Shown here one piece after another: positions 1-64,000 of a DNA stretch of 64,000 nucleotides. The DNA lies in NCBI GenBank assembly GCA_029260375.1, contig JAJDDI010000047.1, forward strand, positions 1 to 64,000, in the 5' to 3' direction. Numbering within the stretch: the first letter of the stretch is position 1; each line of letters begins with the position of its first letter. The DNA comes from Phycisphaerales bacterium. Its GTDB lineage: Bacteria; Planctomycetota; Phycisphaerae; Phycisphaerales; UBA1924. The notes under the pieces are model-generated. The model was given only the letters and a program-made list of their open reading frames with translations. It was not told the origin of the DNA and made no database searches. The position numbers were made by a program, and so were the translations under genes.

Positions 1-1229
1 TCCCCCGCGAGGAACGCGTCGAGCAGATCACCACCATCGTCCAGAACACCATCGACCCCGACGGCTGGACCGACCTGGGCGGCAACACCAGCTCCATCCA
101 GGAGCTCAACGGCAACCTCATCATCACCACCACGCCCAAGATCCACCGCGAGATCATCGGCCTGCTCGGCAAGCTCCGTCAGGTCCGCGCGATGCAGATC
201 AACGTCGAGACCCGCTTCCTGCTCGTCAACCAGGACTTCTTCGAGCAGATCGGCTTCGACCTGGACGTCTTCCTCAACAGCAACAACGAGTTCGGCATCA
301 ACCGAATCCTCGATCCCACACTGCTGCTCAGCGACATGGTCGATCCCACCACCGGGCGTCCCGCACGAACGACAGCGGGCGCATTTGACACCAACGGCGA
401 CGGCATGATCGACGCCCTAGACGGCCAGCCCATCTTCGCCCCGGGCACCCAGGGCGACCAGTTCAGCGTCATTCCCGTCCAGCAGAACTCGTTCGGGATC
501 ACCAACTCGCTGGCCTCGGCAAGCTCGTTCGCCGGCGCCATCCTCGCCCAGCAGCCCGCGCTGCAGGTCGCCGGCATGTTCCTCGACGACATCCAGGTGG
601 ACTTCCTCGTCCAGGCGACCCAGGCCGATCAGCGGTCCGTCTCGCTCACGGCGCCCCGCCTGACCTTCACCAACGGGCAGACGGCCAACATCGTTGTCGC
701 CACCCAGACCGCCTTCATCTCCAACCTCACGCCCGTCGTCTCCGACTCGGCGGTCGGTTTCGACCCCACCGTCACCCCGCTCAACGAGGGTGTGCGTCTG
801 GTCATCGACGGCGTCGTCAGCGCCGACCGCCGCTACGTGACGCTCAACGTGGACGCTCAGATCGCCGAGCTCGAGGGCTTCGAGGAGCGGACCGTCACGG
901 CCGTCGCCGGCGGCCAGCTCGTTGACTCGGCCGACACCGGCTCGGTCATCCAGCTCCCGATCGTGACCGTCACCGCCGTCCAGACCACGTCCACGATCCC
1001 CGACCAGGGCACCATCCTGCTCGGCGGCCAGCGGATCATCAACGAGCTCGAGGTCGAGTCGGGCGTGCCCGTCCTGAGCAAGATCCCGATCCTGTCCCGC
1101 TTCTTCTCCAACCGCGTGGACGTGAAGGAAGAGCAGACCCTGCTCATCCTCCTCAAGCCCACCATCCTCATCCAGAACGAGGAAGAGGAGCGGAACTTCC
1201 CGGGCCTGCTCGACTCGTTGCCCTACTGA
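1..1229 (+). CDS. Secretin (GspD/PilQ family), C-terminal part; 5' end outside window
   Basis: The frame is open from the first base, so this is the C-terminal ~409 residues of a longer protein. It ends in a typical secretin domain: the stretch with QTTSTIPDQGTILLGG, then ESGVPVLSKIPILSRFF, then LLILLKPTIL close to the C-terminus. This pattern is the beta-barrel wall and gate of outer-membrane secretins of type II secretion or type IV pili. The N-terminal part seen here (residues before about 65) resembles the N-domain repeats that precede the barrel. It would form a multimeric outer-membrane channel. With pseudopilin-like genes elsewhere in the window it fits a type II secretion or pilus apparatus, but direct linkage to them is inference. 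A strong terminator follows. Confidence 0.9.
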   Translation, partial: PREERVEQITTIVQNTIDPDGWTDLGGNTSSIQELNGNLIITTTPKIHREIIGLLGKLRQVRAMQINVETRFLLVNQDFFEQIGFDLDVFLNSNNEFGINRILDPTLLLSDMVDPTTGRPARTTAGAFDTNGDGMIDALDGQPIFAPGTQGDQFSVIPVQQNSFGITNSLASASSFAGAILAQQPALQVAGMFLDDIQVDFLVQATQADQRSVSLTAPRLTFTNGQTANIVVATQTAFISNLTPVVSDSAVGFDPTVTPLNEGVRLVIDGVVSADRRYVTLNVDAQIAELEGFEERTVTAVAGGQLVDSADTGSVIQLPIVTVTAVQTTSTIPDQGTILLGGQRIINELEVESGVPVLSKIPILSRFFSNRVDVKEEQTLLILLKPTILIQNEEEERNFPGLLDSLPY

Positions 1230-1253
1230 TCGAGCCCGCGTCCCACATCAACC

Positions 1254-1286
1254 ACCGGCGCCGGGAGCTTCCCGGCGCCGGTTTTT
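1254..1286 (+). terminator. Intrinsic terminator after the secretin gene
   Basis: A perfect 12-bp stem (1254-1265 with 1271-1282, loop AGCTT) is followed directly by a T run. It lies 25 bases past the secretin stop and separates it from the STAS gene. Confidence 0.85.
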
Positions 1287-1407
1287 CGTGCGCCCGGCAC
1301 GCCCCGACGCCCGGAGGCATCGCGGCATGGCTGATCGCTCTATAGTCTGGACCTCGCCCGCCTGATGGGCGGGGTGTTGAGAAGTCCCCTTGCACCGGAG
1401 GCGCCAC

Positions 1408-1764
1408 ATGGCGGCCGATTCCAGACTCCGTGTCAAGTCCATCGAGGGTGTGACCCAGGTCGAGTTCATCGACCGCAACATCCTCGATGAGGCCAACATC
1501 CAGGCGATCGGCGACGAGATCTCCGTGCTGATCGAAGAGGCCGACGTCCCGAACCTGCTGCTGAGCTTTTCGAACGTGGACCACCTCTCGTCGGCCGCGT
1601 TGGGCGCGCTGATCACGATCAACAACAAGGTCAAGGCCAAGGGCGGCGCCCTGCGCCTGGCCAACATCGACCCGCAGATCTACGAGGTGTTCATGATCAC
1701 ACGCCTCAACAAGCTCTTCGAGATCCACGAGACCACGGACGACGCGCTCAAGGCCTTCGCCTAA
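1408..1764 (+). CDS. STAS-domain anti-sigma factor antagonist
   Basis: A 118-residue single STAS domain of the SpoIIAA/RsbV family. Such proteins are phosphorylated by a partner HATPase kinase; the unphosphorylated form sequesters the kinase and frees a sigma factor or other target. The phospho-acceptor region is visible as HLSSAALGAL, with Ser61/Ser62. The start at 1408 is chosen because CCGGAGG lies 6 bases upstream; an upstream TTG at 1390 would place that ribosome site inside the gene. The next gene, 17 bases downstream, encodes the matching kinase-fold protein. No PP2C phosphatase or sigma factor is adjacent, so the target is unknown. Confidence 0.88.
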   Translation: MAADSRLRVKSIEGVTQVEFIDRNILDEANIQAIGDEISVLIEEADVPNLLLSFSNVDHLSSAALGALITINNKVKAKGGALRLANIDPQIYEVFMITRLNKLFEIHETTDDALKAFA

Positions 1765-1781
1765 GGACGCGATCACGTCGC

Positions 1782-2228
1782 ATGAGTACCAGCAACGGCG
1801 CCAACCCGGATCCCCACCCCGACACGGCCAGCGTGAGCCTGCCTCACGACCGTGAACGGATCGACGCGCTGCAGGCCGCGCTCATGGAGGCCGTCGAGCG
1901 CGCCGGATACCCCAAGCCCTCCCGTTTCGCGATCAAGCTCGCCTTCGAGGAGGCGCTCATGAACGCGTTTCACCACGGACACGAGGGACTTGGCGACGAC
2001 CTTGAGGTCCGCGTCGAGTACGAAGTCCATCCCGAGGTTGTCGTGATCCGCGTTGAGGATCAGGGTCCGGGCTTCAACCCCGACAAGGTCCCCGATCCCA
2101 CCCTCGACGAGAACCTCGCGCTCCCCTCCGGGCGTGGGATCATGCTCATGCGGGCGTACATGACCGAGGTCGCCCACAACGCGACGGGCAACCGCGTCGA
2201 ACTCAAGTACATCCGCCCCGAGGACTAA
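1782..2228 (+). CDS. Anti-sigma regulatory factor, HATPase (RsbW/SpoIIAB-like)
   Basis: A 148-residue GHKL ATPase of the anti-sigma serine kinase type. It has the N box EEALMNAF (residues 56-63), G1 box EDQGPGFNP (92-100) and G2 box [12 protein letters not shown] (116-127). It should bind ATP and phosphorylate the STAS protein encoded just upstream, forming a partner-switching pair. The gene is close to its partner and on the same strand, which suggests one operon. There is no DNA-binding or membrane segment. Which sigma factor or effector it controls cannot be told from this window. Confidence 0.88.
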
Positions 2229-2292
2229 GCCCCTGCGGGGTGTGGTCGGAACGCGGACGCCACCCTACGATTGTCTGGAATGATTCTAACTC

Positions 2293-2312
2293 TCAGGACG
2301 AACTTGTCCTGA
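2293..2312. promoter_or_regulatory. Inverted repeat upstream of iscS, candidate operator
   Basis: Seven-base arms TCAGGAC (2293-2299) and GTCCTGA (2306-2312) are a perfect inverted repeat around a 6-base spacer. It lies 54 bases before the cysteine desulfurase start, in a stretch noticeably more A/T-rich than its surroundings. Iron-sulfur cluster operons are often controlled by Rrf2-family repressors binding dyads here. The assignment to such a regulator is inference; none is encoded nearby. Confidence 0.4.
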
Positions 2313-2365
2313 ATTGGCGATCCCGGCGCGTCCCCTGCGTCGGGCGGATGGCTGGAGCCCGATCG

Positions 2366-3607
2366 ATGACACTGAAGCTTCCGATCTACATGGACCACGC
2401 CGCGACGACGCCGTGCGATCCCCGCGTCGTCGAGGCGATGCTGCCCTACTTCACGGAGAAGTTCGGCAACCCCGGCTCGCGCAACCACTCCTTCGGGTGG
2501 GAGGCGGAGGACGCCGTGGACAACGCCAGGCGCCAGGTCGCCTCGCTCATCGGCGCCGACCGCAAGGAGATCATCTTCACGTCGGGCTCGACCGAGAGCA
2601 ACAACCTGGCGATCAAGGGCGCGGCCAACATGTACCAGAAGGCCGGCCCGGGCGAGGGCAAGCCGCGCGGGCACATCATCACGGAGATCATCGAGCACAA
2701 GGCCGTGCTCGACCCGTGCAAGCGCCTCGAGAAGGAAGGCTTCGACGTCACCTACCTCGAGCCAGGGCCCGACGGCGTGATCACCCGCGCCATGGTCGAG
2801 AGCGCGATGCGCGACGACACCATTCTCGTCACCATCATGTGGGCCAACAACGAGATCGGGGTCATCAGTGAGATCCCCGAGATCGGCAAGCTCTGCCACG
2901 AGAAGAACGTCGTCTTCCACACCGACGCGACGCAGTGGGTCGGCAAGGCCCCCACCGACGTCAACGCCGACAACATCGACCTGCTCTCCATGAGCGGTCA
3001 CAAGATCTACGGGCCCAAGGGCGTTGGCGCGCTGTACGTGCGTCGGCGTCGCCCGCGCATCCGCCTCGTCGCGCTGCAGGAGGGCGGCGGGCAGGAGCGC
3101 GGCTTCCGCTCGGGCACCCTCAACGTCACGGGCGTCGTGGGCCTGGGCAAGGCGTGCGAGCTGTGCGCCGCGGAGATGGACAGCGAGCGAGACCGCCTGC
3201 TCGCCCTCCGCAAGAAGATCGAGGACAAGGTCGTCAGCGAGCTGGACGTCGTCCAGGTCAACGGGCACCCCGAGCGGCGCATGCCCCACCTGACCAACAT
3301 CTCCTTCGGCTTCGTCGAGGGCGAGAGCCTGATGATGGCGACCAAGGAGATCGCGATGAGCTCGGGCTCGGCCTGCACAAGCGCCAGCCTCGAGCCCAGC
3401 TACGTGCTCAAGGGCCTGGGCGTGGGCGACGATCTGGCCCACAGCTCGCTGCGCATCAGCCTCGGTCGCTGGACGACCGAGGAGGAGGTCGATTACGCGG
3501 CCGACAAAATCGTCGAAGCGGTCCGCAAGCTGCGCGACCTGAGCCCGCTCTACGACATGCACAAGGAAGGCATCGACGTCTCCAAGATCGAGTGGCAAGC
3601 CCACTAA
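2366..3607 (+). CDS. iscS: Cysteine desulfurase (IscS/NifS class V aminotransferase)
   Basis: A PLP enzyme of 413 residues that takes sulfur from cysteine as a persulfide and passes it to the IscU scaffold. It begins [14 protein letters not shown], has the PLP lysine in [10 protein letters not shown] (about Lys213) and the persulfide cysteine in [10 protein letters not shown] (about Cys337), followed by an R-x-SLGR C-terminal signature. The ATG at 2366 is preferred because homologues begin just before the DHAATTP motif and GGAG lies upstream; a longer reading from 2240 would add 42 unlikely residues. It is followed 31 bases later by iscU. The order iscS-iscU-iscA marks an ISC/NIF-type assembly cluster. 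Confidence 0.95.
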
Positions 3608-3638
3608 TCCAGATCCTCTCACAGGCAAGGAGCCTGAC

Positions 3639-4043
3639 ATGGCATACAGCGACAAAGTCATCCAGCACTACGAGAAGCCCAACAACGTCGGCAACTTCGG
3701 CACCACCGCCGAAGTGAAGCAGCGCAAGGACGTCGGCGTGGGGATCGTCGGCGCCCCCGAGTGCGGCGACGTGATGCAGCTCCAGATCAAGGTTGACGAC
3801 CAGGGCAACATCGAGGACGCCAGGTTCAAGTGCTTCGGCTGCGGCTCGGCCATCGCCTCATCCTCCCTCGCCACCGAGTGGCTCAAGGGACGCACCGTGG
3901 ACGAGGGCCTGCAGATCAAGAACACGCAGATCGTCGAGGAGCTGAGCCTCCCCCCGGTCAAGATCCACTGCTCGGTCTTGGCCGAGGACGCGATCCACGC
4001 CGCGATCGCCGACTACAAGAAGAAGAACGGCATCGAGAACTGA
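3639..4043 (+). CDS. iscU: Iron-sulfur cluster scaffold protein IscU/NifU-N
   Basis: A 134-residue scaffold on which [2Fe-2S] and [4Fe-4S] clusters are built. The three canonical ligands are visible: Cys42 in PECGDVM with Asp44, Cys68 in CFGCGSAIAS and Cys111 in IHCSVLAEDAI. An extra cysteine (Cys65) precedes the second ligand. The length matches stand-alone IscU rather than full NifU, so the NifU C-terminal domain is absent. It lies directly after the desulfurase and before the IscA-type carrier. Confidence 0.95.
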   Translation: MAYSDKVIQHYEKPNNVGNFGTTAEVKQRKDVGVGIVGAPECGDVMQLQIKVDDQGNIEDARFKCFGCGSAIASSSLATEWLKGRTVDEGLQIKNTQIVEELSLPPVKIHCSVLAEDAIHAAIADYKKKNGIEN

Positions 4044-4173
4044 AACCCCAGAGCACCCCACACACTTCTCGGACCGCCCGGGCCCGAATCCGGGGTCCGG
4101 GTCGAGCCCGCGGGCGAACTGACCGACAATCGCGTGCGTAGAATCCCACGCAGGGACGCACGGAGACCAGACC

Positions 4174-4536
4174 ATGAGCACCCAGACCGAGACCGCGACA
4201 CAGAACGACATCATCCTGACCGAGGGCGCCGCCCGCGAGGTGAAGAAGATCGTCGCCGAGCAGGAACTCGACGCGAGCAAAGTCCGCCTGCGCGTGGGCG
4301 TCAAGGGCGGCGGCTGCTCGGGCTTTAGCTACATCCTGGACCTGACCGAGACCCAGAAGGACTCGGACGAGGCCTTCGAGCAGCACGGGGTCACGATGAT
4401 CTGCGACCCCAAGAGCCTGCTCTACCTCTCGGGCACCACCGTGGATTTCAAGGATGAGATCATGGGCCGCGGGTTTGTCTTCACGAACCCCAACGCGACG
4501 ACCTCCTGCGGCTGCGGCTCCAGCTTCGCCGTCTGA
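4174..4536 (+). CDS. iscA: IscA/HesB-family iron-sulfur carrier (A-type)
   Basis: A 120-residue A-type carrier with the three conserved cysteines Cys48 (KGGGCSGFSY), Cys112 and Cys114 (SCGCGSSF) that hold iron or a cluster for delivery to target enzymes. It follows iscU after a 130-base gap, so it may have its own promoter; a TAGAAT hexamer at about 4138 is a possible -10. A terminator follows the gene. It could equally be called ErpA or SufA; the subtype cannot be separated by eye. Confidence 0.9.
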   Translation: MSTQTETATQNDIILTEGAAREVKKIVAEQELDASKVRLRVGVKGGGCSGFSYILDLTETQKDSDEAFEQHGVTMICDPKSLLYLSGTTVDFKDEIMGRGFVFTNPNATTSCGCGSSFAV

Positions 4537-4568
4537 TCCGATGTGATCGCAGCCAGAACTCCTCCGAG

Positions 4569-4592
4569 CACGCCCCCCGTGGGCGTGTTTTT
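4569..4592 (+). terminator. Intrinsic terminator after iscA
   Basis: Stem CACGCCC (4569-4575) with GGGCGTG (4581-4587), loop CCCGT, followed by five T. It ends the iron-sulfur transcript before the ACT-domain gene. Confidence 0.75.
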
Positions 4593-4740
4593 CATGGCGG
4601 AGGTTGTCCGCCCGCCGGTGACGCTGGTAGATTGGGGTGTTGGCGTGGAGGAGCAGGGATGTCTCCTCGGGGTGGGTATCCTTCCCGGGGTCGTGCGTGG
4701 GCGAGTCCGCCCGTGCCGTTGCATTGAGGGGAGGGAACGG

Positions 4741-5220
4741 ATGAGCAGCGAGGCAGTGGCTCCCGAGACCGCGCGTGGGTTTTCGCCGCCGACCGTGACG
4801 CAGTTCAGCGTCTTTCTCTCCAACAAGGTCGGCAAGCTGCTGGATCTTGTCGAGAACTTCGAGGAGTCCCCTTGTCACATCTGCGCCCTGTCCGTGCATG
4901 AGGCCTCGGACCACGCGGTGGTGCGCCTCATCGCCAACAACGCCCAGCTGGCCAAGAAGCTGCTGCGTGAGGACGGGCTCCCGTTCGCCGAGCACGACGT
5001 GCTCGTGGTGGAGCTGGGCGAGGGGTGCACGCTCTCGGGCATGTGCCTGAGCCTGCTGGGAGCGGAGCTGAACATCCACTTCGCGTACCCGCTGATGGTC
5101 AAGCCCAACGGCGCCGCGACCATCGCCCTGGCCGTGGACGACCCCACGCTGGGCGGGCAGATCCTGCGGCGCAAGGGGTTCCGCCTGTTCGGCGAGGCCG
5201 ACCTGCCCACACACACCTAA
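4741..5220 (+). CDS. ACT-domain protein
   Basis: A 159-residue protein that reads as an ACT-type small-molecule-binding protein: a beta-alpha-beta segment beginning TQFSVFLSNKVGKLLDLV, a second repeat with HAVVRLIANNAQLAKKLL, and a C-terminal repeat ending in GGQILRRKGFRLFGEADL. ACT domains sense amino acids or related ligands; no catalytic domain is attached, so it may be a stand-alone regulator. The ATG at 4741 has GAGGGGAGGG just upstream; a reading from 4543 would overlap the preceding terminator. Function is otherwise unknown. Confidence 0.75.
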   Translation: MSSEAVAPETARGFSPPTVTQFSVFLSNKVGKLLDLVENFEESPCHICALSVHEASDHAVVRLIANNAQLAKKLLREDGLPFAEHDVLVVELGEGCTLSGMCLSLLGAELNIHFAYPLMVKPNGAATIALAVDDPTLGGQILRRKGFRLFGEADLPTHT

Positions 5221-5406
5221 CAGACCTGCCCGGTTCGTACTCCTCGATTCGTCCGCATTTGCCCGGGCGACGCAACAAGTCGAGCGGGTAGGCTGTTTGC
5301 ACTGAGAAGGCGCCGCGTGGAGCGGCGCCAGAGTCGCCCTCACGCCGCCACCGCCAGACGTGCAACCACGCCTACCGAGCGGCCAGACCACACCAAGGAG
5401 CACCCG

Positions 5407-6501
5407 ATGACCCGATCTCTCTCCGCCGCGCTGCCCGCGACCCTGATCGCCGCGAGCGCGTTCTTCGCCAGCCCCGTGTACGCGGGCCCCGACTGCGGCG
5501 AGGACTGCGCCAAGGCGTGCTGCGCCCAGAAGCAGGCCTGCGCCGACGACTGCGCCAAGGCGTGCTGCGTCGATCTGACGAACCTGATCCCGGACCTGAC
5601 GATGCCGGAGCTGCAGATCGGCGCGACCGCCCCCAAGCTGCACCTGGCCCAGTTCATCAAGGGCGACTCGGTTGAACAGTTCGAGAAGGGACGGACCTAC
5701 GTCGTCGAGTTCTGGGCCACCTGGTGCGGCCCGTGCGTCAAGGCCTTCCCGCACCTTTCCGAGCTGCAGAAGAAACTGCACGAGGACGTCACGTTCATGG
5801 GCGTGAACGTCTGGGACACCGAGAAGGGTGAGTCGCAGGCCCAGCGCATCGAGCGCGTCTCCGAGTTCGTCGGCGAGCAAGGCGACAAAATGTCCTACAC
5901 CGTTGCGATCGAGGACGGCAACAAAATGGCCAAGACCTGGCTCAAGCCCGCCGGGCAGAACGGCATCCCCGCCGCGTTCATCATCAACGGCGAGGGCAAG
6001 GTCGCCTGGATCGGTCACCCGATGAACATGGATAAGCCGCTCGAGCAGATCGTCGCGGGCGAGTACGACATCGAGGCGGGCGCCAAGGAGCTCCGGAACC
6101 AGATCGTGGCCCAGGCCGGCTTCCGCGCGTTCGCCATGGGCATCATGAGCCCGGACGAGGCGGAAGCCAAGAAGGCCTACACCCTCGGTCGCGCCCTGGC
6201 GGCCCAGACCTTCTCCGACAACGCGATGTACCTCAACGCCCTCGCGTGGCCCGTGCTCGACAACGATCGCATCACGCACCGAGACTACAAGTTCGCCAAG
6301 GACCTGGCGTACAAGGCCGCCGAACTCACCGAGTGGAACGACGCGGGCGTGCTCGACACCTACGCCCTGGCGCAGTACAAGACGGGCGATGTCGCGGGCG
6401 CCATCAAGACCCAGACCAAGGCCGTCGAGCTCACCCCCGAGGACGAGCGCGGGCGCGAGGAGATGGTCGAACGCCTGGAGATGTTCAAGGCCGAGGGCTG
6501 A
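5407..6501 (+). CDS. Secreted TlpA-like thioredoxin-fold protein with Cys-rich N-terminus
   Basis: A 364-residue exported protein. The start at 5407 (AAGGAG 8 bases upstream) gives a signal peptide ending PVYA at residue 26. The mature N-terminus carries a duplicated cysteine motif, C(G/A)(E/D)DCAKACC, at residues 30-39 and 45-54, giving eight cysteines in 25 residues. The thioredoxin fold follows with EFWATWCGPCVKAF (CxxC at 107-110) and a cis-Pro region near NGIPAAFII. The C-terminal ~120 residues are helical and TPR-like (AVELTPEDE). It is probably a periplasmic thiol oxidoreductase; the Cys-rich head could bind metal or be disulfide-bonded. trxB lies just downstream on the opposite strand. 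Confidence 0.85.
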   Translation: MTRSLSAALPATLIAASAFFASPVYAGPDCGEDCAKACCAQKQACADDCAKACCVDLTNLIPDLTMPELQIGATAPKLHLAQFIKGDSVEQFEKGRTYVVEFWATWCGPCVKAFPHLSELQKKLHEDVTFMGVNVWDTEKGESQAQRIERVSEFVGEQGDKMSYTVAIEDGNKMAKTWLKPAGQNGIPAAFIINGEGKVAWIGHPMNMDKPLEQIVAGEYDIEAGAKELRNQIVAQAGFRAFAMGIMSPDEAEAKKAYTLGRALAAQTFSDNAMYLNALAWPVLDNDRITHRDYKFAKDLAYKAAELTEWNDAGVLDTYALAQYKTGDVAGAIKTQTKAVELTPEDERGREEMVERLEMFKAEG

Positions 6502-6530
6502 TCCTCGCCAGGGAACTCGACAATGAACAA

Positions 6531-6561
6531 GGGCGGGAGACGCGTGTCTCCCGCCCTTTCT
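6531..6561 (+). terminator. Intrinsic terminator after the TlpA-like gene
   Basis: A perfect 11-bp stem (6531-6541 with 6546-6556, loop GCGT) is followed by TTTCTT. It sits 29 bases past the stop. Confidence 0.8.
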
Positions 6562-6575
6562 TGTGGACACATTCC

Positions 6576-6650
6576 GTGCCACTGGCCCGTCCTCGGGTCA
6601 GTGCCCATCAACTGACGGGTCACACTGACCCGAGGACGGGTCAGTGGCAC
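6576..6650. repeat. Long near-perfect inverted repeat between convergent genes
   Basis: The arms at 6576-6603 and 6623-6650 are 28 bases each and differ at one position; the loop is 19 bases. The outer ends read GTGCCACTG and CAGTGGCAC. The element fills the space between the terminator of the TlpA-like gene and the trxB stop codon. Its size and lack of a T run fit a dispersed palindromic (REP/REPIN- or MITE-like) element better than a simple terminator. No second copy is seen in this window. Confidence 0.7.
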
Positions 6651-6652
6651 AA

Positions 6653-7657
6653 CTACAGCAGGCCGCGGGCGCCCAGGTCGTACTCGGCGTCCAGGGCCGC
6701 CTGGCAGCCCATCCCCGCCGCGGTGACCGCTTGGCGGTACGTCGCATCGGCCACGTCCCCGGCGCCGTACACGCCCGGGATGCCCGTCCTGCTCGACCGG
6801 TCCGGCAGCACCAGGTACCCCGCGTCGTCGAAGCTCAGGCCGGTGTCGCGCAGGAACCTGGTCGCCGGCGTGTGCCCGATGGCGATGAACAGACCCTTCA
6901 CGGCCAGCTCGCGCTCCACGCCGGTCTTGGTGTCCTTGATACGCACGCCGGTGATCTTCTCGGAGCCGTGCTGGTCTTTCTCGCTCAGGCAATCGATCAC
7001 GCTTGAGTTCCAGACCATCTCGACGTTGTCCTTGGAGAGCACCCGCTGCTGCATCGTCTTGCTGGCCCGCAGCTCGTCGCGCCGGTGGATGACGTAGACG
7101 GTGCTGGCGAACTTGGTGAGATGGTGGGCCTCCTCCATCGCGGTGTCCCCGCCCCCGACCACGGCCAGGGGCTGGCCCCGGAACATGGGCAGGGCGCCGT
7201 CGCACACGGCGCAGGCGCTCACCCCCCCGCCGCCGGTCGCCAGGCGCATCTCGCTCTCGAGGCCCAGCCAGTTGGCCGTAGCGCCCGTGGAGATGATCAC
7301 CGCGTGGGCCCGAACGGCTTTGCCCCCGGACGTGTGCAGCGTGTGCGGGCCGCCCTCGGGGTCGAACTCGCAGCGCTCGATGTCCTCGCCGACGACCTTG
7401 GCGCCGAAACGCTCGCCCTGGCGCTGGAACATCGACATCATCTCGGGCCCGGAGACGCCCTCGGGGAAGCCCGGGTAGTTCTCAACATCGGTGGTGAGCA
7501 TGAGCTGCCCGCCGGGGAGGATCGGCCCGGGGTCCTGCTTGGGCACGCCCACGTACACAACCGGCTCGAGCCCGGCGCGGGCGGCGTAGATCGCCGCGGT
7601 CCAGCCCGCTGGTCCGGAGCCGATGATGACCACCTTCTTTACATCTGCGTCGCTCAC
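6653..7657 (-). CDS. trxB: Thioredoxin reductase
   Basis: A 334-residue flavoprotein that reduces thioredoxin with NADPH. It has the FAD motif VVIIGSGPAGWTAAIYAARA at the N-terminus, the redox pair CAVC (149-152), the NADPH motif VVGGGDTAMEEA and the C-terminal FAD motif GVYGAGDVAD. The length is normal for the low-molecular-weight class. It faces the TlpA-like gene tail to tail, and a long inverted repeat abuts its stop codon. Together they point to local thiol-redox functions, although they are not co-transcribed. Confidence 0.96.
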   Translation of the reverse strand: MSDADVKKVVIIGSGPAGWTAAIYAARAGLEPVVYVGVPKQDPGPILPGGQLMLTTDVENYPGFPEGVSGPEMMSMFQRQGERFGAKVVGEDIERCEFDPEGGPHTLHTSGGKAVRAHAVIISTGATANWLGLESEMRLATGGGGVSACAVCDGALPMFRGQPLAVVGGGDTAMEEAHHLTKFASTVYVIHRRDELRASKTMQQRVLSKDNVEMVWNSSVIDCLSEKDQHGSEKITGVRIKDTKTGVERELAVKGLFIAIGHTPATRFLRDTGLSFDDAGYLVLPDRSSRTGIPGVYGAGDVADATYRQAVTAAGMGCQAALDAEYDLGARGLL

Positions 7658-7775
7658 GCGCGTCCTTTCGCTCTTGGAGGCCCCGATGGGCGTCCGTGGG
7701 CAACCCGCCCGACCCGGGGGAGTATTCCGCCGGGGGAGCGATGGTACCGCCTCGCGGGCGGGCCGGGGCGCAGCG

Positions 7776-7804
7776 AAACGGGGCGCCCCAGGTGGAGCGC
7801 CCCG
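7776..7804 (-). terminator. Probable terminator after the sigma factor gene
   Basis: On the minus strand an 8-bp stem CGGGGCGC/GCGCCCCG (7797-7804 with 7779-7786) is followed by TTT. It lies 28 bases past the sigma factor stop. The T run is short, so strength is uncertain. Confidence 0.5.
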
Positions 7805-7831
7805 CGGAGGGATTCTGGATGTTGGCCCGCG

Positions 7832-8803
7832 TCAGCCCGCGGCGGCGCTGCGCCCGGCCGGGGCGCCACCGAACCGGCGGATCGGGGCGTCGTCGAGTTT
7901 GGCCCGGTCGTCCTCGATAGGCGTCGCGGCCCGCTTGAAGAACCGGCTGGGCTTGTCGTCGGTCAGACGCTCGTGCAGACGCGAGAGCGCCTCCTCGACG
8001 ATCTGACGCACACGCTCACGCGAGATCCCGACCTGGTCGGCGATCTGCTTGAGCGTCAGCGGCTCCTGCCCGTCGAGCCCGTACCGCAGACGCAGGATCG
8101 TCGCCTCGCGGTCGTCGATCGTCTCCATCAGGTTGCGGAGAATGTTGAGCTCCTCCGTGTGCAGCGTGCGGTCGTCGGGCGTGCCCACCCGCTCGTCGGC
8201 GATGAGCTCGCCCATCCCGACCAGATCGCCGTCCGAGTTCGTCGGCTCCTGGTTGGGCGTCTTGAACGCCTTGACGGCGCGCTTGATGATCTTGACCTTC
8301 TTGACGGGAAGGTCCATCTTCTCGGCCAGCTCTTCGATCGAGGGCGCCCGACCCAGCTCGGCCTCAAGCTTGCGCGACGCCTGCTTCCACTTGGCGATGA
8401 GCTCGACCATGTACGCCGGGATGTGGATGGGCTGGGTCGCGTTGATCAGCGCCCGCTTGATGCCCTGCTTGATCCACCAGGAGCCGTAGGTGCTGAACCT
8501 GGCGCCCTGGGCGGGGTCGAAGCCTTCCACAGCGCGCAGGAGCCCGATGTTGCCTTCCTCGATGAGGTCGGTCAACGGCAGCCCTCGCCCGTTGTAGTTC
8601 TTCGCGATCGACACCACCAGACGCAGGTTGGAACGGATCATCCGCTCCCGTGCGACGGGACAGTTGTCGTTGATGATGGCCCAACCGAGCTCTCGCTCCT
8701 CCTCAGCGGTGAGAAGCGGAACACGGTTGATCTCACGCAAGTAGATCTGCAAATCAGATTGCAGACCCCTCGCCCGGGTCGGCTGACCAGTTGAACGGCT
8801 CAC
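7832..8803 (-). CDS. RNA polymerase sigma-70 family factor (RpoD/SigA-like)
   Basis: A 323-residue sigma factor with regions in order: 1.2 (SDLQIYLREINRVPLL), region 2 (NLRLVVSIAKNY, DLIEEGNIGLLRAVEGFD, FSTYGSWWIKQGI), region 3 (ELGRAPSIEELAEKM) and region 4 (TLKQIADQVGISRERVRQI). It lacks the long region 1.1 and non-conserved insert of a large primary factor, so it is a short primary-type or group 2 factor. The start is GTG at 8803 with AGGA 5 bases upstream. The C-terminal 40 residues past region 4 are low-complexity and Ala/Arg-rich. The upstream 300-base gap separates it from a divergent gene. Confidence 0.93.
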   Translation of the reverse strand: MSRSTGQPTRARGLQSDLQIYLREINRVPLLTAEEERELGWAIINDNCPVARERMIRSNLRLVVSIAKNYNGRGLPLTDLIEEGNIGLLRAVEGFDPAQGARFSTYGSWWIKQGIKRALINATQPIHIPAYMVELIAKWKQASRKLEAELGRAPSIEELAEKMDLPVKKVKIIKRAVKAFKTPNQEPTNSDGDLVGMGELIADERVGTPDDRTLHTEELNILRNLMETIDDREATILRLRYGLDGQEPLTLKQIADQVGISRERVRQIVEEALSRLHERLTDDKPSRFFKRAATPIEDDRAKLDDAPIRRFGGAPAGRSAAAG

Positions 8804-9107
8804 GATTTCCTACCCACCTTTCCGCGGTCTTCACCGCGGTCTCTATCTCCCCGGGCGGATGCCCGGATTCCTACCTGTCGATTCGCGAGCATAGCCACAC
8901 CGGTTCATCGACCGCCAGAGTTTTCGCCTGAACTTTGGCCCTTTATCGCCGGTTTTTGGGGCCTGAAACCGATGGTTTGAGACAACTGGACCGACTGCTC
9001 AGGAACCTGCAAAATCTGGGCGATGAATCCCGAAAATCGCTGGCACGCCCGGATACCCGGTATACCTTTCCATGATTTTGCCCCCTTGAAAGGGCCCGCT
9101 CGACTTT
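8804..9107. other. Divergent intergenic region, no gene seen
   Basis: A 304-base gap between the sigma factor gene (leftward) and the UVR-motif gene (rightward). No plausible coding frame is present. It must hold promoters for both; GGTATACC at about 9058-9065 is a palindromic A/T patch, and a small GGGCCC-containing hairpin lies near 9080-9097. No assignment is firm. Confidence 0.5.
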
Positions 9108-10049
9108 ATGGAACGCGACCTCCAAGAGCTCCTCGACGAGTGGCCTTACGAGCCCGGCAAGATCAACGTCCGCCTTATTCGGGGCTCGGACGGTGAATCT
9201 CTCATCCAGGTCCGCCTGGATCTTGGTTTTCTGCAGATGCGCTCCGAGGGACGCCCCGACGGCGCCACGCCCCACGGCTTCGGCAGCCTCCTGGAGTACC
9301 AGGAGGCCCGCCTCGACCAGATCCTCCAGACCGGCGTGGACAGCCCCCCGCCGCCCCCGCCCGGCGCCCCGATGGACGACCCGCTCTCGGGCGCCGTCCA
9401 GAATCCCCCCACGACCGATGACCCCGAGAGCCCGGACGAACCGCCGCCCGAGGGCGAGCAGGACGACGGGATCGGCGCCCCCGGGTCTGGGGAGAGCGTC
9501 CTGGAACCCGACGCGAACGCCGACTCGCCCCGCTTCCTCTCGTCGGACGACTGCCGCGAGCTGCGCGAGGAGGCCCTGCAGTACTACCACCGGTACGTGG
9601 CGTTGCTGGTGCTTGAGGATTATGACGGCGTCATCCGCGACACCACCCGGAACCTGCGCGCCCTGGACCTGTGCCGCGAAGGCGCGATCGAGGAGGGCGA
9701 CCGCCAATCGCTTGAGCAGTTCCGCCCGTACATCCTCATGATGCGGGCCCGGGCGCTCGCGTCGCAGGCGCTCAAGGACTCGGAGCCCAAGGCGGCGGTC
9801 CTGGCGATCGACGAGGGGCTCGAAGCGCTGCGGACCTACTTCAGCGAGACCCAGGACGAACCGGATCTGGACGCCTCCCGCGAATACCAGGCGCTCAAGT
9901 CCATGCGCGACGCGCTGGTCCCCAAGCTCCCGCTGAGCCAGAAGGCCGAGCTGCGCCAGCGCCTCAGCGACGCGCTCGCGGCCGAGAACTACGAGCTGGC
10001 CGCCATCCTCCGCGACGAGCTGCGGATGCTCCCCCACACGGGCGCCTGA
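9108..10049 (+). CDS. UVR (UvrB/UvrC)-motif protein
   Basis: A 313-residue protein of unknown role. Residues 1-65 form a conserved-looking domain beginning MERDLQELLDEWPYEPGKI. Residues ~80-150 are a Pro/Asp/Glu-rich linker (SPPPPPPGAP and acidic repeats). The C-terminal half is helical and ends in a UVR motif, RLSDALAAENYELAAILRDE, as found in UvrB, UvrC and ClpC/McsA-type proteins where it mediates helical-hairpin pairing. No nuclease or helicase residues are visible, so it is not UvrB or UvrC. It converges with the antiporter gene 8 bases away. Confidence 0.7.
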   Translation: MERDLQELLDEWPYEPGKINVRLIRGSDGESLIQVRLDLGFLQMRSEGRPDGATPHGFGSLLEYQEARLDQILQTGVDSPPPPPPGAPMDDPLSGAVQNPPTTDDPESPDEPPPEGEQDDGIGAPGSGESVLEPDANADSPRFLSSDDCRELREEALQYYHRYVALLVLEDYDGVIRDTTRNLRALDLCREGAIEEGDRQSLEQFRPYILMMRARALASQALKDSEPKAAVLAIDEGLEALRTYFSETQDEPDLDASREYQALKSMRDALVPKLPLSQKAELRQRLSDALAAENYELAAILRDELRMLPHTGA

Positions 10050-10056
10050 GCGGGGT

Positions 10057-11799
10057 TCATCCGGCGTTCTTCTGCTTCTCAAGACGGGCCAGCACCCGCT
10101 GGGACATCAGCTCGGCCCCCGCCAGCTCCTCGACGATCACCTCGTCGGCGCCCAACTCCCTGGCCTGCATCGACTTGCTCACCACCCCCGCCCGCGCCAC
10201 GATGAGCACGTCCGGGCGCATCGCCCGGATGGTGCGCACGCCGCGGAGCATCGCCTCCTCGTCGGGCATGGTCAGCAGCACGGCCTTGGCGTTGAAGATG
10301 CCCGCGTGCTCGAGCACCTCGCGGTTGGTGATGTCGCCGTAGTGCGCGGGTCGCCCGAGCTCGAGCTGCGTGCGCACGGTCTTGGCGTTGAGCTCGATGA
10401 TGACCACGGGCACACCCGCGCGTTCGAGGCGTTCGGCGCAGGCTCGCCCGATGGGCCCGAAGCCCGCGATGAGCACGGCCGGCGGCTTGGGCGTGTCGTC
10501 GTCCGAGTCGGCGTCGCGCAGGGAGGGCGTCTCGCGCAAGGCGGTCCCGCCCCAGGGCGCCATGGGCGCGTGGGCCGCGAGGCGGGCGACCATCCCCGCC
10601 CGCCCGATGAGCGCGGGCGTAAGGATCAGGGTGCAGACGATGACGCCGATGGCCAGGCCGTTGGTCTCGGGCGTGAGCACGCCCGCGGCAAGGGCGACGG
10701 AGAGCAGCACGAGCGAGAACTCGCCGCCCTGCGCGAGCCAGACGCCCGCGCGGGCCGCGATCATGGGCGAGGCGCCCGTGACCCACGCGATGAGCGCGAT
10801 GACCACGCCCTTGATCGCCATGACGCCGATTGTGCACAGGCCCACGATCCACCAGGACTCGGCCAGCTCGGGCAGGTTGACGCGCAGGCCCACGGCCGTA
10901 AAGAAGACCGCCATGAAGAGGTCGCGCAGGGGCGAGATCTGCCCGGCGAGCTGGAAGCGGAAGGGCGTGCCCGCGAGCAGGAACCCGGCAAGGAACGCGC
11001 CCAGTTCGGCGCTGAGTCCCGAGACGCCCGTCACGACCGCCGCGCCCAGCGCCGAGGCCGCGGCGACGACGAGCATGACCTCTGTTGACGCGGACCGGGA
11101 CGCCTCGACCATGATCCGCGGGAGCACGAGCTTGCCCACAAGCACGACGCCCAGCACGCTGGCGACGGACAGGGCCGCGTCGCCCAGGGCGATCATCGCC
11201 CCGTCGGTGTCCACGTGGGCGACGTCGGGCATCGCCGAGGGGACCTGCTCGAGCAGGGGGATGCTCGCGAGCATCGCGATGACCATCAGGTCCTGCACGA
11301 GCAGCACACCGAGGCTGACGCGCCCCGCGGCGGTGTACAGCTCGCGCCGCTGCTGGAGCACGCGGAGCACAACCGCCGTGGACGAGAGCGACAACGCCAT
11401 ACCCAGCACGATGCTCTCGCCCGAGGGCATGCCCAGGATCTTGGCGCCGGCGGCGATGAGCGAGGCGGTGGCGATGGTGGTCAGGACGCCGATGGTCAGG
11501 ATGGAGCCGGCGCCGCGGCGCAGGACCGAGGAGTCCAGGTGCATGCCGATGCCGAACATGAGCAGGACGGTGGCGAGCGAGGCGATGTCGTCGATCTCAC
11601 CCTTCTCCTGCACGAGCCCGATGGCGTGGGGACCGATGAGCGCCCCGGCGATGAGGTACCCGGGGATTACGGCGATCCTCAGGCGCCCGAAGACGACGGC
11701 GACAAGCCCGGCGCACGCGAGGATCATGAGCATGTCGACGGCCATCGCCCCGCCGGGGGCGCCGCCCGCCGCAAGGGTCATCACGCTTGTGGTCATCAT
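10057..11799 (-). CDS. Cation:proton antiporter (KefB/YbaL type, CPA2) with TrkA-N domain
   Basis: About 580 residues. The N-terminal ~400 residues hold 11-13 hydrophobic segments of the CPA2 family, including PGYLIAGALIGPHAIGLV, LSLSSTAVVLRVL and FLAGFLLAGTPF. The C-terminal ~145 residues are an NAD-binding RCK/TrkA-N domain with IAGFGPIGRACAERL and a following acidic strand end VVIIELN. It should exchange K+ or Na+ for H+ under nucleotide control at the inner membrane. Three close starts exist (GTG 11805, ATG 11799, ATG 11796) and no clear ribosome site distinguishes them. It has no glutathione-regulator partner nearby. Confidence 0.9.
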   Translation of the reverse strand: MMTTSVMTLAAGGAPGGAMAVDMLMILACAGLVAVVFGRLRIAVIPGYLIAGALIGPHAIGLVQEKGEIDDIASLATVLLMFGIGMHLDSSVLRRGAGSILTIGVLTTIATASLIAAGAKILGMPSGESIVLGMALSLSSTAVVLRVLQQRRELYTAAGRVSLGVLLVQDLMVIAMLASIPLLEQVPSAMPDVAHVDTDGAMIALGDAALSVASVLGVVLVGKLVLPRIMVEASRSASTEVMLVVAAASALGAAVVTGVSGLSAELGAFLAGFLLAGTPFRFQLAGQISPLRDLFMAVFFTAVGLRVNLPELAESWWIVGLCTIGVMAIKGVVIALIAWVTGASPMIAARAGVWLAQGGEFSLVLLSVALAAGVLTPETNGLAIGVIVCTLILTPALIGRAGMVARLAAHAPMAPWGGTALRETPSLRDADSDDDTPKPPAVLIAGFGPIGRACAERLERAGVPVVIIELNAKTVRTQLELGRPAHYGDITNREVLEHAGIFNAKAVLLTMPDEEAMLRGVRTIRAMRPDVLIVARAGVVSKSMQARELGADEVIVEELAGAELMSQRVLARLEKQKNAG

Positions 11800-11822
11800 G
11801 GTCACGGGTCCATTGTGACGGA

Positions 11823-13760
<1,938 letters not shown>

Positions 13761-13815
13761 GGAACAACTCTATGCGGCAGGGTCTGGCGCGGCGCCAGCA
13801 AGTCCGAGAGGGTGC

Positions 13816-14850
<1,035 letters not shown>

Positions 14851-14885
14851 GGGACTGGCTCCGGTGCGAGTCGTGAAAGCGTGCG

Positions 14886-15926
14886 TCAGGGTCTGGGCTG
14901 GCCGGTGTTGATCTCGGAGCCGCTGAAGTCCACGCCGCGCAGGCCACCGCGGGTGAGCAGGTAGCGTGCGGCGTAGAGGCGATCCGCGTCGCCGACGACG
15001 GGGGGGTCGCTCGAGATGGGGATGTAGCGCTGCATGTACGGCTCGGGGTTGGTCGGGTCGTTGGGGTTGAACCCGGGGTTGGCGTCGCTGGTCGGACGGG
15101 CCGAGGAGGAAGCGTCAAACATCAGCATCGACGCCTTTGCGTTGTCGTAGAGGTACGACAGCCCGGGCGAGGTGGTGTGCCGGTCGTGGGACTCGTAGAC
15201 GTGGACCTTGTCGGCCGGGTGATCGACCTCGAGCAGGGTGCGCCGCCCGAGCAACTGGTTGCCCATGCTGTACACGAAGCCCGTGTCGTCCACGGGGTGG
15301 ACGGCGACCTGCGAGCCACGGGTCATGTCCACCGACCACGCGGCCGGGATGGTGTTGTACGACGACGAGTAGGGGAACTTCTGACGAATCGCTGGACGCA
15401 TGAGGAAGTTGTCGATCGAGGTCTCGTCAGAGCGGGGCGGGTTGTCTGCAAGGCCGATCGGGTCCGACTGCCAGTCCAGACGAACCTTGTCCTCGGGGCA
15501 GACAACGATCGGCGCCGGGAGCTGCGAGTTGAGGAAGTCCAGCATGGGCAGGTGCGTGTAGTCGAAGTGCGGGATGAGAGAGCCGGCGGTGAGGATGTCG
15601 GTCCCTCGCCCGGTGCGAACACGAAGGATGTGTGTCATCTGGTACTGGGCGGCCGCGATGGCGCTCTGCGGGTAGACCGGGTTCGTCTGCCCCGCGAGCT
15701 CGTATACGCCGCCGCGCTGCCACGAGTACGCGGCGATGCGGTCGTCGTAGTCCGCCGCGTACGACGCGAGGGCGATGCCCTGCTGCTGCATGTTGCCGAG
15801 GCACACGGCGCGCCGGGCGGTCCGGCGGGCGGAGCCCAGGGCGGGCAGCAGGATGCCGATGAGCAGCGCGATGATCGCGATGACCACCAGCAACTCGATC
15901 AGGGTAAAGGCGCGTCTGGGTAGCAT
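14886..15926 (-). CDS. Pseudopilin-like protein, tandem paralogue 2
   Basis: About 346 residues from the ATG at 15926, which places the leader [13 protein letters not shown] at the N-terminus with GGAAG upstream; a longer frame to 16091 would bury it. The hydrophobic helix is nearly identical to that of the neighbours. The ectodomain has [14 protein letters not shown], a [12 protein letters not shown] block, [26 protein letters not shown] and the C-terminal [17 protein letters not shown]. It differs from paralogues 3-5 mostly in the middle third. It is probably the first gene of a two-gene unit with paralogue 1. Confidence 0.88.
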
Positions 15927-16114
15927 GGGTACGATCTTCCGAGAGTCTGCGGGCGCCGAGATCTTCTGTCGATGATGAGAGGCGTGCGAGAGTTCAGCAA
16001 CGAACGAGGTGACGACCTCGACGCGCCCAACCACCGCGGGAGACCTCCACAGGCCCGGACGGACCCCTTGTGGCATTTGAACAGCATACAACGAGCCACC
16101 CCCTCATGGCGAAG

Positions 16115-16143
16115 AAAAACCGCTCCCCGGGGCCTGGGAGCGG
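16115..16143 (-). terminator. Intrinsic terminator after pseudopilin paralogue 3
   Basis: On the minus strand an 8-bp stem (16136-16143 with 16120-16127) is followed by TTTTT. It separates paralogue 3 from paralogue 2. Confidence 0.75.
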
Positions 16144-16183
16144 ATCGTGAAAGTCAGCACGATGCGTGAAGGCCTGCGGAGGG

Positions 16184-17281
16184 TTACGGGCACCCGCCGG
16201 TGGGCAGGGAACGGTTCTGACCCGTGTTGATGTCAGAGCCGCCGTAATCGACGCCCTGGAGCCCGCCCCGGGTGAAGCGATAGGCGACGGCGAGTTTCCG
16301 CTGCGGGTCACCAATGGGGTCGGGATCGGTGCTCAGCGGGGAATAGGCGTGGCAGAACGTCTTCTCGGATTCCGGCGCGTTGGGGTTGAACCCGGGGTTG
16401 GCGTCGCTGGTGGCCAGCGCCCGAACCGAGGCGTCGAAGAACAGCTGCGAGCTCTGTGCCTGCTCGTACGCGTAGAAGAGGCCCGGAGCGCTGTGCCGGT
16501 CGTGCAGTTCCCACATGTGCACCTTCTGCGAGGTGAACGCGACCTCTTCGAGGCCGCGACGCCCGAGCGGGGCGTTGCCCGGGAAGTAGAGGTTGGTCGT
16601 CTGGGGCACCGGGGCGACCGTCGTCACGTTCCCGCGTTTCATGTCCTGTGACCACGAGGCGGGCACGGCCTGGTAGCTCGAGCTGAAGGGCCAACGCTGG
16701 ACAATCGGGTCGTTCGGGGTCGAACCACTAAACAGTCCGTCTCCCCCACCCCCCTCCGGGTAAGGCCCGTTGTTCTCGAACTCTTCGGGATCCGAGGCCC
16801 AGGTGATGGTGTTCTTGTCCTCGGGGCAGGCGGCGATGGGCGTGGGCATCTGCTCGCCGGCGTAGGCCAGCATCACGAAGTGCGTGTAGCGCCGGTGCAC
16901 GAAGAGGTTCTGCCCGAAGTTCCTGATCTTGCGATCTCCGGTCCGGCGCCCGGTTGCCCGGCGCAGGATGTCCGTGTTCTGATACTGGGCGGCCACGGTG
17001 TCGCTCTGCGGGAGCGTGATGGGCGCCTCGTCCTGCCCCTGGTATCCGGCGAGCGAGACGACCTGCCCGGGCTGCCAGCTGTAGGCGGGGATCTTGTCGC
17101 GGAAGTCCGCGGCGTACCCGGCGCTGGAGATGCCGAACTGCTTCAGGTTCGAGAGGCACACGCCGCGACGCGCGGTGCGCCGCGCCGAACCGAGGGCCGG
17201 GAGCAGAATCCCGATGAGCAGCGCGATGATCGCGATGACCACCAGCAGCTCGATGAGTGTGAACCCCTTGCGCCGTGTCAT
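16184..17281 (-). CDS. Pseudopilin-like protein, tandem paralogue 3
   Basis: A 365-residue protein beginning [18 protein letters not shown]; the ATG at 17281 has AAGGAG a few bases upstream. The ectodomain shows [59 protein letters not shown] and the C-terminal [17 protein letters not shown]. It is followed by a short tail ending GGCP. It is closely related to paralogue 4, with an 86-base tract identical at all but two positions. Its own terminator and the terminator upstream of it suggest independent transcription. Confidence 0.88.
16290..16375. repeat. Tract 84/86 identical to 17529-17614 in the neighbouring paralogue
   Basis: This 86-base stretch in paralogue 3 matches 17529-17614 in paralogue 4 except at two positions, while flanking regions are more divergent. 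It encodes the C-terminal part just before the RGGL motif. Either recent duplication or gene conversion would produce this. Confidence 0.7.
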
Positions 17282-17341
17282 TGTGTATCTCCTTCGAGCC
17301 GCGGCCTGAAGGTTGAGACCCCTCGGGCGTGTTCAGAATTG

Positions 17342-17373
17342 AAAACGCCACTCCCCCAGTCGGGGGAGTGGCG
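17342..17373 (-). terminator. Intrinsic terminator after pseudopilin paralogue 4
   Basis: A perfect 12-bp stem CGCCACTCCCCC/GGGGGAGTGGCG (17346-17357 with 17362-17373, loop of four) is followed on the minus strand by TTTT. It isolates paralogue 4 from paralogue 3. Confidence 0.85.
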
Positions 17374-17410
17374 ATCGGTCATTCACATACGTTTCGCCAC
17401 CGGAACAGAG

Positions 17411-18514
17411 TCATGGTCCCCCGTTGATGCACCCGCCGGTGGGGAGGGAGCGGTCCTGCCCGGTGTTGATGTCGGTGCCGCCGTAGTCAACGCCGCGAAG
17501 GCCCCCGCGGGTGAAGCGGTAGGAGACGGCGAGTTTCCGCTGCGGGTCACCAACGGGGTCGGGATCGGTGCTCAGCGGGGAGTAGGCGTGGCAGAACGTC
17601 TTCTCGGATTCCGGTGTGTTGGGGAAGAAACCCGGGTTGGCGTCGCCGGTGGCCAGGGCGCGAACGGAGGCGTCGAAGAAGAGCTGCGAACTCTTGGCCT
17701 GCTCGTAGGCGTAGAAGAGGCCCTGCGAATCGGTGTGGCGGTCGTGCAGTTCCCACATAAACACCTTCTGCGATGTGAAGGAAACATCGTTATAGCTGCG
17801 CCCGCCGATCGGCAGGGTGCCGGGGGTGTACAGGTTGGTCGTGTTGTCCACCGGGGCGACGGTGTCCCTGCCGCCGCGGGCTTGGTCCTGCGACCACGCC
17901 GCCGGCACCACCTGGTACGTGGAGCTGTAGGGCCAACGCTGCACGAGCGGATCGTTCGGGCCGCTGCCGCCAAACTGTTGGCCTTCACCCGCCGGGTAAG
18001 GCCCGTTGTTCTCGAACTCTTCAGGATCCGAGGCCCAGGTGATGGTGTTCTTGTCCTCGGGGCAGGCGGAGATGGGCGTGGGCACCTGATCGCCGGCGTA
18101 GTCGAGCATCACAAAGTGCGTGTAGCGCCGGTGCACGAAGAGGTTCGTCAAGTTCCTGATCTTGCGAGCGCCTGTCCGGCGACCGGTCTGGCGGCGCAGG
18201 ATGTCCGTGTTCTGGTACTGGGCGGCATCGACCGGGTCGTTCGGGAGTATGAAGGGCGCCTCGTCCTGCCCGAGATATCCGGCGAGCGAAACGGTCTGCC
18301 CGGGCTGCCAGCTGTAGGCGGGGATCTTGTCGCGGAAGTCGGCGGCGTACCCGGCGCTGGCGATGCCGAACTGCTTCAGGTTTGAGAGGCACACGCCGCG
18401 ACGCGCGGTGCGCCGGGCCGAGCCGAGGGCCGGGAGCAGAATCCCGATGAGCAGCGCGATAATCGCGATGACCACCAGCAGCTCGATGAGTGTGAATCCC
18501 TTGCGAATCTTCAT
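17411..18514 (-). CDS. Pseudopilin-like protein, tandem paralogue 4
   Basis: About 367 residues from the ATG at 18514 ([13 protein letters not shown]), with GAGGCAAGGA immediately upstream; a frame open to 18697 is not used. It shares with paralogue 3 the blocks [20 protein letters not shown] and [27 protein letters not shown] and [17 protein letters not shown]. The short C-terminal tail again contains PTGGC, so a single terminal cysteine is conserved between paralogues 3 to 5. The 263-base region upstream (18515-18777) holds no gene and probably its promoter. Confidence 0.88.
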
Positions 18515-18777
18515 TCCTTGCCTCCTCTGGCCGCCGCGCCAGCAATGACGCCGGGCGGGCAGGTCTTGTATCGACATCAAGATACGGGACTCCACACCAG
18601 CTTGGTGGACCAATACCCGTCCCATGATTGTCTGTCTCTTCGAGGCGGAATGCAACCGGGTTCCCCAGACTGTGCAGTTTCGGGAGTCAACACCCAAACA
18701 AAACCCGATTAGATGGGCCGGCTCGCCGTTGAGCGAGGAGGCCCAAGAGGAGGCCAGTGTGAGAGCATGGTGCTCTG

Positions 18778-19881
18778 TCAGCCGGCGCAGGCGCCGACGG
18801 GTTCACTCCGGTTCTGACCCGTGTTGATGTCAGAGCCACCGTAATCGACGCCTCGGAGCCCGCCGCGGGTGAACCGGTACCAGACGGGGAGATCGCGACC
18901 GGGGTCGCCCACGGGATCGGGGTCTGTGCTCAGGGGGGTGTACTTCAGGCAAATGGTCGAGGCGTCGCCCGGGTTGTTGGGGTCGAACCCGGGATTTGAT
19001 TCGCTCGTGGCGAACGCCCGGACCGAGGAGTCAAAGAACAGCTGCGAGCTCTTGGCCTGCTCGTAGGCGTAGTACATGCCGTCGCTCGAGGTGTGGCGAT
19101 CGAAGAACTCGAAGAGGTGGACCTTCTGTGAGGTGAAGGCGACGTCGTTGAAGCTGCGGCCGCCGAGGTTGCCGGTCCCTGGGAGAAACAGATTGGACGA
19201 CCCCGGCGCCGGGGAGACGGTCGTGGTGTCGCCGCGGGCCTGGTCGAGCGACCACGAGGCGGGGACGGTCTGGTAGCTGGAGCTGTAGGGCCAACGCTGG
19301 ACGACGGGGTCGTTGGGGCCGTTGCCGCTGAACTGGTCGTCGCCGTCCTGGGACTGCGGGTAGGGGCCGTTGTCCTCGAAGGCGAGCGGGTCGGAGGCCC
19401 ACGAGATCGTGTTCTTGTCCTCGGGGCAGGCGGCGACGGGCGTGGGCGCTTGCTCGCCCGCGTAGTCGAGCATGACAAGATGCGTGTAGCGCCGGTGCAC
19501 GAAAATGGCGTTTGAGGCGAAGTTACGGATCTTCCGGTCACCGGTCCTCCGGCCGGTGGCGCGCCGGAGGATGTCCGTATTCTGCAGCGCCGCGGCCTCT
19601 ACGGGGTCGTCCGGGAGCACGCGCGTTCCCTCGTCTTGTCCGTTGAGCCCGGCGAAGGAAACGGTCTGCCCGGGCTGCCAGCTATAGGCCGCGATCTTGT
19701 CGCGGAAGTCCGCGGCGTAGCCCGCGGTCGCGATTCCGAACTGCTTGAGGTTGGAGAGGCACACGCCGCGACGCGCGGTACGCCGGGCGTTGCCCAGGGC
19801 GGGCAGCAGGATGCCGATGAGCAGGGCGATGATCGCGATGACGACGAGCAGTTCGATGAGCGTGAACGCGTGCTTGCGCAT
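18778..19881 (-). CDS. Pseudopilin-like protein, tandem paralogue 5
   Basis: About 367 residues from the ATG at 19881 ([12 protein letters not shown]), preceded by GAGGAGACGCTCACC. It carries the family blocks [59 protein letters not shown] and [17 protein letters not shown], ending EPVGACAG. It is next to paralogue 4 with a 263-base gap that contains no gene. Its role as a structural or minor pseudopilin is inferred from the prepilin leader only. Confidence 0.88.
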
Positions 19882-20040
19882 GGTGAGCGTCTCCTCGCGT
19901 GCCCCTCGAGAGGTGATCGCCGGGATGGCGCGGCCGTCGGGGTTGATGCGCAACGATCACGGACGACGGCTGTCCGGTTGATCACGCAACTGGTTGAGAT
20001 CGGGGGTTACGGGGGACGAGGTGGGAGCCGGAGGTGTTCT

Positions 20041-21138
20041 CTAGCCGTTGTCGCCCGTGCGGACCTCGGCGCCGCCGTAGTCCACACCCCGGAGGCCGCC
20101 CCGCGTCCAGCGGTACTGGCCCTTGAGCGTGTCCCCGCTGGGGTCGTGGAGCGGCGGTGGGTCCGCGGCTCCGGGGGCCGGGTCGTACACGACGGCCGGC
20201 GCCACGCTCGACGGGTTATTCGGATCGAAGCCCGGGTTGGATGCACTTGTTCGCTCGGCCCGGACCGAGTTGTCGAAAAAGAGCTGGTTGCTCCGGGCCT
20301 CGGGGTAGGCGTAGAACGCGGGCGTCGCGGACGAGTGGCGGTCGTGGAACTCGAAGAAGAAGACCTTGGACCCGGGGAAGTTGACCTCGGTGTACTCGCG
20401 CCCGCCCAGGCGCAGCGCCGGATCGATCCGGGTGAAGAGGTTGTAGAACCGCTCCACCGGGCCGACCGTCAGCTTGTTCCCCTGGCGCGTGTCGGGCGAC
20501 CAGGACGCGGGCGCCGCCTGGTAGGTGGACGAATACGCCCAGCGCTGGCGCACCTCGATGCGGGTCTCGGTCGTCGAGTCGTTATCCGAGACCGAGGGCA
20601 CGTTCGAGAGCTCAAGCGGATCGCTCGCCCACTCCAGCAGCCGGCGGTCCTCGGGGCACGCGGCGCGGGGGTCGGGCAGCGGGGTGTCCATGTAGTCGAG
20701 CAGCACCAGGTGCGTGAACTTGCGCTGCGGGTAGCGCAGCCGGTTGTGCACGATCTTGAACGGCGGCACCCCCTCGCCACGGCCGGTACGCCTCCGCAGA
20801 ATGTCGGTCGCCTGCACCTGCGCCGCGTCGAGCGAGTCCGCGGCGGGGTGGTTCATCCTCGAGTTGAGCCCCGCCCACTGGCTGGGGCTTGATCCTGGCT
20901 CCCACCAGAACGACGGGATCAACTCCCCCGACTCAACGGCGTACGAGGCGCCCGCGATGCCCAGCTGACGCATGTTGGACTTGCAGACAACATCACGCGC
21001 GATGCCGCGCGCCCTGCTGATCGCGGGCAGCAGCAGCGCGATCAGGATCGCGATAATCCCGATCGCGAGCATCAGCTCAACGATGGAGTACCCCGCCCTG
21101 CTCGATACGCAGTTTGTCCGCCTGAACCCAGCCAGCAT
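20041..21138 (-). CDS. Pseudopilin-like protein, tandem paralogue 6 (divergent leader)
   Basis: A 365-residue protein with a longer and divergent leader: the prepilin cleavage region reads RAGYSIVELMLAIGIIAIL rather than FTLIELL. The ectodomain still belongs to the family: [60 protein letters not shown] and [17 protein letters not shown]. It is at the head of the array. The different hydrophobic helix suggests a different position or partner within the filament, such as an initiating minor pseudopilin; that is inference. Confidence 0.85.
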   Translation of the reverse strand: MLAGFRRTNCVSSRAGYSIVELMLAIGIIAILIALLLPAISRARGIARDVVCKSNMRQLGIAGASYAVESGELIPSFWWEPGSSPSQWAGLNSRMNHPAADSLDAAQVQATDILRRRTGRGEGVPPFKIVHNRLRYPQRKFTHLVLLDYMDTPLPDPRAACPEDRRLLEWASDPLELSNVPSVSDNDSTTETRIEVRQRWAYSSTYQAAPASWSPDTRQGNKLTVGPVERFYNLFTRIDPALRLGGREYTEVNFPGSKVFFFEFHDRHSSATPAFYAYPEARSNQLFFDNSVRAERTSASNPGFDPNNPSSVAPAVVYDPAPGAADPPPLHDPSGDTLKGQYRWTRGGLRGVDYGGAEVRTGDNG

Positions 21139-21286
21139 GTCGGACCCCTGAGACCCTCACACGGAGGGTGCGAACGCGGTTCCGTTATATGGGCTCACGC
21201 CGTCCCACGCAAGGAATCACGCCGAGGCAGGGCGGGGGGAGCACCCAACACCCTTACACGCTGCGTACACGGCGCAAAGCCCGAGT

Positions 21287-22753
21287 TCAGTGAGCGTTTC
21301 GGTGCACGAAACCCCTGAAGAGCGTGAGCCAAAGGATGCGGAGATCGAACCAGATTGACCAGTGGCGAACGTAGAACAGGTCGTACTGGAGGCGCTTGCG
21401 GAGGGAGGTGTCGCCGCGGAGGCCGTTGACCTGGGCCCAGCCGGTGATGCCCGCCTTGACGTGCTGGCGGAGCATGTAGCCGCGCCAGTCCTCGCGGAAC
21501 CGGGCGATGAGCTCGGGGCGCTCGGGGCGTGGCCCGACCAGGGCCATGTCGCCCTTGAGCACGTTGATGAGCTGGGGGAGCTCGTCGATGCTGGTCTTGC
21601 GGAGCCAGGCGCCGATGCGGGTGATCCGGGGGTCATCGCGCTGGGTCCAGCTCGTGTCGAGCTTCTCGTCATCGACGTCGGACATGGTCCGGAACTTGTA
21701 GATCTTGAAGACCTCACCCGCGAGGCTGACGCGGCGCTGCTTGAAGATCACCGGGCCCGGGCTGGTCAGTCGGATCACGATCGCGATCGTGACCATGAGT
21801 GGCGAGAAGAGCACGAGCGCGGCCGAGGCGCCCATGATGTCAAGCAGACGCTTGGAGAAGCCGCCCAGCCCCTTGATCGGGCACTCGCGGTAGCTCAGGA
21901 TCGGCATCCCTTCGAGCTCGTTGACCGTCATGCTCTGCGGCAGGTACCTCGGGTGCACGTCGGGCACGATGCGCACGTCCACGGCGTACCGCTCCAGACG
22001 CTTGAGCAGCTCAGGCACCCGCCCGCCCTGCGAGCTGGGCAGCGCAAGGTACACGGCGTCGGCCCGCTTTCCCTCCAGGATGCTCTCCAGATCGTCCAGC
22101 CCCCCCACCACCGGCTTGCCCATGCACCGCTCGCGCCGGGCCGTGTCGTGGTGGGAGATGAAGTACGAGACGTTGATGCCGGTCCAGCTGTTGCGCCCGA
22201 GGGTGCGGGCGGTGATCTGGCCCAGCCGCCCGACGCCGATGATCGCGACGTGGCACAGGTTGAACCCGCGCCGGCGGATGAACCGCAGCCCGGTCCGGAA
22301 CACGAACCGCTGCGCCCCGAGCAGCACGGGCATCGTGACCGCCAGCACCAGCAACTGCAGACGCGCCGGGTCGGTGATCAGACGAGAGCCGATGCCCCAG
22401 AGCTCCGCGTCGGCGGCCCGCCCGCGGTTGAGAAAGTCCGACCCGACCGCCCACAGCGCCACAACCAGGACCACCACCGAGACGATCGCGCTCTTGAGGA
22501 TTTGGCCCTGCTCGTTCCACAGGCTGCGGTCACGCTGCGGGCGATAGAGGCGGAACGCGGACATGGTGTACAGCACGATCGGCAGCGCGAAGAGTACCAG
22601 CGGCTCTTTGAAGTAGCCCTCCCAGTCGTGCGGGAGCGGCTGCTCGAACACCCACATGCGCGAGACCCACGCGATCAGGCATGCGACCGTCACCGCGGCG
22701 GCGTCGGCCCCGGCCAGCAGCGAGACGAAGAGTTGGTGTCGCTGTTTGAGCAC
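21287..22753 (-). CDS. Polyprenyl glycosylphosphotransferase (WcaJ/WbaP type, exopolysaccharide)
   Basis: A 488-residue membrane enzyme that transfers a sugar-1-phosphate to undecaprenyl phosphate to start exopolysaccharide repeat synthesis. The N-terminal ~130 residues contain four membrane segments, a CoA-binding-like Rossmann region follows ([17 protein letters not shown]), and the C-terminal catalytic domain begins [19 protein letters not shown]. It has [43 protein letters not shown] and [13 protein letters not shown]. The start is GTG at 22753. No other polysaccharide genes are adjacent, so the polymer is unknown. Confidence 0.93.
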
Positions 22754-22865
22754 GGGCGGATCGGTCCCCTGGTCACGCTGATCGCCGTCGCACGGGCACT
22801 ATTGGGCTTGCCCGTCACCCTGTCAAATCGGGTCAAGGTCCACGCCGGGGTGAATGCCCACGCGG

Positions 22866-23819
22866 TTAGGGTGCCTTGTTCGGGTCGCGGATGTCGCCCT
22901 GAACGCGGGAGAGTCGCTCAAGCGCTTCGCGGAGTTGTTCGTCCACGAGGGATGCATCTGGCGGAACAATCTTCACCAGGGCGTAGAGATCGCCCTTCTT
23001 GCCCTTGGCGTCCTCCAGCCCTGCCCCTTTCACCCGGAGACGGGCGCCGCTGGCGGTCGAGGGTGGGATTGTGATGGTCCCGGACCCGCCCAGGAGCAGC
23101 GGGAGTTCGACCTTGGCGCCGAGCGTGGCTTCGCTGATGGTCAGGGGCAGGTCCGCCGTGAGGTCGAGCGGGGCGTCCCCCTCGCCGCGCTTGAACCGGG
23201 CGTGGGGACGGACGCGGATGGTCAGGATGAGGTCGCTGGCTTTGGCCCCCGGGGTCCGGGCGGGCTGGCCCTCGCCGCGGACCCGCAGTCGGGCGCCGTC
23301 GTGAACGCCTTTGGGGATGGTGACCTCGATGGTGCGGCTTTTCCCGTCGCGGGAGATGACCAGGCGCTGGGACCCGCCCCGGGCGGCGGTCTCCAGATCG
23401 ATGGTGGACTCATGGGTGAGGTCCGCGGCCCGGCGCGAGGGGGAGCGCGGCGCCGAGCGGGCGCGGGTCTGCTGAGATCCGAATCCGCCGAAACCACCGC
23501 CGACATCGCGGGCGCCAAAGAACGTGTCGAACATCGACCCCAGGTCGTCCATGTCCACCGGAGCCGCCTCGGCCCAGGCGCCGGGGCCCGGGGCGCCCTC
23601 GAAGCCCGCGTGCCCGGCTCGGTCGTAGAGGCGTCGCTTCTCCGGGTCGGAGAGCACGTCGTAGGCCTCCTGCACCTGGGCGAACCTGTCCGCGGCGTCG
23701 GGCGCCTTGTTCACGTCCGGGTGGAGCTTGCGCGCCAGGGCGCGGTAGGCCTTTTTGATCTCGTCGTCGCTGGCGGTGCGCGGGACGCCGAGGGTGTCGT
23801 AGAAATCGTCCTTGCTCAT
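22866..23819 (-). CDS. DnaJ-family co-chaperone without zinc finger (CbpA type)
   Basis: A 317-residue J-protein. The J domain starts at residue 4 ([20 protein letters not shown]) with HPD at 33-35. A Gly/Phe-rich region with [16 protein letters not shown] follows, then two C-terminal substrate-binding beta domains. The four CxxCxGxG zinc repeats of DnaJ are absent, as in CbpA. It would stimulate DnaK ATPase activity. The ATG at 23819 is chosen over 23843 because it sits immediately before the J domain. dnaK and grpE are not nearby. Confidence 0.9.
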
Positions 23820-23902
23820 CGCCGCAACTGTATGGGCGCGCACGAGAACGGGCGACGCCCAGGAGCGCCGCCCGTTGTGGTTTGATCAGATTCCCGAGGC
23901 GG

Positions 23903-25009
23903 TTACGGGTGGTTGTGCCCGGTGTGGTCCTCGCCGTCGTCCGCCGCTCCGCCCTCGGTCGCCGGGGCATCGGGGTGCTCGATGTAGAGGCACTCGATGT
24001 TGAAGAGCAGGTCGGCCTGGCTGGGGATCTTGGCGGCGGGGTTGCCGCGCTCGCCGTAGGCGACCTCCCAGGGGATGAAGACCTTGCGGTGGGCGCCGAC
24101 GGACATGCCCGCGACCGCGGCGTCCCAGCCCTCGATCATCCGCCCGGGGGCGGAGGGGTAGTCCACGATGAAGGCGCGCCCGCGATCGCGGGAGGCGTCG
24201 AACTTGACGCCCGTGGCGAGCCAGCCGGTGTAGTGGGTGTGGATCTTGTCGCCCTCGCCCAGGACGTCCTCGCCCGGGTTGGCGAAGTCGATGACGATGA
24301 CGCCGCCCTCGTGCTCCTCGGCGGTGATCATCGGGTCAACGCGCTGGAAGGTGTACGCGGCGTTCTCGCCCGCGCCCCAGACGATGTTCCCGTTGGCGTC
24401 GTACCCGCGGTCGGCGGTGGTAAAGGAGGTCGGGCTGAGTGTGACATTGCTGGTCATCTCGACAGCGCCACCGACGCCCGTGGGGTAGGCGTGGGGGGTG
24501 GAGCCCTTGTACGAGCCGTTGCTCTCGGTCAGGGCGACATCGAGCGTTGCGATCAGGTCATCGCGCGTGAGGGCGGGGAAGAGCTCGGGCGCGGCGTGGA
24601 GACCCGCGAAGGCGCCGCGGGTGATGTCGTCGGCCAGCAGCTCGTAGGTGCGCAGACGGATCTGGCCCTTGTAGCGGTAAAGCTGGAAGACGGCCTGGCG
24701 GTAGGGCTCCCAGAGCGCGTCGGAGCGGGCGGTCTCGACGTAGAGCGCGTCGCTGACACCGTCGATGGCGACGGGGGCGACGTTCATGACGATGTCGGCC
24801 TCGCCGTCACCGCTGAACTCAACGACGGGGCTGGTGGTGCGCCAGGCGCCGGAGAGCATGGTGGCGACCGAGGCGATGCCGTCGTCGCTCCAGGTCGGGG
24901 CCCAGGCCTGGGCGTCGTCCTGGGCCAGGGCCGGGGTGCTCAGGGCGGGGGCGCCCAGGGCCGCAGCCGCGAGCATCGCAGCCGCTATGAGTCCTCGTCG
25001 ATCAGTCAT
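23903..25009 (-). CDS. Secreted CpcT/CpeT-like domain fused to FKBP peptidyl-prolyl isomerase
   Basis: About 368 residues from the ATG at 25009, with GGAGG 5 bases upstream. A signal peptide ends STPALA (residue 29). Residues ~45-210 resemble the CpcT/CpeT chromophore-lyase family (MLSGAW near the start, then LWEPYRQAVFQLYRYKGQIR and a RTYELL strand). Residues ~235-345 are an FKBP domain with DKIHTHYTGWLATGVKFDAS, GRMIEGWDAAVAGMSVGAHR and the IPWEVAYGERG block. The C-terminus is His/Asp-rich (GEDHTGHNHP). CpcT domains attach bilins in phycobilisomes, but relatives without bilin function are common outside cyanobacteria, so bilin binding is not claimed. It is divergently arranged with the next gene. 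Confidence 0.85.
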   Translation of the reverse strand: MTDRRGLIAAAMLAAAALGAPALSTPALAQDDAQAWAPTWSDDGIASVATMLSGAWRTTSPVVEFSGDGEADIVMNVAPVAIDGVSDALYVETARSDALWEPYRQAVFQLYRYKGQIRLRTYELLADDITRGAFAGLHAAPELFPALTRDDLIATLDVALTESNGSYKGSTPHAYPTGVGGAVEMTSNVTLSPTSFTTADRGYDANGNIVWGAGENAAYTFQRVDPMITAEEHEGGVIVIDFANPGEDVLGEGDKIHTHYTGWLATGVKFDASRDRGRAFIVDYPSAPGRMIEGWDAAVAGMSVGAHRKVFIPWEVAYGERGNPAAKIPSQADLLFNIECLYIEHPDAPATEGGAADDGEDHTGHNHP

Positions 25010-25278
25010 CGTGTCCTCCATCCCCTTCGTTTGGGGGGTGTTCTTTTGAGCGAGATTCCGGGGCAAACTATAGGCTCTTGCTGGAGAGATCCGCCCGTGA
25101 GGCGTGGCGGACCGCGTCCTTTGAACCGGGCACGCCCCGGTGTGGATGCCGGCGAAAGTGCGCCCAGCGGGCGCCGAATCAGCAACCGATACACGAGCTT
25201 TACGTTGTGCCCGAACATCGGGCGCTCGGGTTCGCGTATTATTCCGGGTACGAGAGGGTGCAGGCGGGGGTTCGAACA

Positions 25279-25803
25279 GTGGCAAAGCGTCGGGATGATG
25301 AGGATCGGTCTGATACCGGCGCGGACCTGGACGATACCGCTCACGCGCTCGACGACACCGTCGATGACGTCGAACTCGACGATGCGCTTGACGAGATCGA
25401 CACGCCGCGGGCGGGCGACCACGACGCCGAGCTCGAGGGCGGGAGCCAGCTGCTCGAGGGCTTCGACCCCGAGGCCCACCACGTCAACGTCTCGCAGCGG
25501 GTAACGGTCAAGGGCGCGCTCTCGAGCGAGGGCGGGCGGTTCGTCATCGGGCTGGTCGTGCTCGCCCTCACGCTCGGGCTCATCGCCCTGGCGGTGACCA
25601 TCCGGACGCAGCCCTGGCTCATCACGGCGGGCGTGATCGCGCCGCCGGCGCTGATCTGGTTCTTCCTGCGCTGGAGGAAGTGGCTGGCGGGGGCGCCGTA
25701 CGCGTACCGCCTGCTGACCTCGCTGGGCGAGGACGCGGACAACCTGCTCGACGAGCGCCGCCAGAAGATGCTTCGCGACGGGGTGGACCCCGACGAGCGG
25801 TGA
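25279..25803 (+). CDS. Small membrane protein with acidic N-terminus, unknown function
   Basis: About 174 residues from GTG at 25279, with a G-rich ribosome site upstream. Residues 1-60 are acidic (DDTAHALDDTVDDVELDD). Two hydrophobic segments follow (FVIGLVVLALTLGLIALAV and PWLITAGVIAPPALIWFF), separated by a very short charged turn, so it is a hairpin membrane protein with both ends cytoplasmic. The tail is charged and helical (DEDAD, LDERRQKMLRDG). I do not recognise the family. A longer frame from 25078 overlaps the promoter region of the divergent FKBP gene and is not preferred. Confidence 0.65.
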   Translation: MAKRRDDEDRSDTGADLDDTAHALDDTVDDVELDDALDEIDTPRAGDHDAELEGGSQLLEGFDPEAHHVNVSQRVTVKGALSSEGGRFVIGLVVLALTLGLIALAVTIRTQPWLITAGVIAPPALIWFFLRWRKWLAGAPYAYRLLTSLGEDADNLLDERRQKMLRDGVDPDER

Positions 25804-25903
25804 GCGCGCGCCGGCGCCGAGCGCTCCCCCCTGGACCGCCCGGCGCCTGAACGCGCGTTCACAGGGTCTCTGCGCGGGGCGGGCTGATCTGTCAGATGAA
25901 AGC

Positions 25904-25933
25904 AAAAATACCGCTCACATTTCTGTGAGCGGT
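25904..25933 (-). terminator. Intrinsic terminator after mdh
   Basis: On the minus strand the 10-bp stem ACCGCTCACA/TGTGAGCGGT (25924-25933 with 25910-25919) has a four-base loop, and the run of A at 25904-25908 gives the T tract. It lies 27 bases past the mdh stop. Confidence 0.9.
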
Positions 25934-25959
25934 CACGGAGGTTCAGATTTCCCAGGCGC

Positions 25960-26925
25960 TTACGCCAGGTCGGGGAAGAGCTTGACGACGGTGTCCACCA
26001 GGTCCCGGACGTGACTGGCGGACTCGTCAAAGAGCTTCTGCTCGCCGGCGTCGAGCTTGAACTCGACGATTTTCTCGACGCCGTCGGCGCCGAGCATCGC
26101 GGGCACGCCCACGAACAGGCCCTTGGCGCCGAAGTGCCCGTCGCAGTAGGCGGCGGAGGGGATGATCCGCTTCTTGTCCTTGACGATGGCCTCGACCATC
26201 TGGATTGTGCCCGCGGCCGGGGCGTACCAGGCGCTGGTGCCCATGAGCTTGACGACCTCGCCCCCGCCCTTCTTGGCCCGCTCGACGCAGGCGTTGATGG
26301 TTTCCTTGGAGAGCAGGTCGGTGACGGGGATGCCGTGGACGCTGGTGCAGCGGGGCAGGGGGACCATGTCGTCGCCGTGCCCGCCCAGGAGCAGGGCGGA
26401 GACGTCCTCCACCGAGCAGCCGATCTCCCAGGCGATGAACGTGCTAAAGCGGGCGACATCGAGCGAGCCGGCCTGGCCCATGATGCGGTTGGTCGGGAAG
26501 CCCGTGGCCTTCCACGCGGTGTAGACCATCGCGTCGAGGGGGTTGGAGACGACGATGACCTTGGAGTCAGGGGCGTACTCGGCGATCTTCTCGCAGACGC
26601 TCTTGACGATCTTGACGTTGGTCTCGATCAGGTCGTCGCGGCTCATGCCCGGCTTGCGGGGGATGCCCGCGGTGACGACGACGACATCCGAGCCGGCGAT
26701 GTCCTTGTAGTCGAAGGTGCCGGTGATATTGGCGTCGAAGCGTTCGATGGGTCCGCAGCAGGCCAGGTCGAGCATCTTGCCCTTGGGCATGTGCTGGTCG
26801 GGAGCGTCGGCGCGGGGGATGTCGAGGACGACGATATCGCCGAGTTCCTTGGCCGCGGCCCAGTGGGCGCAGGTGGCGCCGACGTTGCCGGCTCCGATGA
26901 TGCTGATTTTGGCACGCTTGGGCAT
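25960..26925 (-). CDS. mdh: Malate dehydrogenase
   Basis: A 321-residue NAD-dependent dehydrogenase of the LDH/MDH type, oxidising malate to oxaloacetate in the TCA cycle. It has the nucleotide motif IIGAGNVGATCAHW, the substrate loop TAGIPRKPGMSRDDL with arginines, VVSNPLDAMVYTAW and the catalytic GGHGDDMVPLPR. The latter resembles the LDH-like MDH group found in many bacteria. The ATG at 26925 has GGAGGAG 9 bases upstream. It has its own terminator and no operon partner. Confidence 0.95.
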   Translation of the reverse strand: MPKRAKISIIGAGNVGATCAHWAAAKELGDIVVLDIPRADAPDQHMPKGKMLDLACCGPIERFDANITGTFDYKDIAGSDVVVVTAGIPRKPGMSRDDLIETNVKIVKSVCEKIAEYAPDSKVIVVSNPLDAMVYTAWKATGFPTNRIMGQAGSLDVARFSTFIAWEIGCSVEDVSALLLGGHGDDMVPLPRCTSVHGIPVTDLLSKETINACVERAKKGGGEVVKLMGTSAWYAPAAGTIQMVEAIVKDKKRIIPSAAYCDGHFGAKGLFVGVPAMLGADGVEKIVEFKLDAGEQKLFDESASHVRDLVDTVVKLFPDLA

Positions 26926-26974
26926 GGCCTGGTCTCCTCCGAATCTCGTGTGGTCTTTGCCTTGGGCCAGGATG

Positions 26975-27790
26975 CTAGGCCGGTTCGGGCGCGGCGCCGT
27001 CCGGGCGGAAGACCTCGACCTTGACCGCCCCGATCCGTCCCCCGCCCCGCGCCTCGGGCGAGACCGAGCAGGCCCGCCCGCTGTCGATCGCCAGCACCAG
27101 CAGCGGCTGGCCCGGGGGCAGGTCCTCGTTCATGGGAATGACCAGATCACGGGTGATTCTGCCGGTGGCGAAATCGAGCTGGCGGTAGACCTGGCGGGGT
27201 GTGCTGATGCGTTCTGGCGTGGAGATCTTGCCGCCGCGGCGCGTGAGGAAGGCCTCGATGGCCTTGGCCTCGTCCTCGGTCGGGGGCGAGCCGCCCGGGC
27301 CGCGGGCGAAGGCCGCGACAGACCCCTTGAACAGCGGCACGCCCGGGGAGGGCAGGAACAGGTCGCCCGCGAAGCCCATGGCGCCGAGTTTCTCGCCCAG
27401 ATCCGCCGGGTGCGGGGTCTTGAGGCGGTCGGACGTGACGTGCCACTCCACGCCCGCGTTGGCGGACATCTCGAAGGCGATGCGCGAATCCGTGATCAGC
27501 TCCCCCACCTCTTCGGGCAACGACTCGCCGCGCCAGAGCTCGTTGAGGCGGGCGACCGACTCGCGGCACAAGATCTCGGCCCGGTCGATCGCGACGGGGC
27601 GTTCGTCGTGGTCGAGCTCGTCGAGCTCGCCCAGCGCGTGGGTGACGGCCTGGAGCGTGATGATCGCGGGCACGGCGTCGCGCCAGCGCCCGCCCTCGCC
27701 GTCTGTGGGCAGCGCGACGGCGGCCTGGGCGAACTGCGTCCACTTGCCCAGCAGGGCCGCCCAGGTCAGCACGCGCGTGTCGTCGGTCAT
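26975..27790 (-). CDS. Hypothetical protein, 271 residues
   Basis: A soluble protein with no recognised motif. The start at 27790 (MTDDTRVLTWAALLGKWTQF) is preferred over 27844, which would extend into the neighbouring mercury gene. The N-terminal half is helical (QAVTHALGELDELDHDERP) and the C-terminal third is beta-rich (RQLDFATGRITRDLVIP and LLVLAIDSGRAC). There is no signal peptide. It follows the mercury operon closely (31 bases) and might be read through from it, but the content does not suggest a metal function. Confidence 0.7.
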   Translation of the reverse strand: MTDDTRVLTWAALLGKWTQFAQAAVALPTDGEGGRWRDAVPAIITLQAVTHALGELDELDHDERPVAIDRAEILCRESVARLNELWRGESLPEEVGELITDSRIAFEMSANAGVEWHVTSDRLKTPHPADLGEKLGAMGFAGDLFLPSPGVPLFKGSVAAFARGPGGSPPTEDEAKAIEAFLTRRGGKISTPERISTPRQVYRQLDFATGRITRDLVIPMNEDLPPGQPLLVLAIDSGRACSVSPEARGGGRIGAVKVEVFRPDGAAPEPA

Positions 27791-27821
27791 GCCCCGAGGG
27801 TAGGGGCGGAGGTGGTGCGCG

Positions 27822-28454
27822 TCAGGGAGTCCGCAGGAGCGCACCGCTCGGAACCGCGAGTGAGCCGGAGTAGCCTGCCCGATCGATCGCGTTCAAAGCC
27901 GCCTGCGGATCGAAGGACCCGTGAGGGTCGGTCTTCAACTCGGCAACACCCTGCGTGTACGACACCCGCGCATCAAGAACCCCCGGAACCCTGGAGAGAG
28001 AGTCCTCGAGGTGAACCGAGCAGGCTTCGCATGTCATGCCCTCGATGGAGACGCTGATCAAGTCCGCATCGATTGCGACGAACTTCGACGAATCACCCCT
28101 GGAGAGGAGTGCCCCCGCATACCTGGGAAAGCTCGCAAAGGCAATGACGACGATCGCGGAAACCCAGAGCATCACCTTCGAGAAACGCTGCGCACGCGAG
28201 GTCGATGTTTCACATCCGCAGGACGAGTCGCGCTTTCGGGCGGCGAAGTACACCGAGTAGAAGCCGAATGCGAGCAGCGCGCTCGCGACGATCAGGAACG
28301 CCAGTCGGTACCGCTCGAACCAGGCGGAGAGTCCGCCCGCCGAAAGACCAAACCCCATGAGCAGCAGCGGGAGCCAGCAGCACGCCGACGAGGCGATCGC
28401 AGACAGAACAGAGCCGATGGCGCCGAGTCCTGCCTTGCTGCGTGTCACACTCAC
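27822..28454 (-). CDS. MerT-MerP fusion, mercuric ion transport (MerTP)
   Basis: A 210-residue fusion of an inner-membrane mercury transporter and a heavy-metal-associated (HMA) domain. The MerT part has three membrane segments, the first with the vicinal pair SSACCWLPLLL (Cys25-Cys26), and a cytoplasmic SSCGCET (Cys79, Cys81). The HMA part starts near residue 130 with SIEGMTCEACSVHLEDSL (Cys142, Cys145). It would take up Hg(II) and hand it along cysteine pairs. It starts with GTG at 28454, overlapping the upstream stop by four bases (GTGA), so it is translationally coupled. No merA reductase is seen. Confidence 0.88.
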   Translation of the reverse strand: MSVTRSKAGLGAIGSVLSAIASSACCWLPLLLMGFGLSAGGLSAWFERYRLAFLIVASALLAFGFYSVYFAARKRDSSCGCETSTSRAQRFSKVMLWVSAIVVIAFASFPRYAGALLSRGDSSKFVAIDADLISVSIEGMTCEACSVHLEDSLSRVPGVLDARVSYTQGVAELKTDPHGSFDPQAALNAIDRAGYSGSLAVPSGALLRTP

Positions 28455-28819
28455 GCGCAGCACCCGCTTTCGTTGTCGTCGTCGCTCAGCTCTTGTGGAT
28501 CGTGGTCGCGTTCCAAGAGTGCGGCAGCGATCATCTCTCGCGGGGGCAGCCCGTTCTCGCCGTGAAAGATTCGGCAACTCATCGCGTAGTCGTCCCGGAT
28601 GCGAGCGGCGGGTTCGATATCGACCCCGCGCACCTGGATCGTCGGCGAGCCGAGCATGCGCTCGCGCACCGCGTCCTCGGCCGACAAGACCTTGACCTCG
28701 CTCAGCTCGATACGCACGCTCAACTCATCGGCGATCTCGCGGACAAGAGAAACGATCGGTTTGTGGTTCGGGCATCCCTCGAAGTGCACGATTCTGACTT
28801 GCATCTGGTTCTCTTTCAT
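28451..28819 (-). CDS. Thioredoxin-like protein of mercury operons
   Basis: A 122-residue protein beginning VRIVHFEGCPNHKPIVSLV, a strand followed by a single-cysteine thioredoxin-like active site (Cys16), then LGSPTIQVRGVDIEP typical of the cis-Pro loop region, and a C-terminal SGCCA. Proteins of this type are often encoded next to merT and are sometimes misnamed alkylmercury lyase; MerB catalytic features are not seen. The gene overlaps the regulator stop by ATGA and the MerTP start by GTGA, giving a tight three-gene operon. A role in binding or relaying metal thiolates is inference. Confidence 0.75.
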   Translation of the reverse strand: MKENQMQVRIVHFEGCPNHKPIVSLVREIADELSVRIELSEVKVLSAEDAVRERMLGSPTIQVRGVDIEPAARIRDDYAMSCRIFHGENGLPPREMIAAALLERDHDPQELSDDDNESGCCA

Positions 28820-29124
28820 GATCGCTTGAGCATCGAGGCCAGGGCTTTCATGGCCGCGTCGAACCGTTGGTCAGCGTCTGCGGCGCCGCACTGCGTCAGG
28901 CAGAGACGCAGCTCTTCTTCCACGATCAGGACCGTCACTCGATTGAGCGCTGCCTTGATCGCCGCGATCTGCGTCAAGAGTTCGTCTGCGCACCGCTGCT
29001 CCCCGATCATGCACTTGACCGAGCCGACATGCCCTTCAATTCGGCTTAGGGCGCGAATCAGCGAGCGGGCTTGATCATCGTCGAGATAGGCGCCCGTCCG
29101 GCGCACTTTGGAGGGTGTAGGCAT
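28816..29124 (-). CDS. CsoR/RcnR/FrmR-family metal-sensing repressor
   Basis: A 102-residue all-helical repressor of the DUF156 family. The core reads LSRIEGHVGSVKCMIGEQR followed by LTQIAAIKAALNRV. Compared with copper-sensing CsoR, the first ligand cysteine is shifted by one residue (Cys45), the ligand histidine is replaced by Glu71, the second cysteine is kept (Cys75) and an extra Cys79 follows. The ligand set is thus thiolate-rich, which would suit Hg(II). A G/C-tract palindrome lies 8 bases upstream of the ATG. A TATTCT hexamer ends 7 bases before the start, so the transcript may be nearly leaderless. It heads the mercury operon. Confidence 0.82.
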   Translation of the reverse strand: MPTPSKVRRTGAYLDDDQARSLIRALSRIEGHVGSVKCMIGEQRCADELLTQIAAIKAALNRVTVLIVEEELRLCLTQCGAADADQRFDAAMKALASMLKRS

Positions 29125-29131
29125 CTCCGTA

Positions 29132-29157
29132 GAATATCCCCCCCGGGGGGATTATTC
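29132..29157. promoter_or_regulatory. Palindromic operator for the CsoR-family repressor
   Basis: GAATAT, seven C, six G, then ATTATTC forms a near-perfect dyad with one extra base on the right arm. CsoR/RcnR-family operators typically combine an A/T-rich inverted end with a central G/C tract, as here. It lies directly before the repressor start and next to the -10 TATTCT, so binding would block its own operon. Confidence 0.7.
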
Positions 29158-29298
29158 CGCGGGAGACCCGTTCTCGTGGGTTTGGCGTCCGCAGGGGTCG
29201 CCCGGCAAGGCCGATCGGCGGAGCCCCCAGGGCTGAAGCTGGGACGCGGCGCTCGCGGAGATCGTTGACCGGCTCGCCCAAGCGAAGCAGGTAATGGC

Positions 29299-30114
29299 TC
29301 AGGCGGCCTCTTCGTCGCTCGTGCTGTCGATCGCGGTGCCGGCGACGCCGTCGCGGGTGACGTAGAAGAGGTTCTTGGAGATGGGGTAGGGCATGCGCTG
29401 GAAGTCCTCCTCGATGCGCCCGCTGAGGCGGGAGAGGAAGGGTTTGGGCTCGCAGGAGAGGGCGATGAACATGTCGCGGGCGGGAGTGGCGACGTAGAAG
29501 TCGCCGCCCAGGCGCGGGGCGAGCTTGCCGAAGAGGTCGCTCATGAGGAGCCTGGCGGCGTCGTACCCGTCCTGCTCGGCGACGATGACCGCCCGGCCGC
29601 CCTCCTTGGACTCGATGATCTGCATCTCAAGGTCCGGGGCGTAGCGGTCGAGGTTCTCGCGGGCGATTTTCTCGAGCTCGTCCATGTCGATGCCCCAGCG
29701 CATGACCTGCTCGGTCGTGATGCTGACGGTCATGTGGGGAAGGTCCGTGACGAAAACGACGACGGTCTCGTTGACGAAGGGAACGTGGGCGACAAGCTCG
29801 CGGGAGAGGTGGTCGAAGATCGACTCCGGCTGGATCCGGGGCATGATCCGGGCGCGGGCAAACTCGAAGGGAACTTCGGTCATATCAAGCGGATCGCCAG
29901 CGAAGAGCTGGTCCAGGAAGTGCTCCACGATCTCGGTCCCGCGGTCCGGCTCGTGCTGGACCATGCGGAACAGGTTGTCCAGATCCAGGCGGCGCCCGTT
30001 GACGAGCATCTCGCGGGGCCCGGTCAGATCGATCTGGTAGCCCGGCTGCATGCGCCGGACGAGACCCGCGACCTGCTCGGCAAACGCCTCTGGTTCCATC
30101 GGCATGTACGCCAT
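29299..30114 (-). CDS. DUF1444 family protein
   Basis: A 271-residue soluble protein resembling the DUF1444/YtpQ family: an N-terminal LVRRMQPGYQIDL region, an LDNLFRMVQHEPDRGTEIV helix, PFVNETVVVFVTDLPHMTV and a RLLMSDLFGKLAPRLGG block near the C-terminus. The function of the family is unknown. The ATG at 30114 has GGAGG 5 bases upstream. It is divergent from the acyl carrier protein gene, across a 361-base gap. No motif suggests an enzyme. Confidence 0.7.
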   Translation of the reverse strand: MAYMPMEPEAFAEQVAGLVRRMQPGYQIDLTGPREMLVNGRRLDLDNLFRMVQHEPDRGTEIVEHFLDQLFAGDPLDMTEVPFEFARARIMPRIQPESIFDHLSRELVAHVPFVNETVVVFVTDLPHMTVSITTEQVMRWGIDMDELEKIARENLDRYAPDLEMQIIESKEGGRAVIVAEQDGYDAARLLMSDLFGKLAPRLGGDFYVATPARDMFIALSCEPKPFLSRLSGRIEEDFQRMPYPISKNLFYVTRDGVAGTAIDSTSDEEAA

Positions 30115-30475
30115 CGACGCCTCCGAAGATGCCGGGATCTGGATCCCGTGTGACCCGGGACTCCCTCATGGAGGCCCGTCGGCAGGCGATCGGCGGCAAC
30201 CGGGGGGCGGTCAAGGGCCGTTGGGGTCGAAACGGGCGTCCGAGGGCGATCGGCGGGGCGCGTGCGGCACATCCGGCCCGACCGGACCCGGGCAGGTCCG
30301 AATCGGGTCGGGAACAGATCCGGGGAGATCAGGGTGATGTGGACTTGGCGGTCTGCGCGGGCGCAGGCTAGAATCGCCGCCGGCGGGCTTGGAACCGCTG
30401 GCGTCGAGCCGGTCCGGACCCGAGGGCGTAACCCGGGAGCCGGGAGAACAAGGCGAACTCCTCGGAGATACGAGC
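30115..30475. other. Divergent intergenic region between DUF1444 gene and acpP
   Basis: No credible gene is present. The right half carries a promoter candidate for acpP (30345-30374). The remainder is G+C-rich with short CGGGG/GGGGCG runs and no clear dyad. Confidence 0.5.
30345..30374 (+). promoter_or_regulatory. Candidate sigma-70 promoter for acpP-fabF
   Basis: TTGGCG (30345-30350) and TAGAAT (30369-30374) are spaced by 18 bases. They lie 101 bases before the acyl carrier protein start, on the correct strand. Confidence 0.45.
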
Positions 30476-30724
30476 GTGACCGAACAAGAGATTGAGTCGA
30501 AGGTGATCGAGATTGTGGCCGAGCAGATGGGCGCGGACCGCGAGAAGATCTCCCGCGACACGAGCTTCGTCGAGGACCTGAACGCCGATAGCCTCGACAC
30601 GGTCGAGCTGGTGATGGAGTTCGAAGACGAGTTCGAGACCTCCATCCCGGATGAGCAGGCCGAGAAGATCCAGACCGTGGGTCAGGCCATCGACTTCATC
30701 AAGCAGGCCCAGGGCGTCGACTGA
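30476..30724 (+). CDS. acpP: Acyl carrier protein
   Basis: An 82-residue acidic four-helix protein that carries fatty acyl chains on a phosphopantetheine arm attached to Ser39 in [15 protein letters not shown]. The start is GTG at 30476 with CGGAG 8 bases upstream; an upstream in-frame extension to 30389 has no ribosome site. The length and motif are standard for type II fatty acid synthesis. fabF follows after 113 bases, the usual partner order. Confidence 0.95.
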
Positions 30725-30837
30725 TTCCAGCGGACCGATCACCCTTCTCGGGCGACGGCTGCCGATCGGCGGGAGCGCGGCGCCCAGAATGAGCGAGCGA
30801 GACGGGCGGATCCTCCCGGGTCCGCCCATTCCCATTG

Positions 30838-32133
30838 ATGAGCACCAACACGACAAACCGTGACCCCGCCCGGCGCGTGGTCATCACCGGCATGGGCGCC
30901 GTCACGAACCTGGGCATCGGCGCGGGCAAAACCTGGAGCGCGATGCGCGAGGGTCGCTCGGGCATCAGCGTGATCGAAGAGGAGATGTTCGATCGCTACC
31001 CGGAGCCCTGGGACGTGGTAATCGGCGGGCAGGTCAAGGATTTCTCCCCCGAACCCGCCATCGAGAAACGCGAGGCCAGGCGCCTGGACCGCTGCACCCA
31101 GCTCGGGGTCGTCGCCGCGGCGGAAGCGGTCGCCGACTGCGGGCTGGATTTCGGCTCGGGCGAGTCTGAGCGGCGCGGCACGGTCATGGGCTCGGGCATC
31201 GGGGGCATCCGGACCATCGAGGACGGCCTGCACACGATGAGCAGCCGCGGCTGGTCACGCATGAGCCCGTTCACCGTTCCCCGCCTCATGGTCAACGCCG
31301 TCACGGGCAACATCTCGATCCGGTACAACCTGCAGGGTCCCTCGTCGGCCCACGCGACGGCCTGCGCCAGCTCGGGGCACGCCATCGGCGACGCGATGGG
31401 CTACATCCAGCGCGGGCTGGCCGACGTCATGCTCGCCGGGGGCGCCGAGGCCGCGGTCTCACCCCTGTGCATCGGCGCCTTCTCCACCATGAAGGCCCTC
31501 TCCAAGCGCAACGACGACCCGACCGGGGCCTCACGCCCCTTCGACAGGGACCGAGACGGGTTCGTGCTCAGCGAGGGCGCGGCGGTGTACGTGCTCGAGT
31601 CGCTCGCCCACGCCAAGGCCCGCGGCGCCACGATCTATGCCGAGCTCGTCGGGTTCGGCAACTCCTGCGACGCGGGGCACATCACGGCGCCGGACCCGGA
31701 GGGACGCGGCGCGTGCCGCTCGATGAGGCTCGCGATGGCCGACGCCGGGATCAACCCGGACCAGATCGGGTATGTCAACGCCCACGGCACCTCCACGTCG
31801 CTGGGTGACAGCGCCGAGGTCGCGGCGGTGCTGAGCGTCTTCGGCGATCACGCCCGCGCCTCGGGCGGTGGGTCGCTGATCATGAGCTCCACCAAATCGA
31901 TGATCGGGCACTGCCTGGGCGCCTCGGGCGCGGTCGAGTCCATCGCCTGCGTGCACGCGGTGCGCGACGGGGTCATCGCCCCCACCATCAACCTGGAGAA
32001 CCCCGACGAGGGGTTCGACCTGGACCTGGCCCCGGGCGACGCCCGCGAGCGACCCACCCGGTACGTGATGAATAACACGTTCGGATTCGGCGGGCACAAC
32101 GTCTCGCTCATCGTCGCCAGATTCGATGGCTGA
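30838..32133 (+). CDS. fabF: 3-oxoacyl-[ACP] synthase II
   Basis: A 431-residue condensing enzyme that extends acyl-ACP with malonyl-ACP. It has the nucleophile Cys176 in TACASSGHAIGDAM, and the histidines in NAHGTST and IGHCLGASGAVES. The N-terminus reads RRVVITGMGAVTNLGIG. The ATG at 30838 is used; a TTG three bases earlier is also possible and no clear ribosome site decides. It follows acpP on the same strand. Assignment to KAS II rather than KAS I rests on overall pattern and context. Confidence 0.93.
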   Translation: MSTNTTNRDPARRVVITGMGAVTNLGIGAGKTWSAMREGRSGISVIEEEMFDRYPEPWDVVIGGQVKDFSPEPAIEKREARRLDRCTQLGVVAAAEAVADCGLDFGSGESERRGTVMGSGIGGIRTIEDGLHTMSSRGWSRMSPFTVPRLMVNAVTGNISIRYNLQGPSSAHATACASSGHAIGDAMGYIQRGLADVMLAGGAEAAVSPLCIGAFSTMKALSKRNDDPTGASRPFDRDRDGFVLSEGAAVYVLESLAHAKARGATIYAELVGFGNSCDAGHITAPDPEGRGACRSMRLAMADAGINPDQIGYVNAHGTSTSLGDSAEVAAVLSVFGDHARASGGGSLIMSSTKSMIGHCLGASGAVESIACVHAVRDGVIAPTINLENPDEGFDLDLAPGDARERPTRYVMNNTFGFGGHNVSLIVARFDG

Positions 32134-32291
32134 TCCCGCTCCGCCCGCGCAAGCGACGCGCGGGCCATCGCCGCCCCCGGTGTCCCGACGCCCCCCGAGG
32201 CCTCCCCCCCGTGGCACGCGGGTTGCGTCCCTCCGTGCGGCGAGCGTGCGCGCGGGTCAAGACCCGCCCGCCCCGGCCCGATGGAGGTGGT

Positions 32292-32636
32292 ATGGCGTCC
32301 CCGATCGAATCGTTTGCCAGCCTGGAGGTCCCGATCATCGTCCGCCTGGGCGAGCGCGAGATGCCGGTGCGTGAGGTGCTCAAGCTCGTCCCGGGCTCGA
32401 TTATCGAGCTGCCCAAGAGCGCGGACGAGGAGCTGGACCTGATGGTGAACAACCGGCGGATCGGGAGCGGGACCGCGGTGAAGATCGGCGAGAACTTCGG
32501 GATCCGGATCAGCTACGTCGGCCCCGAGATCGAGCGGGCGAGGGCCGCCAAGGGAGGCGCCGAGGACGAGCTCGGCAGCGTCTCTGGCACTGACCCGAGC
32601 ATCGAGGATCTGGCGAACCAGCTGCTGGCGGGTTAG
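32292..32636 (+). CDS. FliN/YscQ-like protein (SpoA/surface presentation domain)
   Basis: A 114-residue protein with a FliN-type C-terminal domain: LEVPIIVRLGEREMPVREVL, then LVPGSIIELPKSADEELDLMVNNR and IGENFGIRISYVG. In flagella this domain forms the lower C-ring of the motor switch. The start at 32292 has GGAGGTGG 3 bases upstream. No other flagellar gene is present in the window, so whether it serves a flagellum or a secretion system cannot be told. Its stop overlaps that of the convergent small gene. Confidence 0.85.
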   Translation: MASPIESFASLEVPIIVRLGEREMPVREVLKLVPGSIIELPKSADEELDLMVNNRRIGSGTAVKIGENFGIRISYVGPEIERARAAKGGAEDELGSVSGTDPSIEDLANQLLAG

Positions 32637-32875
32637 TCGTCGAGTTCCTGCGGGCCTTTCCCCTCCGGGGCGGGCTCGTCCACCTCAGACTCCAGGGGCT
32701 CGGTCGAGCCGCCGGCCTCGATGAAGCGCTGATTCATGTCCTCGGATTTGGTCAGGCTTGCCTCGTCCAGTTCGGCTCCGCCACCTGAGGTCAGTCGCCA
32801 AACGGCGATGGCGCCAACGGCCAGCACCAGAACTGCGAGCAGCGCCAGACGGCGCGGGTTTGCTTTCTCACTCAT
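32633..32875 (-). CDS. Small single-pass membrane protein downstream of pseudopilin 7
   Basis: An 80-residue protein from the ATG at 32875 (MSEKANPRRLALLAVLVLAV). One membrane helix spans about residues 9-26 after a positively charged start; the rest is an acidic, probably disordered periplasmic tail (EPLESEVDEPAPEGKG). It lies 47 bases past a pseudopilin-like gene on the same strand and overlaps the FliN-like gene tail to tail by four bases. Co-expression with the pseudopilin is likely. I do not recognise it. Confidence 0.65.
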   Translation of the reverse strand: MSEKANPRRLALLAVLVLAVGAIAVWRLTSGGGAELDEASLTKSEDMNQRFIEAGGSTEPLESEVDEPAPEGKGPQELDD

Positions 32876-32922
32876 GATGTCGCCCGATCCGTGGGTTCCG
32901 AGGCGCGGCGCGCCTGCGGGGG

Positions 32923-33861
32923 TCAGTTGTTGAAGTCGCGCCCGTTGAGGCCGTTGCGGGTCCGCCAGAAGTAGGCGGGCTGTGTGTAGTCCCAATCGAA
33001 GCCCTCGCGTTCCCCGTACTTCTGGCGCCCGCTCATGATGCCTTCGCCTGGGTTCCAGAGCCCGGACGGGAAGCCCAGCCCGGTGTATTCGGCCTGGAAG
33101 TCGATGCTGTCCGGGTCGGTGTCCGAGATCACCTCGTCGGTGCTGATCGTGCGGACGGAGTTGTCGATGAGCGAGGCCTGGGGGCGTGAACCGGGCACGT
33201 TCCACTGCAGCATGTCCTTGCTTTCGTAGTCCTTGTTCTCGAAGAGGAGCACCTTCATGCCCGGGAAGCGGACATCCTGGAGCTTCTGGCGTTTGAAATA
33301 GAACGCGTTATCGCGCCGTGCCGGGAGCACGCCGACCTCGGCAAACCTCGCGGGATCCTGCCAGAAGACGGGCGGGTACCAGTACGAGGTCGGGAAGATC
33401 CAGTTGATGTTGCTCTGGGCGTTGGCGTCGTTGTTCTCCGCAAGCCAGTTCTGCAGCGCCTTGTCGCCCGGGGCGACGATCGTCTCCATGCGGGAGCTCG
33501 AGACCTCGTCGGCGTAGAGCATGTGCGCCAGCCAGTGGAAGCCGTAGGTCTCGGACTGCTGGGCGCCCGACTCGTAGTTCCAGCCCACGTTGCACTCTCG
33601 CCCGGGGACCCAGTTCCAGGCATGAATGACGTTGCACCCGGACCGCGAGAAGGGGTTGACGAACTCGTCGTCGTTGTCGTTCCAGTAGTAGGCCTGGAGG
33701 GTGGTGTTCGAGCGGATGTTGGCGGCGCTCTTGACACGCTGCGCCTGGGTCCGGGCGCTGCCCAGCGCGGGCAGGAGGATCCCGATCAGCAGCGCGATGA
33801 TGGCGATGACCACCAGCAACTCGATCAGCGTGAACGCGCGGTTGCCGCGTTGGCTTGCCAT
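32923..33861 (-). CDS. Pseudopilin-like protein 7 (dispersed relative)
   Basis: A 312-residue protein with leader [15 protein letters not shown]. The ATG at 33861 is preferred, with AAAGGG upstream, over the one at 33867. It is a more distant relative of the 13.8-21.1 kb array: it keeps a [12 protein letters not shown] block, [15 protein letters not shown] and a shortened end [14 protein letters not shown] in place of [11 protein letters not shown], but lacks the CPED motif. It is followed by a small membrane protein gene. It probably belongs to the same class of exported, prepilin-peptidase-processed proteins. Confidence 0.83.
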
Positions 33862-34133
33862 CAGCACACCCTTTCTTCAGAGCTTCGAGACCAAAACGAA
33901 CGAACAGATTCCTCAGGGAGAAGACCCTCGAATGAGAGTCTAACCCATTGGAAACGATCCGCAACAAAGGGCGAACGGGTCCCAGGAATTCTCTCGGAAT
34001 TCGGGTTGTGCGGCCGTCTATCCGCCCGGGATTCGTGGATCCGAGCGTCTCGGCGCGCCCGATTGGTCGATATCCTCTCACGAGACGGCTGCGAAGGCCG
34101 CACATTTTCCGAACACGCTCGCAAGGACTGCGC

Positions 34134-36128
34134 ATGCCCCGCGATATCCCCGTCGGCAACGGCGACCTGCTGATCACCTTCGACCACCTCTACCGGGTGC
34201 GCGATCTCTATTTCCCGCGTGTGGGCAAGCACAACCACACCGCCGGGCACGTCCAGCGGTTCGGCGTCTGGGCCGACGGGCAGTTCGCCTGGATCGAGGC
34301 CGAGGGCTGGGAGCGGGAGCTCCGCTACAAGGCGGACACGCTCGTAACGGACGTGCGCCTGGTGCACAAGGGCCTGGGCCTCGAGATCACCTGCCACGAC
34401 GCCGTGGACTTCCACGAGCCCGTGTTCTTCCGCCAGATGACCGTCCGCGACCTAAAAAACAAGACGCGCGACGTTCGCCTGTTCTTCCACACGGACCTGT
34501 CGATCAACGGCAGCTCGGTGGGTGACACGGCCAACTACGACCCGACGACGCACGCCGTGGTGATGTACAAGGACGACGCGTACTTCCTCGTCAACGCGTG
34601 CGACAAGCAGAAGTGCGGGATCGATCACTGGGCGATCGGCGCCAAGCGCGTCGGCGGCGCCGAGGGCACGTGGCGCGACGCCGAGGACGGGCAGCTGGGT
34701 CGCAACGCGATCAGCCAGGGCTCGGTGGACTCGACCGTCGGCTTCAACCTGCAGGTGCCGCCCGGGGGCGAGGCGACGGTGACATCGTGGATCGCGTGCG
34801 GACACTCGTACGACGATGTCAGGAAGCTCAACGACCGGATCTGGACCAAGGGCGCCGACAAGATGCTGGGGCGGACCGAGGCGTACTGGCGCCTGTGGTG
34901 CCGCAAGGAGCCGGTTGATACCGCCCCCCTGCCCGAGCCGGTGCGCGACCTGTACTACCGCTCGCAGCTGATCCTGCGGACACAGATCGACAACGGCGGG
35001 GCGATCATCGCCGCCAACGACTCGGACATCACGCACTTCGCGGGCGACCACTACTCGTACTGCTGGATGCGTGACGGCGCGTTGGTGGCGCACGCGCTGA
35101 TCGCCGCGGGGCAGAGCGAGCTGTCGCGCTCCTTCTTCCGCTTCGCGTCCGACTGCATCGAGGACCACGGCTACTTCCTGCACAAGTTCACCCCCGACGG
35201 TCGCCTGGCCAGCAGCTGGCACCCGTGGATGCTCGAGGGCAAGAAGATCCTGCCGATCCAGCAGGACGAGACGGCGCTGGTGCTGTGGGCACTGCGCCGC
35301 CACTTCGAGAAGTTCCGTGACGTAGAGTTCATCAAGCCGCTCTACTCGCGCCTGATCGCCTGGCCCGCCGAGTGGATGCTCGAGTACCGCGATCATAACG
35401 GGCTGCCCCAGCCCTCGTGGGATCTGTGGGAGGAGCGCCGCGGCGTGCACCTGTTCACCTGCGCCTCGACGATCGGGGCGCTGATTGCGGCCAGCGAGTT
35501 CGCCGAGGACTTCGGCGAGCCCGAGCGGGCCGTCGCGTTCCGCGAGGGCGCCGAGCGGATGCGGGGCGCGGTGCGCCGCCACCTGTGGCACCCGGAGCGC
35601 AAGTGCTTCGCGCGGATGGCCGTCCCGCTGGAGGACGGCACGTACCGCCTGGACATGACGCGCGACAGCGCGAACTTCGCGCTCTTCGCGATCGCGGGCT
35701 TCGAGCTCGACGACCCGATGATCGAGGCGGAGATGAACTCGATCCGCGAACGCCTGAGTGTCAAAACCGACGTGGGCGGCTTCGCCCGCTACGAGCGGGA
35801 CTACTACCACCAGGTCGAGTCAGAGAAGGTCGAGGACGTGCCCGGCAACCCGTGGGTGATCTGTACGCTCTGGCAGGCGCTCTACGAGATCGCCAAGGCG
35901 ACGAGCGTCGAGGAACTACGGGGCACGATGAAGCACCTGCAGTGGGCGGTCGATCGGTCGCACGACTCGGGCGTGCTGGCCGAGCAGTACCACCCGTACA
36001 CGGGCGATCCGATCTCGGTCTCGCCGCTGACGTGGTCGCACTCAACGTTCGTTGTCACGTGCCTGCAGTACCTGGCCAAGCTCGAGCTGCTGACCAAGGC
36101 GGGCGCCAGCACGCCCACGGCGATCTGA
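34134..36128 (+). CDS. Glycoside hydrolase family 15 (glucoamylase-like)
   Basis: A 664-residue enzyme. The N-terminal ~260 residues form a beta-sandwich (LITFDHLYRVRDLYFPRVG) and the remainder an (alpha/alpha)6 barrel. Catalytic glutamates are expected in SWDLWEERRGVHLFT (about residue 433) and in VLAEQYHPYTGDPIS (about 616). The block HYSYCWMRDGALVAHALI is characteristic of GH15. It lacks a signal peptide, so it probably acts on intracellular glycogen, maltooligosaccharides or trehalose-like glucans. The ATG at 34134 has CAAGGA upstream and starts just before the conserved domain. It has no carbohydrate gene partners nearby. Confidence 0.9.
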   Translation: MPRDIPVGNGDLLITFDHLYRVRDLYFPRVGKHNHTAGHVQRFGVWADGQFAWIEAEGWERELRYKADTLVTDVRLVHKGLGLEITCHDAVDFHEPVFFRQMTVRDLKNKTRDVRLFFHTDLSINGSSVGDTANYDPTTHAVVMYKDDAYFLVNACDKQKCGIDHWAIGAKRVGGAEGTWRDAEDGQLGRNAISQGSVDSTVGFNLQVPPGGEATVTSWIACGHSYDDVRKLNDRIWTKGADKMLGRTEAYWRLWCRKEPVDTAPLPEPVRDLYYRSQLILRTQIDNGGAIIAANDSDITHFAGDHYSYCWMRDGALVAHALIAAGQSELSRSFFRFASDCIEDHGYFLHKFTPDGRLASSWHPWMLEGKKILPIQQDETALVLWALRRHFEKFRDVEFIKPLYSRLIAWPAEWMLEYRDHNGLPQPSWDLWEERRGVHLFTCASTIGALIAASEFAEDFGEPERAVAFREGAERMRGAVRRHLWHPERKCFARMAVPLEDGTYRLDMTRDSANFALFAIAGFELDDPMIEAEMNSIRERLSVKTDVGGFARYERDYYHQVESEKVEDVPGNPWVICTLWQALYEIAKATSVEELRGTMKHLQWAVDRSHDSGVLAEQYHPYTGDPISVSPLTWSHSTFVVTCLQYLAKLELLTKAGASTPTAI

Positions 36129-36217
36129 GCCGTCTCCTGCGTGACGCGAACGCCGCCCTATCAACGGCTGTTCTTTCGCTCACAACGCGTCCCTCGTGCG
36201 ATTTGATGAGTTCTGGG

Positions 36218-36245
36218 TTGGCCGGTTATCGGGCTGATGTATAGT
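36218..36245 (+). promoter_or_regulatory. Candidate promoter for the dockerin protein gene
   Basis: TTGGCC (36218-36223) and TATAGT (36240-36245) have a 16-base spacer and lie 65 bases before the start codon. This is one of the better sigma-70-like matches in the host part of the window. Confidence 0.5.
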
Positions 36246-36309
36246 GCCGTCGGACCCGACGCGACGGGCGCCGGGCCGGTCGGTCCGCCACCCTCAAAGG
36301 GAACACATC

Positions 36310-37332
36310 ATGAAACAGGAACAGAGTCGCACGCGCCTCTCGGTCTCGTGTCGCGCCATGTGTTGGCTGTGCGCGGTCCAGCTCCTGTTCGCGCCGGTCG
36401 CTGTGGCCGGCGCCGCGATCCCGCCAGCGGCAATCTCCGGTTTCCAAGAGATTGACGTTTCTTCCCGCGGAGGTGGTGAGCCGCAGGTTGGGTGCAACAA
36501 CGCTGATCTCGCGCCACCGTACGGCACGCTCGACTTCAGCGACATCCTCGCGTACCTGTCCGCGTTCGGGAATGGTGACCCCGTCGCCGACTTCGCGCCG
36601 CCGCCCGAGGAGCTCGACTTCAGCGATGTGATCGGGTTCCTGCAGACGTTCGGGAATGCCCAGTACCAGACGTACACAAACGTGCCGCTGAACGAGGTCC
36701 GCCAGATCGGCCCCTACGACATCGCGCTCAACGGGCTTGTCGAGGTTCAGCCCGACGGGCAGGCCAACGGATCGATCGCGGTGGACATCACGTTCGTCAA
36801 GCTCCCCGGCGCCCCGGCCTCGTTCGGCATCCAGATCATCGACAACAAGCTGATCGCGGACTTCGCAGGACTCGTGATCCTGCTCAACAATCTTGACTAC
36901 CTGAACCTTCTTCAGCAGTTCGACGGCGAGCCCGAGTTCCCGATCGAGATTGCTCCGATCCTCGATCAGGTCGGCGAATACGTGATGTCCCCGGACGCCG
37001 CGAACGCGCTCCCGGAGGAAGTGCTGTTTGTCATGGCGATCACCGCGCTGGGCCAGAACGAGCAGTGGCAGCAGAACATCTCCGTCGCCCGGTGCGAGGC
37101 GAACAGATCGCCCGGGTTCTGGTGCAAGGCCGCGGCGATCGGGTGCGGCGCCGCCATCACCGCGCTCGCAACGGCCGGGTGCATTGCGCTGACCGGAGCG
37201 TGCGCGGCCGGTACGACCGTGACGCTCGGAGGCCTCGCCATTCCCTGCACGGGCCTGATCGCCCTGTGCGCCGGGGGTGTGTTTGCCGGAGGGGCGGCGG
37301 CCTACGAGCTCTGCCTGGCGGCCTGGGACTGA
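36310..37332 (+). CDS. Secreted GC-type dockerin protein with Cys-rich hydrophobic C-terminus
   Basis: A 340-residue exported protein. The signal peptide covers about residues 1-35 (LCAVQLLFAPVAVAGA). Residues 62-116 are two repeats of the planctomycete GC-type dockerin, CNNADLAPPYGTLDFSDILA and PPEELDFSDVIGFLQTFG; this module is usually C-terminal but is N-terminal here. Residues ~125-255 are a mixed domain of unknown kind. The last ~80 residues are very hydrophobic, Gly/Ala-rich and contain eight cysteines (FWCKAAAIGCGAAITALA and PCTGLIALCAGG among them), in style like halocin C8-type peptides. Function unknown; the tail could be a membrane or disulfide-bonded peptide domain. Confidence 0.75.
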   Translation: MKQEQSRTRLSVSCRAMCWLCAVQLLFAPVAVAGAAIPPAAISGFQEIDVSSRGGGEPQVGCNNADLAPPYGTLDFSDILAYLSAFGNGDPVADFAPPPEELDFSDVIGFLQTFGNAQYQTYTNVPLNEVRQIGPYDIALNGLVEVQPDGQANGSIAVDITFVKLPGAPASFGIQIIDNKLIADFAGLVILLNNLDYLNLLQQFDGEPEFPIEIAPILDQVGEYVMSPDAANALPEEVLFVMAITALGQNEQWQQNISVARCEANRSPGFWCKAAAIGCGAAITALATAGCIALTGACAAGTTVTLGGLAIPCTGLIALCAGGVFAGGAAAYELCLAAWD

Positions 37333-37367
37333 CCGAGCCCAAGACCAGCTGCCCCGTCTGAGCCGGG

Positions 37368-37643
37368 TTACTTCGCGCTGGACGCCTCGCCCGCGAGGCG
37401 CCCGAGACCCTCCAGATCGCGGTCCTTGAGGACCTGCGCGATCCTGGCTTTGTTCAGCCCGCTCTTGGCCAGGGCCTTCTCGGCCCGCGTCCAGAGCTGG
37501 GTGGTCTTCTTCTCGTTGCCCATCGCCAGGAACAGCTCGGTCACGATCTCGCCCAGGCGCTGGGCGACAATGGTGTCCTGGTTGTCGTAGTAGCGGTCGA
37601 TGATCTTCCGCTGGGTCCTGGAGTATTCCTGTCCGCCGGCCAT
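37368..37643 (-). CDS. Small hypothetical protein downstream of purM
   Basis: A 91-residue soluble helical protein from the ATG at 37643 (MAGGQEYSRTQRKIIDRYYD). It has no membrane segment or cysteine and reads as two or three helices with a charged surface. It starts 7 bases after the purM stop, so it is in the same transcript. I recognise no family; the position suggests a conserved local partner, not a proven role in purine synthesis. Confidence 0.7.
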   Translation of the reverse strand: MAGGQEYSRTQRKIIDRYYDNQDTIVAQRLGEIVTELFLAMGNEKKTTQLWTRAEKALAKSGLNKARIAQVLKDRDLEGLGRLAGEASSAK

Positions 37644-37650
37644 CGCGTGC

Positions 37651-38769
37651 TCACTTCTTCGCGCTGAGGCGAACCTGACCCTTGCCCTTGGTGATCTTGC
37701 CCAGGTGATAGACGCGCTCGCCGAGCTTCTCAAGCCGCTTGGCGATCGAGTCGGCGAACGTCGGGCGGACGATCAGGCAGTAGCCCACGCCCATGTTGAA
37801 CACCCTGTCCATCTCCTCGTCGCTCACACCGCCCTGATCCTGCAGGAACGGGAAGACCGGGGGCGTGTCCCAGGCGTTTGCGTCAATGACGGCGTCCACG
37901 TGCTCGGGCAACGCCCGGCTGAGGTTGCCCGCCAGCCCGCCGCCCGTGATGTGGGCCATGCCCGTGATCACCTTCTTGACCTTGTACGCGCGGAGAACGC
38001 GGACGATCGAGCGGGCGTAGATCCGGGTGGGCGTCATGAGAACCTCACCCAGCGTGCGGGGCGTGCCGTTGTCGCCCGCGATCTCGGGGTAGACCGCGTG
38101 CAGGTCGAGCTTGGCGTGCTCGATGATCTTGCGCACGAGACTAAACCCGTTGGAGTGGACCCCGTCGGACGCGAGGCCCAGGACGATGTCGCCCGGCTCG
38201 ACGCGGGTGGGGTCGGTGGCGCGTTTGAGCTCGACGACGCCCACGGAGAAGCCGGCAAGATCGAAGTCGCCAGGCTTGTACAGGTCGTTCATCTCGGCGG
38301 TCTCGCCCCCGATGAGCGCCGCCCCCGCGATCTCACACCCCTGCACGATGCCCTTCATGAGTTCGGACAGCACCGCCTGATCGACCTTGTTGACGCCGAT
38401 GTAGTCCAGGAACAGCAGCGGCTCGGCGGACTCGACCACGAGGTCGTTGACGCACATCGCCACGAGGTCGATGCCCAGCGTGTCGTACTTGCCAAGCTCG
38501 ATCCCGAGGTGGACCTTGGTGCCCACGCCGTCGGTGCAGGAGACCAGGACGGGGTCCTTGTAGTTGTGCTTGAAGAGGGACTCGTTGTAGTCGAGGCGGA
38601 CGAGGCCCGCGAAGCCACCCGGGCGGTCGAGGACGCGGGGGCCAAAGGTCCGGCGCATGCCGGCCTGGATGGAGCCGGCGAACCGGTCCCCCGCCTCGAT
38701 GTCCACCCCGGACTGGGCGTAGGTCAGCCCACCGGGTTGGGTCCTCTTGCCGCGTGCGGATTCGCCCAT
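37651..38769 (-). CDS. purM: Phosphoribosylformylglycinamidine cyclo-ligase (AIR synthetase)
   Basis: About 372 residues from the ATG at 38769. It makes aminoimidazole ribotide from FGAM with ATP in purine synthesis. Motifs are SGVDIEAGDRFAG, VSCTDGVGTKVHLGIELG, AMCVNDLVVESAEPLLFLDY and ALIGGETAEMNDLY, then ITGGGLAGNLSRALP. The start at 38769 precedes the conserved GLTYAQSGVDIEAGD block; a longer frame into the metK region is rejected. A small hypothetical gene follows, and metK diverges from it. Confidence 0.95.
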   Translation of the reverse strand: MGESARGKRTQPGGLTYAQSGVDIEAGDRFAGSIQAGMRRTFGPRVLDRPGGFAGLVRLDYNESLFKHNYKDPVLVSCTDGVGTKVHLGIELGKYDTLGIDLVAMCVNDLVVESAEPLLFLDYIGVNKVDQAVLSELMKGIVQGCEIAGAALIGGETAEMNDLYKPGDFDLAGFSVGVVELKRATDPTRVEPGDIVLGLASDGVHSNGFSLVRKIIEHAKLDLHAVYPEIAGDNGTPRTLGEVLMTPTRIYARSIVRVLRAYKVKKVITGMAHITGGGLAGNLSRALPEHVDAVIDANAWDTPPVFPFLQDQGGVSDEEMDRVFNMGVGYCLIVRPTFADSIAKRLEKLGERVYHLGKITKGKGQVRLSAKK

Positions 38770-38854
38770 GGGCAGAGGATACCCAGCCCGTACGCCGGGG
38801 CGCGGGGGGGCATAGGATGGGCCTCGCTGTAGACTATTCCACGCAGGAGTCGCC

Positions 38855-40003
38855 ATGCCCACGCAGCTGTTTACCTCTGAGTCTGTCTCCATGGGGCACC
38901 CGGACAAGGTTGCCGACCAGATCTCCGACGCCATCCTCGACGCGATGCTCGCCCGCGACCCCCACTCGCGGGTCGCCGTAGAGACCCTGGTCTCGACGGG
39001 CATGGTCGTGATCGCGGGCGAGGTCACAACGACGGCCTACGTGGACATCCCGGACATCGTCCGCGAGACGATCCGCAAGATCGGCTACACCGACGGCGAC
39101 ATGCGCTTCGACGCCGAATCCTGCGCCGTGCTCAACTCCATCGACCGCCAATCGCCCGACATCGCGATGGGCGTGGACAAGGAGGGCGCGGGCGACCAGG
39201 GCATGATGTTCGGCTTCGCCTGCGACGAAACCCCCGACCTGATGCCCCTGCCCATCCAGCTCTCGCACCGCCTCGTCGAGCGCCAAGCCAACGTCCGGCG
39301 CGACGGGCTCATCCCGGGCCTCCGCCCCGACGCCAAGAGCCAGGTCACGGTCGAGTACAACGGCGCCCGCCCCGTGGGCGTCAACACCGTTGTCCTCTCC
39401 ACCCAGCACGACAGGACCTGGAACGACCGACAGGACGAACTCAAGAGGCAGATCACCGAGCACGTCATCAAGCCCGTGCTCGGCGAGCACTGGAACCCGG
39501 GCATCACCATCCACGTCAACCCCACCGGGCGATTCGAGATCGGCGGGCCCCACGGCGACGCCGGCCTGACCGGTCGCAAGATCATCGTGGACACCTACGG
39601 CGGGCGCGGGCGCCACGGCGGCGGCGCCTTCTCGGGCAAGGACCCGACCAAGGTGGACCGCTCCGCCGCGTACATGGCCCGGTACATCGCCAAGAACATC
39701 GTCGCCGCGGGCCTGGCCCAGCAGTGCGAGATCCAGCTCTCCTACGCGATCGGTGTGGCCGAGCCCACCAGCGTGTACGTGGACTGCTTCGGGACGGAGA
39801 CCGCCGATCCGGGCAAGATCTCCGACGCGGTCCGCGAGATCTTCCAGCTCACGCCGCGAGGCATCATCGAGCAGCTCGGGCTCCGCAAGCCCATCTACAC
39901 CACGACCGCCCGCCACGGGCACTTCGGACGCCAGCCCCAGGGTGATCTGTTCACGTGGGAGAAGACGGACAAAGCCGAGGCGCTCAAGTCAATCGTCGGC
40001 TGA
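38855..40003 (+). CDS. metK: S-adenosylmethionine synthase
   Basis: A 382-residue enzyme making SAM from methionine and ATP. Motifs include [19 protein letters not shown], the [16 protein letters not shown] block, and [19 protein letters not shown]. Length and layout are canonical. It starts 85 bases from purM on the opposite strand, with GGAG 8 bases upstream of the ATG. No SAM riboswitch fits that short leader. Its 3' end overlaps the convergent nadD gene by 15 bases. Confidence 0.97.
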
Positions 40004-40708
40004 CCCGCCCCGGTAGAGCCCGTGCCTGAGGATGTACGCGTGGACGTTGGCGTCCAGGTGATCGATCGGGGCGCCCCGCCGGGCTGGGTCGGCCAGCGCC
40101 TCACGGATGGCCGAGGCGCTGACGCTGATCTCGGTCGTTGGCACGAGCCAGCTCTTCCATGCGTCGATCTCCCGGGCGGACCATGCCTCACCCGGCGCCA
40201 TCGAATCAGCCAGCTCCGCGGCTGACCCGATCCCCCTTCGCGGGAGCACCACCGGACGGGCCAGATCCAGGATCTCGCGGGGCTCCCGCCAGAGGTGGAA
40301 GGCAACGGCCTGGTCGGCGCCGATCAGGAACCGCAGTTCGCCCTCGAAGCGGCTCCGCGCCTCGCGGAGCGTGTCGATCCAGTAGCTGGGCTCGCCCCCG
40401 GTGGCCCGATCGAGCTCGTGGGTCCAGACGCTCCAACGCTCCAGCCCGAGCGCCGCGAGCCCCAGCATATCGACGCGCTGGCGATCGCTCGCCAGCGGCG
40501 CCTCACGCTTGTGCGGCGAGCGGGCCGCGGGGACAAAGACGATCTCGCCCCGCCCGTCCATCGCCAGGCGCCGTGCCTGGTCGGCCAGGACGGTGTGCGC
40601 TTCATGCACCGGGTCGAACGAGCCGCCCACGAGCAGGACCCCGGCACGGTCCCACGCCGGGGCGTCAACGCCGAGGACGCGGTCGGGCTTGAACGGCGGC
40701 GATTCCAT
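39989..40708 (-). CDS. nadD: Nicotinate-nucleotide adenylyltransferase
   Basis: A 239-residue nucleotidyltransferase that adenylates nicotinate mononucleotide in NAD synthesis. It has [17 protein letters not shown] with the HxxH-like site, [31 protein letters not shown] and the C-terminal [11 protein letters not shown]. Its 3' end overlaps metK tail to tail. It lies 60 bases from the tRNA-Glu gene and is the last chromosomal protein gene before the prophage. Confidence 0.9.
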
Positions 40709-40768
40709 GGATCGATGCTACGCCGGGCGTGAAGAATCGCCCGTCGGGGGCTACCATGGTCCCGCATC

Positions 40769-40843
40769 GGCCCCATCGTCTAGTCTGGTCCAGGACACCA
40801 GGTTTTCATCCTGGTAACGCGGGTTCGAATCCCGCTGGGGTCA
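40769..40843 (+). tRNA. tRNA-Glu (anticodon TTC)
   Basis: A full cloverleaf: acceptor stem GGCCCCA with TGGGGTC, D arm GTCTAGTCTGGTCCAGGAC, anticodon stem CCAGG/CCTGG with loop TTTTCAT (anticodon TTC at 40805-40807), and T arm with GTTCGAATC. The discriminator is A and CCA is not encoded. The 3' half is overlapped on the opposite strand by the end of the prophage integrase gene, so this tRNA is the attachment site. Confidence 0.96.
40806..40843. other. Probable attL core (tRNA-Glu 3' half)
   Basis: The prophage integrase reading frame runs into the tRNA 3' half and stops in the anticodon loop. Phages that integrate in tRNA genes carry an identical copy of the 3' part, so the core should lie within this stretch. 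The matching attR copy must be right of the window; the exact core is therefore not defined. Confidence 0.6.
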
Positions 40844-42113
40844 GTTCCGAGCTTGAGGGGGAGGAGAGAGCATCTTTGCCCTGCCGGGATCGTCCCGCCG
40901 GGACTCCGGGCTCTGCGGGGTGTGGCTGCGAGACCGACCCGCCGGGACCAGAACCCGGAGTCTCGTGGGACTGCTTGGATGTGACGTTGTTCATCAGCAT
41001 GGTCGATCTCGCGCTCCCATCATCGGCGACCGGATCTGATTTTGTCAAGTTGCTTTCGTCCCTGCCCGCCGCGTCCACAGAGTTATCCACCGCCAGGAGC
41101 GGGTAATCGGCGGCGGATTTTTTCAGCGGCAACTGCCCCGCGTCCAGGTAGCTCTTGAGCGTTGTGCGGATGTCCGAGTGTCGGGCCGCCTGCTTCAAAG
41201 TCCACACGCTGTCGCCGTTTAGCGCTCGAACGGTGATGAATCCCTTTCGCCAGGAGTGCCACCCCGCCGGGCGCCCGCGGGCGTCGTAGCGGGGCACGCC
41301 CACCGCTTCCATGTCATCGAAGAGCTGCCGGTTATCAACACGCCGAGAAAACACGAAATCACGCGGCCCCGGCCCCGTTGAACCACGCAGGTCTTCGAGC
41401 GTCGTGATCGCCTCGGGCGGGAGCATGACCGTTTGGGGGGCGCCCGCCTTGGTGATCGATCCGGGCAGCTCGAGCTGGTCGCCCTGCAGCATCGCCCAGC
41501 GGAGCGCGTACTGCTCCCCCTTACGCAGGCCCGTTGTCGCGGCCAGGATGTACGCCGAGCGGCGGTAGAGGCTGTGGCGGCGGTCCTGGGCGTCGTGACG
41601 CTCTCGGGCACCCCGGATGATCGCCCGCATCTCTTCCAGGGTGAACGCCCGCATCCCGGCCTCGGCGTGGTGGGTGACGGGCTCGATGCCCTGGGCGGGG
41701 CTATAGGTCATGCGACCGGACTTCACGCACCACTCAAAGAACCGGCGCAGCGCCGAGAGCCGGTTGTTGTGCGTCTTGCCCGACGATCCCTCGTCAAGCA
41801 GGTCCGCAAGCCACACGACGATGTCGTCGCGTTTCGCGTCGGGCAGGGCCCGCCAGCCGGACGCCGACCAGACCGAGTCCACGGTCTGTCGAGTGAACGT
41901 CACGGTGTATTCGGAGACACGCCCCGAACGCTCGCGCGACCACCTCGCGAGCAGCTCGGTGAGCGGCTCGTCTCGTCCAAACAGCTTGGGCACTCCCTCG
42001 CCCGGCGCTTGCTGATTCGCCGGCATAAGCCTGATCTCGATGGAAGACCCATCGGGAAGGCACAGCCGCAGCGTAGCGGGCCCGAGCGGGATCTCAATGA
42101 TCCGATCGGGCAT
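40806..42113 (-). CDS. Tyrosine recombinase / phage integrase (C-terminus encoded by tRNA)
   Basis: A 435-residue integrase. The SAM-like N-terminal domain covers residues 45-140. The catalytic set is visible: Arg197 in TTGLRKGEQ, His286-x-x-Arg289 in HSWRKGF, His312 in ARHSDIRTTLKSY and Tyr322. After residue 330 the protein is low-complexity. The last residues SELTPAGFEPALPG are read from the complement of the tRNA-Glu T arm, and the stop is complementary to anticodon-loop bases. It lies next to attL, as expected for the integrase acting there. A second integrase is 34 bases upstream. Confidence 0.88.
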   Translation of the reverse strand: MPDRIIEIPLGPATLRLCLPDGSSIEIRLMPANQQAPGEGVPKLFGRDEPLTELLARWSRERSGRVSEYTVTFTRQTVDSVWSASGWRALPDAKRDDIVVWLADLLDEGSSGKTHNNRLSALRRFFEWCVKSGRMTYSPAQGIEPVTHHAEAGMRAFTLEEMRAIIRGARERHDAQDRRHSLYRRSAYILAATTGLRKGEQYALRWAMLQGDQLELPGSITKAGAPQTVMLPPEAITTLEDLRGSTGPGPRDFVFSRRVDNRQLFDDMEAVGVPRYDARGRPAGWHSWRKGFITVRALNGDSVWTLKQAARHSDIRTTLKSYLDAGQLPLKKSAADYPLLAVDNSVDAAGRDESNLTKSDPVADDGSARSTMLMNNVTSKQSHETPGSGPGGSVSQPHPAEPGVPAGRSRQGKDALSSPSSSELTPAGFEPALPG

Positions 42114-42147
42114 CGTTCTAAGTTACAACGCGATCTTTACCCGCGTG

Positions 42148-43206
42148 TCAAGCGTTGGTGGTTTTACCAACAATACCCCCCATTGGGGTGTGTGAACATG
42201 TTGCATACAAAGCCTCGGGGATTCGGGCGTAGTGCTCGCGTGCGACCTGGGCGGAATGGCCCAGCCAGGAATCGACGACGTGCCCCGGGTATTCGAACCG
42301 CCAGGTCGTGTCGCGCCATTTCCGTAGGGCCTGGAAGGGCCGCGCGGGCGTCGCGTCGGTTGCCCGGGCGATCAGCTCCACCATCGGGCGGTAGACCTCG
42401 GCGGGCAGCCCCGACGTCGGGCGCGTCCCGTCCACGGCGTCCTGGGCGTCGAGTAGGATCCACTCGAGCTCGGGCGTCATCAGCACCACGCGGCGTCGCC
42501 CCTTGGTTGTGACTTGCTCGCCCGGGTTGCGGACGATCAGCCGCCCCTCGCCCCACAGCACGTCGGCGAACGTCATGCGCAGCGCCTCACCCCGCCTGAG
42601 CCCCGCCAGGGCGCAGAGCCCCACCATCGCCCGCCACGCCGGCCCGGGCGCCTGGTCGATCAGGGCCTGGACCTGCTCGTCGGTGGGGATCGGGTCATCT
42701 CGATCGGCGCGGGCGCCCCGGATCTGGACCGCCTCGAACGGGTTGGCCTTCAACTCGCCCCGGGCGACGGCCCGCCGGAACATCGCCCGCGCCCGTCGCC
42801 CGTGCGCCGCCGCCGTGGTCGCCCGCAGCCCTCCACCACGCTTCGAGCGCAGCCAGGACAGCCAGTCATCGACCTCGGCGGGCGTCACGCCCCGGATCGG
42901 CACGTCGCCCATGCCGCGGACCAGCAGATCGCCCGTCGCCCGTATCGTCCGCATCGTCCCATCGCTCACGTCGGGCTCGCGCAGCTCGGCGTACCGATCG
43001 ACCCACGCGCGAAGGCGAGTTTTGCGGCCTGAGACCAAAGACCCCGCCTCGAGCGCGCGCCCCAGCTCATCGCACGCGGCCAGGCCCTGGGCGCGCGACA
43101 GCTCGGCCTTGGGGCCGAGAGACTTCCGGCGCCGTCGCCCCTTCTCGTCGTCGTAGCTCGCCTGCCAATAGTCGCCGTTGGAAGCGAGGCGCACGCGGGC
43201 GTTCAT
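42148..43206 (-). CDS. Second tyrosine recombinase / integrase
   Basis: A 352-residue recombinase of a different subfamily from its neighbour. It has a SAM-like N-terminal domain (residues 65-150), Arg204 in AGLRRGEALRM, the modified second box QALRKWRDTTW with Gln in place of the usual His, and WLGHSAQVAREHYARI with His317 and nucleophile Tyr326. The altered box is seen in other planctomycete-type integrases. Its ATG overlaps the stop of the upstream small gene (ATGA), so the two are coupled. Which of the two integrases performs integration is not known. Confidence 0.85.
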   Translation of the reverse strand: MNARVRLASNGDYWQASYDDEKGRRRRKSLGPKAELSRAQGLAACDELGRALEAGSLVSGRKTRLRAWVDRYAELREPDVSDGTMRTIRATGDLLVRGMGDVPIRGVTPAEVDDWLSWLRSKRGGGLRATTAAAHGRRARAMFRRAVARGELKANPFEAVQIRGARADRDDPIPTDEQVQALIDQAPGPAWRAMVGLCALAGLRRGEALRMTFADVLWGEGRLIVRNPGEQVTTKGRRRVVLMTPELEWILLDAQDAVDGTRPTSGLPAEVYRPMVELIARATDATPARPFQALRKWRDTTWRFEYPGHVVDSWLGHSAQVAREHYARIPEALYATCSHTPMGGIVGKTTNA

Positions 43207-43412
43207 GCTTCCTCCTCCAGGCTTGCCAGCTCGTTCTCAACAGCGCGGGCGACGACGACATAGAGCGGGACCGGAGCGCCATGCGCGTCCTGCTCCATGA
43301 TCTCCTGCAGGCGCACGATCTGTTCCCAGACAGGAGATTCCTCCGGGATGCCCAGGTTGCGGTATCGCGTGCGGGCACCAGACTTCTTGCCGGTCTTCTT
43401 CTTCGGAGGCAT
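43203..43412 (-). CDS. Small basic/amphipathic protein coupled to the second integrase
   Basis: A 69-residue protein from the ATG at 43412 (MPPKKKTGKKSGARTRYRNL). It has a strongly basic N-terminus followed by two predicted helices (VWEQIVRLQEIMEQ and VARAVENELASLEEE). It overlaps the integrase start by ATGA. Its place and charge would fit an accessory or excisionase-like DNA-binding protein, but no family is recognised and this remains inference. An 8-base dyad lies 18 bases upstream of its start. Confidence 0.65.
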   Translation of the reverse strand: MPPKKKTGKKSGARTRYRNLGIPEESPVWEQIVRLQEIMEQDAHGAPVPLYVVVARAVENELASLEEEA

Positions 43413-43429
43413 GGCTGCCAATCTATCGG

Positions 43430-43450
43430 TATTGCAAGAGATTTGCAATA
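43430..43450. promoter_or_regulatory. Inverted repeat, candidate operator of the integrase operon
   Basis: TATTGCAA (43430-43437) and TTGCAATA (43443-43450) are a perfect dyad with a 5-base spacer. It lies just upstream of the small gene that heads the integrase operon, in an A/T-rich patch that could be its promoter. Confidence 0.55.
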
Positions 43451-44264
43451 GCATTCCCACCCCAACACGAAAAAAAGTAGGTCAACAACCCGCCCGCGAA
43501 TCGAAATCCGCACAGCCCATAGGCCCCGTCCCCCATAGAGCGAGAAGAGAGACAACGCCCCATGCCAGGGCGCCCCGCCCTCCATCAACGCCCGCACGCC
43601 CTGGTCCCCGAATCCCCACCCCCCCAACTCTCCAGCAGCAGCACGCGCATTTTTCCATCCCCGCTATTCTCAAACCCCATCGCTCACCCTGACCACCCCC
43701 CGTTTTATTTGTGTGTGTGGGCTGACGTCGTGGTCCGCGCGCGTGGGCGGCGCTCGCGTGTCATGGCCCAGGCGAGAGTGCAAGGGTGCTGCACTCCTGC
43801 ACTGAGGGCGTGCATTCTGCCCCAACGCTGCCCCAAACGCTCATAAACCGTTGGTAGAGCAGTCCGTGCGTGGATCTTGCCAGGATTCAAGCACCCCCCC
43901 ACCCCCCTTGGTGGCTGTCTCCTGCACGCGCGCGAGGGGGGGCAAGGGGGGGGATCGCCGCTCGCCCCCATGTCTCAACGGCCCCCACGCAACTGCGGCA
44001 AAGAAAACGGAGGGCGGTCGGAAAATGGGGTGGTGAGGAGGGAGGGAATGGTGCGGTGCTGCGCGTGTTGCTGCTGGGTGGGGCGTGCCGCCCTGGGGGC
44101 GGTGGTCGCTTGTGGCTATTCGGGAAATCTGGTGGGTGGTGGCGTGTGGGGTTCGTGAGCGCCATTTCTTTGGCTGCTGTCCCTTCGGGGACGGACTCCC
44201 CCCTCACGGGCCCGCCCGGGCTGAGACGGACCTGGGCGGGCCCGGCCCTTTTCTGGAGGCACGG
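43451..44264. other. Long leader/intergenic region between integrase and early operons
   Basis: About 810 bases with no convincing gene; open frames here lack ribosome sites and have low-complexity, Pro/Gly/Arg-rich translations. It has unusual runs of C and G (for example at 43892-43911 and 43936-43952). A direct repeat CTGCCCCAACG/CTGCCCCAAACG lies at 43817-43839. It must contain the divergent promoters of both operons. No repressor gene is found here. Confidence 0.5.
44179..44252 (+). promoter_or_regulatory. Two tandem hairpins in the leader of the early operon
   Basis: The first is GTCCC-TTCG-GGGAC (44179-44192), a stable UUCG-capped stem. The second is a 10-bp perfect stem (44208-44217 with 44234-44243), extendable to 13 bp, followed by GGCCCTTTTCT. 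The ribosome site GGAGG and the first start codon follow within 15 bases. The second hairpin looks like an intrinsic terminator, so it could act as an attenuator. Confidence 0.5.
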
Positions 44265-44360
44265 ATGCTCAAGGCGTACCTGGTCGAGACGGAGTGGTCG
44301 GATGAGACGCTGGTGATTCTGGCGCGGAGCGTGATGGACGCGATGACGGATGGGGCGTGA
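44265..44360 (+). CDS. Very small phage protein, first gene of the early operon
   Basis: A 31-residue frame with TGGAGG 6 bases upstream of the ATG. It reads MLKAYLVETEWSDETLVILA and then a short helix. Its stop overlaps the next start as TGATG. No family is recognised. The ribosome site, position and overlap support it as a real gene despite its size. Confidence 0.5.
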   Translation: MLKAYLVETEWSDETLVILARSVMDAMTDGA

Positions 44361-44542
44361 TGGGTAGGCGGGGCCGGGGACCGGACCGGGTCGGGTGGTA
44401 CGCGCTGTTCGCGTACCTGGTGGGCGTGGTCGTGTTCGTGGTCTGGGCGTTTTTCTGGGGCCGTGCGATGGGTGATGTCTACGACAGTGCGAAGAGAGTG
44501 GAGAAGGCGGCGCCGGAGCTGGGAGTGCGGGCGAACCGATGA
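44360..44542 (+). CDS. Small membrane protein of the early operon
   Basis: A 60-residue protein with one membrane segment (WYALFAYLVGVVVFVVWAFF) and a short charged C-terminal helix. It overlaps the preceding stop by one base and the next gene by four (ATGA), so translation is coupled. No lysis or superinfection role can be assigned from the sequence. Confidence 0.55.
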   Translation: MGRRGRGPDRVGWYALFAYLVGVVVFVVWAFFWGRAMGDVYDSAKRVEKAAPELGVRANR

Positions 44543-44745
44543 GCGGGGGCGAGGCGCCAACACGGAATACCTGGACCGTTCGCCTCGAGGGCGGACCGCA
44601 CGATGGGCAGACCGCCAGGGTGGCCGGCGGGGCGAGTGTCCTGGTGACGCGATGCGTGGGGCCGTGGCGGTTCGTGCACGACGTCTACGAGTTCACCACC
44701 AAGGAGCGCGATGTCGCGGTGTTCGTTCGAACGGAGCGGCCATGA
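44539..44745 (+). CDS. Small hypothetical phage protein
   Basis: A 68-residue soluble protein beginning MSGGEAPTRNTWTVRLEGGP. It reads as a small beta-rich domain (VRLEGGPHDGQTARV and HDVYEFTTKERDVAVFV), a pattern found in many uncharacterised phage proteins. It is coupled by ATGA overlaps both to the gene before it and to dnaB after it. Function unknown. Confidence 0.55.
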   Translation: MSGGEAPTRNTWTVRLEGGPHDGQTARVAGGASVLVTRCVGPWRFVHDVYEFTTKERDVAVFVRTERP

Positions 44746-46220
44746 CCAGGAGGCGTGACGAGCCCACGTCGGACGTCGGGCTGCGGCTGTTCGATCGCGA
44801 GCCGCCCAGCGCCGTGCACGCGGAGCGCTCGCTGCTGGGCTCGATGCTGCTCGACCCCTCGGTCGTCCCCGACGTGATCACCGTGCTCCCCGACTCGGGC
44901 GGGCTGTTCCTCGAGGGTCACCGGGCGATCTTCGACGCGATCGTCCAGCTCTACGACGCGCGGCAGACGGGCGACCTGGTGCAGCTGGCCGAGGCCCTGC
45001 GCCAGCGGGGCGTGCTCGACACCATCGGCGGGACCAAGTACCTGGTGCAGCTCGCCGAGGCCGTGCCCAGCGCCGCCAACGCCCCGCACTACGCCCGGAT
45101 CGTCGCCGACCGGGCCCGGCTGCGGAGCCTGATCAACGCCGCGGGCGAGATCCTGTACGACGCCTACCACCACGACGACTCCCAGCCCGACGCGGCGGGG
45201 GCGATCCTGGACGCCGCCGAGCAGCGGATCCTGGAGATCGCCGGCGCCGAAGCCCAGTTCGAGGAGCGGAGCCTGGCCGAGCTGGTGGAGGGGGAGATCA
45301 GGCGGCTCGAGACCGCCGACGGGTCCGCCCCGGGGGCGGCGACCGGGTTCGACGACCTGGACGCCCTGCTGGGCGGGCTGCAGGAAGGTGAGCTGCTGAT
45401 CCTGGCCGCCCGGCCCAGCATGGGCAAGACGGCCATCGCCCTGAACATCGCCGAGCAGGTGGCCTTCGCGGGGCGGACGCCGTGGTCGATGCCGAGCGAG
45501 GACCGGGTGGGCGTGGGCTTCTTCTCGCTGGAGATGGGAGCCGAGAGCCTCACACAGCGGCTGGTGAGCGCCAGGGCGGGCGTGGACGCGCACAAGATGC
45601 GGACAGGGGCGATCGTGCCCTCCGACCTTGCGAAGGTTCAGGCGGCCTGTCAGGAGCTCTCAACGCTGCCGTTCTATGTCGAGGACACGCCGTCGCTGTC
45701 GATCACGGCGCTGCGGGCCCGGGCGCGTCGGATGCGGCGGCGCCAGAACGTCGGGCTGATCGTGGTGGACTACCTGCAACTGCTGACGGCGACCGTGAGC
45801 GGGCGGGACAACCGGCAGGTGGAGGTCGCGGCGATCTCGCGGGGGCTCAAGGGGCTGGCGCGGGAGCTCAAGATCCCGGTGCTGTGCCTGGCGCAGCTCA
45901 ACCGGGGCGCCGAGAGCCGGGACCGGAACCGCCCGCGCATGGCCGACCTGCGCGAGAGCGGGTCGATCGAGCAGGACGCGGACGTGGTGATGCTGCTTCA
46001 CCGGGAGGCGTACTACCACAAGGACGACGAGGCCTGGCTCAACGACCCGTCCAACGAGAGCAAGCTGACCGAGACGGAGCTGATCGTCGACAAGCAGCGC
46101 AACGGGCCGACGGGCGTGGTGAAGCTGGTGTGGGACGACACCACGACCAGGTTCAAGACCCGCGACTGGCGCCACGGCGGCGAGTTCGACGGCGGCGACG
46201 CCGGGATGCCGATTTTCTGA
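44742..46220 (+). CDS. dnaB: Replicative DNA helicase DnaB (phage)
   Basis: A 492-residue helicase from the ATG at 44742, which overlaps the upstream stop as ATGA. The N-terminal collar domain starts around residue 20 (PPSAVHAERSLLGSMLLDPS). The RecA-fold C-terminal domain has the Walker A motif AARPSMGKTAIALNIAE (about residue 222-238), FFSLEMGAESLTQRLVS, LIVVDYLQLL and LCLAQLNRGAESR. Such an enzyme loads at the phage origin or replaces the host helicase. The T7 primase-helicase fusion is not used here, so replication differs from T7 although the virion genes match it. Confidence 0.93.
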   Translation: MTRRRDEPTSDVGLRLFDREPPSAVHAERSLLGSMLLDPSVVPDVITVLPDSGGLFLEGHRAIFDAIVQLYDARQTGDLVQLAEALRQRGVLDTIGGTKYLVQLAEAVPSAANAPHYARIVADRARLRSLINAAGEILYDAYHHDDSQPDAAGAILDAAEQRILEIAGAEAQFEERSLAELVEGEIRRLETADGSAPGAATGFDDLDALLGGLQEGELLILAARPSMGKTAIALNIAEQVAFAGRTPWSMPSEDRVGVGFFSLEMGAESLTQRLVSARAGVDAHKMRTGAIVPSDLAKVQAACQELSTLPFYVEDTPSLSITALRARARRMRRRQNVGLIVVDYLQLLTATVSGRDNRQVEVAAISRGLKGLARELKIPVLCLAQLNRGAESRDRNRPRMADLRESGSIEQDADVVMLLHREAYYHKDDEAWLNDPSNESKLTETELIVDKQRNGPTGVVKLVWDDTTTRFKTRDWRHGGEFDGGDAGMPIF

Positions 46221-46236
46221 GCACAGGAGACGCCAC

Positions 46237-46575
46237 ATGACCAACACACAGAGCAAGACGGAGATCGGGAGTGAGCCGAGATACATCTGCTACGAGACCG
46301 CGTTTCCCGACGGCGACCCCACCATGCTCGTCATCGACCGTGGTGAGAGCGAGCCAGACTTCCGACCAATGGATCTTGGCGACGTACTCGACGCACTCAA
46401 CTCACGATCTTCATCCACCCAAGAGAGAGATGTGCTGAGGGAGGCGTGCAGGCTTGCCAAACCTGTGCTCGCCGAAGCTCTGATTCAGAATCTACTTGGC
46501 TCCGACAGCAATGGCGAGCAGATCGCGCTCAACGCCGTTCGTGCCGCCCTCACCCAATCCAAGGAGGGCGAGTAA
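46237..46575 (+). CDS. Hypothetical phage protein, 112 residues
   Basis: A soluble protein that follows dnaB by 16 bases, with AGGAGA 8 bases before the ATG. It begins MTNTQSKTEIGSEPRYICYE and its second half is helical (LREACRLAKPVLAEALIQNL). No motif is recognised. Its TAA overlaps the ATG of the next small frame (TAATG). Confidence 0.6.
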   Translation: MTNTQSKTEIGSEPRYICYETAFPDGDPTMLVIDRGESEPDFRPMDLGDVLDALNSRSSSTQERDVLREACRLAKPVLAEALIQNLLGSDSNGEQIALNAVRAALTQSKEGE

Positions 46576-46755
46576 TGGTGTGCTGCACCTGCGAGCGTCC
46601 GTTTCCGCCAGCAAGGAGAGCAGGTTGTTGATGGCGTTTGCGTTTGGGAGAAACCCCCACCGGTGCGCCTTGTCCATCTGGGAGAGAAGAACTACCGACG
46701 AGCAGATCCCGGAGAGCCTTGCGACAAGGTGATTGACCAGGAGCCTCACCCATGA
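46575..46755 (+). CDS. Possible small zinc-ribbon-like gene with a +1 frameshift
   Basis: The ATG at 46575 overlaps the previous stop (TAATG) and gives MVCCTCERPF before ending after 18 residues in this frame. A +1 shift at CCG-TTT-C (46599-46605) would continue as RQQGEQVVDGVCVWEKPPP through to a stop at 46753-46755, which overlaps the next start as ATGA. The fused ~60-residue product has cysteines spaced like a zinc ribbon. Both overlaps argue that the joined frame is a gene; programmed shift, mutation and sequence error are all possible. Confidence 0.4.
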
Positions 46756-47000
46756 CCAGTGAGAAGAAAGACGTAGGGGAGATCGGGAAGCTGCCCGTCT
46801 CAGACATGGACATCCGCACCCACCTCGCGGGGCAGGCGCCGTCAATGCCGCCCGACATGATCCGGCTTGCTCAAGAACACGCCGACTGCGACAGCCTGGA
46901 AAAGACGCACCGAGAGAAGTGCAAGGTGCTGGCGGATATTTGGGCCAGCTGGGCCACGATGCACGCCGACGCCCTTCTCGCCCGCTTGCAGGAGGACTGA
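46752..47000 (+). CDS. Hypothetical phage protein, 82 residues
   Basis: A soluble helical protein beginning MTSEKKDVGEIGKLPVSDMD with a Cys-containing middle (HADCDSLEKTHREKCKV) and a Trp-rich C-terminal helix (DIWASWATMHADALLA). Its start overlaps the preceding frame by ATGA. Function unknown; small proteins of this shape are common in phage early regions. Confidence 0.6.
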   Translation: MTSEKKDVGEIGKLPVSDMDIRTHLAGQAPSMPPDMIRLAQEHADCDSLEKTHREKCKVLADIWASWATMHADALLARLQED

Positions 47001-47002
47001 GC

Positions 47003-47056
47003 GTGGACGACGACATGGACCTGGTGTGGGGCGACTTTGACGAGGACGACTGGTGA
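47003..47056 (+). CDS. Very short acidic peptide
   Basis: A 17-residue frame (MDDDMDLVWGDFDEDDW) from GTG at 47003, with CAGGAGG 6 bases upstream. Ten of 17 residues are acidic. It fills the gap between two genes of the early operon. Whether it is translated cannot be settled from sequence alone. Confidence 0.3.
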   Translation: MDDDMDLVWGDFDEDDW

Positions 47057-47070
47057 ACAAGGAGAACACC

Positions 47071-47589
47071 ATGAACGAGACGAACACGACCGGCAACCCG
47101 GACCCGGACCTGGAGCCCTCGCCCGTGTCCGACGAGCGGCTCAACGCCGAGTATCACGCGGGCGCGTACAGCGAGGCTCAGGCGCCCGAACCCGAGCCCG
47201 CGGCTCAGCCCCTGCCCGAGGGCCTGACCCTGCGGCGCCGGTGCGGGGACCGCTTTATCCAGGGCTACGGCAAGCCGGGGCCCGGGGGCGCGTTCGTCCG
47301 CTACGACGTGCTCAAGGAGACCGACGCGGGCAACGAGCCGCCCGATCTGGAGTTCATCGCCCGCGTCAAGTTCCAGCCCGACGTGGTCTCGAAGGTCGGC
47401 GTGGTGGGCTTGACCAACGAGGCGCTGCTGGCGATCGTCGCCAACCGCCTGGCCTGCTTCCAGCACGGGCCCTTCGCCTGCCCGGAGAACCGGGCCGCGC
47501 TCGAGCACGTCGAGAAGGCGATCGGCACGCTCGAGGAGCGCACCGCCAGCCGCCAGCGCCGCGGCGTTGAGGGCACGCACGCGGTCTAG
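47071..47589 (+). CDS. Acb2/Tad1-type hairpin-domain protein, likely anti-CBASS/anti-Thoeris
   Basis: A 172-residue protein from the ATG at 47071 (AAGGAG 7 bases upstream). After an acidic, proline-rich N-terminus, the conserved part is a VGVVGLTNEALLAIVANRL helix with FQHGPFACPENRAALEH, then AIGTLEERTASRQRRGVEG at the C-terminus. From memory this arrangement, including the terminal RGVEGTH, belongs to the phage Acb2/Tad1 hairpin family, whose members bind and sequester cyclic oligonucleotide or cyclic ADP-ribose signals of bacterial defence. The family call is by recognition only and no search was run. It lies in the early operon, where counter-defence genes are expected. Confidence 0.55.
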   Translation: MNETNTTGNPDPDLEPSPVSDERLNAEYHAGAYSEAQAPEPEPAAQPLPEGLTLRRRCGDRFIQGYGKPGPGGAFVRYDVLKETDAGNEPPDLEFIARVKFQPDVVSKVGVVGLTNEALLAIVANRLACFQHGPFACPENRAALEHVEKAIGTLEERTASRQRRGVEGTHAV

Positions 47590-47603
47590 GAGACACGGCC
47601 GAA

Positions 47604-47885
47604 ATGAATCTGTTCCCCAACATCCAAGATACTCCACGTCATAGAGTTGGCCAGAACCCGCCAAGCAGGGACTTGCTGCGCATCTTCGTGGGCGAGGGCA
47701 GGTGGTCCTTTATGGTCACGCATTACCTTGGTCCTATGCGGCGACGCAAGGGCGAGACGATCCTCTACGGCGCGATCGTGGTGGGATGGAGGAATCAGAC
47801 GAACGTGTCGTTTTATTGCAGCTGGTTCAACCGGAAGATGAGACGTCGCGGGAAACAACACCGCACCCATACAAAGGCGGAGTGA
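47604..47885 (+). CDS. Hypothetical phage protein, 93 residues
   Basis: A basic protein with AGGAG 11 bases before the ATG. It has a short beta-rich middle (GETILYGAIVVGWRNQTNV) and a strongly basic C-terminal tail (NRKMRRRGKQHRTHTK), which suggests nucleic-acid binding. No family is recognised. Base composition is a little lower in G+C than its neighbours. Confidence 0.5.
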   Translation: MNLFPNIQDTPRHRVGQNPPSRDLLRIFVGEGRWSFMVTHYLGPMRRRKGETILYGAIVVGWRNQTNVSFYCSWFNRKMRRRGKQHRTHTKAE

Positions 47886-47954
47886 GCAGTCCCCCCCCGC
47901 TTCCACCCGCTCGCGCTCAGGGGCGCGGGCGGGCTTTGCTCATGAGGGACTTCC

Positions 47955-48923
47955 ATGCCAGCGAAGACACTCGGCGCCATTCTCCCGTACTACGGCGGCA
48001 AGCGCGACATGGGGCCCATGATCGCGCGTGAGCTTGAGCATGAGAACGGGCGCCCGCGGGCGTTCTACGCCGAGCCTTACGCCGGGAGCATGGCGGTGTT
48101 GTTGTCTAAGAAGCCAAGCGGCCACGAGGTTGTCAACGATCTTTGGGGACCGCTGATCAATCTTGCTTTCGTCATCCAGAGCGACCGCTACACCGAGTTG
48201 CGAGAGAGGGTCGAACGCACGCTCTACGCTCAGCCGCTCTACGACGCCGTTGTGGATCACGCCGCTACGTTCAAGGAGCGTAAGCCGCCTGGGGGTCTCG
48301 GCGACATAGACGACGCTTGTGTTGAATGGGCTTGGGCGTTTCTTGTTCGCGAGTGGTACGGGCAGAACGGGTACACGGGCACGGAGCGTACACACCACAG
48401 TCTGGCGATCCGCAACACCCCCGGTGGCGGGGGCGGGGCCACGCGGCGGGCGGCAGTGGAACGGGCGATACCGTCTTGGCACGACCGTCTCCGCAAGGTC
48501 GAGATCCGACGCACCGACGCGGTCGAACTGATCGCAGGGCTTGATGACAGCAAAGACGTGGCGATCTTTGCCGACCCGCCGTACTTCCACGATACGAGAG
48601 GCAAGGGCGGGACGAAGTACGTGTATGACGTTGAGGACAAGCCCAGCGGAGGGCTGTTTGCAGGCGACGGGCACAGAGACCACCACGACCGTCTCGCGGA
48701 TGTGCTCAACGCGAAACGGGAGACGCGGGTGGTGGTGACGTACTACGCACACCCCCGATTGGCCGAGCTGTACCCCAAGGACCGCTGGACCCATGTAGAC
48801 GCGACGAGGCTCAAGAACCTACACGCCCAAAATCGACGAGGCGCCATGTCGGGGGCAGCCGCGCAAGCTCCGGAGGTTGTTTTGATCAACGGCCCGGCCT
48901 GGGTCATCGGTGGTTGCTCATGA
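47955..48923 (+). CDS. D12-class DNA adenine methylase
   Basis: A 322-residue N6-adenine methyltransferase. It has the SAM motif ILPYYGGKRDMG at residues 9-20, FYAEPYAGSMAVLL, and the catalytic DPPYF motif near residue 207. The order SAM motif then catalytic motif marks the alpha class, as in Dam. The target is unknown. In a phage it could protect DNA from host restriction or regulate packaging or expression. Its last six bases overlap the convergent terminase gene. Confidence 0.9.
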   Translation: MPAKTLGAILPYYGGKRDMGPMIARELEHENGRPRAFYAEPYAGSMAVLLSKKPSGHEVVNDLWGPLINLAFVIQSDRYTELRERVERTLYAQPLYDAVVDHAATFKERKPPGGLGDIDDACVEWAWAFLVREWYGQNGYTGTERTHHSLAIRNTPGGGGGATRRAAVERAIPSWHDRLRKVEIRRTDAVELIAGLDDSKDVAIFADPPYFHDTRGKGGTKYVYDVEDKPSGGLFAGDGHRDHHDRLADVLNAKRETRVVVTYYAHPRLAELYPKDRWTHVDATRLKNLHAQNRRGAMSGAAAQAPEVVLINGPAWVIGGCS

Positions 48924-50771
48924 CAGCCAGTCGGGCGTCGGGTCGGGCTGGTCGGGGCCGCCGGGGAAGGCGATGATCGAGGGGGACGGGCGGTAGCCCG
49001 TCTGCTTCTCCATCTCCCTGGCCACGCGGGCGTCCTCCTCCTCGAAGCGGTACCGCTCGGCCTTGACCTCCGAGTCCTGCACCAGCTCGCCCGACAGCTC
49101 GTGGACCGCCCCGGCGACCGCGTCGAGCCGGTCGTCGTGGACCAGGGCCTTGGGCATCCGGATCAGGCGCGTGATCTGGTGCTGGAGCTCGTACTCGTAG
49201 CTGCCCCCGGGCGTGGGGGCGATGCAGCGCGGGTGCATGACCACGCGGTGGCCGTGGAAGGGCCCCTCGAGCACGTCGGCGATCCGCTCCTCCTTGCACC
49301 CCCGCCGGCTGTCCAGGTGACGCTCCTCGAGCCGCGCCGTCCAGCCGTGCGGGTAGCGGTCGTCCTGTCCGGGCTCGAGGAAGCGCTTGCGCAGTGTCGG
49401 CTCCATGAGCTGGCCGAAGGTCCGCCCGAGCATGTTGTCCTCGTACAGGATCTCGCGGACGCCCCACTTGCGGGCGATGTCGGCGAGATGGCCCTGGACC
49501 GTGGGCAGGAAGCCCGAGTCGCCGTTGCGCCCGAAGCCGCCGACGTCGATGACGTAGAACATGCCCATCATCGCGGCGACCACGGCGTAGGCCGTCTCGT
49601 CCTCGCCCGTGCCCGCCGGGTCGATCCACATGAGCTTGCGCCCGTAGGGCGCCCACTGGCCCCCGTCGAACATGATCGGGGCGTAGAGCGCGTCGTCGCG
49701 GAAGCCCATGCACGGCAGCTCGGGGTCGTCGATGCGGGTGGAGACGTTGCCGGCGCGGACCCGCCCCCAGTTGATCGTCACCGGCGCGGTGTCGTGCCGC
49801 ATGGACTCGAAGACGATCACGTCGCGCATCGCCAGCGGGTACTGGAACTTGGTGCGGATGTTGGTCAGCAGCTTGAACTGCATCCCGTAGTACCGCGGGC
49901 CCTTGGCCCGCTTGGCGGCGCACTCCTCCTCGCCGAAGCGGTCGGGGAAGACCGGGCTGATCCGCTCCTCGGAGCTGTGCTCGGCCTGGCCCGAGCGGAG
50001 ACGCTCTTGCAGGCAGGGCGCCAGGTTGAGCACGTCCTCGTCCCAGGCGGGGTACTCCGTCGGGTAGGACCGGAAGTCGTAGCCCTCCTCGGGCAGCTTG
50101 ACGTACAGGCTCTCCTCGTGGTGGTACGTCCCGATGTACCGCACACGCCCCACGTTGGGGTAGATGATCGCGTCGAACTCCTTGACGCGTTCGTGCAGGT
50201 CCACGCGGGCGTCGATCGTCTTGGTGTTCAGGTCGGTCTCGACGTCGTCGGCCTTGATCAGGTGCGCCCGGTTGCCCTCGAGCTGCCCGTCCACGCCCAG
50301 GGCCTTGTAGCTCGGCTGGCGGCGCCCGGGCTTGGACCCGCCCACGTCGAAGTAGATCGCGGTGTCGCGCTGCCCGCGGCCCGGCGCCAGGTGCCGCAGG
50401 AACCAGACCTCGTCGATGATCTGGCGGGCCTGGTAGATCGTCGCCTTGGCGAAGTCCGCCGATTTCGAGCAGATCAGGATCTGGTGGTTCGGGTCGCGGT
50501 TGAGCCAGTACATGTCGTCGATGTTGCTGATCGTCGTCTTGCCCACGCCGCGGCCGGCGAGCAGGCCCAGCAGGGCGGGGCCGCTGTTGAGCCAGGTGAA
50601 CATGTCGATCTCGACGAACGAGAGCGGCGCGTACGCGGTGTGGCCCAGCTCACGCCAGCACTCCTCGAGGAAGAAAGTCGGGTCGGTCTTGAGCCGCGAC
50701 AGGTAGGCGACGGCCTGGGCGTTGCTGACCCTCTGGCCACGCTCCATCGCCTCGACCTGGGCGGTGTTCAT
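48918..50771 (-). CDS. Terminase large subunit (T7 gp19-like DNA maturase B)
   Basis: A 617-residue packaging motor. The ATPase domain has Walker A LLAGRGVGKTTIS (residues 71-83) after an N-terminal adenine-contacting region. The nuclease domain has LMWIDPAGTGEDETAYAVV with its first metal-binding Asp, and DDRLDAVAGAVHEL near the C-terminus. Size and pattern match the large terminase of T7-like podoviruses. It is the last gene of the late operon, and its start overlaps the small terminase stop (ATGA). Gene order then matches T7 18-19. Confidence 0.92.
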   Translation of the reverse strand: MNTAQVEAMERGQRVSNAQAVAYLSRLKTDPTFFLEECWRELGHTAYAPLSFVEIDMFTWLNSGPALLGLLAGRGVGKTTISNIDDMYWLNRDPNHQILICSKSADFAKATIYQARQIIDEVWFLRHLAPGRGQRDTAIYFDVGGSKPGRRQPSYKALGVDGQLEGNRAHLIKADDVETDLNTKTIDARVDLHERVKEFDAIIYPNVGRVRYIGTYHHEESLYVKLPEEGYDFRSYPTEYPAWDEDVLNLAPCLQERLRSGQAEHSSEERISPVFPDRFGEEECAAKRAKGPRYYGMQFKLLTNIRTKFQYPLAMRDVIVFESMRHDTAPVTINWGRVRAGNVSTRIDDPELPCMGFRDDALYAPIMFDGGQWAPYGRKLMWIDPAGTGEDETAYAVVAAMMGMFYVIDVGGFGRNGDSGFLPTVQGHLADIARKWGVREILYEDNMLGRTFGQLMEPTLRKRFLEPGQDDRYPHGWTARLEERHLDSRRGCKEERIADVLEGPFHGHRVVMHPRCIAPTPGGSYEYELQHQITRLIRMPKALVHDDRLDAVAGAVHELSGELVQDSEVKAERYRFEEEDARVAREMEKQTGYRPSPSIIAFPGGPDQPDPTPDWLS

Positions 50772-51133
50772 GCGCTCACAGCGTCCTCGGCGTCGGTGTC
50801 CAGCGGGGGCAGGGCGCCGGCGGGGCGCGGGGCGCCGTCATCATCCTCGTCCTGGTCGTTGCCGGCGCTGGCCAGGCGGGGGTAGTCGATCTCGCCGTCG
50901 TCGACCTTCTGCTGGAGCCTGGTCATGGCGTCCTGGACGAGCTGGCCCGTCGGGGTGCCCGCGCGGGGGACCGCGGTGACGCCCAGGGCCGCCAGGCGGC
51001 GGGTGATCGCGTTCATCTCGGGGGCGGTCAGGGGCTCTGGGGCGTCCTTGCGGACGGCCTTTTCGAGCCGCTGGACCATCGACAGATCGAGCAGGGAGCC
51101 CATCATGTCGTGCGGGTCTTGGTTCGTGGTCAT
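50768..51133 (-). CDS. Terminase small subunit (T7 gp18-like DNA maturase A)
   Basis: A 121-residue protein directly before the large terminase, overlapping it by four bases. It has a helical middle (MVQRLEKAVRKDAPEPL) and an acidic C-terminus (DQDEDDDGAP). The assignment rests on position, size and helical content, since small terminases are poorly conserved. GAGGAT lies 9 bases before the ATG. It would bind packaging sites and regulate the large subunit. Confidence 0.72.
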   Translation of the reverse strand: MTTNQDPHDMMGSLLDLSMVQRLEKAVRKDAPEPLTAPEMNAITRRLAALGVTAVPRAGTPTGQLVQDAMTRLQQKVDDGEIDYPRLASAGNDQDEDDDGAPRPAGALPPLDTDAEDAVSA

Positions 51134-51153
51134 TTTTTTTGTATCCTCGGGGG

Positions 51154-51465
51154 ATGAGCGTCAACACCAACAATCGGCGGGGCGGGATCTGGCTGGGCCT
51201 CGGTCTTATGGCTGTTGCGGGGATCGCCCTGGCCGCGATGTGGTCTGAGCCCGGGAACCGCTTCTATCTGTTCGAGGACGAGCCAAAAGGCTCGATTGTG
51301 ATTGATGCCGTATCGCAAGACGCGGAGCCGATCGGTGTGATCGATAGGTCCCTGGCCGCGTACTACCAGGTGCCACTGCACGAGTGGACCGAGTTCAAGG
51401 CGACGCTCACGCCCGAGCAGATCCGGGGCGCGATCAGCGGTAGCGGTCCACATACGGACGAGTGA
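51154..51465 (+). CDS. Small membrane-anchored protein, antisense within the late operon
   Basis: A 103-residue protein from the ATG at 51154 with a G-rich ribosome site. A single membrane helix lies at about residues 14-31 (LGLGLMAVAGIALAAMW), followed by a soluble domain (NRFYLFEDEPKGSIVID and LTPEQIRGAISGSG). It is the only rightward gene between the terminase and virion genes, and its end overlaps the last virion gene by 32 bases. It may be a separately expressed moron or lysogeny gene. It occupies the place where T7 has its tail-fibre gene 17. Confidence 0.55.
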   Translation: MSVNTNNRRGGIWLGLGLMAVAGIALAAMWSEPGNRFYLFEDEPKGSIVIDAVSQDAEPIGVIDRSLAAYYQVPLHEWTEFKATLTPEQIRGAISGSGPHTDE

Positions 51466-54400
51466 GGAACGCGTCGAGCCCCTGGCCCGGGCCCACCGGG
51501 TTGTCGATGCCCATGTCCCGTGTCATTCGGTAGAGCGCGTCGAGCCAGATCAGGTTCTGGAACGGGAGCGTCTTGCGCAGCGTGTGCATGTTCTGGGCGT
51601 CGTACTCGCGGTCATCCAGGAACAGCGGGCCCAGCGTGCTCTTGCCCACCGCGTTGGCCCAGTCAAAGAACGGGCCAAGGTTGCCCGTGAGCGACATCGC
51701 CCGCGCCGACGACATTGACGACACGTCGTTGCCCAGCATCGGGCCGATGCCGTAGTCCACTTGGTCCATGATCCCGAACGGGCGCGCCAGCCACCCGAAG
51801 AGACCCGCCCGGTTGAACGCGCCGTAGGCCATGCCCATCGGTCGCTCACGCCACTGCTGGGCGGAGTCCTCGAAACTGCGGCGGCCCGAGAGCGCGTTGT
51901 GTATCGAGTCCGACACCGCGCCCCAGAAGGTGGCCATCGCGATGTACTGGAGCACCCGGACCGGGTGACGCTGGGCCGCCATCGGCGCGAACTGGTTGCC
52001 GTAGGAGAAGGCAAAGCTCTGGAACTGGTTGATCGCCGGGCCGAACCACCCCCACTTGGGGCTCGTGTTCATCAGGGGGCGCGAGAGCAGCTTGGGCGTG
52101 ACGATCAGGTTGTCGACCTCCATGTCCACCGCCGCGACCACGCGCTCGAGCACCTCCGCGTCGTCCCAGGCGCCCATATTGGGGTGGACCGGACCCTTGT
52201 ATGATTCGCCCAGCTCGGTAAGGGGCGTCTGTCCCCGGCCCGTGCCGTGCGCGCGGTATTGGGCCGCGATCCGCCGGGCCCGCTCGCCGTTGACCCCGTA
52301 GCGCTGTAGACGGATCGCGTCTTCGCGGCTGAGGCCGACGCGCCGGATCGCCTCGAGCTCGTCCATCCCGCCGTCGACCAGGTCCGCCGCGCGGGCCATG
52401 CGACCGGCCCCGTCGTGGATGATGTTGAGCACGATGCGGGCACTGATGCGCTTCATCACCGTGTTCCAGCGGTTCATGCCCGTGGCGCGGAAGAAGGCCG
52501 CGTTGGCGCCCTCGAGCGAACGGTCGGCGATCTGGGCCGCCGCCCCCATCTTCGTGTCGGCGAAGCGGTGGGCCGACGGGGCGTGGTCCAGCTCCGCGAA
52601 GGCGAAGGTGCGGGCCAGGCCGTCGTCGTCGATCCCGCTCTGGAGCAACTCGAGTTGGTCGCGGGGGATCTTCTTCCAGAGCGAGAGCATGTCCGTCAGG
52701 CCGCCGGCGATGACGCCCAGGTCCTGTTGGCGCATGTTGGCGTACAGCGCCATGTTCGCAACGTCGGGCATGCTCGAAGCGGCCACCTTGCCCAGGTACG
52801 CCATCGAGACCACACGCAGCAGGTTCCGCCCGATGACCTCCTTGAACCCGACGGTCAGTGCCGGCGAGTCTGTGCTCATCGGCTGGCCGCGCAGTTCGGC
52901 GACCTTGCGCTCGAGGATCTTCATCGTGGACTTCTGTGACCCGATGATCCGCTCCTGGGCCTTGTTGTTACCCGCCCGGACGTCGATCCAGTTCTGGTAC
53001 TCCTGCCGCGTGGCGCGCAGGATCTGCTCGGGCGTACCGTCGAGAGGTTCGCCCAGCGTCGCGGCGACCATCGGCTCGAGCTTGTCGCGGTTGCGGAGCA
53101 CGCCTAGCCGCGCTGCGATCTCCCCCCCGACCGTGTTGTCGTAGGCCGCCAGCAGCGTGGACACGTCGTCGTCGATGAAATCCGCGAAGTCCAGCTCGTC
53201 GAGCTCGCGCAGGCGGCGGGGGAGAAGGCTCTTGCCACCGACGTTGGCCGAGTCGAATCCGTGCGCGCCGTACGCGCTCAGGTGCCCCGGGGCGTCGCCG
53301 CCTTCCTTTGGCGGCGCCAGGTGCAGCATCCGGTTGGTCGTCCGGTCCGCCGCGTCCTTCAGGTGTTCATCCACTGCGCCCAGGTAACGCTCGTAGAGCC
53401 CCGCGTCCGCGTCGCGGATCGAGCTCTCGGTGAACTTCTGGTCCAGGTAGGCCAGCGGGTCGAACGTCTCGTTCTTGGCCAGCAGGTCTTTCTGGTGCCC
53501 GTTGACGATGTCGCGGATCTGCGCGTCGGCCTCGGTGAGGCGGCCCTCGGGCGCGCCGTCGCCCAACTCCTCGGACAGAACCTCGCGTCCACGCTTGGAC
53601 CCGTACTGCTGGTAGACGCGCACCGCCCGGGCGACACCCTCGTCACCATCAAACCCGACCTCGCGGGCGACGTCCTCGGGCGTGAGGCGGTCGGCCCGGC
53701 GTGTCAGCGAGCCCGGGTCGATCGGGAGCGTCTGCCCCTTTCCGATGGGGACCACGAGAATCTCGTCGTTCTCGACGATCTCGCCGCCCAACTCGGTCAG
53801 CTCGTCCCCGTGACGAACGACCACGTCGTCGCCGTCGATCTCCAGGATCTCCATCGGGCGGCCTGCGGCGGCCAGCGTGTCGCCGGGCTCCAGCCGGCCC
53901 GCCTCGACCTGGAGGATGGTGCCCTTGGTCTCGCCCCTCGCGGCGTAGGTCCGCGCGAGGATCATCAGGCGCGGGTCGCCGGTGTGGTCCGCCTCTTCGA
54001 TCAGCCGACGCGCCCGCTCGGGGCGGATGCTCTGACCCGCTTCGACGTGCTCGAAGGCATGCGGCATGGACTCGGACAGCTCGCGCTCGAGGCCCTTCTT
54101 GCCGTAGGGCGTCTGGATCTGGTCGTCGGGCGTCTGCCCCTTCTTGAGCAGGTCGATCGCCTCTTGGTCCTCCGAGTCCAGCCGGCCCAGCGCGCCGTCC
54201 TCGATCTGCCGCTCCTCGATGGGGATTTCGCGGCCCGTGTAGAAGTCGACCTCACGGTTGCGGCGGTACTGCTGGTGTAGCCGTCCGGCCAGCTCACGCC
54301 GGCGCTTGGTCACTTCGCGCGTCTTCCAGCGGCGCGGGAAGTACACGTCCGCCATCTCGATTGATCGTCGAAGATCGTCGGCGTCCTTGGACCTGGTCTC

Positions 54401-56173
54401 GATCTGGCCGGCGACGTCGTCGAGCCGGCCCTTGGCCTGGGCGGGGGACAGATCCTCCTTGAGAACGTCTCGGGCGCTCGTGCGCAGCTCTTTGAGCTCC
54501 TGCTCTATGCGGGTCAGGGTGTTGCGGCCCTGGGCCAGCCCGACCTCCTCCATGCGGTCGAACATGTCCCCGGCGTACCCGCCCAGGGCGCGCTCGGCGT
54601 CGATCACGACCTGCGGAGCGCTCAGGCTTTCGGCGGGCGCGTGCCCCCGGTTCACGCGCGAGCGCTGGCGCCGGTAGTCCAGCGCGGCGCGGGTAAGATC
54701 CCCGAAGCTCCGCTGACCGCCGATGCGCACCGTCTGCCCGTCGGACATCGTGTACTCGGCCTTGCCCCGCTTCTCGCGCTGGTGGCGCCCCAGGGCGTCC
54801 CAGACCTCGGTTCGGGCCCGCTTCATCCGCGTCATCTGCTGGGCCCTGAGGGCCTCGCCCGAAACCCAGCCTGTCTCCGTGACCGGGCGCGATGTCTGGG
54901 CGGTTGTTGGCGTCGCCTCGTCGAAGAATGTTCGGTGCGCCAGACGCGCCATCCACGCCGGGCTGCGGAGAAGCCGCCCGCCGGGAGAGACCGACCGGAG
55001 TAGCTCGACGTACCGCGCCCGGACCTCGGTGGTGAGCTTGTCGCCTCGGATTGCGGCGCGCAGCGCCGATCGCTCGCCGTCCACGAGCTTCTCCAGCTCG
55101 TCCAGATCCTGCTTGAGCCGCAGGAACTCCTGGCCCATGTGCTCCTGGACGTGCAGTTCCTGGCCCGCCTCGGCGTACTTGCGCTGCAGGGCCTGGAGCC
55201 TGGGGCGCAGCGCCGGGTCGTCCACCACCGCGACCGTCCGGGGGCCGTCGACCTCGCCGGCGAGCATCTCGTCGAGCAGGCGCCCGTGGTGGTTGATCAC
55301 GTCGCCCACGGTCTCGAGCCCGTCGATCGGCTCGAAGCTCTCACGCAACTCGCGGACGCTGCGCTTGAACACCGTCGCCTCGATCTCGCCGCCAACCCGG
55401 GAGAGCCCCGCGCCCACGCCCTCGAACGTCGCGCCGAAGGCCAGCCCGAAGATCCCGGCCAGGGCCAGCTCGTCCGCCTTACCCGCCTTACGGAGCGGGT
55501 CGGCCCACTGGAGCCCGGCCTCCTGGATGACGTTGGCGCCCGCGGCCAGGCCCGCCCGCGACGCCCGTGCGCCAAGGCTCGAGGACCTCAGAAAATCGAT
55601 CGTCGCCTTGGCCCGGACCCCGTACTGCCCCGCCTTGGCCGCCCCGGCCAGCGGCGCCAGCGCCGCGGCGCCGATGAGCAGGTCCGGTCCCTGGGCGAGC
55701 AGCCCCGCCGTGATGCGGTTGAACCCCGACGCCTGGGCCAGACGCTGCTGGGCGTCCCATCGGTCGCGCAGGCGGGTCTCGAGGGTGTAGAACGCCTGCT
55801 CGTTGGGAACGTCCAGGATCGACCCGTCGTCGAACGGCTTCCAGAGCCAGGGGCTCGACGCCAGCTCCGCCTCTGTGACCGCCTCGTAGGGGTTGAACTC
55901 GGCGTCGAACCGGCGGTCTCCGTCGAGCACCGACGCGTAGGCGATATTCTCCAGTGCCGAGCCGATCAGGCTGTCCTGGTACAGCGCCAGGCCCGTGGAT
56001 TCGAGGAAGCCCGGGCGGTCTGGCGCGGGCTCCGGCTCGCCAACGGGCTCGAGCAGCATCGACGCGTCACTCGGCGTCCCGCCCGGGTTTCGGAACGCCT
56101 CGAGCGATCGATCGATCACCGACGTGATCGGCGGCTCGTCGGCGAGCTCGATCGTGATGCTCGGTTCGTTCAT
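51434..56173 (-). CDS. Internal virion protein (T7 gp16-like, DNA ejection)
   Basis: A 1579-residue structural protein, in size and place like T7 gp16 (about 1300 residues). Much is helical and charged, with coiled-coil-like parts (QARLQALQRKYAEAGQ is typical of the style). A stretch near residue 170 is hydrophobic and could insert in membranes. The C-terminal region (QFQSFAFSYGNQFAPMAAQR and FWGAVSDSIHNALSGRR) looks like the conserved gp16 end. No transglycosylase motif was recognised at the N-terminus. It would form the ejectosome that carries DNA across the envelope. GAGGACACCC precedes the start. Confidence 0.8.
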   Translation of the reverse strand: MNEPSITIELADEPPITSVIDRSLEAFRNPGGTPSDASMLLEPVGEPEPAPDRPGFLESTGLALYQDSLIGSALENIAYASVLDGDRRFDAEFNPYEAVTEAELASSPWLWKPFDDGSILDVPNEQAFYTLETRLRDRWDAQQRLAQASGFNRITAGLLAQGPDLLIGAAALAPLAGAAKAGQYGVRAKATIDFLRSSSLGARASRAGLAAGANVIQEAGLQWADPLRKAGKADELALAGIFGLAFGATFEGVGAGLSRVGGEIEATVFKRSVRELRESFEPIDGLETVGDVINHHGRLLDEMLAGEVDGPRTVAVVDDPALRPRLQALQRKYAEAGQELHVQEHMGQEFLRLKQDLDELEKLVDGERSALRAAIRGDKLTTEVRARYVELLRSVSPGGRLLRSPAWMARLAHRTFFDEATPTTAQTSRPVTETGWVSGEALRAQQMTRMKRARTEVWDALGRHQREKRGKAEYTMSDGQTVRIGGQRSFGDLTRAALDYRRQRSRVNRGHAPAESLSAPQVVIDAERALGGYAGDMFDRMEEVGLAQGRNTLTRIEQELKELRTSARDVLKEDLSPAQAKGRLDDVAGQIETRSKDADDLRRSIEMADVYFPRRWKTREVTKRRRELAGRLHQQYRRNREVDFYTGREIPIEERQIEDGALGRLDSEDQEAIDLLKKGQTPDDQIQTPYGKKGLERELSESMPHAFEHVEAGQSIRPERARRLIEEADHTGDPRLMILARTYAARGETKGTILQVEAGRLEPGDTLAAAGRPMEILEIDGDDVVVRHGDELTELGGEIVENDEILVVPIGKGQTLPIDPGSLTRRADRLTPEDVAREVGFDGDEGVARAVRVYQQYGSKRGREVLSEELGDGAPEGRLTEADAQIRDIVNGHQKDLLAKNETFDPLAYLDQKFTESSIRDADAGLYERYLGAVDEHLKDAADRTTNRMLHLAPPKEGGDAPGHLSAYGAHGFDSANVGGKSLLPRRLRELDELDFADFIDDDVSTLLAAYDNTVGGEIAARLGVLRNRDKLEPMVAATLGEPLDGTPEQILRATRQEYQNWIDVRAGNNKAQERIIGSQKSTMKILERKVAELRGQPMSTDSPALTVGFKEVIGRNLLRVVSMAYLGKVAASSMPDVANMALYANMRQQDLGVIAGGLTDMLSLWKKIPRDQLELLQSGIDDDGLARTFAFAELDHAPSAHRFADTKMGAAAQIADRSLEGANAAFFRATGMNRWNTVMKRISARIVLNIIHDGAGRMARAADLVDGGMDELEAIRRVGLSREDAIRLQRYGVNGERARRIAAQYRAHGTGRGQTPLTELGESYKGPVHPNMGAWDDAEVLERVVAAVDMEVDNLIVTPKLLSRPLMNTSPKWGWFGPAINQFQSFAFSYGNQFAPMAAQRHPVRVLQYIAMATFWGAVSDSIHNALSGRRSFEDSAQQWRERPMGMAYGAFNRAGLFGWLARPFGIMDQVDYGIGPMLGNDVSSMSSARAMSLTGNLGPFFDWANAVGKSTLGPLFLDDREYDAQNMHTLRKTLPFQNLIWLDALYRMTRDMGIDNPVGPGQGLDAFLTRPYVDRYR

Positions 56174-56181
56174 GGGTGTCC

Positions 56182-58641
56182 TCAGCGGTTGGTGAAGGGC
56201 GACGTGGTCCGGGCGATGTTGTGGGATCCGGCGCCCAGCCGGGCCCGCTTCTCGATCCGCTTCCGGCGGGCCTCGTCCGGGTCCACGCTCAGGAGCTTGT
56301 GCACCTGGTCCATCGCGTCCTTCTCACTACCCGGGTCGTAGCGGAGCACCACGGGCTGGCCGTCGGTGTTGCGCAGGGGCTGGCGATCGTCGCCCAGCTT
56401 CGTCAGCACCCACCCGTCCAGGTCCGCGCGCCACCGGGGCAGGTAGTCCCGCTCTACGGCGCCGACGCTGACCGCGTCCAGCCCGCCCGCCTTGATCTGC
56501 GCGCCCAGCGCTTTGCGGGCCAGATCGCCCAGCTCAGGCACGATCGGGCCCCCGCCCTCGAGCAGGCGCACGCTTCCGTCCCACACGACCGGAGGGAAGC
56601 GCAGGAACGTCCGGGCCGAAGCCTCGCGGCCCGCTCGCTCGTAGGCGGCCTGTTCGGGCATCCCCGAGCCCAGGGCCGCGCGGAAACTGTCCATCAGCTC
56701 GCGTTCGAAGTACCCCGTGACGGCCACGCCGGGCTGCGGGAAGTCACGCCCATCGCGGAATATGGGCACGCCCACGCGGCTCTCGAACCCCTCCAGGCGG
56801 TGCTCTCGGAGGATGTCGCGGGCGAGCACTCGCAACTCCGTGGATTCCTTGATCGGGGCGACACGGATGAGCGACTGGCGCAGCTTCTCCTGGTCCAATG
56901 CCACGGGCTCGAGGGACTCGGACTCTCGCGAGAGCTCCGACACCCGCTGGACGTAGTTATCGTCTACGGAACCGCTCGCCTGGGCCGGGCCCACTCGCGA
57001 GATATGCCGCAGGACGTACTCGGCCCGCGCCCGCGCTCGATCGCCCATCTGGCCGAGCGCCTGGGTGGACAGCGTTTCCCCCTGGGCATGCAGGGCGATC
57101 AGCCCGCGCGCCGCGTCCGGAAGCAGCTCGCCGCCCCGCTCGAACCCGTCAGCGATCTGGCTGGCCCAGTCCCCCGGCACGACGCCGCCCAGCAGACTCG
57201 CCGAGAGGGCCGCCCGCTCGGGCTGCGTGACCTTTCGCAGGACCGCCCGGTCCCCGACGCGGAGCACGTCCGCCACGCCCGCGGCGCCCCACCACTGGAC
57301 CACCGCGTCCGGGGAGACCGCCGCACGCGGCGACGCCGCCGCCCCGGGTTGACCGGCGCTGGCCATGATCTCATTGATCCGCGCCAGCTCCACCTGCCGC
57401 TGGCTGACCTGCATCTGCTTCTCGACGGCTCGGCTCAGGACACTCTCGTACTGCTCGGGCGTGATGCCCGCGGCACTGGACGGGTCCGCCTGGTACGCCT
57501 CGAGCGCGGACCGGGCGTCCTTGGCGACGCTCTGGCGGGCCTTGAAGTCGCCCAGCAGGGCGTCGGCGAGCATCCGGTCCCGGCGGGAGACCCGCAGCTC
57601 GCCCAGGGCCCGCTCCCGCTGGGCCGGCGTCAGGCGCCCCTCGTCGATCAGAGACTGGGTCCTGGTCGCGAACCCCTCCGGGTCGCCCTGGGTGATGACC
57701 TGCCGCAGCTCCGCGGCGACGGCTTGCTGGTCCGCCTCGGCCTTGGCGGTCTGGATCTGCCCGCTCAGCCGCAGACGCGTCTGCCCGTCGGCGACCGACC
57801 CGTCCAGCCGCTCGGTCGCCAGATCGGCGTCGCCCCGGAGCAGCGCGTCGCTGACCTCGTTGGCGACTGCCTGGTTCGACTGGGCACGGTTCTGGATCTC
57901 CGCGTCGACCAGCGTGGCCTGGGCCTGCCGCTGGGCCAGCCCCAGGTTCTCGCCCAGCACCGACCGGAACGCGTCGACACGCTCGCGGTTGCCCGCCCGC
58001 GCCGCCTCGAGCATGTGCGGCGCCAGCACCGCCAGGCGCTCACGCTCGTCCACGTCGGGGAGCTGGCGGCGCAGCTCGTCAAACTCGCTCCGGATCGTGT
58101 CCTTCCCGTCGGCGAAGGCGAAGCGGCTGGACGCCAGCTCGAGCATCAGCCCGTCGGCCTCCTTCTTGACCCGCTCACGCTGGTCCCCGAGCATCCGCAG
58201 CAGCGATGGGCGCAGCGAGCGGTAGCCCTGGGCGTGGGCCTCGGTGAGCCCCTGCGTCTGCTCGGCGATGACCGAGTCGGCGAAGGCCTCCAGATCCATC
58301 CCCTCCGGGACGATCCATTCCGGGTTCTGGTCCGGGTTCGTGATGGCCTGTTCGAACAGCACCACGTCGTTCTGGGCACGCTCGAACCCGTGGGACTTGT
58401 CGAGGTAGGCCGCCTCCTTGTCGCCGGCGATCTTGGCCCGGGCCACGCCCTCGAGCGCCGAGAGCCCCAGGCCCAGCGCCTGCTGGAGACGGACGAAGCC
58501 GGGCGATGCGCCGGCGCCGCTGGGCGAGCGGATCGACACGGGGTCGATCCCTTGGCTGATGCCCACGCTCGGGGTCTGGCCGCCCACCCGGCGTCGGGCC
58601 AGACGGACCTCCGGCGCCCCGGAGCCGCTCAGGCGGCTCAC
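56182..58641 (-). CDS. Internal virion protein (T7 gp15-like)
   Basis: An 819-residue, largely alpha-helical protein located between gp14-like and gp16-like genes, exactly where T7 gp15 lies. It starts MSRLSGSGAPEVRLARRRVG, has a long helical repeat-like middle rich in Ala, Glu, Gln and Arg, and ends with HKLLSVDPDEARRKRIEKR. There are no membrane segments or enzyme motifs. Its start overlaps the gp14-like stop by ATGA. It should be part of the core that is ejected into the periplasm. Confidence 0.8.
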   Translation of the reverse strand: MSRLSGSGAPEVRLARRRVGGQTPSVGISQGIDPVSIRSPSGAGASPGFVRLQQALGLGLSALEGVARAKIAGDKEAAYLDKSHGFERAQNDVVLFEQAITNPDQNPEWIVPEGMDLEAFADSVIAEQTQGLTEAHAQGYRSLRPSLLRMLGDQRERVKKEADGLMLELASSRFAFADGKDTIRSEFDELRRQLPDVDERERLAVLAPHMLEAARAGNRERVDAFRSVLGENLGLAQRQAQATLVDAEIQNRAQSNQAVANEVSDALLRGDADLATERLDGSVADGQTRLRLSGQIQTAKAEADQQAVAAELRQVITQGDPEGFATRTQSLIDEGRLTPAQRERALGELRVSRRDRMLADALLGDFKARQSVAKDARSALEAYQADPSSAAGITPEQYESVLSRAVEKQMQVSQRQVELARINEIMASAGQPGAAASPRAAVSPDAVVQWWGAAGVADVLRVGDRAVLRKVTQPERAALSASLLGGVVPGDWASQIADGFERGGELLPDAARGLIALHAQGETLSTQALGQMGDRARARAEYVLRHISRVGPAQASGSVDDNYVQRVSELSRESESLEPVALDQEKLRQSLIRVAPIKESTELRVLARDILREHRLEGFESRVGVPIFRDGRDFPQPGVAVTGYFERELMDSFRAALGSGMPEQAAYERAGREASARTFLRFPPVVWDGSVRLLEGGGPIVPELGDLARKALGAQIKAGGLDAVSVGAVERDYLPRWRADLDGWVLTKLGDDRQPLRNTDGQPVVLRYDPGSEKDAMDQVHKLLSVDPDEARRKRIEKRARLGAGSHNIARTTSPFTNR

Positions 58642-59165
58642 GGCGCGTCCCCGGTCGATGTGCCAGCCCCGGAGCCCCCGAAGGCGTCAGACAGGCCCTG
58701 GCCCGCCGAGAGGCCCTGGGCCCCGAGCTGGAGCCCGCCGACCAGACCCGCCAGCAGGGGGTTCTCCACCCGGCTGTTGAGCCCGATCTCGGTCCCCGCC
58801 AGGCCCGAGTTGATCGCGTAGATCTGGTTCACGCGGTTCTCCTCGATGATTTGCAGGTTGAGCGCCTGGTCGCTGTCGGCGGCGTAGAGCAGGCGGGTGA
58901 AGCTGCCCCCGACGCCCGTGCCCGTCGCCCCCGCCTTGACCCGCAGCGCCCCGCGGATCTGCGCGGCCCGGCGGGTCTCCTGGATCCGCTTGAGGCTCGC
59001 GTCCTGGTTCGCCTGGCGCCGCTGGACCTGCGAGTTTCGATTGGCCAGGCGGCGCTGGTCCTCGATGGCCCGGTTCTGCGCCGACGCCTGCATGAGGCTC
59101 GTGGCCCCGCCGACGACCGCGCTGCCCAGCGTGAGCGCGAGCACGAGTGGTTCGATCCCGGTCAT
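58638..59165 (-). CDS. Internal virion protein (T7 gp14-like)
   Basis: A 175-residue protein from the ATG at 59165. It begins with a hydrophobic segment (LVLALTLGSAVVGGATSLM), as gp14 proteins do when they enter the outer membrane, followed by a coiled-coil stretch (NRAIEDQRRLANRNSQVQR) and a Gly-rich C-terminus. It overlaps both neighbours by ATGA: the tail tubular B stop upstream and the gp15-like start downstream. The order 12-14-15-16 is thus preserved without a gp13 homologue. Confidence 0.78.
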   Translation of the reverse strand: MTGIEPLVLALTLGSAVVGGATSLMQASAQNRAIEDQRRLANRNSQVQRRQANQDASLKRIQETRRAAQIRGALRVKAGATGTGVGGSFTRLLYAADSDQALNLQIIEENRVNQIYAINSGLAGTEIGLNSRVENPLLAGLVGGLQLGAQGLSAGQGLSDAFGGSGAGTSTGDAP

Positions 59166-62017
59166 CCGCCCACCCCCTGCGTGATTTCCGCGACGAACTC
59201 CAGCGCGCTGATCCGGAAGGGTCGCGGCTTGGAAGACTGGATCACGATGGACTCGATCAGCTCCGCCGGGCCGGTCAGGAAGCTGCGTTTGACGCCGTAG
59301 GCCTCCGTCGCGGCAACGCCCGCGTCGAACACCTCGGTCCGTGTTGACGAGCCGTGCGTGTAGGTCACGACCAGCTCGTAGTAGGACGTCTCGGCGTGGT
59401 GGGTGACGATCTGGCTGATCTGCACCGCCGCGCCCAGGTTGGTCAGGCCCCGCTCGTCTCGCGCGTACGGGCGCGTCAGCTCCCCCTTGGCCAGGTAGTC
59501 CACCCCGATCTGCACCTCGCCCGCCGAGTAGTCGCCGTCGAGCACCACCGTCGTCCCCGTCTGGCTCTTGAGCGAGAGGACCGTGCCCTCGGCGGCGCCG
59601 AAGTCCGGGCCCAGCACCACCGACGTCAGGCCCCCGTCGTTCTGGGGGAGCGTGAACGTGGTCTCGTCGGGACCGGCGCTGTAGCTGCCCGAGGCGATGA
59701 CGTACCGCCGGTCCAGGTGGACGGGGATGCTCCAGTCCGTCTGCGGGACCTCGCGGCTGATCGGGACGTACTCGAACCACATGCGCGTGTCGCCCTCGAT
59801 GAGCATGAACATCTGGCTCTCGATGACGACCGCGTCGTGGATCTTGTAGTTGTCGGGGAAGACCCACTTGCAGACCGCCCCCTGCTGCTTCTCGGCCCCG
59901 TCGAAGTGGGTCTGGTAGGTGTAGACCTCATTGGTCAGCCTCGGGACCAGCGCGATGAAGCCGTTGGTGTCGCTCGTGGCCAGGCTCGCGACGCTCGTGG
60001 GGATGTACCGCGGCGTGTGCTTGGTGACGTCCTGGGCCGTGGTGCTCGCCCGCAGGTCGTCGAAGTACATCTCCCGGAGCTGGGAGTCGTTGACGGTCTC
60101 GGAGACGAAGTAGAGCAGGTTGCCCAGCGGCATGGGCCGAAGATCCTGGACCGTGTCGAACGTGGTGGTCTGCTCGATCGAGATGTCCGTGGGCGTGATC
60201 CCGGTGTCCGGGATCGCCAGCTCGAGCTGCACGCCGGACGTGGTGAAGATCGAGACGTTGCGCCGGAACGAGACCATGAAATCGATCAGGCCCACCCGGT
60301 CGCCGCCGATGGTGAAATCGATCGGGTCCGCGTCCGTGGGGTTGGCCGGGTCCTCGAGGAAGAGCTGCTCGAAGTCGCCCGCGGCCGTCATGGCGATGTT
60401 CTCGTCCCCGCCCAGGCACAGGCGGTTGTCCAACGCCAGTAGGTCCGCCACCGGGCGCATGTTGGCGATGAGCGCGGGCGGCGGGTTGGTCTGGTTCGTC
60501 CCGCTCTCGCGGGCCTTCCAGGCCCACACGTCCACGTCGAACTCCAGCGGGGACACGCTCGTCCGCGTCATGGCGATAGGCATCGTCGTCGGGTTGATCG
60601 TGCTCGCGTCGCCCCCGGGGGGCGCCTGGGACGCCCACCGCTCGTCGATGGCCTTGGTAGGGTCCGTCGTGCCGTTGGAGGCGAAGCTCGTGCCGGCGGA
60701 GAACTCGAAGGGGGCGCCGGACTGGCTCAGGTCGTACTCGCTGGTGTCCGGGGCGTAGATGTCGATCATCTCGGCGATGTACGTGTCGCCCTTCCACGGC
60801 GAGAAGATCTGGAACTTGCCCCCGCCGGTCTGGTTGGGGAGCCAGTTGCACAGGATGTCGTCGCGGGCGGTCCCTGACCGCATCGACTTCTGGCACCGCA
60901 GCGCGACCTCGTAGTTGTCCGTCGCGATGTCCGCGGCGAAGTCCTCGCTGATGACGAAGACCTGGCTGATGCTCGACGCGTCGATGCCGTTGGCGTCCAC
61001 GCTGCCCAGGGCGTCGTCGGCGAGCTGGACCTTGTCGTCGTCGATCTTTGACAGGATCTCGTAGTAGCCCACGGTTTCCGCCGAGGGCGGGCTGTAGACC
61101 TGGTTGGCGTGCTGGATCGGATCGTTGGGCGGGTCGACCTCGTTGCCGCCCGTCAGGGCGATGTAGTCCCCGTCCTCGTGGGTGTAACCGGCGAAGGCGC
61201 CGACCTTGGAGAGACGGTCGGTCGTCGCGTTCCAGGCCAGGCCGGTGATGACCAGCGCCCGGCGCTTGATGTGGACGATCGCGCCCACGCCGCCGGACTC
61301 GCTCTTCCACTGGCCCTGCGGGTCGTTCCACTCGGGCTGAGCAACGTCGGCCCCGGACCAGCGGCAGAACGTTGAGCCCGTGGTCGTGTGCCGGTAGTAC
61401 CCCGCCGTCTTGGCCGCCGTCCCGAACTCCGAAGACCCGCCCGCCAGGCATTGGAAGTACGTGTTGGCGTTGGGTCCGTAGCTGGCCATGATATCCCACG
61501 AGTCGTACACCGCCTGCACCGTGTAGTCCGCGGTCCCCGAGTTGTCGTAGGCCTCGGTCGGGCGCAGCGCGTTCGTGATAAACGTGGTGTCCTTGATCGT
61601 GAGCATCCGGATCTTGTCGGCGCCGGCGAACAGGTGATTCAGGTACGTCTGGGCGTCGGCGCTGATCGTGACCGTCGCCTCCGCCCAGTCGCTCGTGCGG
61701 AAGACCCGGATCTCCGCGTCGTCGTCGGCGCCGGGGTTGTTGTCGCGGGCGCCGCAGTACGCCACCAGGTACTGCTCGTCCTGGTCGCGGTATATCCCGT
61801 GCAGGCGGTAGCGGTGGGTCAGGAGCGACCCGGCGAACTGGGAGCCGAAGAGGGTGCCGGCGCGCTGGGACATCCCGTCTACGACGCTGAACACCACGTT
61901 CTGGCTGCCGTCCCCGACCTGGTTGGGGAAGCGCAGGTGCGGGGGCTGGCGGCTCACGCCCCCGTCGAGCCTCGGTGACGGGATCGTCAGGGCCGGGGCG
62001 ATGGCGGCCCGGCTCAC
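59162..62017 (-). CDS. Tail tubular protein B (T7 gp12-like nozzle)
   Basis: A 951-residue tail nozzle protein. The N-terminal signature is visible: PSPRLDGGVSRQPPHLRFPN followed by SVVDGMSQRAGT. The rest is beta-rich with blocks typical of the family, such as VDFMVSF-type and FTTSGVQLELAIPD strands and a fold near AVVIESQMFMLIEGD. Length is slightly above T7 gp12 (794 residues). The start overlaps the tail tubular A stop as ATGA. It would form the hexameric lower tail ending in contact with the cell. Confidence 0.88.
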   Translation of the reverse strand: MSRAAIAPALTIPSPRLDGGVSRQPPHLRFPNQVGDGSQNVVFSVVDGMSQRAGTLFGSQFAGSLLTHRYRLHGIYRDQDEQYLVAYCGARDNNPGADDDAEIRVFRTSDWAEATVTISADAQTYLNHLFAGADKIRMLTIKDTTFITNALRPTEAYDNSGTADYTVQAVYDSWDIMASYGPNANTYFQCLAGGSSEFGTAAKTAGYYRHTTTGSTFCRWSGADVAQPEWNDPQGQWKSESGGVGAIVHIKRRALVITGLAWNATTDRLSKVGAFAGYTHEDGDYIALTGGNEVDPPNDPIQHANQVYSPPSAETVGYYEILSKIDDDKVQLADDALGSVDANGIDASSISQVFVISEDFAADIATDNYEVALRCQKSMRSGTARDDILCNWLPNQTGGGKFQIFSPWKGDTYIAEMIDIYAPDTSEYDLSQSGAPFEFSAGTSFASNGTTDPTKAIDERWASQAPPGGDASTINPTTMPIAMTRTSVSPLEFDVDVWAWKARESGTNQTNPPPALIANMRPVADLLALDNRLCLGGDENIAMTAAGDFEQLFLEDPANPTDADPIDFTIGGDRVGLIDFMVSFRRNVSIFTTSGVQLELAIPDTGITPTDISIEQTTTFDTVQDLRPMPLGNLLYFVSETVNDSQLREMYFDDLRASTTAQDVTKHTPRYIPTSVASLATSDTNGFIALVPRLTNEVYTYQTHFDGAEKQQGAVCKWVFPDNYKIHDAVVIESQMFMLIEGDTRMWFEYVPISREVPQTDWSIPVHLDRRYVIASGSYSAGPDETTFTLPQNDGGLTSVVLGPDFGAAEGTVLSLKSQTGTTVVLDGDYSAGEVQIGVDYLAKGELTRPYARDERGLTNLGAAVQISQIVTHHAETSYYELVVTYTHGSSTRTEVFDAGVAATEAYGVKRSFLTGPAELIESIVIQSSKPRPFRISALEFVAEITQGVGG

Positions 62018-62616
62018 CGGTCCTGCCCGCCCGGGGGGCCGCTCTGGGGCACGGGCATCGGCTCGACGCCCGTGCGCCGGGCCATACTGACCTCGGACAC
62101 CGCGTTGTTGGCCGTCAGGGCCGCGTCACGCGCCAGGCTGCCCTGCTTGAACCGCTGGTACTTCACCGCCGTCTCCGCGACGATCTTGCTCTTGAGCGGC
62201 GCCGCGCACTCGGCGAAGGGCGTCTCGATGATCAGATCCAGGGCGATGACCAGGGCGCTGCCGAAGTCGTCGGTGTTGCGGTTCATGTCCCAGAGGAAGC
62301 CGTTACGGATCGAGAAGGCCCGCCGGTCGCCGTCGCCCGGGCGTCCCGCCTTGATGTCCAGCACCGTCGTGCCCAGCGTGATCTTGTAGACGCTGCCGCC
62401 CACGTCCGCGGCGGTGTGCGAGACGCCGTAGTTGGTGTTCTCCGGGTAGCCGCGGGCCTGGACCTCGCGGCTGGTCTGCTCGAGAAAGAACTCCGCCTCG
62501 GCCTCGGTGGACGTGCCGGCGGAGCCGCTGGCGTCGAGCGCCGTGACGCGCGGGATGCCCGCGGCGATCAGGACCATGTTGACCGCCTCGAGGGTGGTCA
62601 TGCCGGCGTCGGCCAT
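62014..62616 (-). CDS. Tail tubular protein A (T7 gp11-like), copy 2
   Basis: A 200-residue protein with the helical start TTLEAVNMVLIAAGIPRVTAL, then EAEAEFFLEQTSREVQARGY and LAL-DLIIETPFAECAAPL near the C-terminus, all features of the gp11 gatekeeper family. It joins the portal to the gp12 nozzle in T7. It is followed by the gp12-like gene with an ATGA overlap and preceded by a second gp11-like gene, so there are two related proteins in a row. The internal residues differ strongly between the two. Confidence 0.8.
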   Translation of the reverse strand: MADAGMTTLEAVNMVLIAAGIPRVTALDASGSAGTSTEAEAEFFLEQTSREVQARGYPENTNYGVSHTAADVGGSVYKITLGTTVLDIKAGRPGDGDRRAFSIRNGFLWDMNRNTDDFGSALVIALDLIIETPFAECAAPLKSKIVAETAVKYQRFKQGSLARDAALTANNAVSEVSMARRTGVEPMPVPQSGPPGGQDR

Positions 62617-62626
62617 CTCAGTCTCC

Positions 62627-63250
62627 TTACAGGTAGGCGTTGGACACGCCGTAGACGCTCACGCCGCGCCTCCGGCCCACGGTCTCGATCGCGCCGCGGT
62701 TGCCAAAGACGTTCATCCCCGACTGCTCGGCGTCGAGCGACTCGAACTCGCGCAGCGCCCTCATGCGCGTCCGGTCCAGGTCACGCACGAGCAGCCCCCG
62801 CGTCGCCCGGTCGGTCTGCTTGGCGAAGTGCCGGTTGTAGAACCGCATCGCGGCCTCGGCCAGGATGTGTTGCTGGGCGTGCCCGGGCAGATCGGCGAAG
62901 GTGAGCAGCCGGATCTCGTTGAGCAGGAGCGAGGCGGTGAACTCGTCGGTGTTGTTGTCCAGGTCGTAGATCCGGACGCCGTCAACCTTGAGCTTGCGCC
63001 AGGCGTCGGCGCCAACGGGCTCGAACCAGAGCACGCCCGTCGGCAGGTCGATGTAGTTGGAAACGTCTGGCGCCCGCGTCACGTCGCGGTAGGTGTTGAA
63101 GTGCCAGCCGCTGCGCTGGATCTCCTGGTCCGTCTTGTCGAAGGTCCGCTCGGCCATGCCCCCGATCGAGCTGGTCCCGGTCTGGAGCGCGCCGATGGGC
63201 AGGGACCCGACGCGGTCGAGCAGGTCGTTGATCGCTTCGAGCTTGGTCAC
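62627..63250 (-). CDS. Tail tubular protein A-like, copy 1
   Basis: A 207-residue protein from GTG at 63250 (GGAG 6 bases upstream). It has the same architecture as the following gene: MTKLEAINDLLDRVGSLPIG, then DKTDQEIQRSGWHFNTYRDV, RIYDLDNNTDEFTASLLLNE and the C-terminal RRGVSVYGVSNAYL. The WHFNT and LDNNTD parts are close to typical T7 gp11 motifs. Its start overlaps the preceding structural gene by GTGA. It may be the true gp11 and the next gene a duplicate, or the two may form adjacent rings. Confidence 0.8.
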   Translation of the reverse strand: MTKLEAINDLLDRVGSLPIGALQTGTSSIGGMAERTFDKTDQEIQRSGWHFNTYRDVTRAPDVSNYIDLPTGVLWFEPVGADAWRKLKVDGVRIYDLDNNTDEFTASLLLNEIRLLTFADLPGHAQQHILAEAAMRFYNRHFAKQTDRATRGLLVRDLDRTRMRALREFESLDAEQSGMNVFGNRGAIETVGRRRGVSVYGVSNAYL

Positions 63251-64000
63251 AGGGATCTCCTGGGCATGGCGCGGGCGCCGAGGCGGCGACGCGGGCCGCC
63301 GACCGCGACCAGGTCGGGAAGCACCGCGATCTCGTCCACGATCGCCTGGGCCATCAGGTCTCGGACCACGAAGACGCTGCCCTGGGTGGTGTAGTGCGCC
63401 GTGTCGCGGGCGACACCGTTGGCGAGCTGGCCCATCACGCTCAGCGGCTTGGCCATGACGAAACCGAAGCCGTTGGCGTCGGACAGCGTCTCCACGGCCT
63501 CGTGGTAGCTCGCCTCGCCGTCGCTCTCGACGCCGAACGGATTGCCAGAGCCCTCGTGGGGCAGATCGCCGAGGTAGAGCGTCTTGAGCGAGCTCTTGGC
63601 TGCGCGTGTGTTGTTGACCACCTCCAGCACGCCCGCGGAAAGCCCGCTGTTCTGGGCCGAGTGCATCAGGTGGAACTGCTTGGACCCCAGGCCCAGCAGA
63701 TGCTGGAGGCAGCGCTCGACGGGCGAGAGGTTGGTGACGGGCGACCGGAAGCTGGCGTCGGCGAAGTACTGGGACTTCCAGACGCCGTAGTCCGTGCCGC
63801 CGTCGCCCGCCTCGATGTAGTACACGCCGTTGGCGCCCAGGCTGACCGCGCCGCGGAACAGGATCACCACGGGGCCATCGACCGCTTCGACCTCGACCAT
63901 CGGCCAGTTGTTGTTCACGACGCCGGTGCTGGCGTTGAACGCGCCCCACTTGTCGGCGGGGAAGGTCTCGCGGTGGTGGACGATGTCACCGATCGAGAAG
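63247..64000 (-). CDS. Virion structural protein of unknown kind, 5' part outside window
   Basis: The frame is open to the right edge, giving at least 250 residues. It reads as a beta-rich protein (WPMVEVEAVDGPVVILFRGA, GVYYIEAGDGGTDYG) with a helical C-terminus and a basic end (GPRRRLGARAMPRRSL). It lies where the T7 order places the segment between capsid and gp11. It is not the T7 capsid by recognisable motif. It could be a head-tail, decoration or fibre-attachment protein; none is shown. Its stop overlaps the next start as GTGA. Confidence 0.6.
   Translation of the reverse strand, partial: FSIGDIVHHRETFPADKWGAFNASTGVVNNNWPMVEVEAVDGPVVILFRGAVSLGANGVYYIEAGDGGTDYGVWKSQYFADASFRSPVTNLSPVERCLQHLLGLGSKQFHLMHSAQNSGLSAGVLEVVNNTRAAKSSLKTLYLGDLPHEGSGNPFGVESDGEASYHEAVETLSDANGFGFVMAKPLSVMGQLANGVARDTAHYTTQGSVFVVRDLMAQAIVDEIAVLPDLVAVGGPRRRLGARAMPRRSL

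Follow-up and report, generated by a model that had tools for sequence, protein, structure and literature searches.

A CsoR-family repressor gene heads a mer-type transport operon in a Phycisphaerales bacterium

Accounts of mercury regulation have so far involved two families of regulators, MerR and ArsR. MerR is an activator-repressor that works through the shape of the promoter. According to passages of Boyd and Barkay 2012, which covered 272 mer operons, merR was present in 195 and arsR in 22, and one or the other was found in all but two taxa (PMC3466566). The regulators named in the main text of that survey and of another from 2021 (PMC8261052) are MerR or ArsR, and the word CsoR is absent from both main texts. 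No mer operon run by a CsoR protein was found in the titles and abstract openings of the literature searched, which is thin on subscription journals. As described in part of PMC5027573, the metal site of MerR consists of three cysteines, one of them contributed by the other subunit. CsoR-family sensors are compared at positions W, X, Y, Z and A, following the definitions in passages of PMC4235346 and PMC5016687. Positions X-Y-Z are occupied by Cys-His-Cys in the solved structures of InrS, GtCsoR, SlCsoR and CsoRGz, and by Cys-Asn-Cys in that of SpCstR. A passage of PMC4235346 also warns that the sensed metal is not predictable from the Cys/His pattern.

The DNA analysed here, referred to as the window, is a stretch of 64,000 nucleotides from a Phycisphaerales genome assembly (3,385,897 bases, 99 contigs, 91.8% complete). 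Three minus-strand genes run from position 29124 down to 27822. The first, csoR (28816-29124), codes for a 102-aa repressor of the CsoR/RcnR family (PF02583). It is followed by a DF-family gene (28451-28819), whose 122-aa product is the Cys version of a (seleno)protein with a thioredoxin-like fold, identified with the NF049942 profile, and by a gene with a GTG start (27822-28454) that encodes a MerTP-like MerT-MerP fusion of about 210 aa recognized by PF02411 and PF00403. The csoR stop and the DF start share the four bases ATGA (28816-28819), and the DF stop and the merTP start share GTGA (28451-28454), which confirmed the four-base coupling of the CsoR/RcnR-family, thioredoxin-like and MerT-MerP genes proposed in the first-pass annotation. 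None of the three genes is disrupted; their ends overlap and their cysteines are conserved. The GC content of the operon is 62% versus 68% for the window. The repressor scored 60.9 bits against PF02583 (cut-off 22.8) and was the sole match to this profile found in its own genome; the proposal that a CsoR-family regulator takes the place of the usual MerR was thus upheld. The locus shares MerT and MerP homologues with the mer operons controlled by MerR or ArsR, and its sister loci have MerA and MerC too. Unlike those operons, it has a CsoR-family regulator instead of MerR or ArsR, a fused MerT-MerP, a DF gene between the regulator and MerTP, and no merA. We consider it a mer-type transport operon under CsoR-type control with high confidence. 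A scan of GTDB contigs (18 loci) identified other Phycisphaerales MAGs as the nearest relatives by operon, and the order csoR-DF-merTP recurs in loci L002 and L003 (genomes G001 and G002).

Directly before csoR lies an operator-like perfect palindrome, ATCCCCCC(C)GGGGGGAT (29136-29152), which is separated from the ATG of csoR by 11 bases and has the form of a CsoR/RcnR operator, a pseudo-palindrome with a run of at least four G/C. It is narrower than the 29132-29157 site named in the first-pass annotation. The 17-mer ATCCCCCCNGGGGGGAT has one exact occurrence in the 3,385,897-base assembly and one further site with 2 mismatches. The chance expectation in the window is 0.20 for sites with up to three mismatches to a similar pattern, the palindrome being scored on both strands. 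A G/C-tract palindromic operator overlapping the promoter had been predicted; the palindrome was there, but the overlap was not recovered, as a sigma-70 scan of the window found no promoter. In L010, a relative from the Nitrospirae, TTGACA and TATATT flank the palindrome, which exactly fills the spacer between them. Exact searches located a similar palindrome before csoR in L002, L003, L004, L006, L007, L008, L009, L010, L011 and L104, and L005 has a weaker form with four G. Locus L008 contains three copies, at 2347, 3629 and 4942, preceding a DF-like gene, a CopZ-MerTP gene and csoR. This operator type marks the family and not the branch of the repressor described below, because L012, L042 and L049, which are outside that branch, also carry it.

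The monomer structure model of the repressor (mean pLDDT 79.4) has helices at residues 16-41, 46-78 and 84-101, and the 20 best rows of a Foldseek search with this model were all CsoR-family chains (best E 1.9e-3). Scores against the subgroup profiles were below the NCBIfam cut-offs: 27.2 versus 138 bits for RcnR, 21.6 versus 133 for FrmR and 41.2 versus 175 for RicR. The key residues are Cys38, Cys45, Glu71, Cys75 and Cys79; position A is Cys45, X is Ala46, Y is Glu71 and Z is Cys75, with the extra Cys79 at Z+4. Thus, position X at the start of helix 2 is occupied by Ala46, the cysteine being displaced one residue earlier to Cys45, and some members of the branch have Cys at both A and X. The window protein resembles the Cu(I) sensor CsoR of M. 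tuberculosis, Geobacillus and Streptomyces in its PF02583 domain, three-helix fold, Z cysteine and a C/G-tract palindrome before its own gene. It differs from the copper subgroup (Tyr, Cys, His and Cys at A, X, Y and Z) in having Cys45, Ala46 and Glu71 ahead of Cys75 and a Cys at Z+4, and its neighbours are mer genes instead of copper genes. The Ni(II) sensor InrS is the best PDB match by both sequence (2e-13) and fold (TM 0.63/0.73), but InrS retains Cys53-His78-Cys82 at X-Y-Z, where the window repressor has Ala46-Glu71-Cys75. With the persulfide sensor CstR it has in common the lack of His at Y and a reliance on cysteines; it departs from CstR in the displaced X cysteine, the extra cysteine and an operon with no sulfur-handling genes among its genes. 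Since the X cysteine is displaced, we place the protein in the family on account of its profile match, its fold and the kind of operator, but in none of the characterized subgroups.

Residues Cys45, Glu71, Cys75 and Cys79 are invariant in the window protein and nine aligned relatives (10/10). In a tree of 47 rows, Cys45 and Cys79 occur together in 16, which cluster with support of 100/96 and include the window repressor. The phylogeny suggested in the first-pass annotation, against known CsoR groups, placed the protein in a supported branch with distinctive cysteines. Glu71 is found in 12 of the 16 rows; this Glu-type group has support of 97/87, and all 12 of its rows carry Cys45, Glu71, Cys75 and Cys79. 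The sister to the 16-row branch (99/93) is a phage-borne repressor from L105 with a Thr-Cys-His-Cys pattern. Cys75 and Cys79 would be one turn apart on helix 2, as follows from the modelled helix, and Cys45 of the partner subunit could reach them. We give even chances to a three-cysteine site across two subunits. Such a site may represent convergence with the Hg(II) sensor MerR, the fold of which is unrelated to that of the window repressor. A separate observation concerns L106-L108 of the Chloroflexota-side group, where the CsoR proteins combine Cys-His-Cys with an extra Cys at Z+4 and no merT occurs within 1.5 kb.

The MerT-MerP of the first-pass annotation corresponds to a single gene, the last of the operon. 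Both domains scored above their cut-offs, PF02411 MerT with 40.1 bits (cut-off 32.9) and PF00403 HMA with 39.8 bits (cut-off 24.8), and they belong to one fused protein. This fusion is below the cut-off of the NCBIfam MerTP equivalog NF033556 (106.2 versus 180 bits). The MerT part, which has a vicinal Cys pair early in its sequence, is encoded on the minus strand at 28125-28421 (residues 13-111 of P0001), and the MerP-like heavy-metal-associated domain, with the CxxC motif GMTCEAC, at 27870-28052 on the same strand (residues 136-196); the translation P0001 includes one codon upstream of the GTG start. In the nearest relative, L002, merTP (3125-3753) is split across two frames by a frameshift or an assembly error.

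The DF protein (P0002) scored 101.6 bits against NF049942, over the curated cut-off of 70. It differs from the family in having Cys in place of Sec and in a C-terminal Cys-Cys tail common to L002 and L003. Its cysteines are Cys16, Cys82 and Cys120-Cys121; the tail reads NESGCCA in the window, and GCC is also present in L002 and L003. This tail resembles the LSCCA end of MerA in L004, L010 and L097, and the two termini could have a common role. In L097 a MerR-type gene is followed by DF, merTP, a MerP-like gene and merA, and in L099 (2724-3701), from a genome of the same order, DF and MerTP form a single polypeptide behind a MerR-type gene. DF is therefore a mer component beyond the CsoR branch, as seen in these two loci. 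We tentatively regard it as a thiol carrier, a role put at somewhat below even chances. Locus L008 (2500-2900) has in-frame TGA at both conserved DF cysteine positions (Cys16 and Cys82), which suggests selenocysteine; a thioredoxin-like protein likewise has in-frame TGA in place of its first Cys codon in L006 (about 1885) and L008 (about 6300). SelB was over the cut-off in 3 of 11 genomes (G003, G005, the genome of L006, and G009) and was not detected in G007, the genome of L008. A search for DF in viral contigs produced no match.

The link to mercury comes from the sister loci. Another Phycisphaerales MAG (L004) has csoR-merA-merTP, with a MerA of 547 bits and a repressor with 75.6% identity to that of the window, and a Nitrospirae MAG (L010) has csoR-merTP-merC-merA followed by an ArsP_1-type permease, with a MerA of 542 bits and a repressor with 46.7% identity. 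Among the 11 genomes comprising the window's own and those of L002-L011, MerA was over the curated cut-off in two (G003 and G009), in both cases inside the csoR operon. merT is a neighbour of csoR in 10 of the 15 branch loci that could be tested and in 0 of the 24 csoR loci used for comparison (p = 4.7e-6, a value that ignores relatedness and compares unequal flanks, 1.5 kb for L039-L055 and up to 5 kb for the others). Locus L005 was dropped from this count because its contig ends inside csoR; also left out were L105, which is the sister row and has merT, and L094, which was found through MerTP, and L019, a short partial match in the 18-locus GTDB scan, was left unused. No merT was within reach in L006, L007 and L009, which have DF/HMA/thioredoxin-like genes or a thioredoxin-like gene, and L035 and L038 have HMA-thioredoxin genes only. 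The presence of merA and merC in related csoR operons strengthens the mercury reading of the window operon, and Hg(II) is, judging from gene content, the somewhat favoured candidate for its physiological signal.

A MerA profile search found no merA over the cut-off in the 91.8%-complete assembly of the window's genome. Nor was one over the cut-off in G001 or G002, from which the other two csoR-DF-merTP loci come. A MerA-like fragment on contig C94 of the window's genome (15795-15959) was rejected as merA: it begins like a dihydrolipoyl dehydrogenase, with GGVCLNWGCIPSKALL, which we take to be a motif of such enzymes, and the contig ends at 15962. C94 of this genome (G000) and C324 of G001 end at an identical point within a dihydrolipoyl-dehydrogenase-like gene.

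A sample of 392 Planctomycetota genomes included 9 further members of the same family, all without a match to the repressor, so the operon is patchily distributed. Across this sample the repressor profile matched 19 genomes at E <= 1e-12, five of them with more than 70 bits, G000 included, and G000 is the only one of the five with Glu71. MerA was over the cut-off in 4 of the 392, and all four loci have a MerR-type gene when read by eye. Within about 1.5 kb of 30 MerTP loci, ten had a MerR motif (our own pattern), two a CsoR match, one being the window, and 18 neither. The profile was found at E <= 1e-18 in 16 of 380 genomes of a Chloroflexota-side phylum (centre G425) and in 2 of 378 of a Marinimicrobia-side phylum (centre G426); 14 of these 18 matches, L106-L119, have neither the Cys45/Glu71 pattern nor merT. 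In a Nitrospirae-side group the repressor was found in 1 of 24 genomes, that of L010 itself. Plasmid searches with the repressor and with DF each returned 4 weak records, and of the DF regions L032 and L033 one has a MerR-type gene. Among viral contigs, a gene for a serine recombinase neighbours a Glu-type csoR and a CopZ-MerTP gene in L104 (IMGVR_UViG_3300041403_001804, 2291-6301), and L105 (IMGVR_UViG_3300027773_000095, 5001-6422) has csoR-merTP-CopZ between genes for a GpA-type terminase large subunit and a lambda-type portal. The L105 cassette is, from its gene neighbourhood, apparently a moron for metal handling within a module of phage head genes. The positions of both cassettes, next to a recombinase and within phage genes, indicate that they travel.

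Taken as a whole, the locus is probably a self-regulated mer-type operon in which a thiophilic metal, most likely Hg(II), would be sensed by the CsoR-fold repressor through Cys45, Cys75 and Cys79. In the proposed mechanism, the repressor would bind the C/G-tract palindrome and silence its own operon. A cytosolic thiophilic metal ion, most likely Hg(II), would then be held between two protomers, one contributing Cys45 and the other Cys75 and Cys79, in a three-thiolate site as in MerR, and the metal-loaded repressor would leave the DNA, so that MerTP and the DF protein are produced. MerTP would pass the metal from its MerP-like domain via the MerT cysteines into the cell, where the thioredoxin-fold DF protein, with Cys16, Cys82 and the C-terminal Cys-Cys tail, would receive and carry it. 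The end point would be MerA in the sister operons and could, here, be a merA missing from the assembly, sequestration by thiols or the DF protein.

The same genes could instead form a copper or silver system, in which a divergent sensor of Cu(I)/Ag(I) acts as the repressor and the metal moved by MerTP with CopZ-like domains is copper, not mercury. CopZ-type domains beside or inside MerTP in L008, L011, L104 and L105 also fit copper; zf_CopZ, the CopZ N-terminal domain, is fused to MerTP in L011 and adjoins merTP in L105. A CopZ-type motif lies in the MerTP reading frame of 14 of the 29 non-window MerTP loci of the phylum; within L066-L093, 14 of the 28 Planctomycetota loci have such a frame and look like CopZ-MerTP fusions. 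In L056 RND-type metal efflux genes, CusA/CusB-like by eye, lie beside csoR on the opposite strand. However, position A is Cys and not the second-shell Tyr that predicts Cu(I) under a rule given in a passage of PMC4235346, Glu replaces His at Y, the sister operons contain merA and merC, and there is no copper ATPase or multicopper oxidase among the three window operon genes, which makes a copper or silver system unlikely.

We find it rather less probable that the repressor is a CstR-like sensor of persulfide or thiol-reactive species, reading reactive sulfur or electrophiles through clustered cysteines after the loss of His at Y, with the operon serving a general thiol or soft-metal stress response. 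SpCstR (7mq1) also lacks His at Y, having Asn, CstR responds via cysteine modification (passages of PMC5016687 and PMC10318464), and DF and the thioredoxin-like partners have the folds of redox proteins, the active Cys being encoded by in-frame TGA in some of them. Against this, the X cysteine is displaced and SpCstR is outside the window branch in the tree, on a very long row of unsure placement. A passage of PMC10318464 describes rhodanese, sulfide:quinone oxidoreductase or sulfite exporter genes as often near CstR, and none is among the three operon genes. There is little to recommend the notion of a remnant, left by the decay of a mercury operon, with merA lost and its usefulness gone. The missing merA in its own genome, the frame change in L002 merTP and the repressor count of 0/9 in the same family agree with decay, but the intact window genes, their overlapping ends and conserved cysteines, the conserved palindrome and the recurrence of csoR-DF-merTP in L003 do not.

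Returning to the mercury-sensing operon, a broader reading is conceivable, at slightly less than even odds: a third type of mercury switch, formed by a CsoR-fold subgroup of Hg(II) repressors with a convergent three-thiolate site, in which the sensing cysteine was shifted by one residue, the histidine dropped and a cysteine gained, and which controls mer operons where a small DF (seleno)protein can take over the position of mercuric reductase. If true, mercury would join copper, nickel/cobalt, formaldehyde and persulfide among the known effectors of the CsoR family. As the ligand residues differ only slightly, and in a way specific to this branch, it would provide a clean natural test of metal choice by the CsoR fold. 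The arrangement csoR-DF-merTP without merA also raises the testable question of what role a MerT importer may have where mercuric reductase is not found.

Follow-up and report, generated by a model that had tools for sequence, protein, structure and literature searches.

A Tad1 homologue with an altered loop in the early operon of a temperate T7-like prophage of a Phycisphaerales bacterium

Does a 172-residue open reading frame (ORF) lying among phage replication genes in this Phycisphaerales bacterium encode a protein that sequesters the nucleotide signals of bacterial immunity and, if so, which kind of sponge is it? Within the window (the whole stretch of 64,000 nucleotides that was analyzed), the ORF runs from an ATG at 47071 to a TAG at 47589, and an earlier note had read it as a putative Acb2/Tad1-type cyclic-nucleotide sponge. 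The gene and the parts of its predicted protein are as follows.

47059 to 47064, plus strand: Shine-Dalgarno-like AAGGAG of the Tad1 gene, separated from the ATG by six bases
47071 to 47589, plus strand: Tad1 homologue of 172 amino acids (ORF, phmmer, profile, AlphaFold2, and Foldseek)
47071 to 47220, plus strand: acidic disordered N-terminal extension, residues 1-50 (pI 4.05; pLDDT <50 at residues 13-47)
47230 to 47373, plus strand: four-stranded beta part of the predicted Tad1 fold, residues 54-101 (AlphaFold2; aligned with CbTad1)
47371 to 47409, plus strand: divergent loop FQPDVVSKVGVVG, residues 101-113 (family equivalent FQNGPIxExGVNG)
47416 to 47562, plus strand: two-helix hairpin, helices 116-131 and 138-164, bearing F130, N140, R157, and R161

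The peptides quoted in the earlier note are all present in this ORF. The 50 codons of the N-terminal extension have a third-position GC of 0.92, versus 0.97-0.98 in the remaining codons of the gene, which is indicative that the extension is coding and part of the protein. The acidic N-terminal part had been put at about 60 residues; its acidity stands, but its length is 50 residues, and no relative of it was found. Likewise, structure prediction had been suggested for residues 95-172, which do hold the hairpin, but the predicted Tad1 domain begins at about residue 52, with the beta-sheet (54-101) N-terminal to the hairpin (116-164).

In our sequence searches against the proteins of solved structures, phmmer returned almost nothing but Tad1, with CbTad1 at E 2.7e-13 (residues 45-170 aligned), phiKZ gp184 at 2.5e-11 (residues 83-171), and CmTad1 at 3.3e-11. 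A profile built from 53 viral relatives together with the window protein gave CmTad1 at 1.2e-32, CbTad1 at 1.2e-30, and phiKZ gp184 at 8.6e-26. Judged from sequence, the resemblance to Tad1 is far beyond chance. A tblastn search matched 134 phage records, all at <60% identity, no close relatives were found in viral contigs with the single-sequence query, and the alignment-based search confirmed relatives encoded in 239 viral contigs. Standard annotation nevertheless misses this homologue. Searches of Pfam, NCBIfam, and PADLOC gave no useful match, and PHROGs placed the protein in phrog_2428 (1.7e-24), which is annotated as of unknown function. The Pfam family PF24729 (Acb2_Tad1_hairpin) is matched by 39 of the 54 alignment members but not by the window protein itself, and routine annotation would therefore pass it over. 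Pfam also aligned the acidic repeat-like tail weakly with Trypan_PARP (E 0.43), a match that was rejected.

The predicted fold points the same way. The AlphaFold2 model, a monomer built from a 54-row alignment, has 77 residues with pLDDT of at least 90 and consists of four strands (54-58, 61-66, 77-84, and 92-101), a short helix, and two long helices (116-131 and 138-164). When compared with the PDB by Foldseek, all of the top 20 matches were Tad1 (probability 1.00; TM by target length 0.71-0.77), and rank 21 fell to E 0.06. The earlier reading, which was to be given up if a structural search showed no similarity to Acb2/Tad1, thus survives, and the sequence, profile, and fold searches together narrow it to Tad1. 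On this sequence and model evidence, the ORF encodes a full-length Tad1 homologue, and not Acb2.

The gene lies within a prophage spanning 40819-88465 (∼47.6 kb) of a contig of 120,209 bases, the relevant features of which are listed below.

40819 to 40843, plus strand: att repeat of 25 bp, the 3' end of tRNA-Glu (the other copy, at contig 88441-88465, lies beyond the window)
40806 to 42026 and 42148 to 43206, minus strand: two adjacent tyrosine integrase genes, next to tRNA-Glu
44742 to 46220, plus strand: DnaB-type replicative helicase, first large gene of the early operon (DnaB_C 7.9e-97)
47955 to 48923, plus strand: D12-class adenine DNA methyltransferase, downstream of the Tad1 gene
48918 to 50771, minus strand: large subunit of the T7-type terminase, with which the opposite-strand block of virion genes begins
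contig 75431 to 77911: T7-type single-subunit RNA polymerase, 826 residues

Between the att copies, we found genes for the helicase, methyltransferase, T7-type terminase, internal virion protein, tail proteins, portal, capsid, scaffold, and RNA polymerase. The att repeat, the integrase, and these phage genes together indicate an integrated temperate T7-like podovirus; the prophage is complete-looking and sits in the tRNA-Glu gene. Its rightward early block reads helicase, two small genes, Tad1, a small ORF, and methyltransferase, with the virion genes leftward. The claim that the gene belongs to an early operon is thereby upheld, as it stands on the plus strand between the DnaB-type helicase and the methyltransferase, opposite to the virion genes of the minus strand. 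The small ORF between Tad1 and the methyltransferase (47604-47885, plus strand) has an ATG start and would encode 93 residues rich in arginine. The two integrase genes each match phrog_1 over different parts and may be two integrases or a single split one.

Tad1 assembles as a hexamer of three dimers. With the family, the fold, the conserved hairpin residues, and the early-operon setting within a prophage observed, we infer the expression, oligomer, ligand, and counter-defense activity of the window protein by analogy with Tad1 sponges, whose mechanism is reviewed in PMC12043709 and stated in PMC12657218. Most probably, it is an early-expressed sponge that binds immune nucleotides without cleavage and prevents Thoeris or CBASS effectors from being activated. 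Such a protein would be made early after infection or induction and, by homology, would form dimers and hexamers; it would bind the nucleotides of the host immune system and leave them uncleaved, with pockets formed by two protomers taking up gcADPR isomers or cyclic dinucleotides and the trimer interfaces taking up cyclic trinucleotides. Thoeris or CBASS effectors would consequently stay inactive while the phage replicates.

The residues of the hairpin agree with such a role. F130, Q131, F135, E139, N140, R157, T158, R161, E167, and G168 are the same here as in nearly every relative, and F130, N140, R157, and R161 align with F82, N92, R109, and R113 of CbTad1, of which we take the first two to be gcADPR contacts and the last two to be cyclic-trinucleotide contacts. 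CbTad1, from a Clostridium botulinum prophage (PDB 7UAW, 8SMD, 8KBE/8KBF), has the same fold, domain length, and element order and shares the hairpin motif FQxGPFxxxEN and an RxxxR close to the C-terminus (TM by target length 0.71-0.77), although it is about 32% identical, lacks the 50-residue acidic extension, and has FQKGARKEEKSQHG in place of FQPDVVSKVGVVG. CmTad1 (PDB 8KBB-8KBD, with cAAA and cAAG), which is ∼28% identical when aligned by fold, likewise agrees in its fold, in the hairpin, and in the EGT motif at the C-terminus.

The loop after strand 4 is where the window protein departs from its family. It reads FQPDVVSKVGVVG, whereas the other aligned relatives mostly have FQNGPIxExGVNG and CmTad1 retains FQxGPIxExGxNG; two positions that do not vary among the 53 other aligned relatives are changed (G104 to D and N112 to V), as are two nearly invariant ones (H76 to V and E108 to K). 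Since Tad1 proteins conserve the loops of the pocket according to PMC12043709, the alteration here suggests that the gcADPR/cyclic-dinucleotide pocket may be changed or lost, and the ligand of the inter-protomer pocket is the least certain step of the proposed mechanism because of this loop. An alternative to the standard sponge, possible though clearly less probable, is that the Tad1 fold is retained with a re-shaped inter-protomer pocket, such that the protein takes up another signal instead of gcADPR or works through the cyclic-trinucleotide site of the hexamer only. The loop, with its E-to-K change and the loss of two family-invariant residues, is common to two prophages of one order and occurs in none of the 73 viral relatives, and the presumed trinucleotide contacts R157 and R161 are retained. 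Against it, CbTad1 itself departs from the majority at part of this loop (FQKGARKEEKSQHGV) and still binds gcADPR; a change in the loop need not, therefore, change the ligand.

The second prophage with this loop was found from a search of 400 genomes of the same order, which yielded one such protein (L167, genome G208). Its loop is FQHDVIPKVGVVG, the form shared with the window protein being FQxDV[VI]xKVGVVG, and the two proteins are 46% identical over the aligned part. L167 also shares the GGA[FY]xxY strand, the hairpin, and the prophage setting, with phage exonuclease and terminase genes around it, but it has no 50-residue extension from its best start and belongs to a different phage type. 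Further members did not emerge from the viral contigs: the two-member subfamily query found no close relatives, and of the two loop patterns searched, the sole match (L173) was not a Tad1 relative. The occurrence of the same alternative loop in two different prophages is indicative of function and not of decay. That the two proteins represent a Tad1 subfamily of Phycisphaerales-type prophages, in which the re-shaped loop captures a different immune nucleotide, is a speculative and rather improbable proposal; if true, it would point to an undescribed immune signal in these bacteria.

Returning to the early-expressed sponge as the preferred reading, the N-terminal extension raises the question of whether it might instead serve to package the protein in the virion, from which the protein would be injected to work as a sponge ahead of all phage gene expression. 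There is a precedent in phiKZ gp184 (PDB 8Y6V chain I), likewise a Tad1 domain with an N-terminal extension, which interacts with the inner body and whose injection from the virion has been validated (PMC10449902). However, gp184 is encoded by a jumbo lytic phage and has a majority-type loop, its extension is unrelated to that of the window protein, with no detectable similarity between the two, and the gene studied here lies in the early replication operon, away from the virion genes. We therefore regard packaging as unlikely.

That the gene could be a decayed relic in a defective prophage is highly improbable. The loss of some conserved loop residues and the two adjacent integrase genes, which could hint at rearrangement, might be read in this way, but the frame is open with a strong codon bias and a Shine-Dalgarno site, the terminase, portal, capsid, and RNA polymerase genes are open, both att sites are present, and the independent prophage of genome G208 has the same loop; the relic reading was rejected on these grounds. 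Least credible of all is an Acb2 identity, which the related hairpin might invite (PF24729 is named for both families, and the sponge principle is common to them) but which the phmmer and Foldseek matches to Tad1 contradict, as the match covers the full Tad1 domain and neither the sequence nor the fold searches matched an Acb2 chain. Acb2 is a short helical hairpin without the beta-sheet part and forms a different, head-to-head hexamer (PMC12043709); the four-stranded N-terminal sheet predicted here makes Tad1 the proper name for the window protein.

To which hosts, then, would a Tad1 sponge be of use? The S-adenosylmethionine synthetase encoded beside the prophage shares 73% identity with its counterpart in Phycisphaerales bacterium UBA5793, versus 56-65% in the full-length matches of the other genomes compared (other planctomycetes, a Cupriavidus), which fits a host of the Phycisphaerales type. 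The earlier note had supposed that planctomycete hosts use cyclic-nucleotide defenses, and this is supported in part: relatives in the family carry CBASS-type cyclases and ThsB-type TIR genes, but neither was matched in the genome of the lysogen. In the host genome (92% complete), we found no match to ThsB_TIR, SMODS, or TIR_2; a SAVED search was uninformative, as its control matched nowhere either. Within the host's family, ThsB_TIR was found in 31 of 163 genomes and SMODS (CBASS-type cyclases) in 19 of 163, two of the SMODS genes being confirmed by PADLOC as CBASS-type cyclases with E near 1e-110. In the order, Tad1 relatives and defense genes occur together in G173 and G189 (SMODS) and in G181 (ThsB_TIR). 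Defense genes in relatives of the group, with none matched in the lysogen, make it plausible that the sponge is of use when the phage infects other hosts of the group, and not in this lysogen. PADLOC found no ThsA partner among the scanned neighbors of the relatives' ThsB-type TIR genes. ThsB-type TIR genes stand in rows of two or three in several genomes of this family (G029:C35:32799-41200, also G115, G117, G023, and G067), and no ThsA was found by PADLOC among the neighbors scanned at the G029 cluster.

The window protein is, on our sequence and fold comparisons, a clear added member of the already known Tad1 family, with an unusual loop and an acidic tail, and it extends this family of anti-immunity sponges to a temperate T7-like prophage of Phycisphaerales-type planctomycetes. 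Its conserved altered loop is the one feature worth testing. We found little literature on the nucleotide signals of planctomycete defenses, and if the loop does change ligand choice, it would offer a handle on these signals.

Two further proteins were noticed among the relatives. The 338-residue gp131 of Burkholderia phage FLC9 (L003:787-1803), a jumbo phage, carries a Tad1 domain in its second half (phrog_2428 at 5.9e-29), while its first half looks, by eye, like a cyclophilin-type prolyl isomerase, an unusual fusion. In genome G083, of the same genus, a 107-residue protein (L168:1501-1821) has the Tad1 hairpin, a C-terminal VEGTH, and a match to phrog_2428, together with a very reduced beta part and the motif WQNGPLGRGNDRKEPNGAF; it is possibly a further sponge subfamily.
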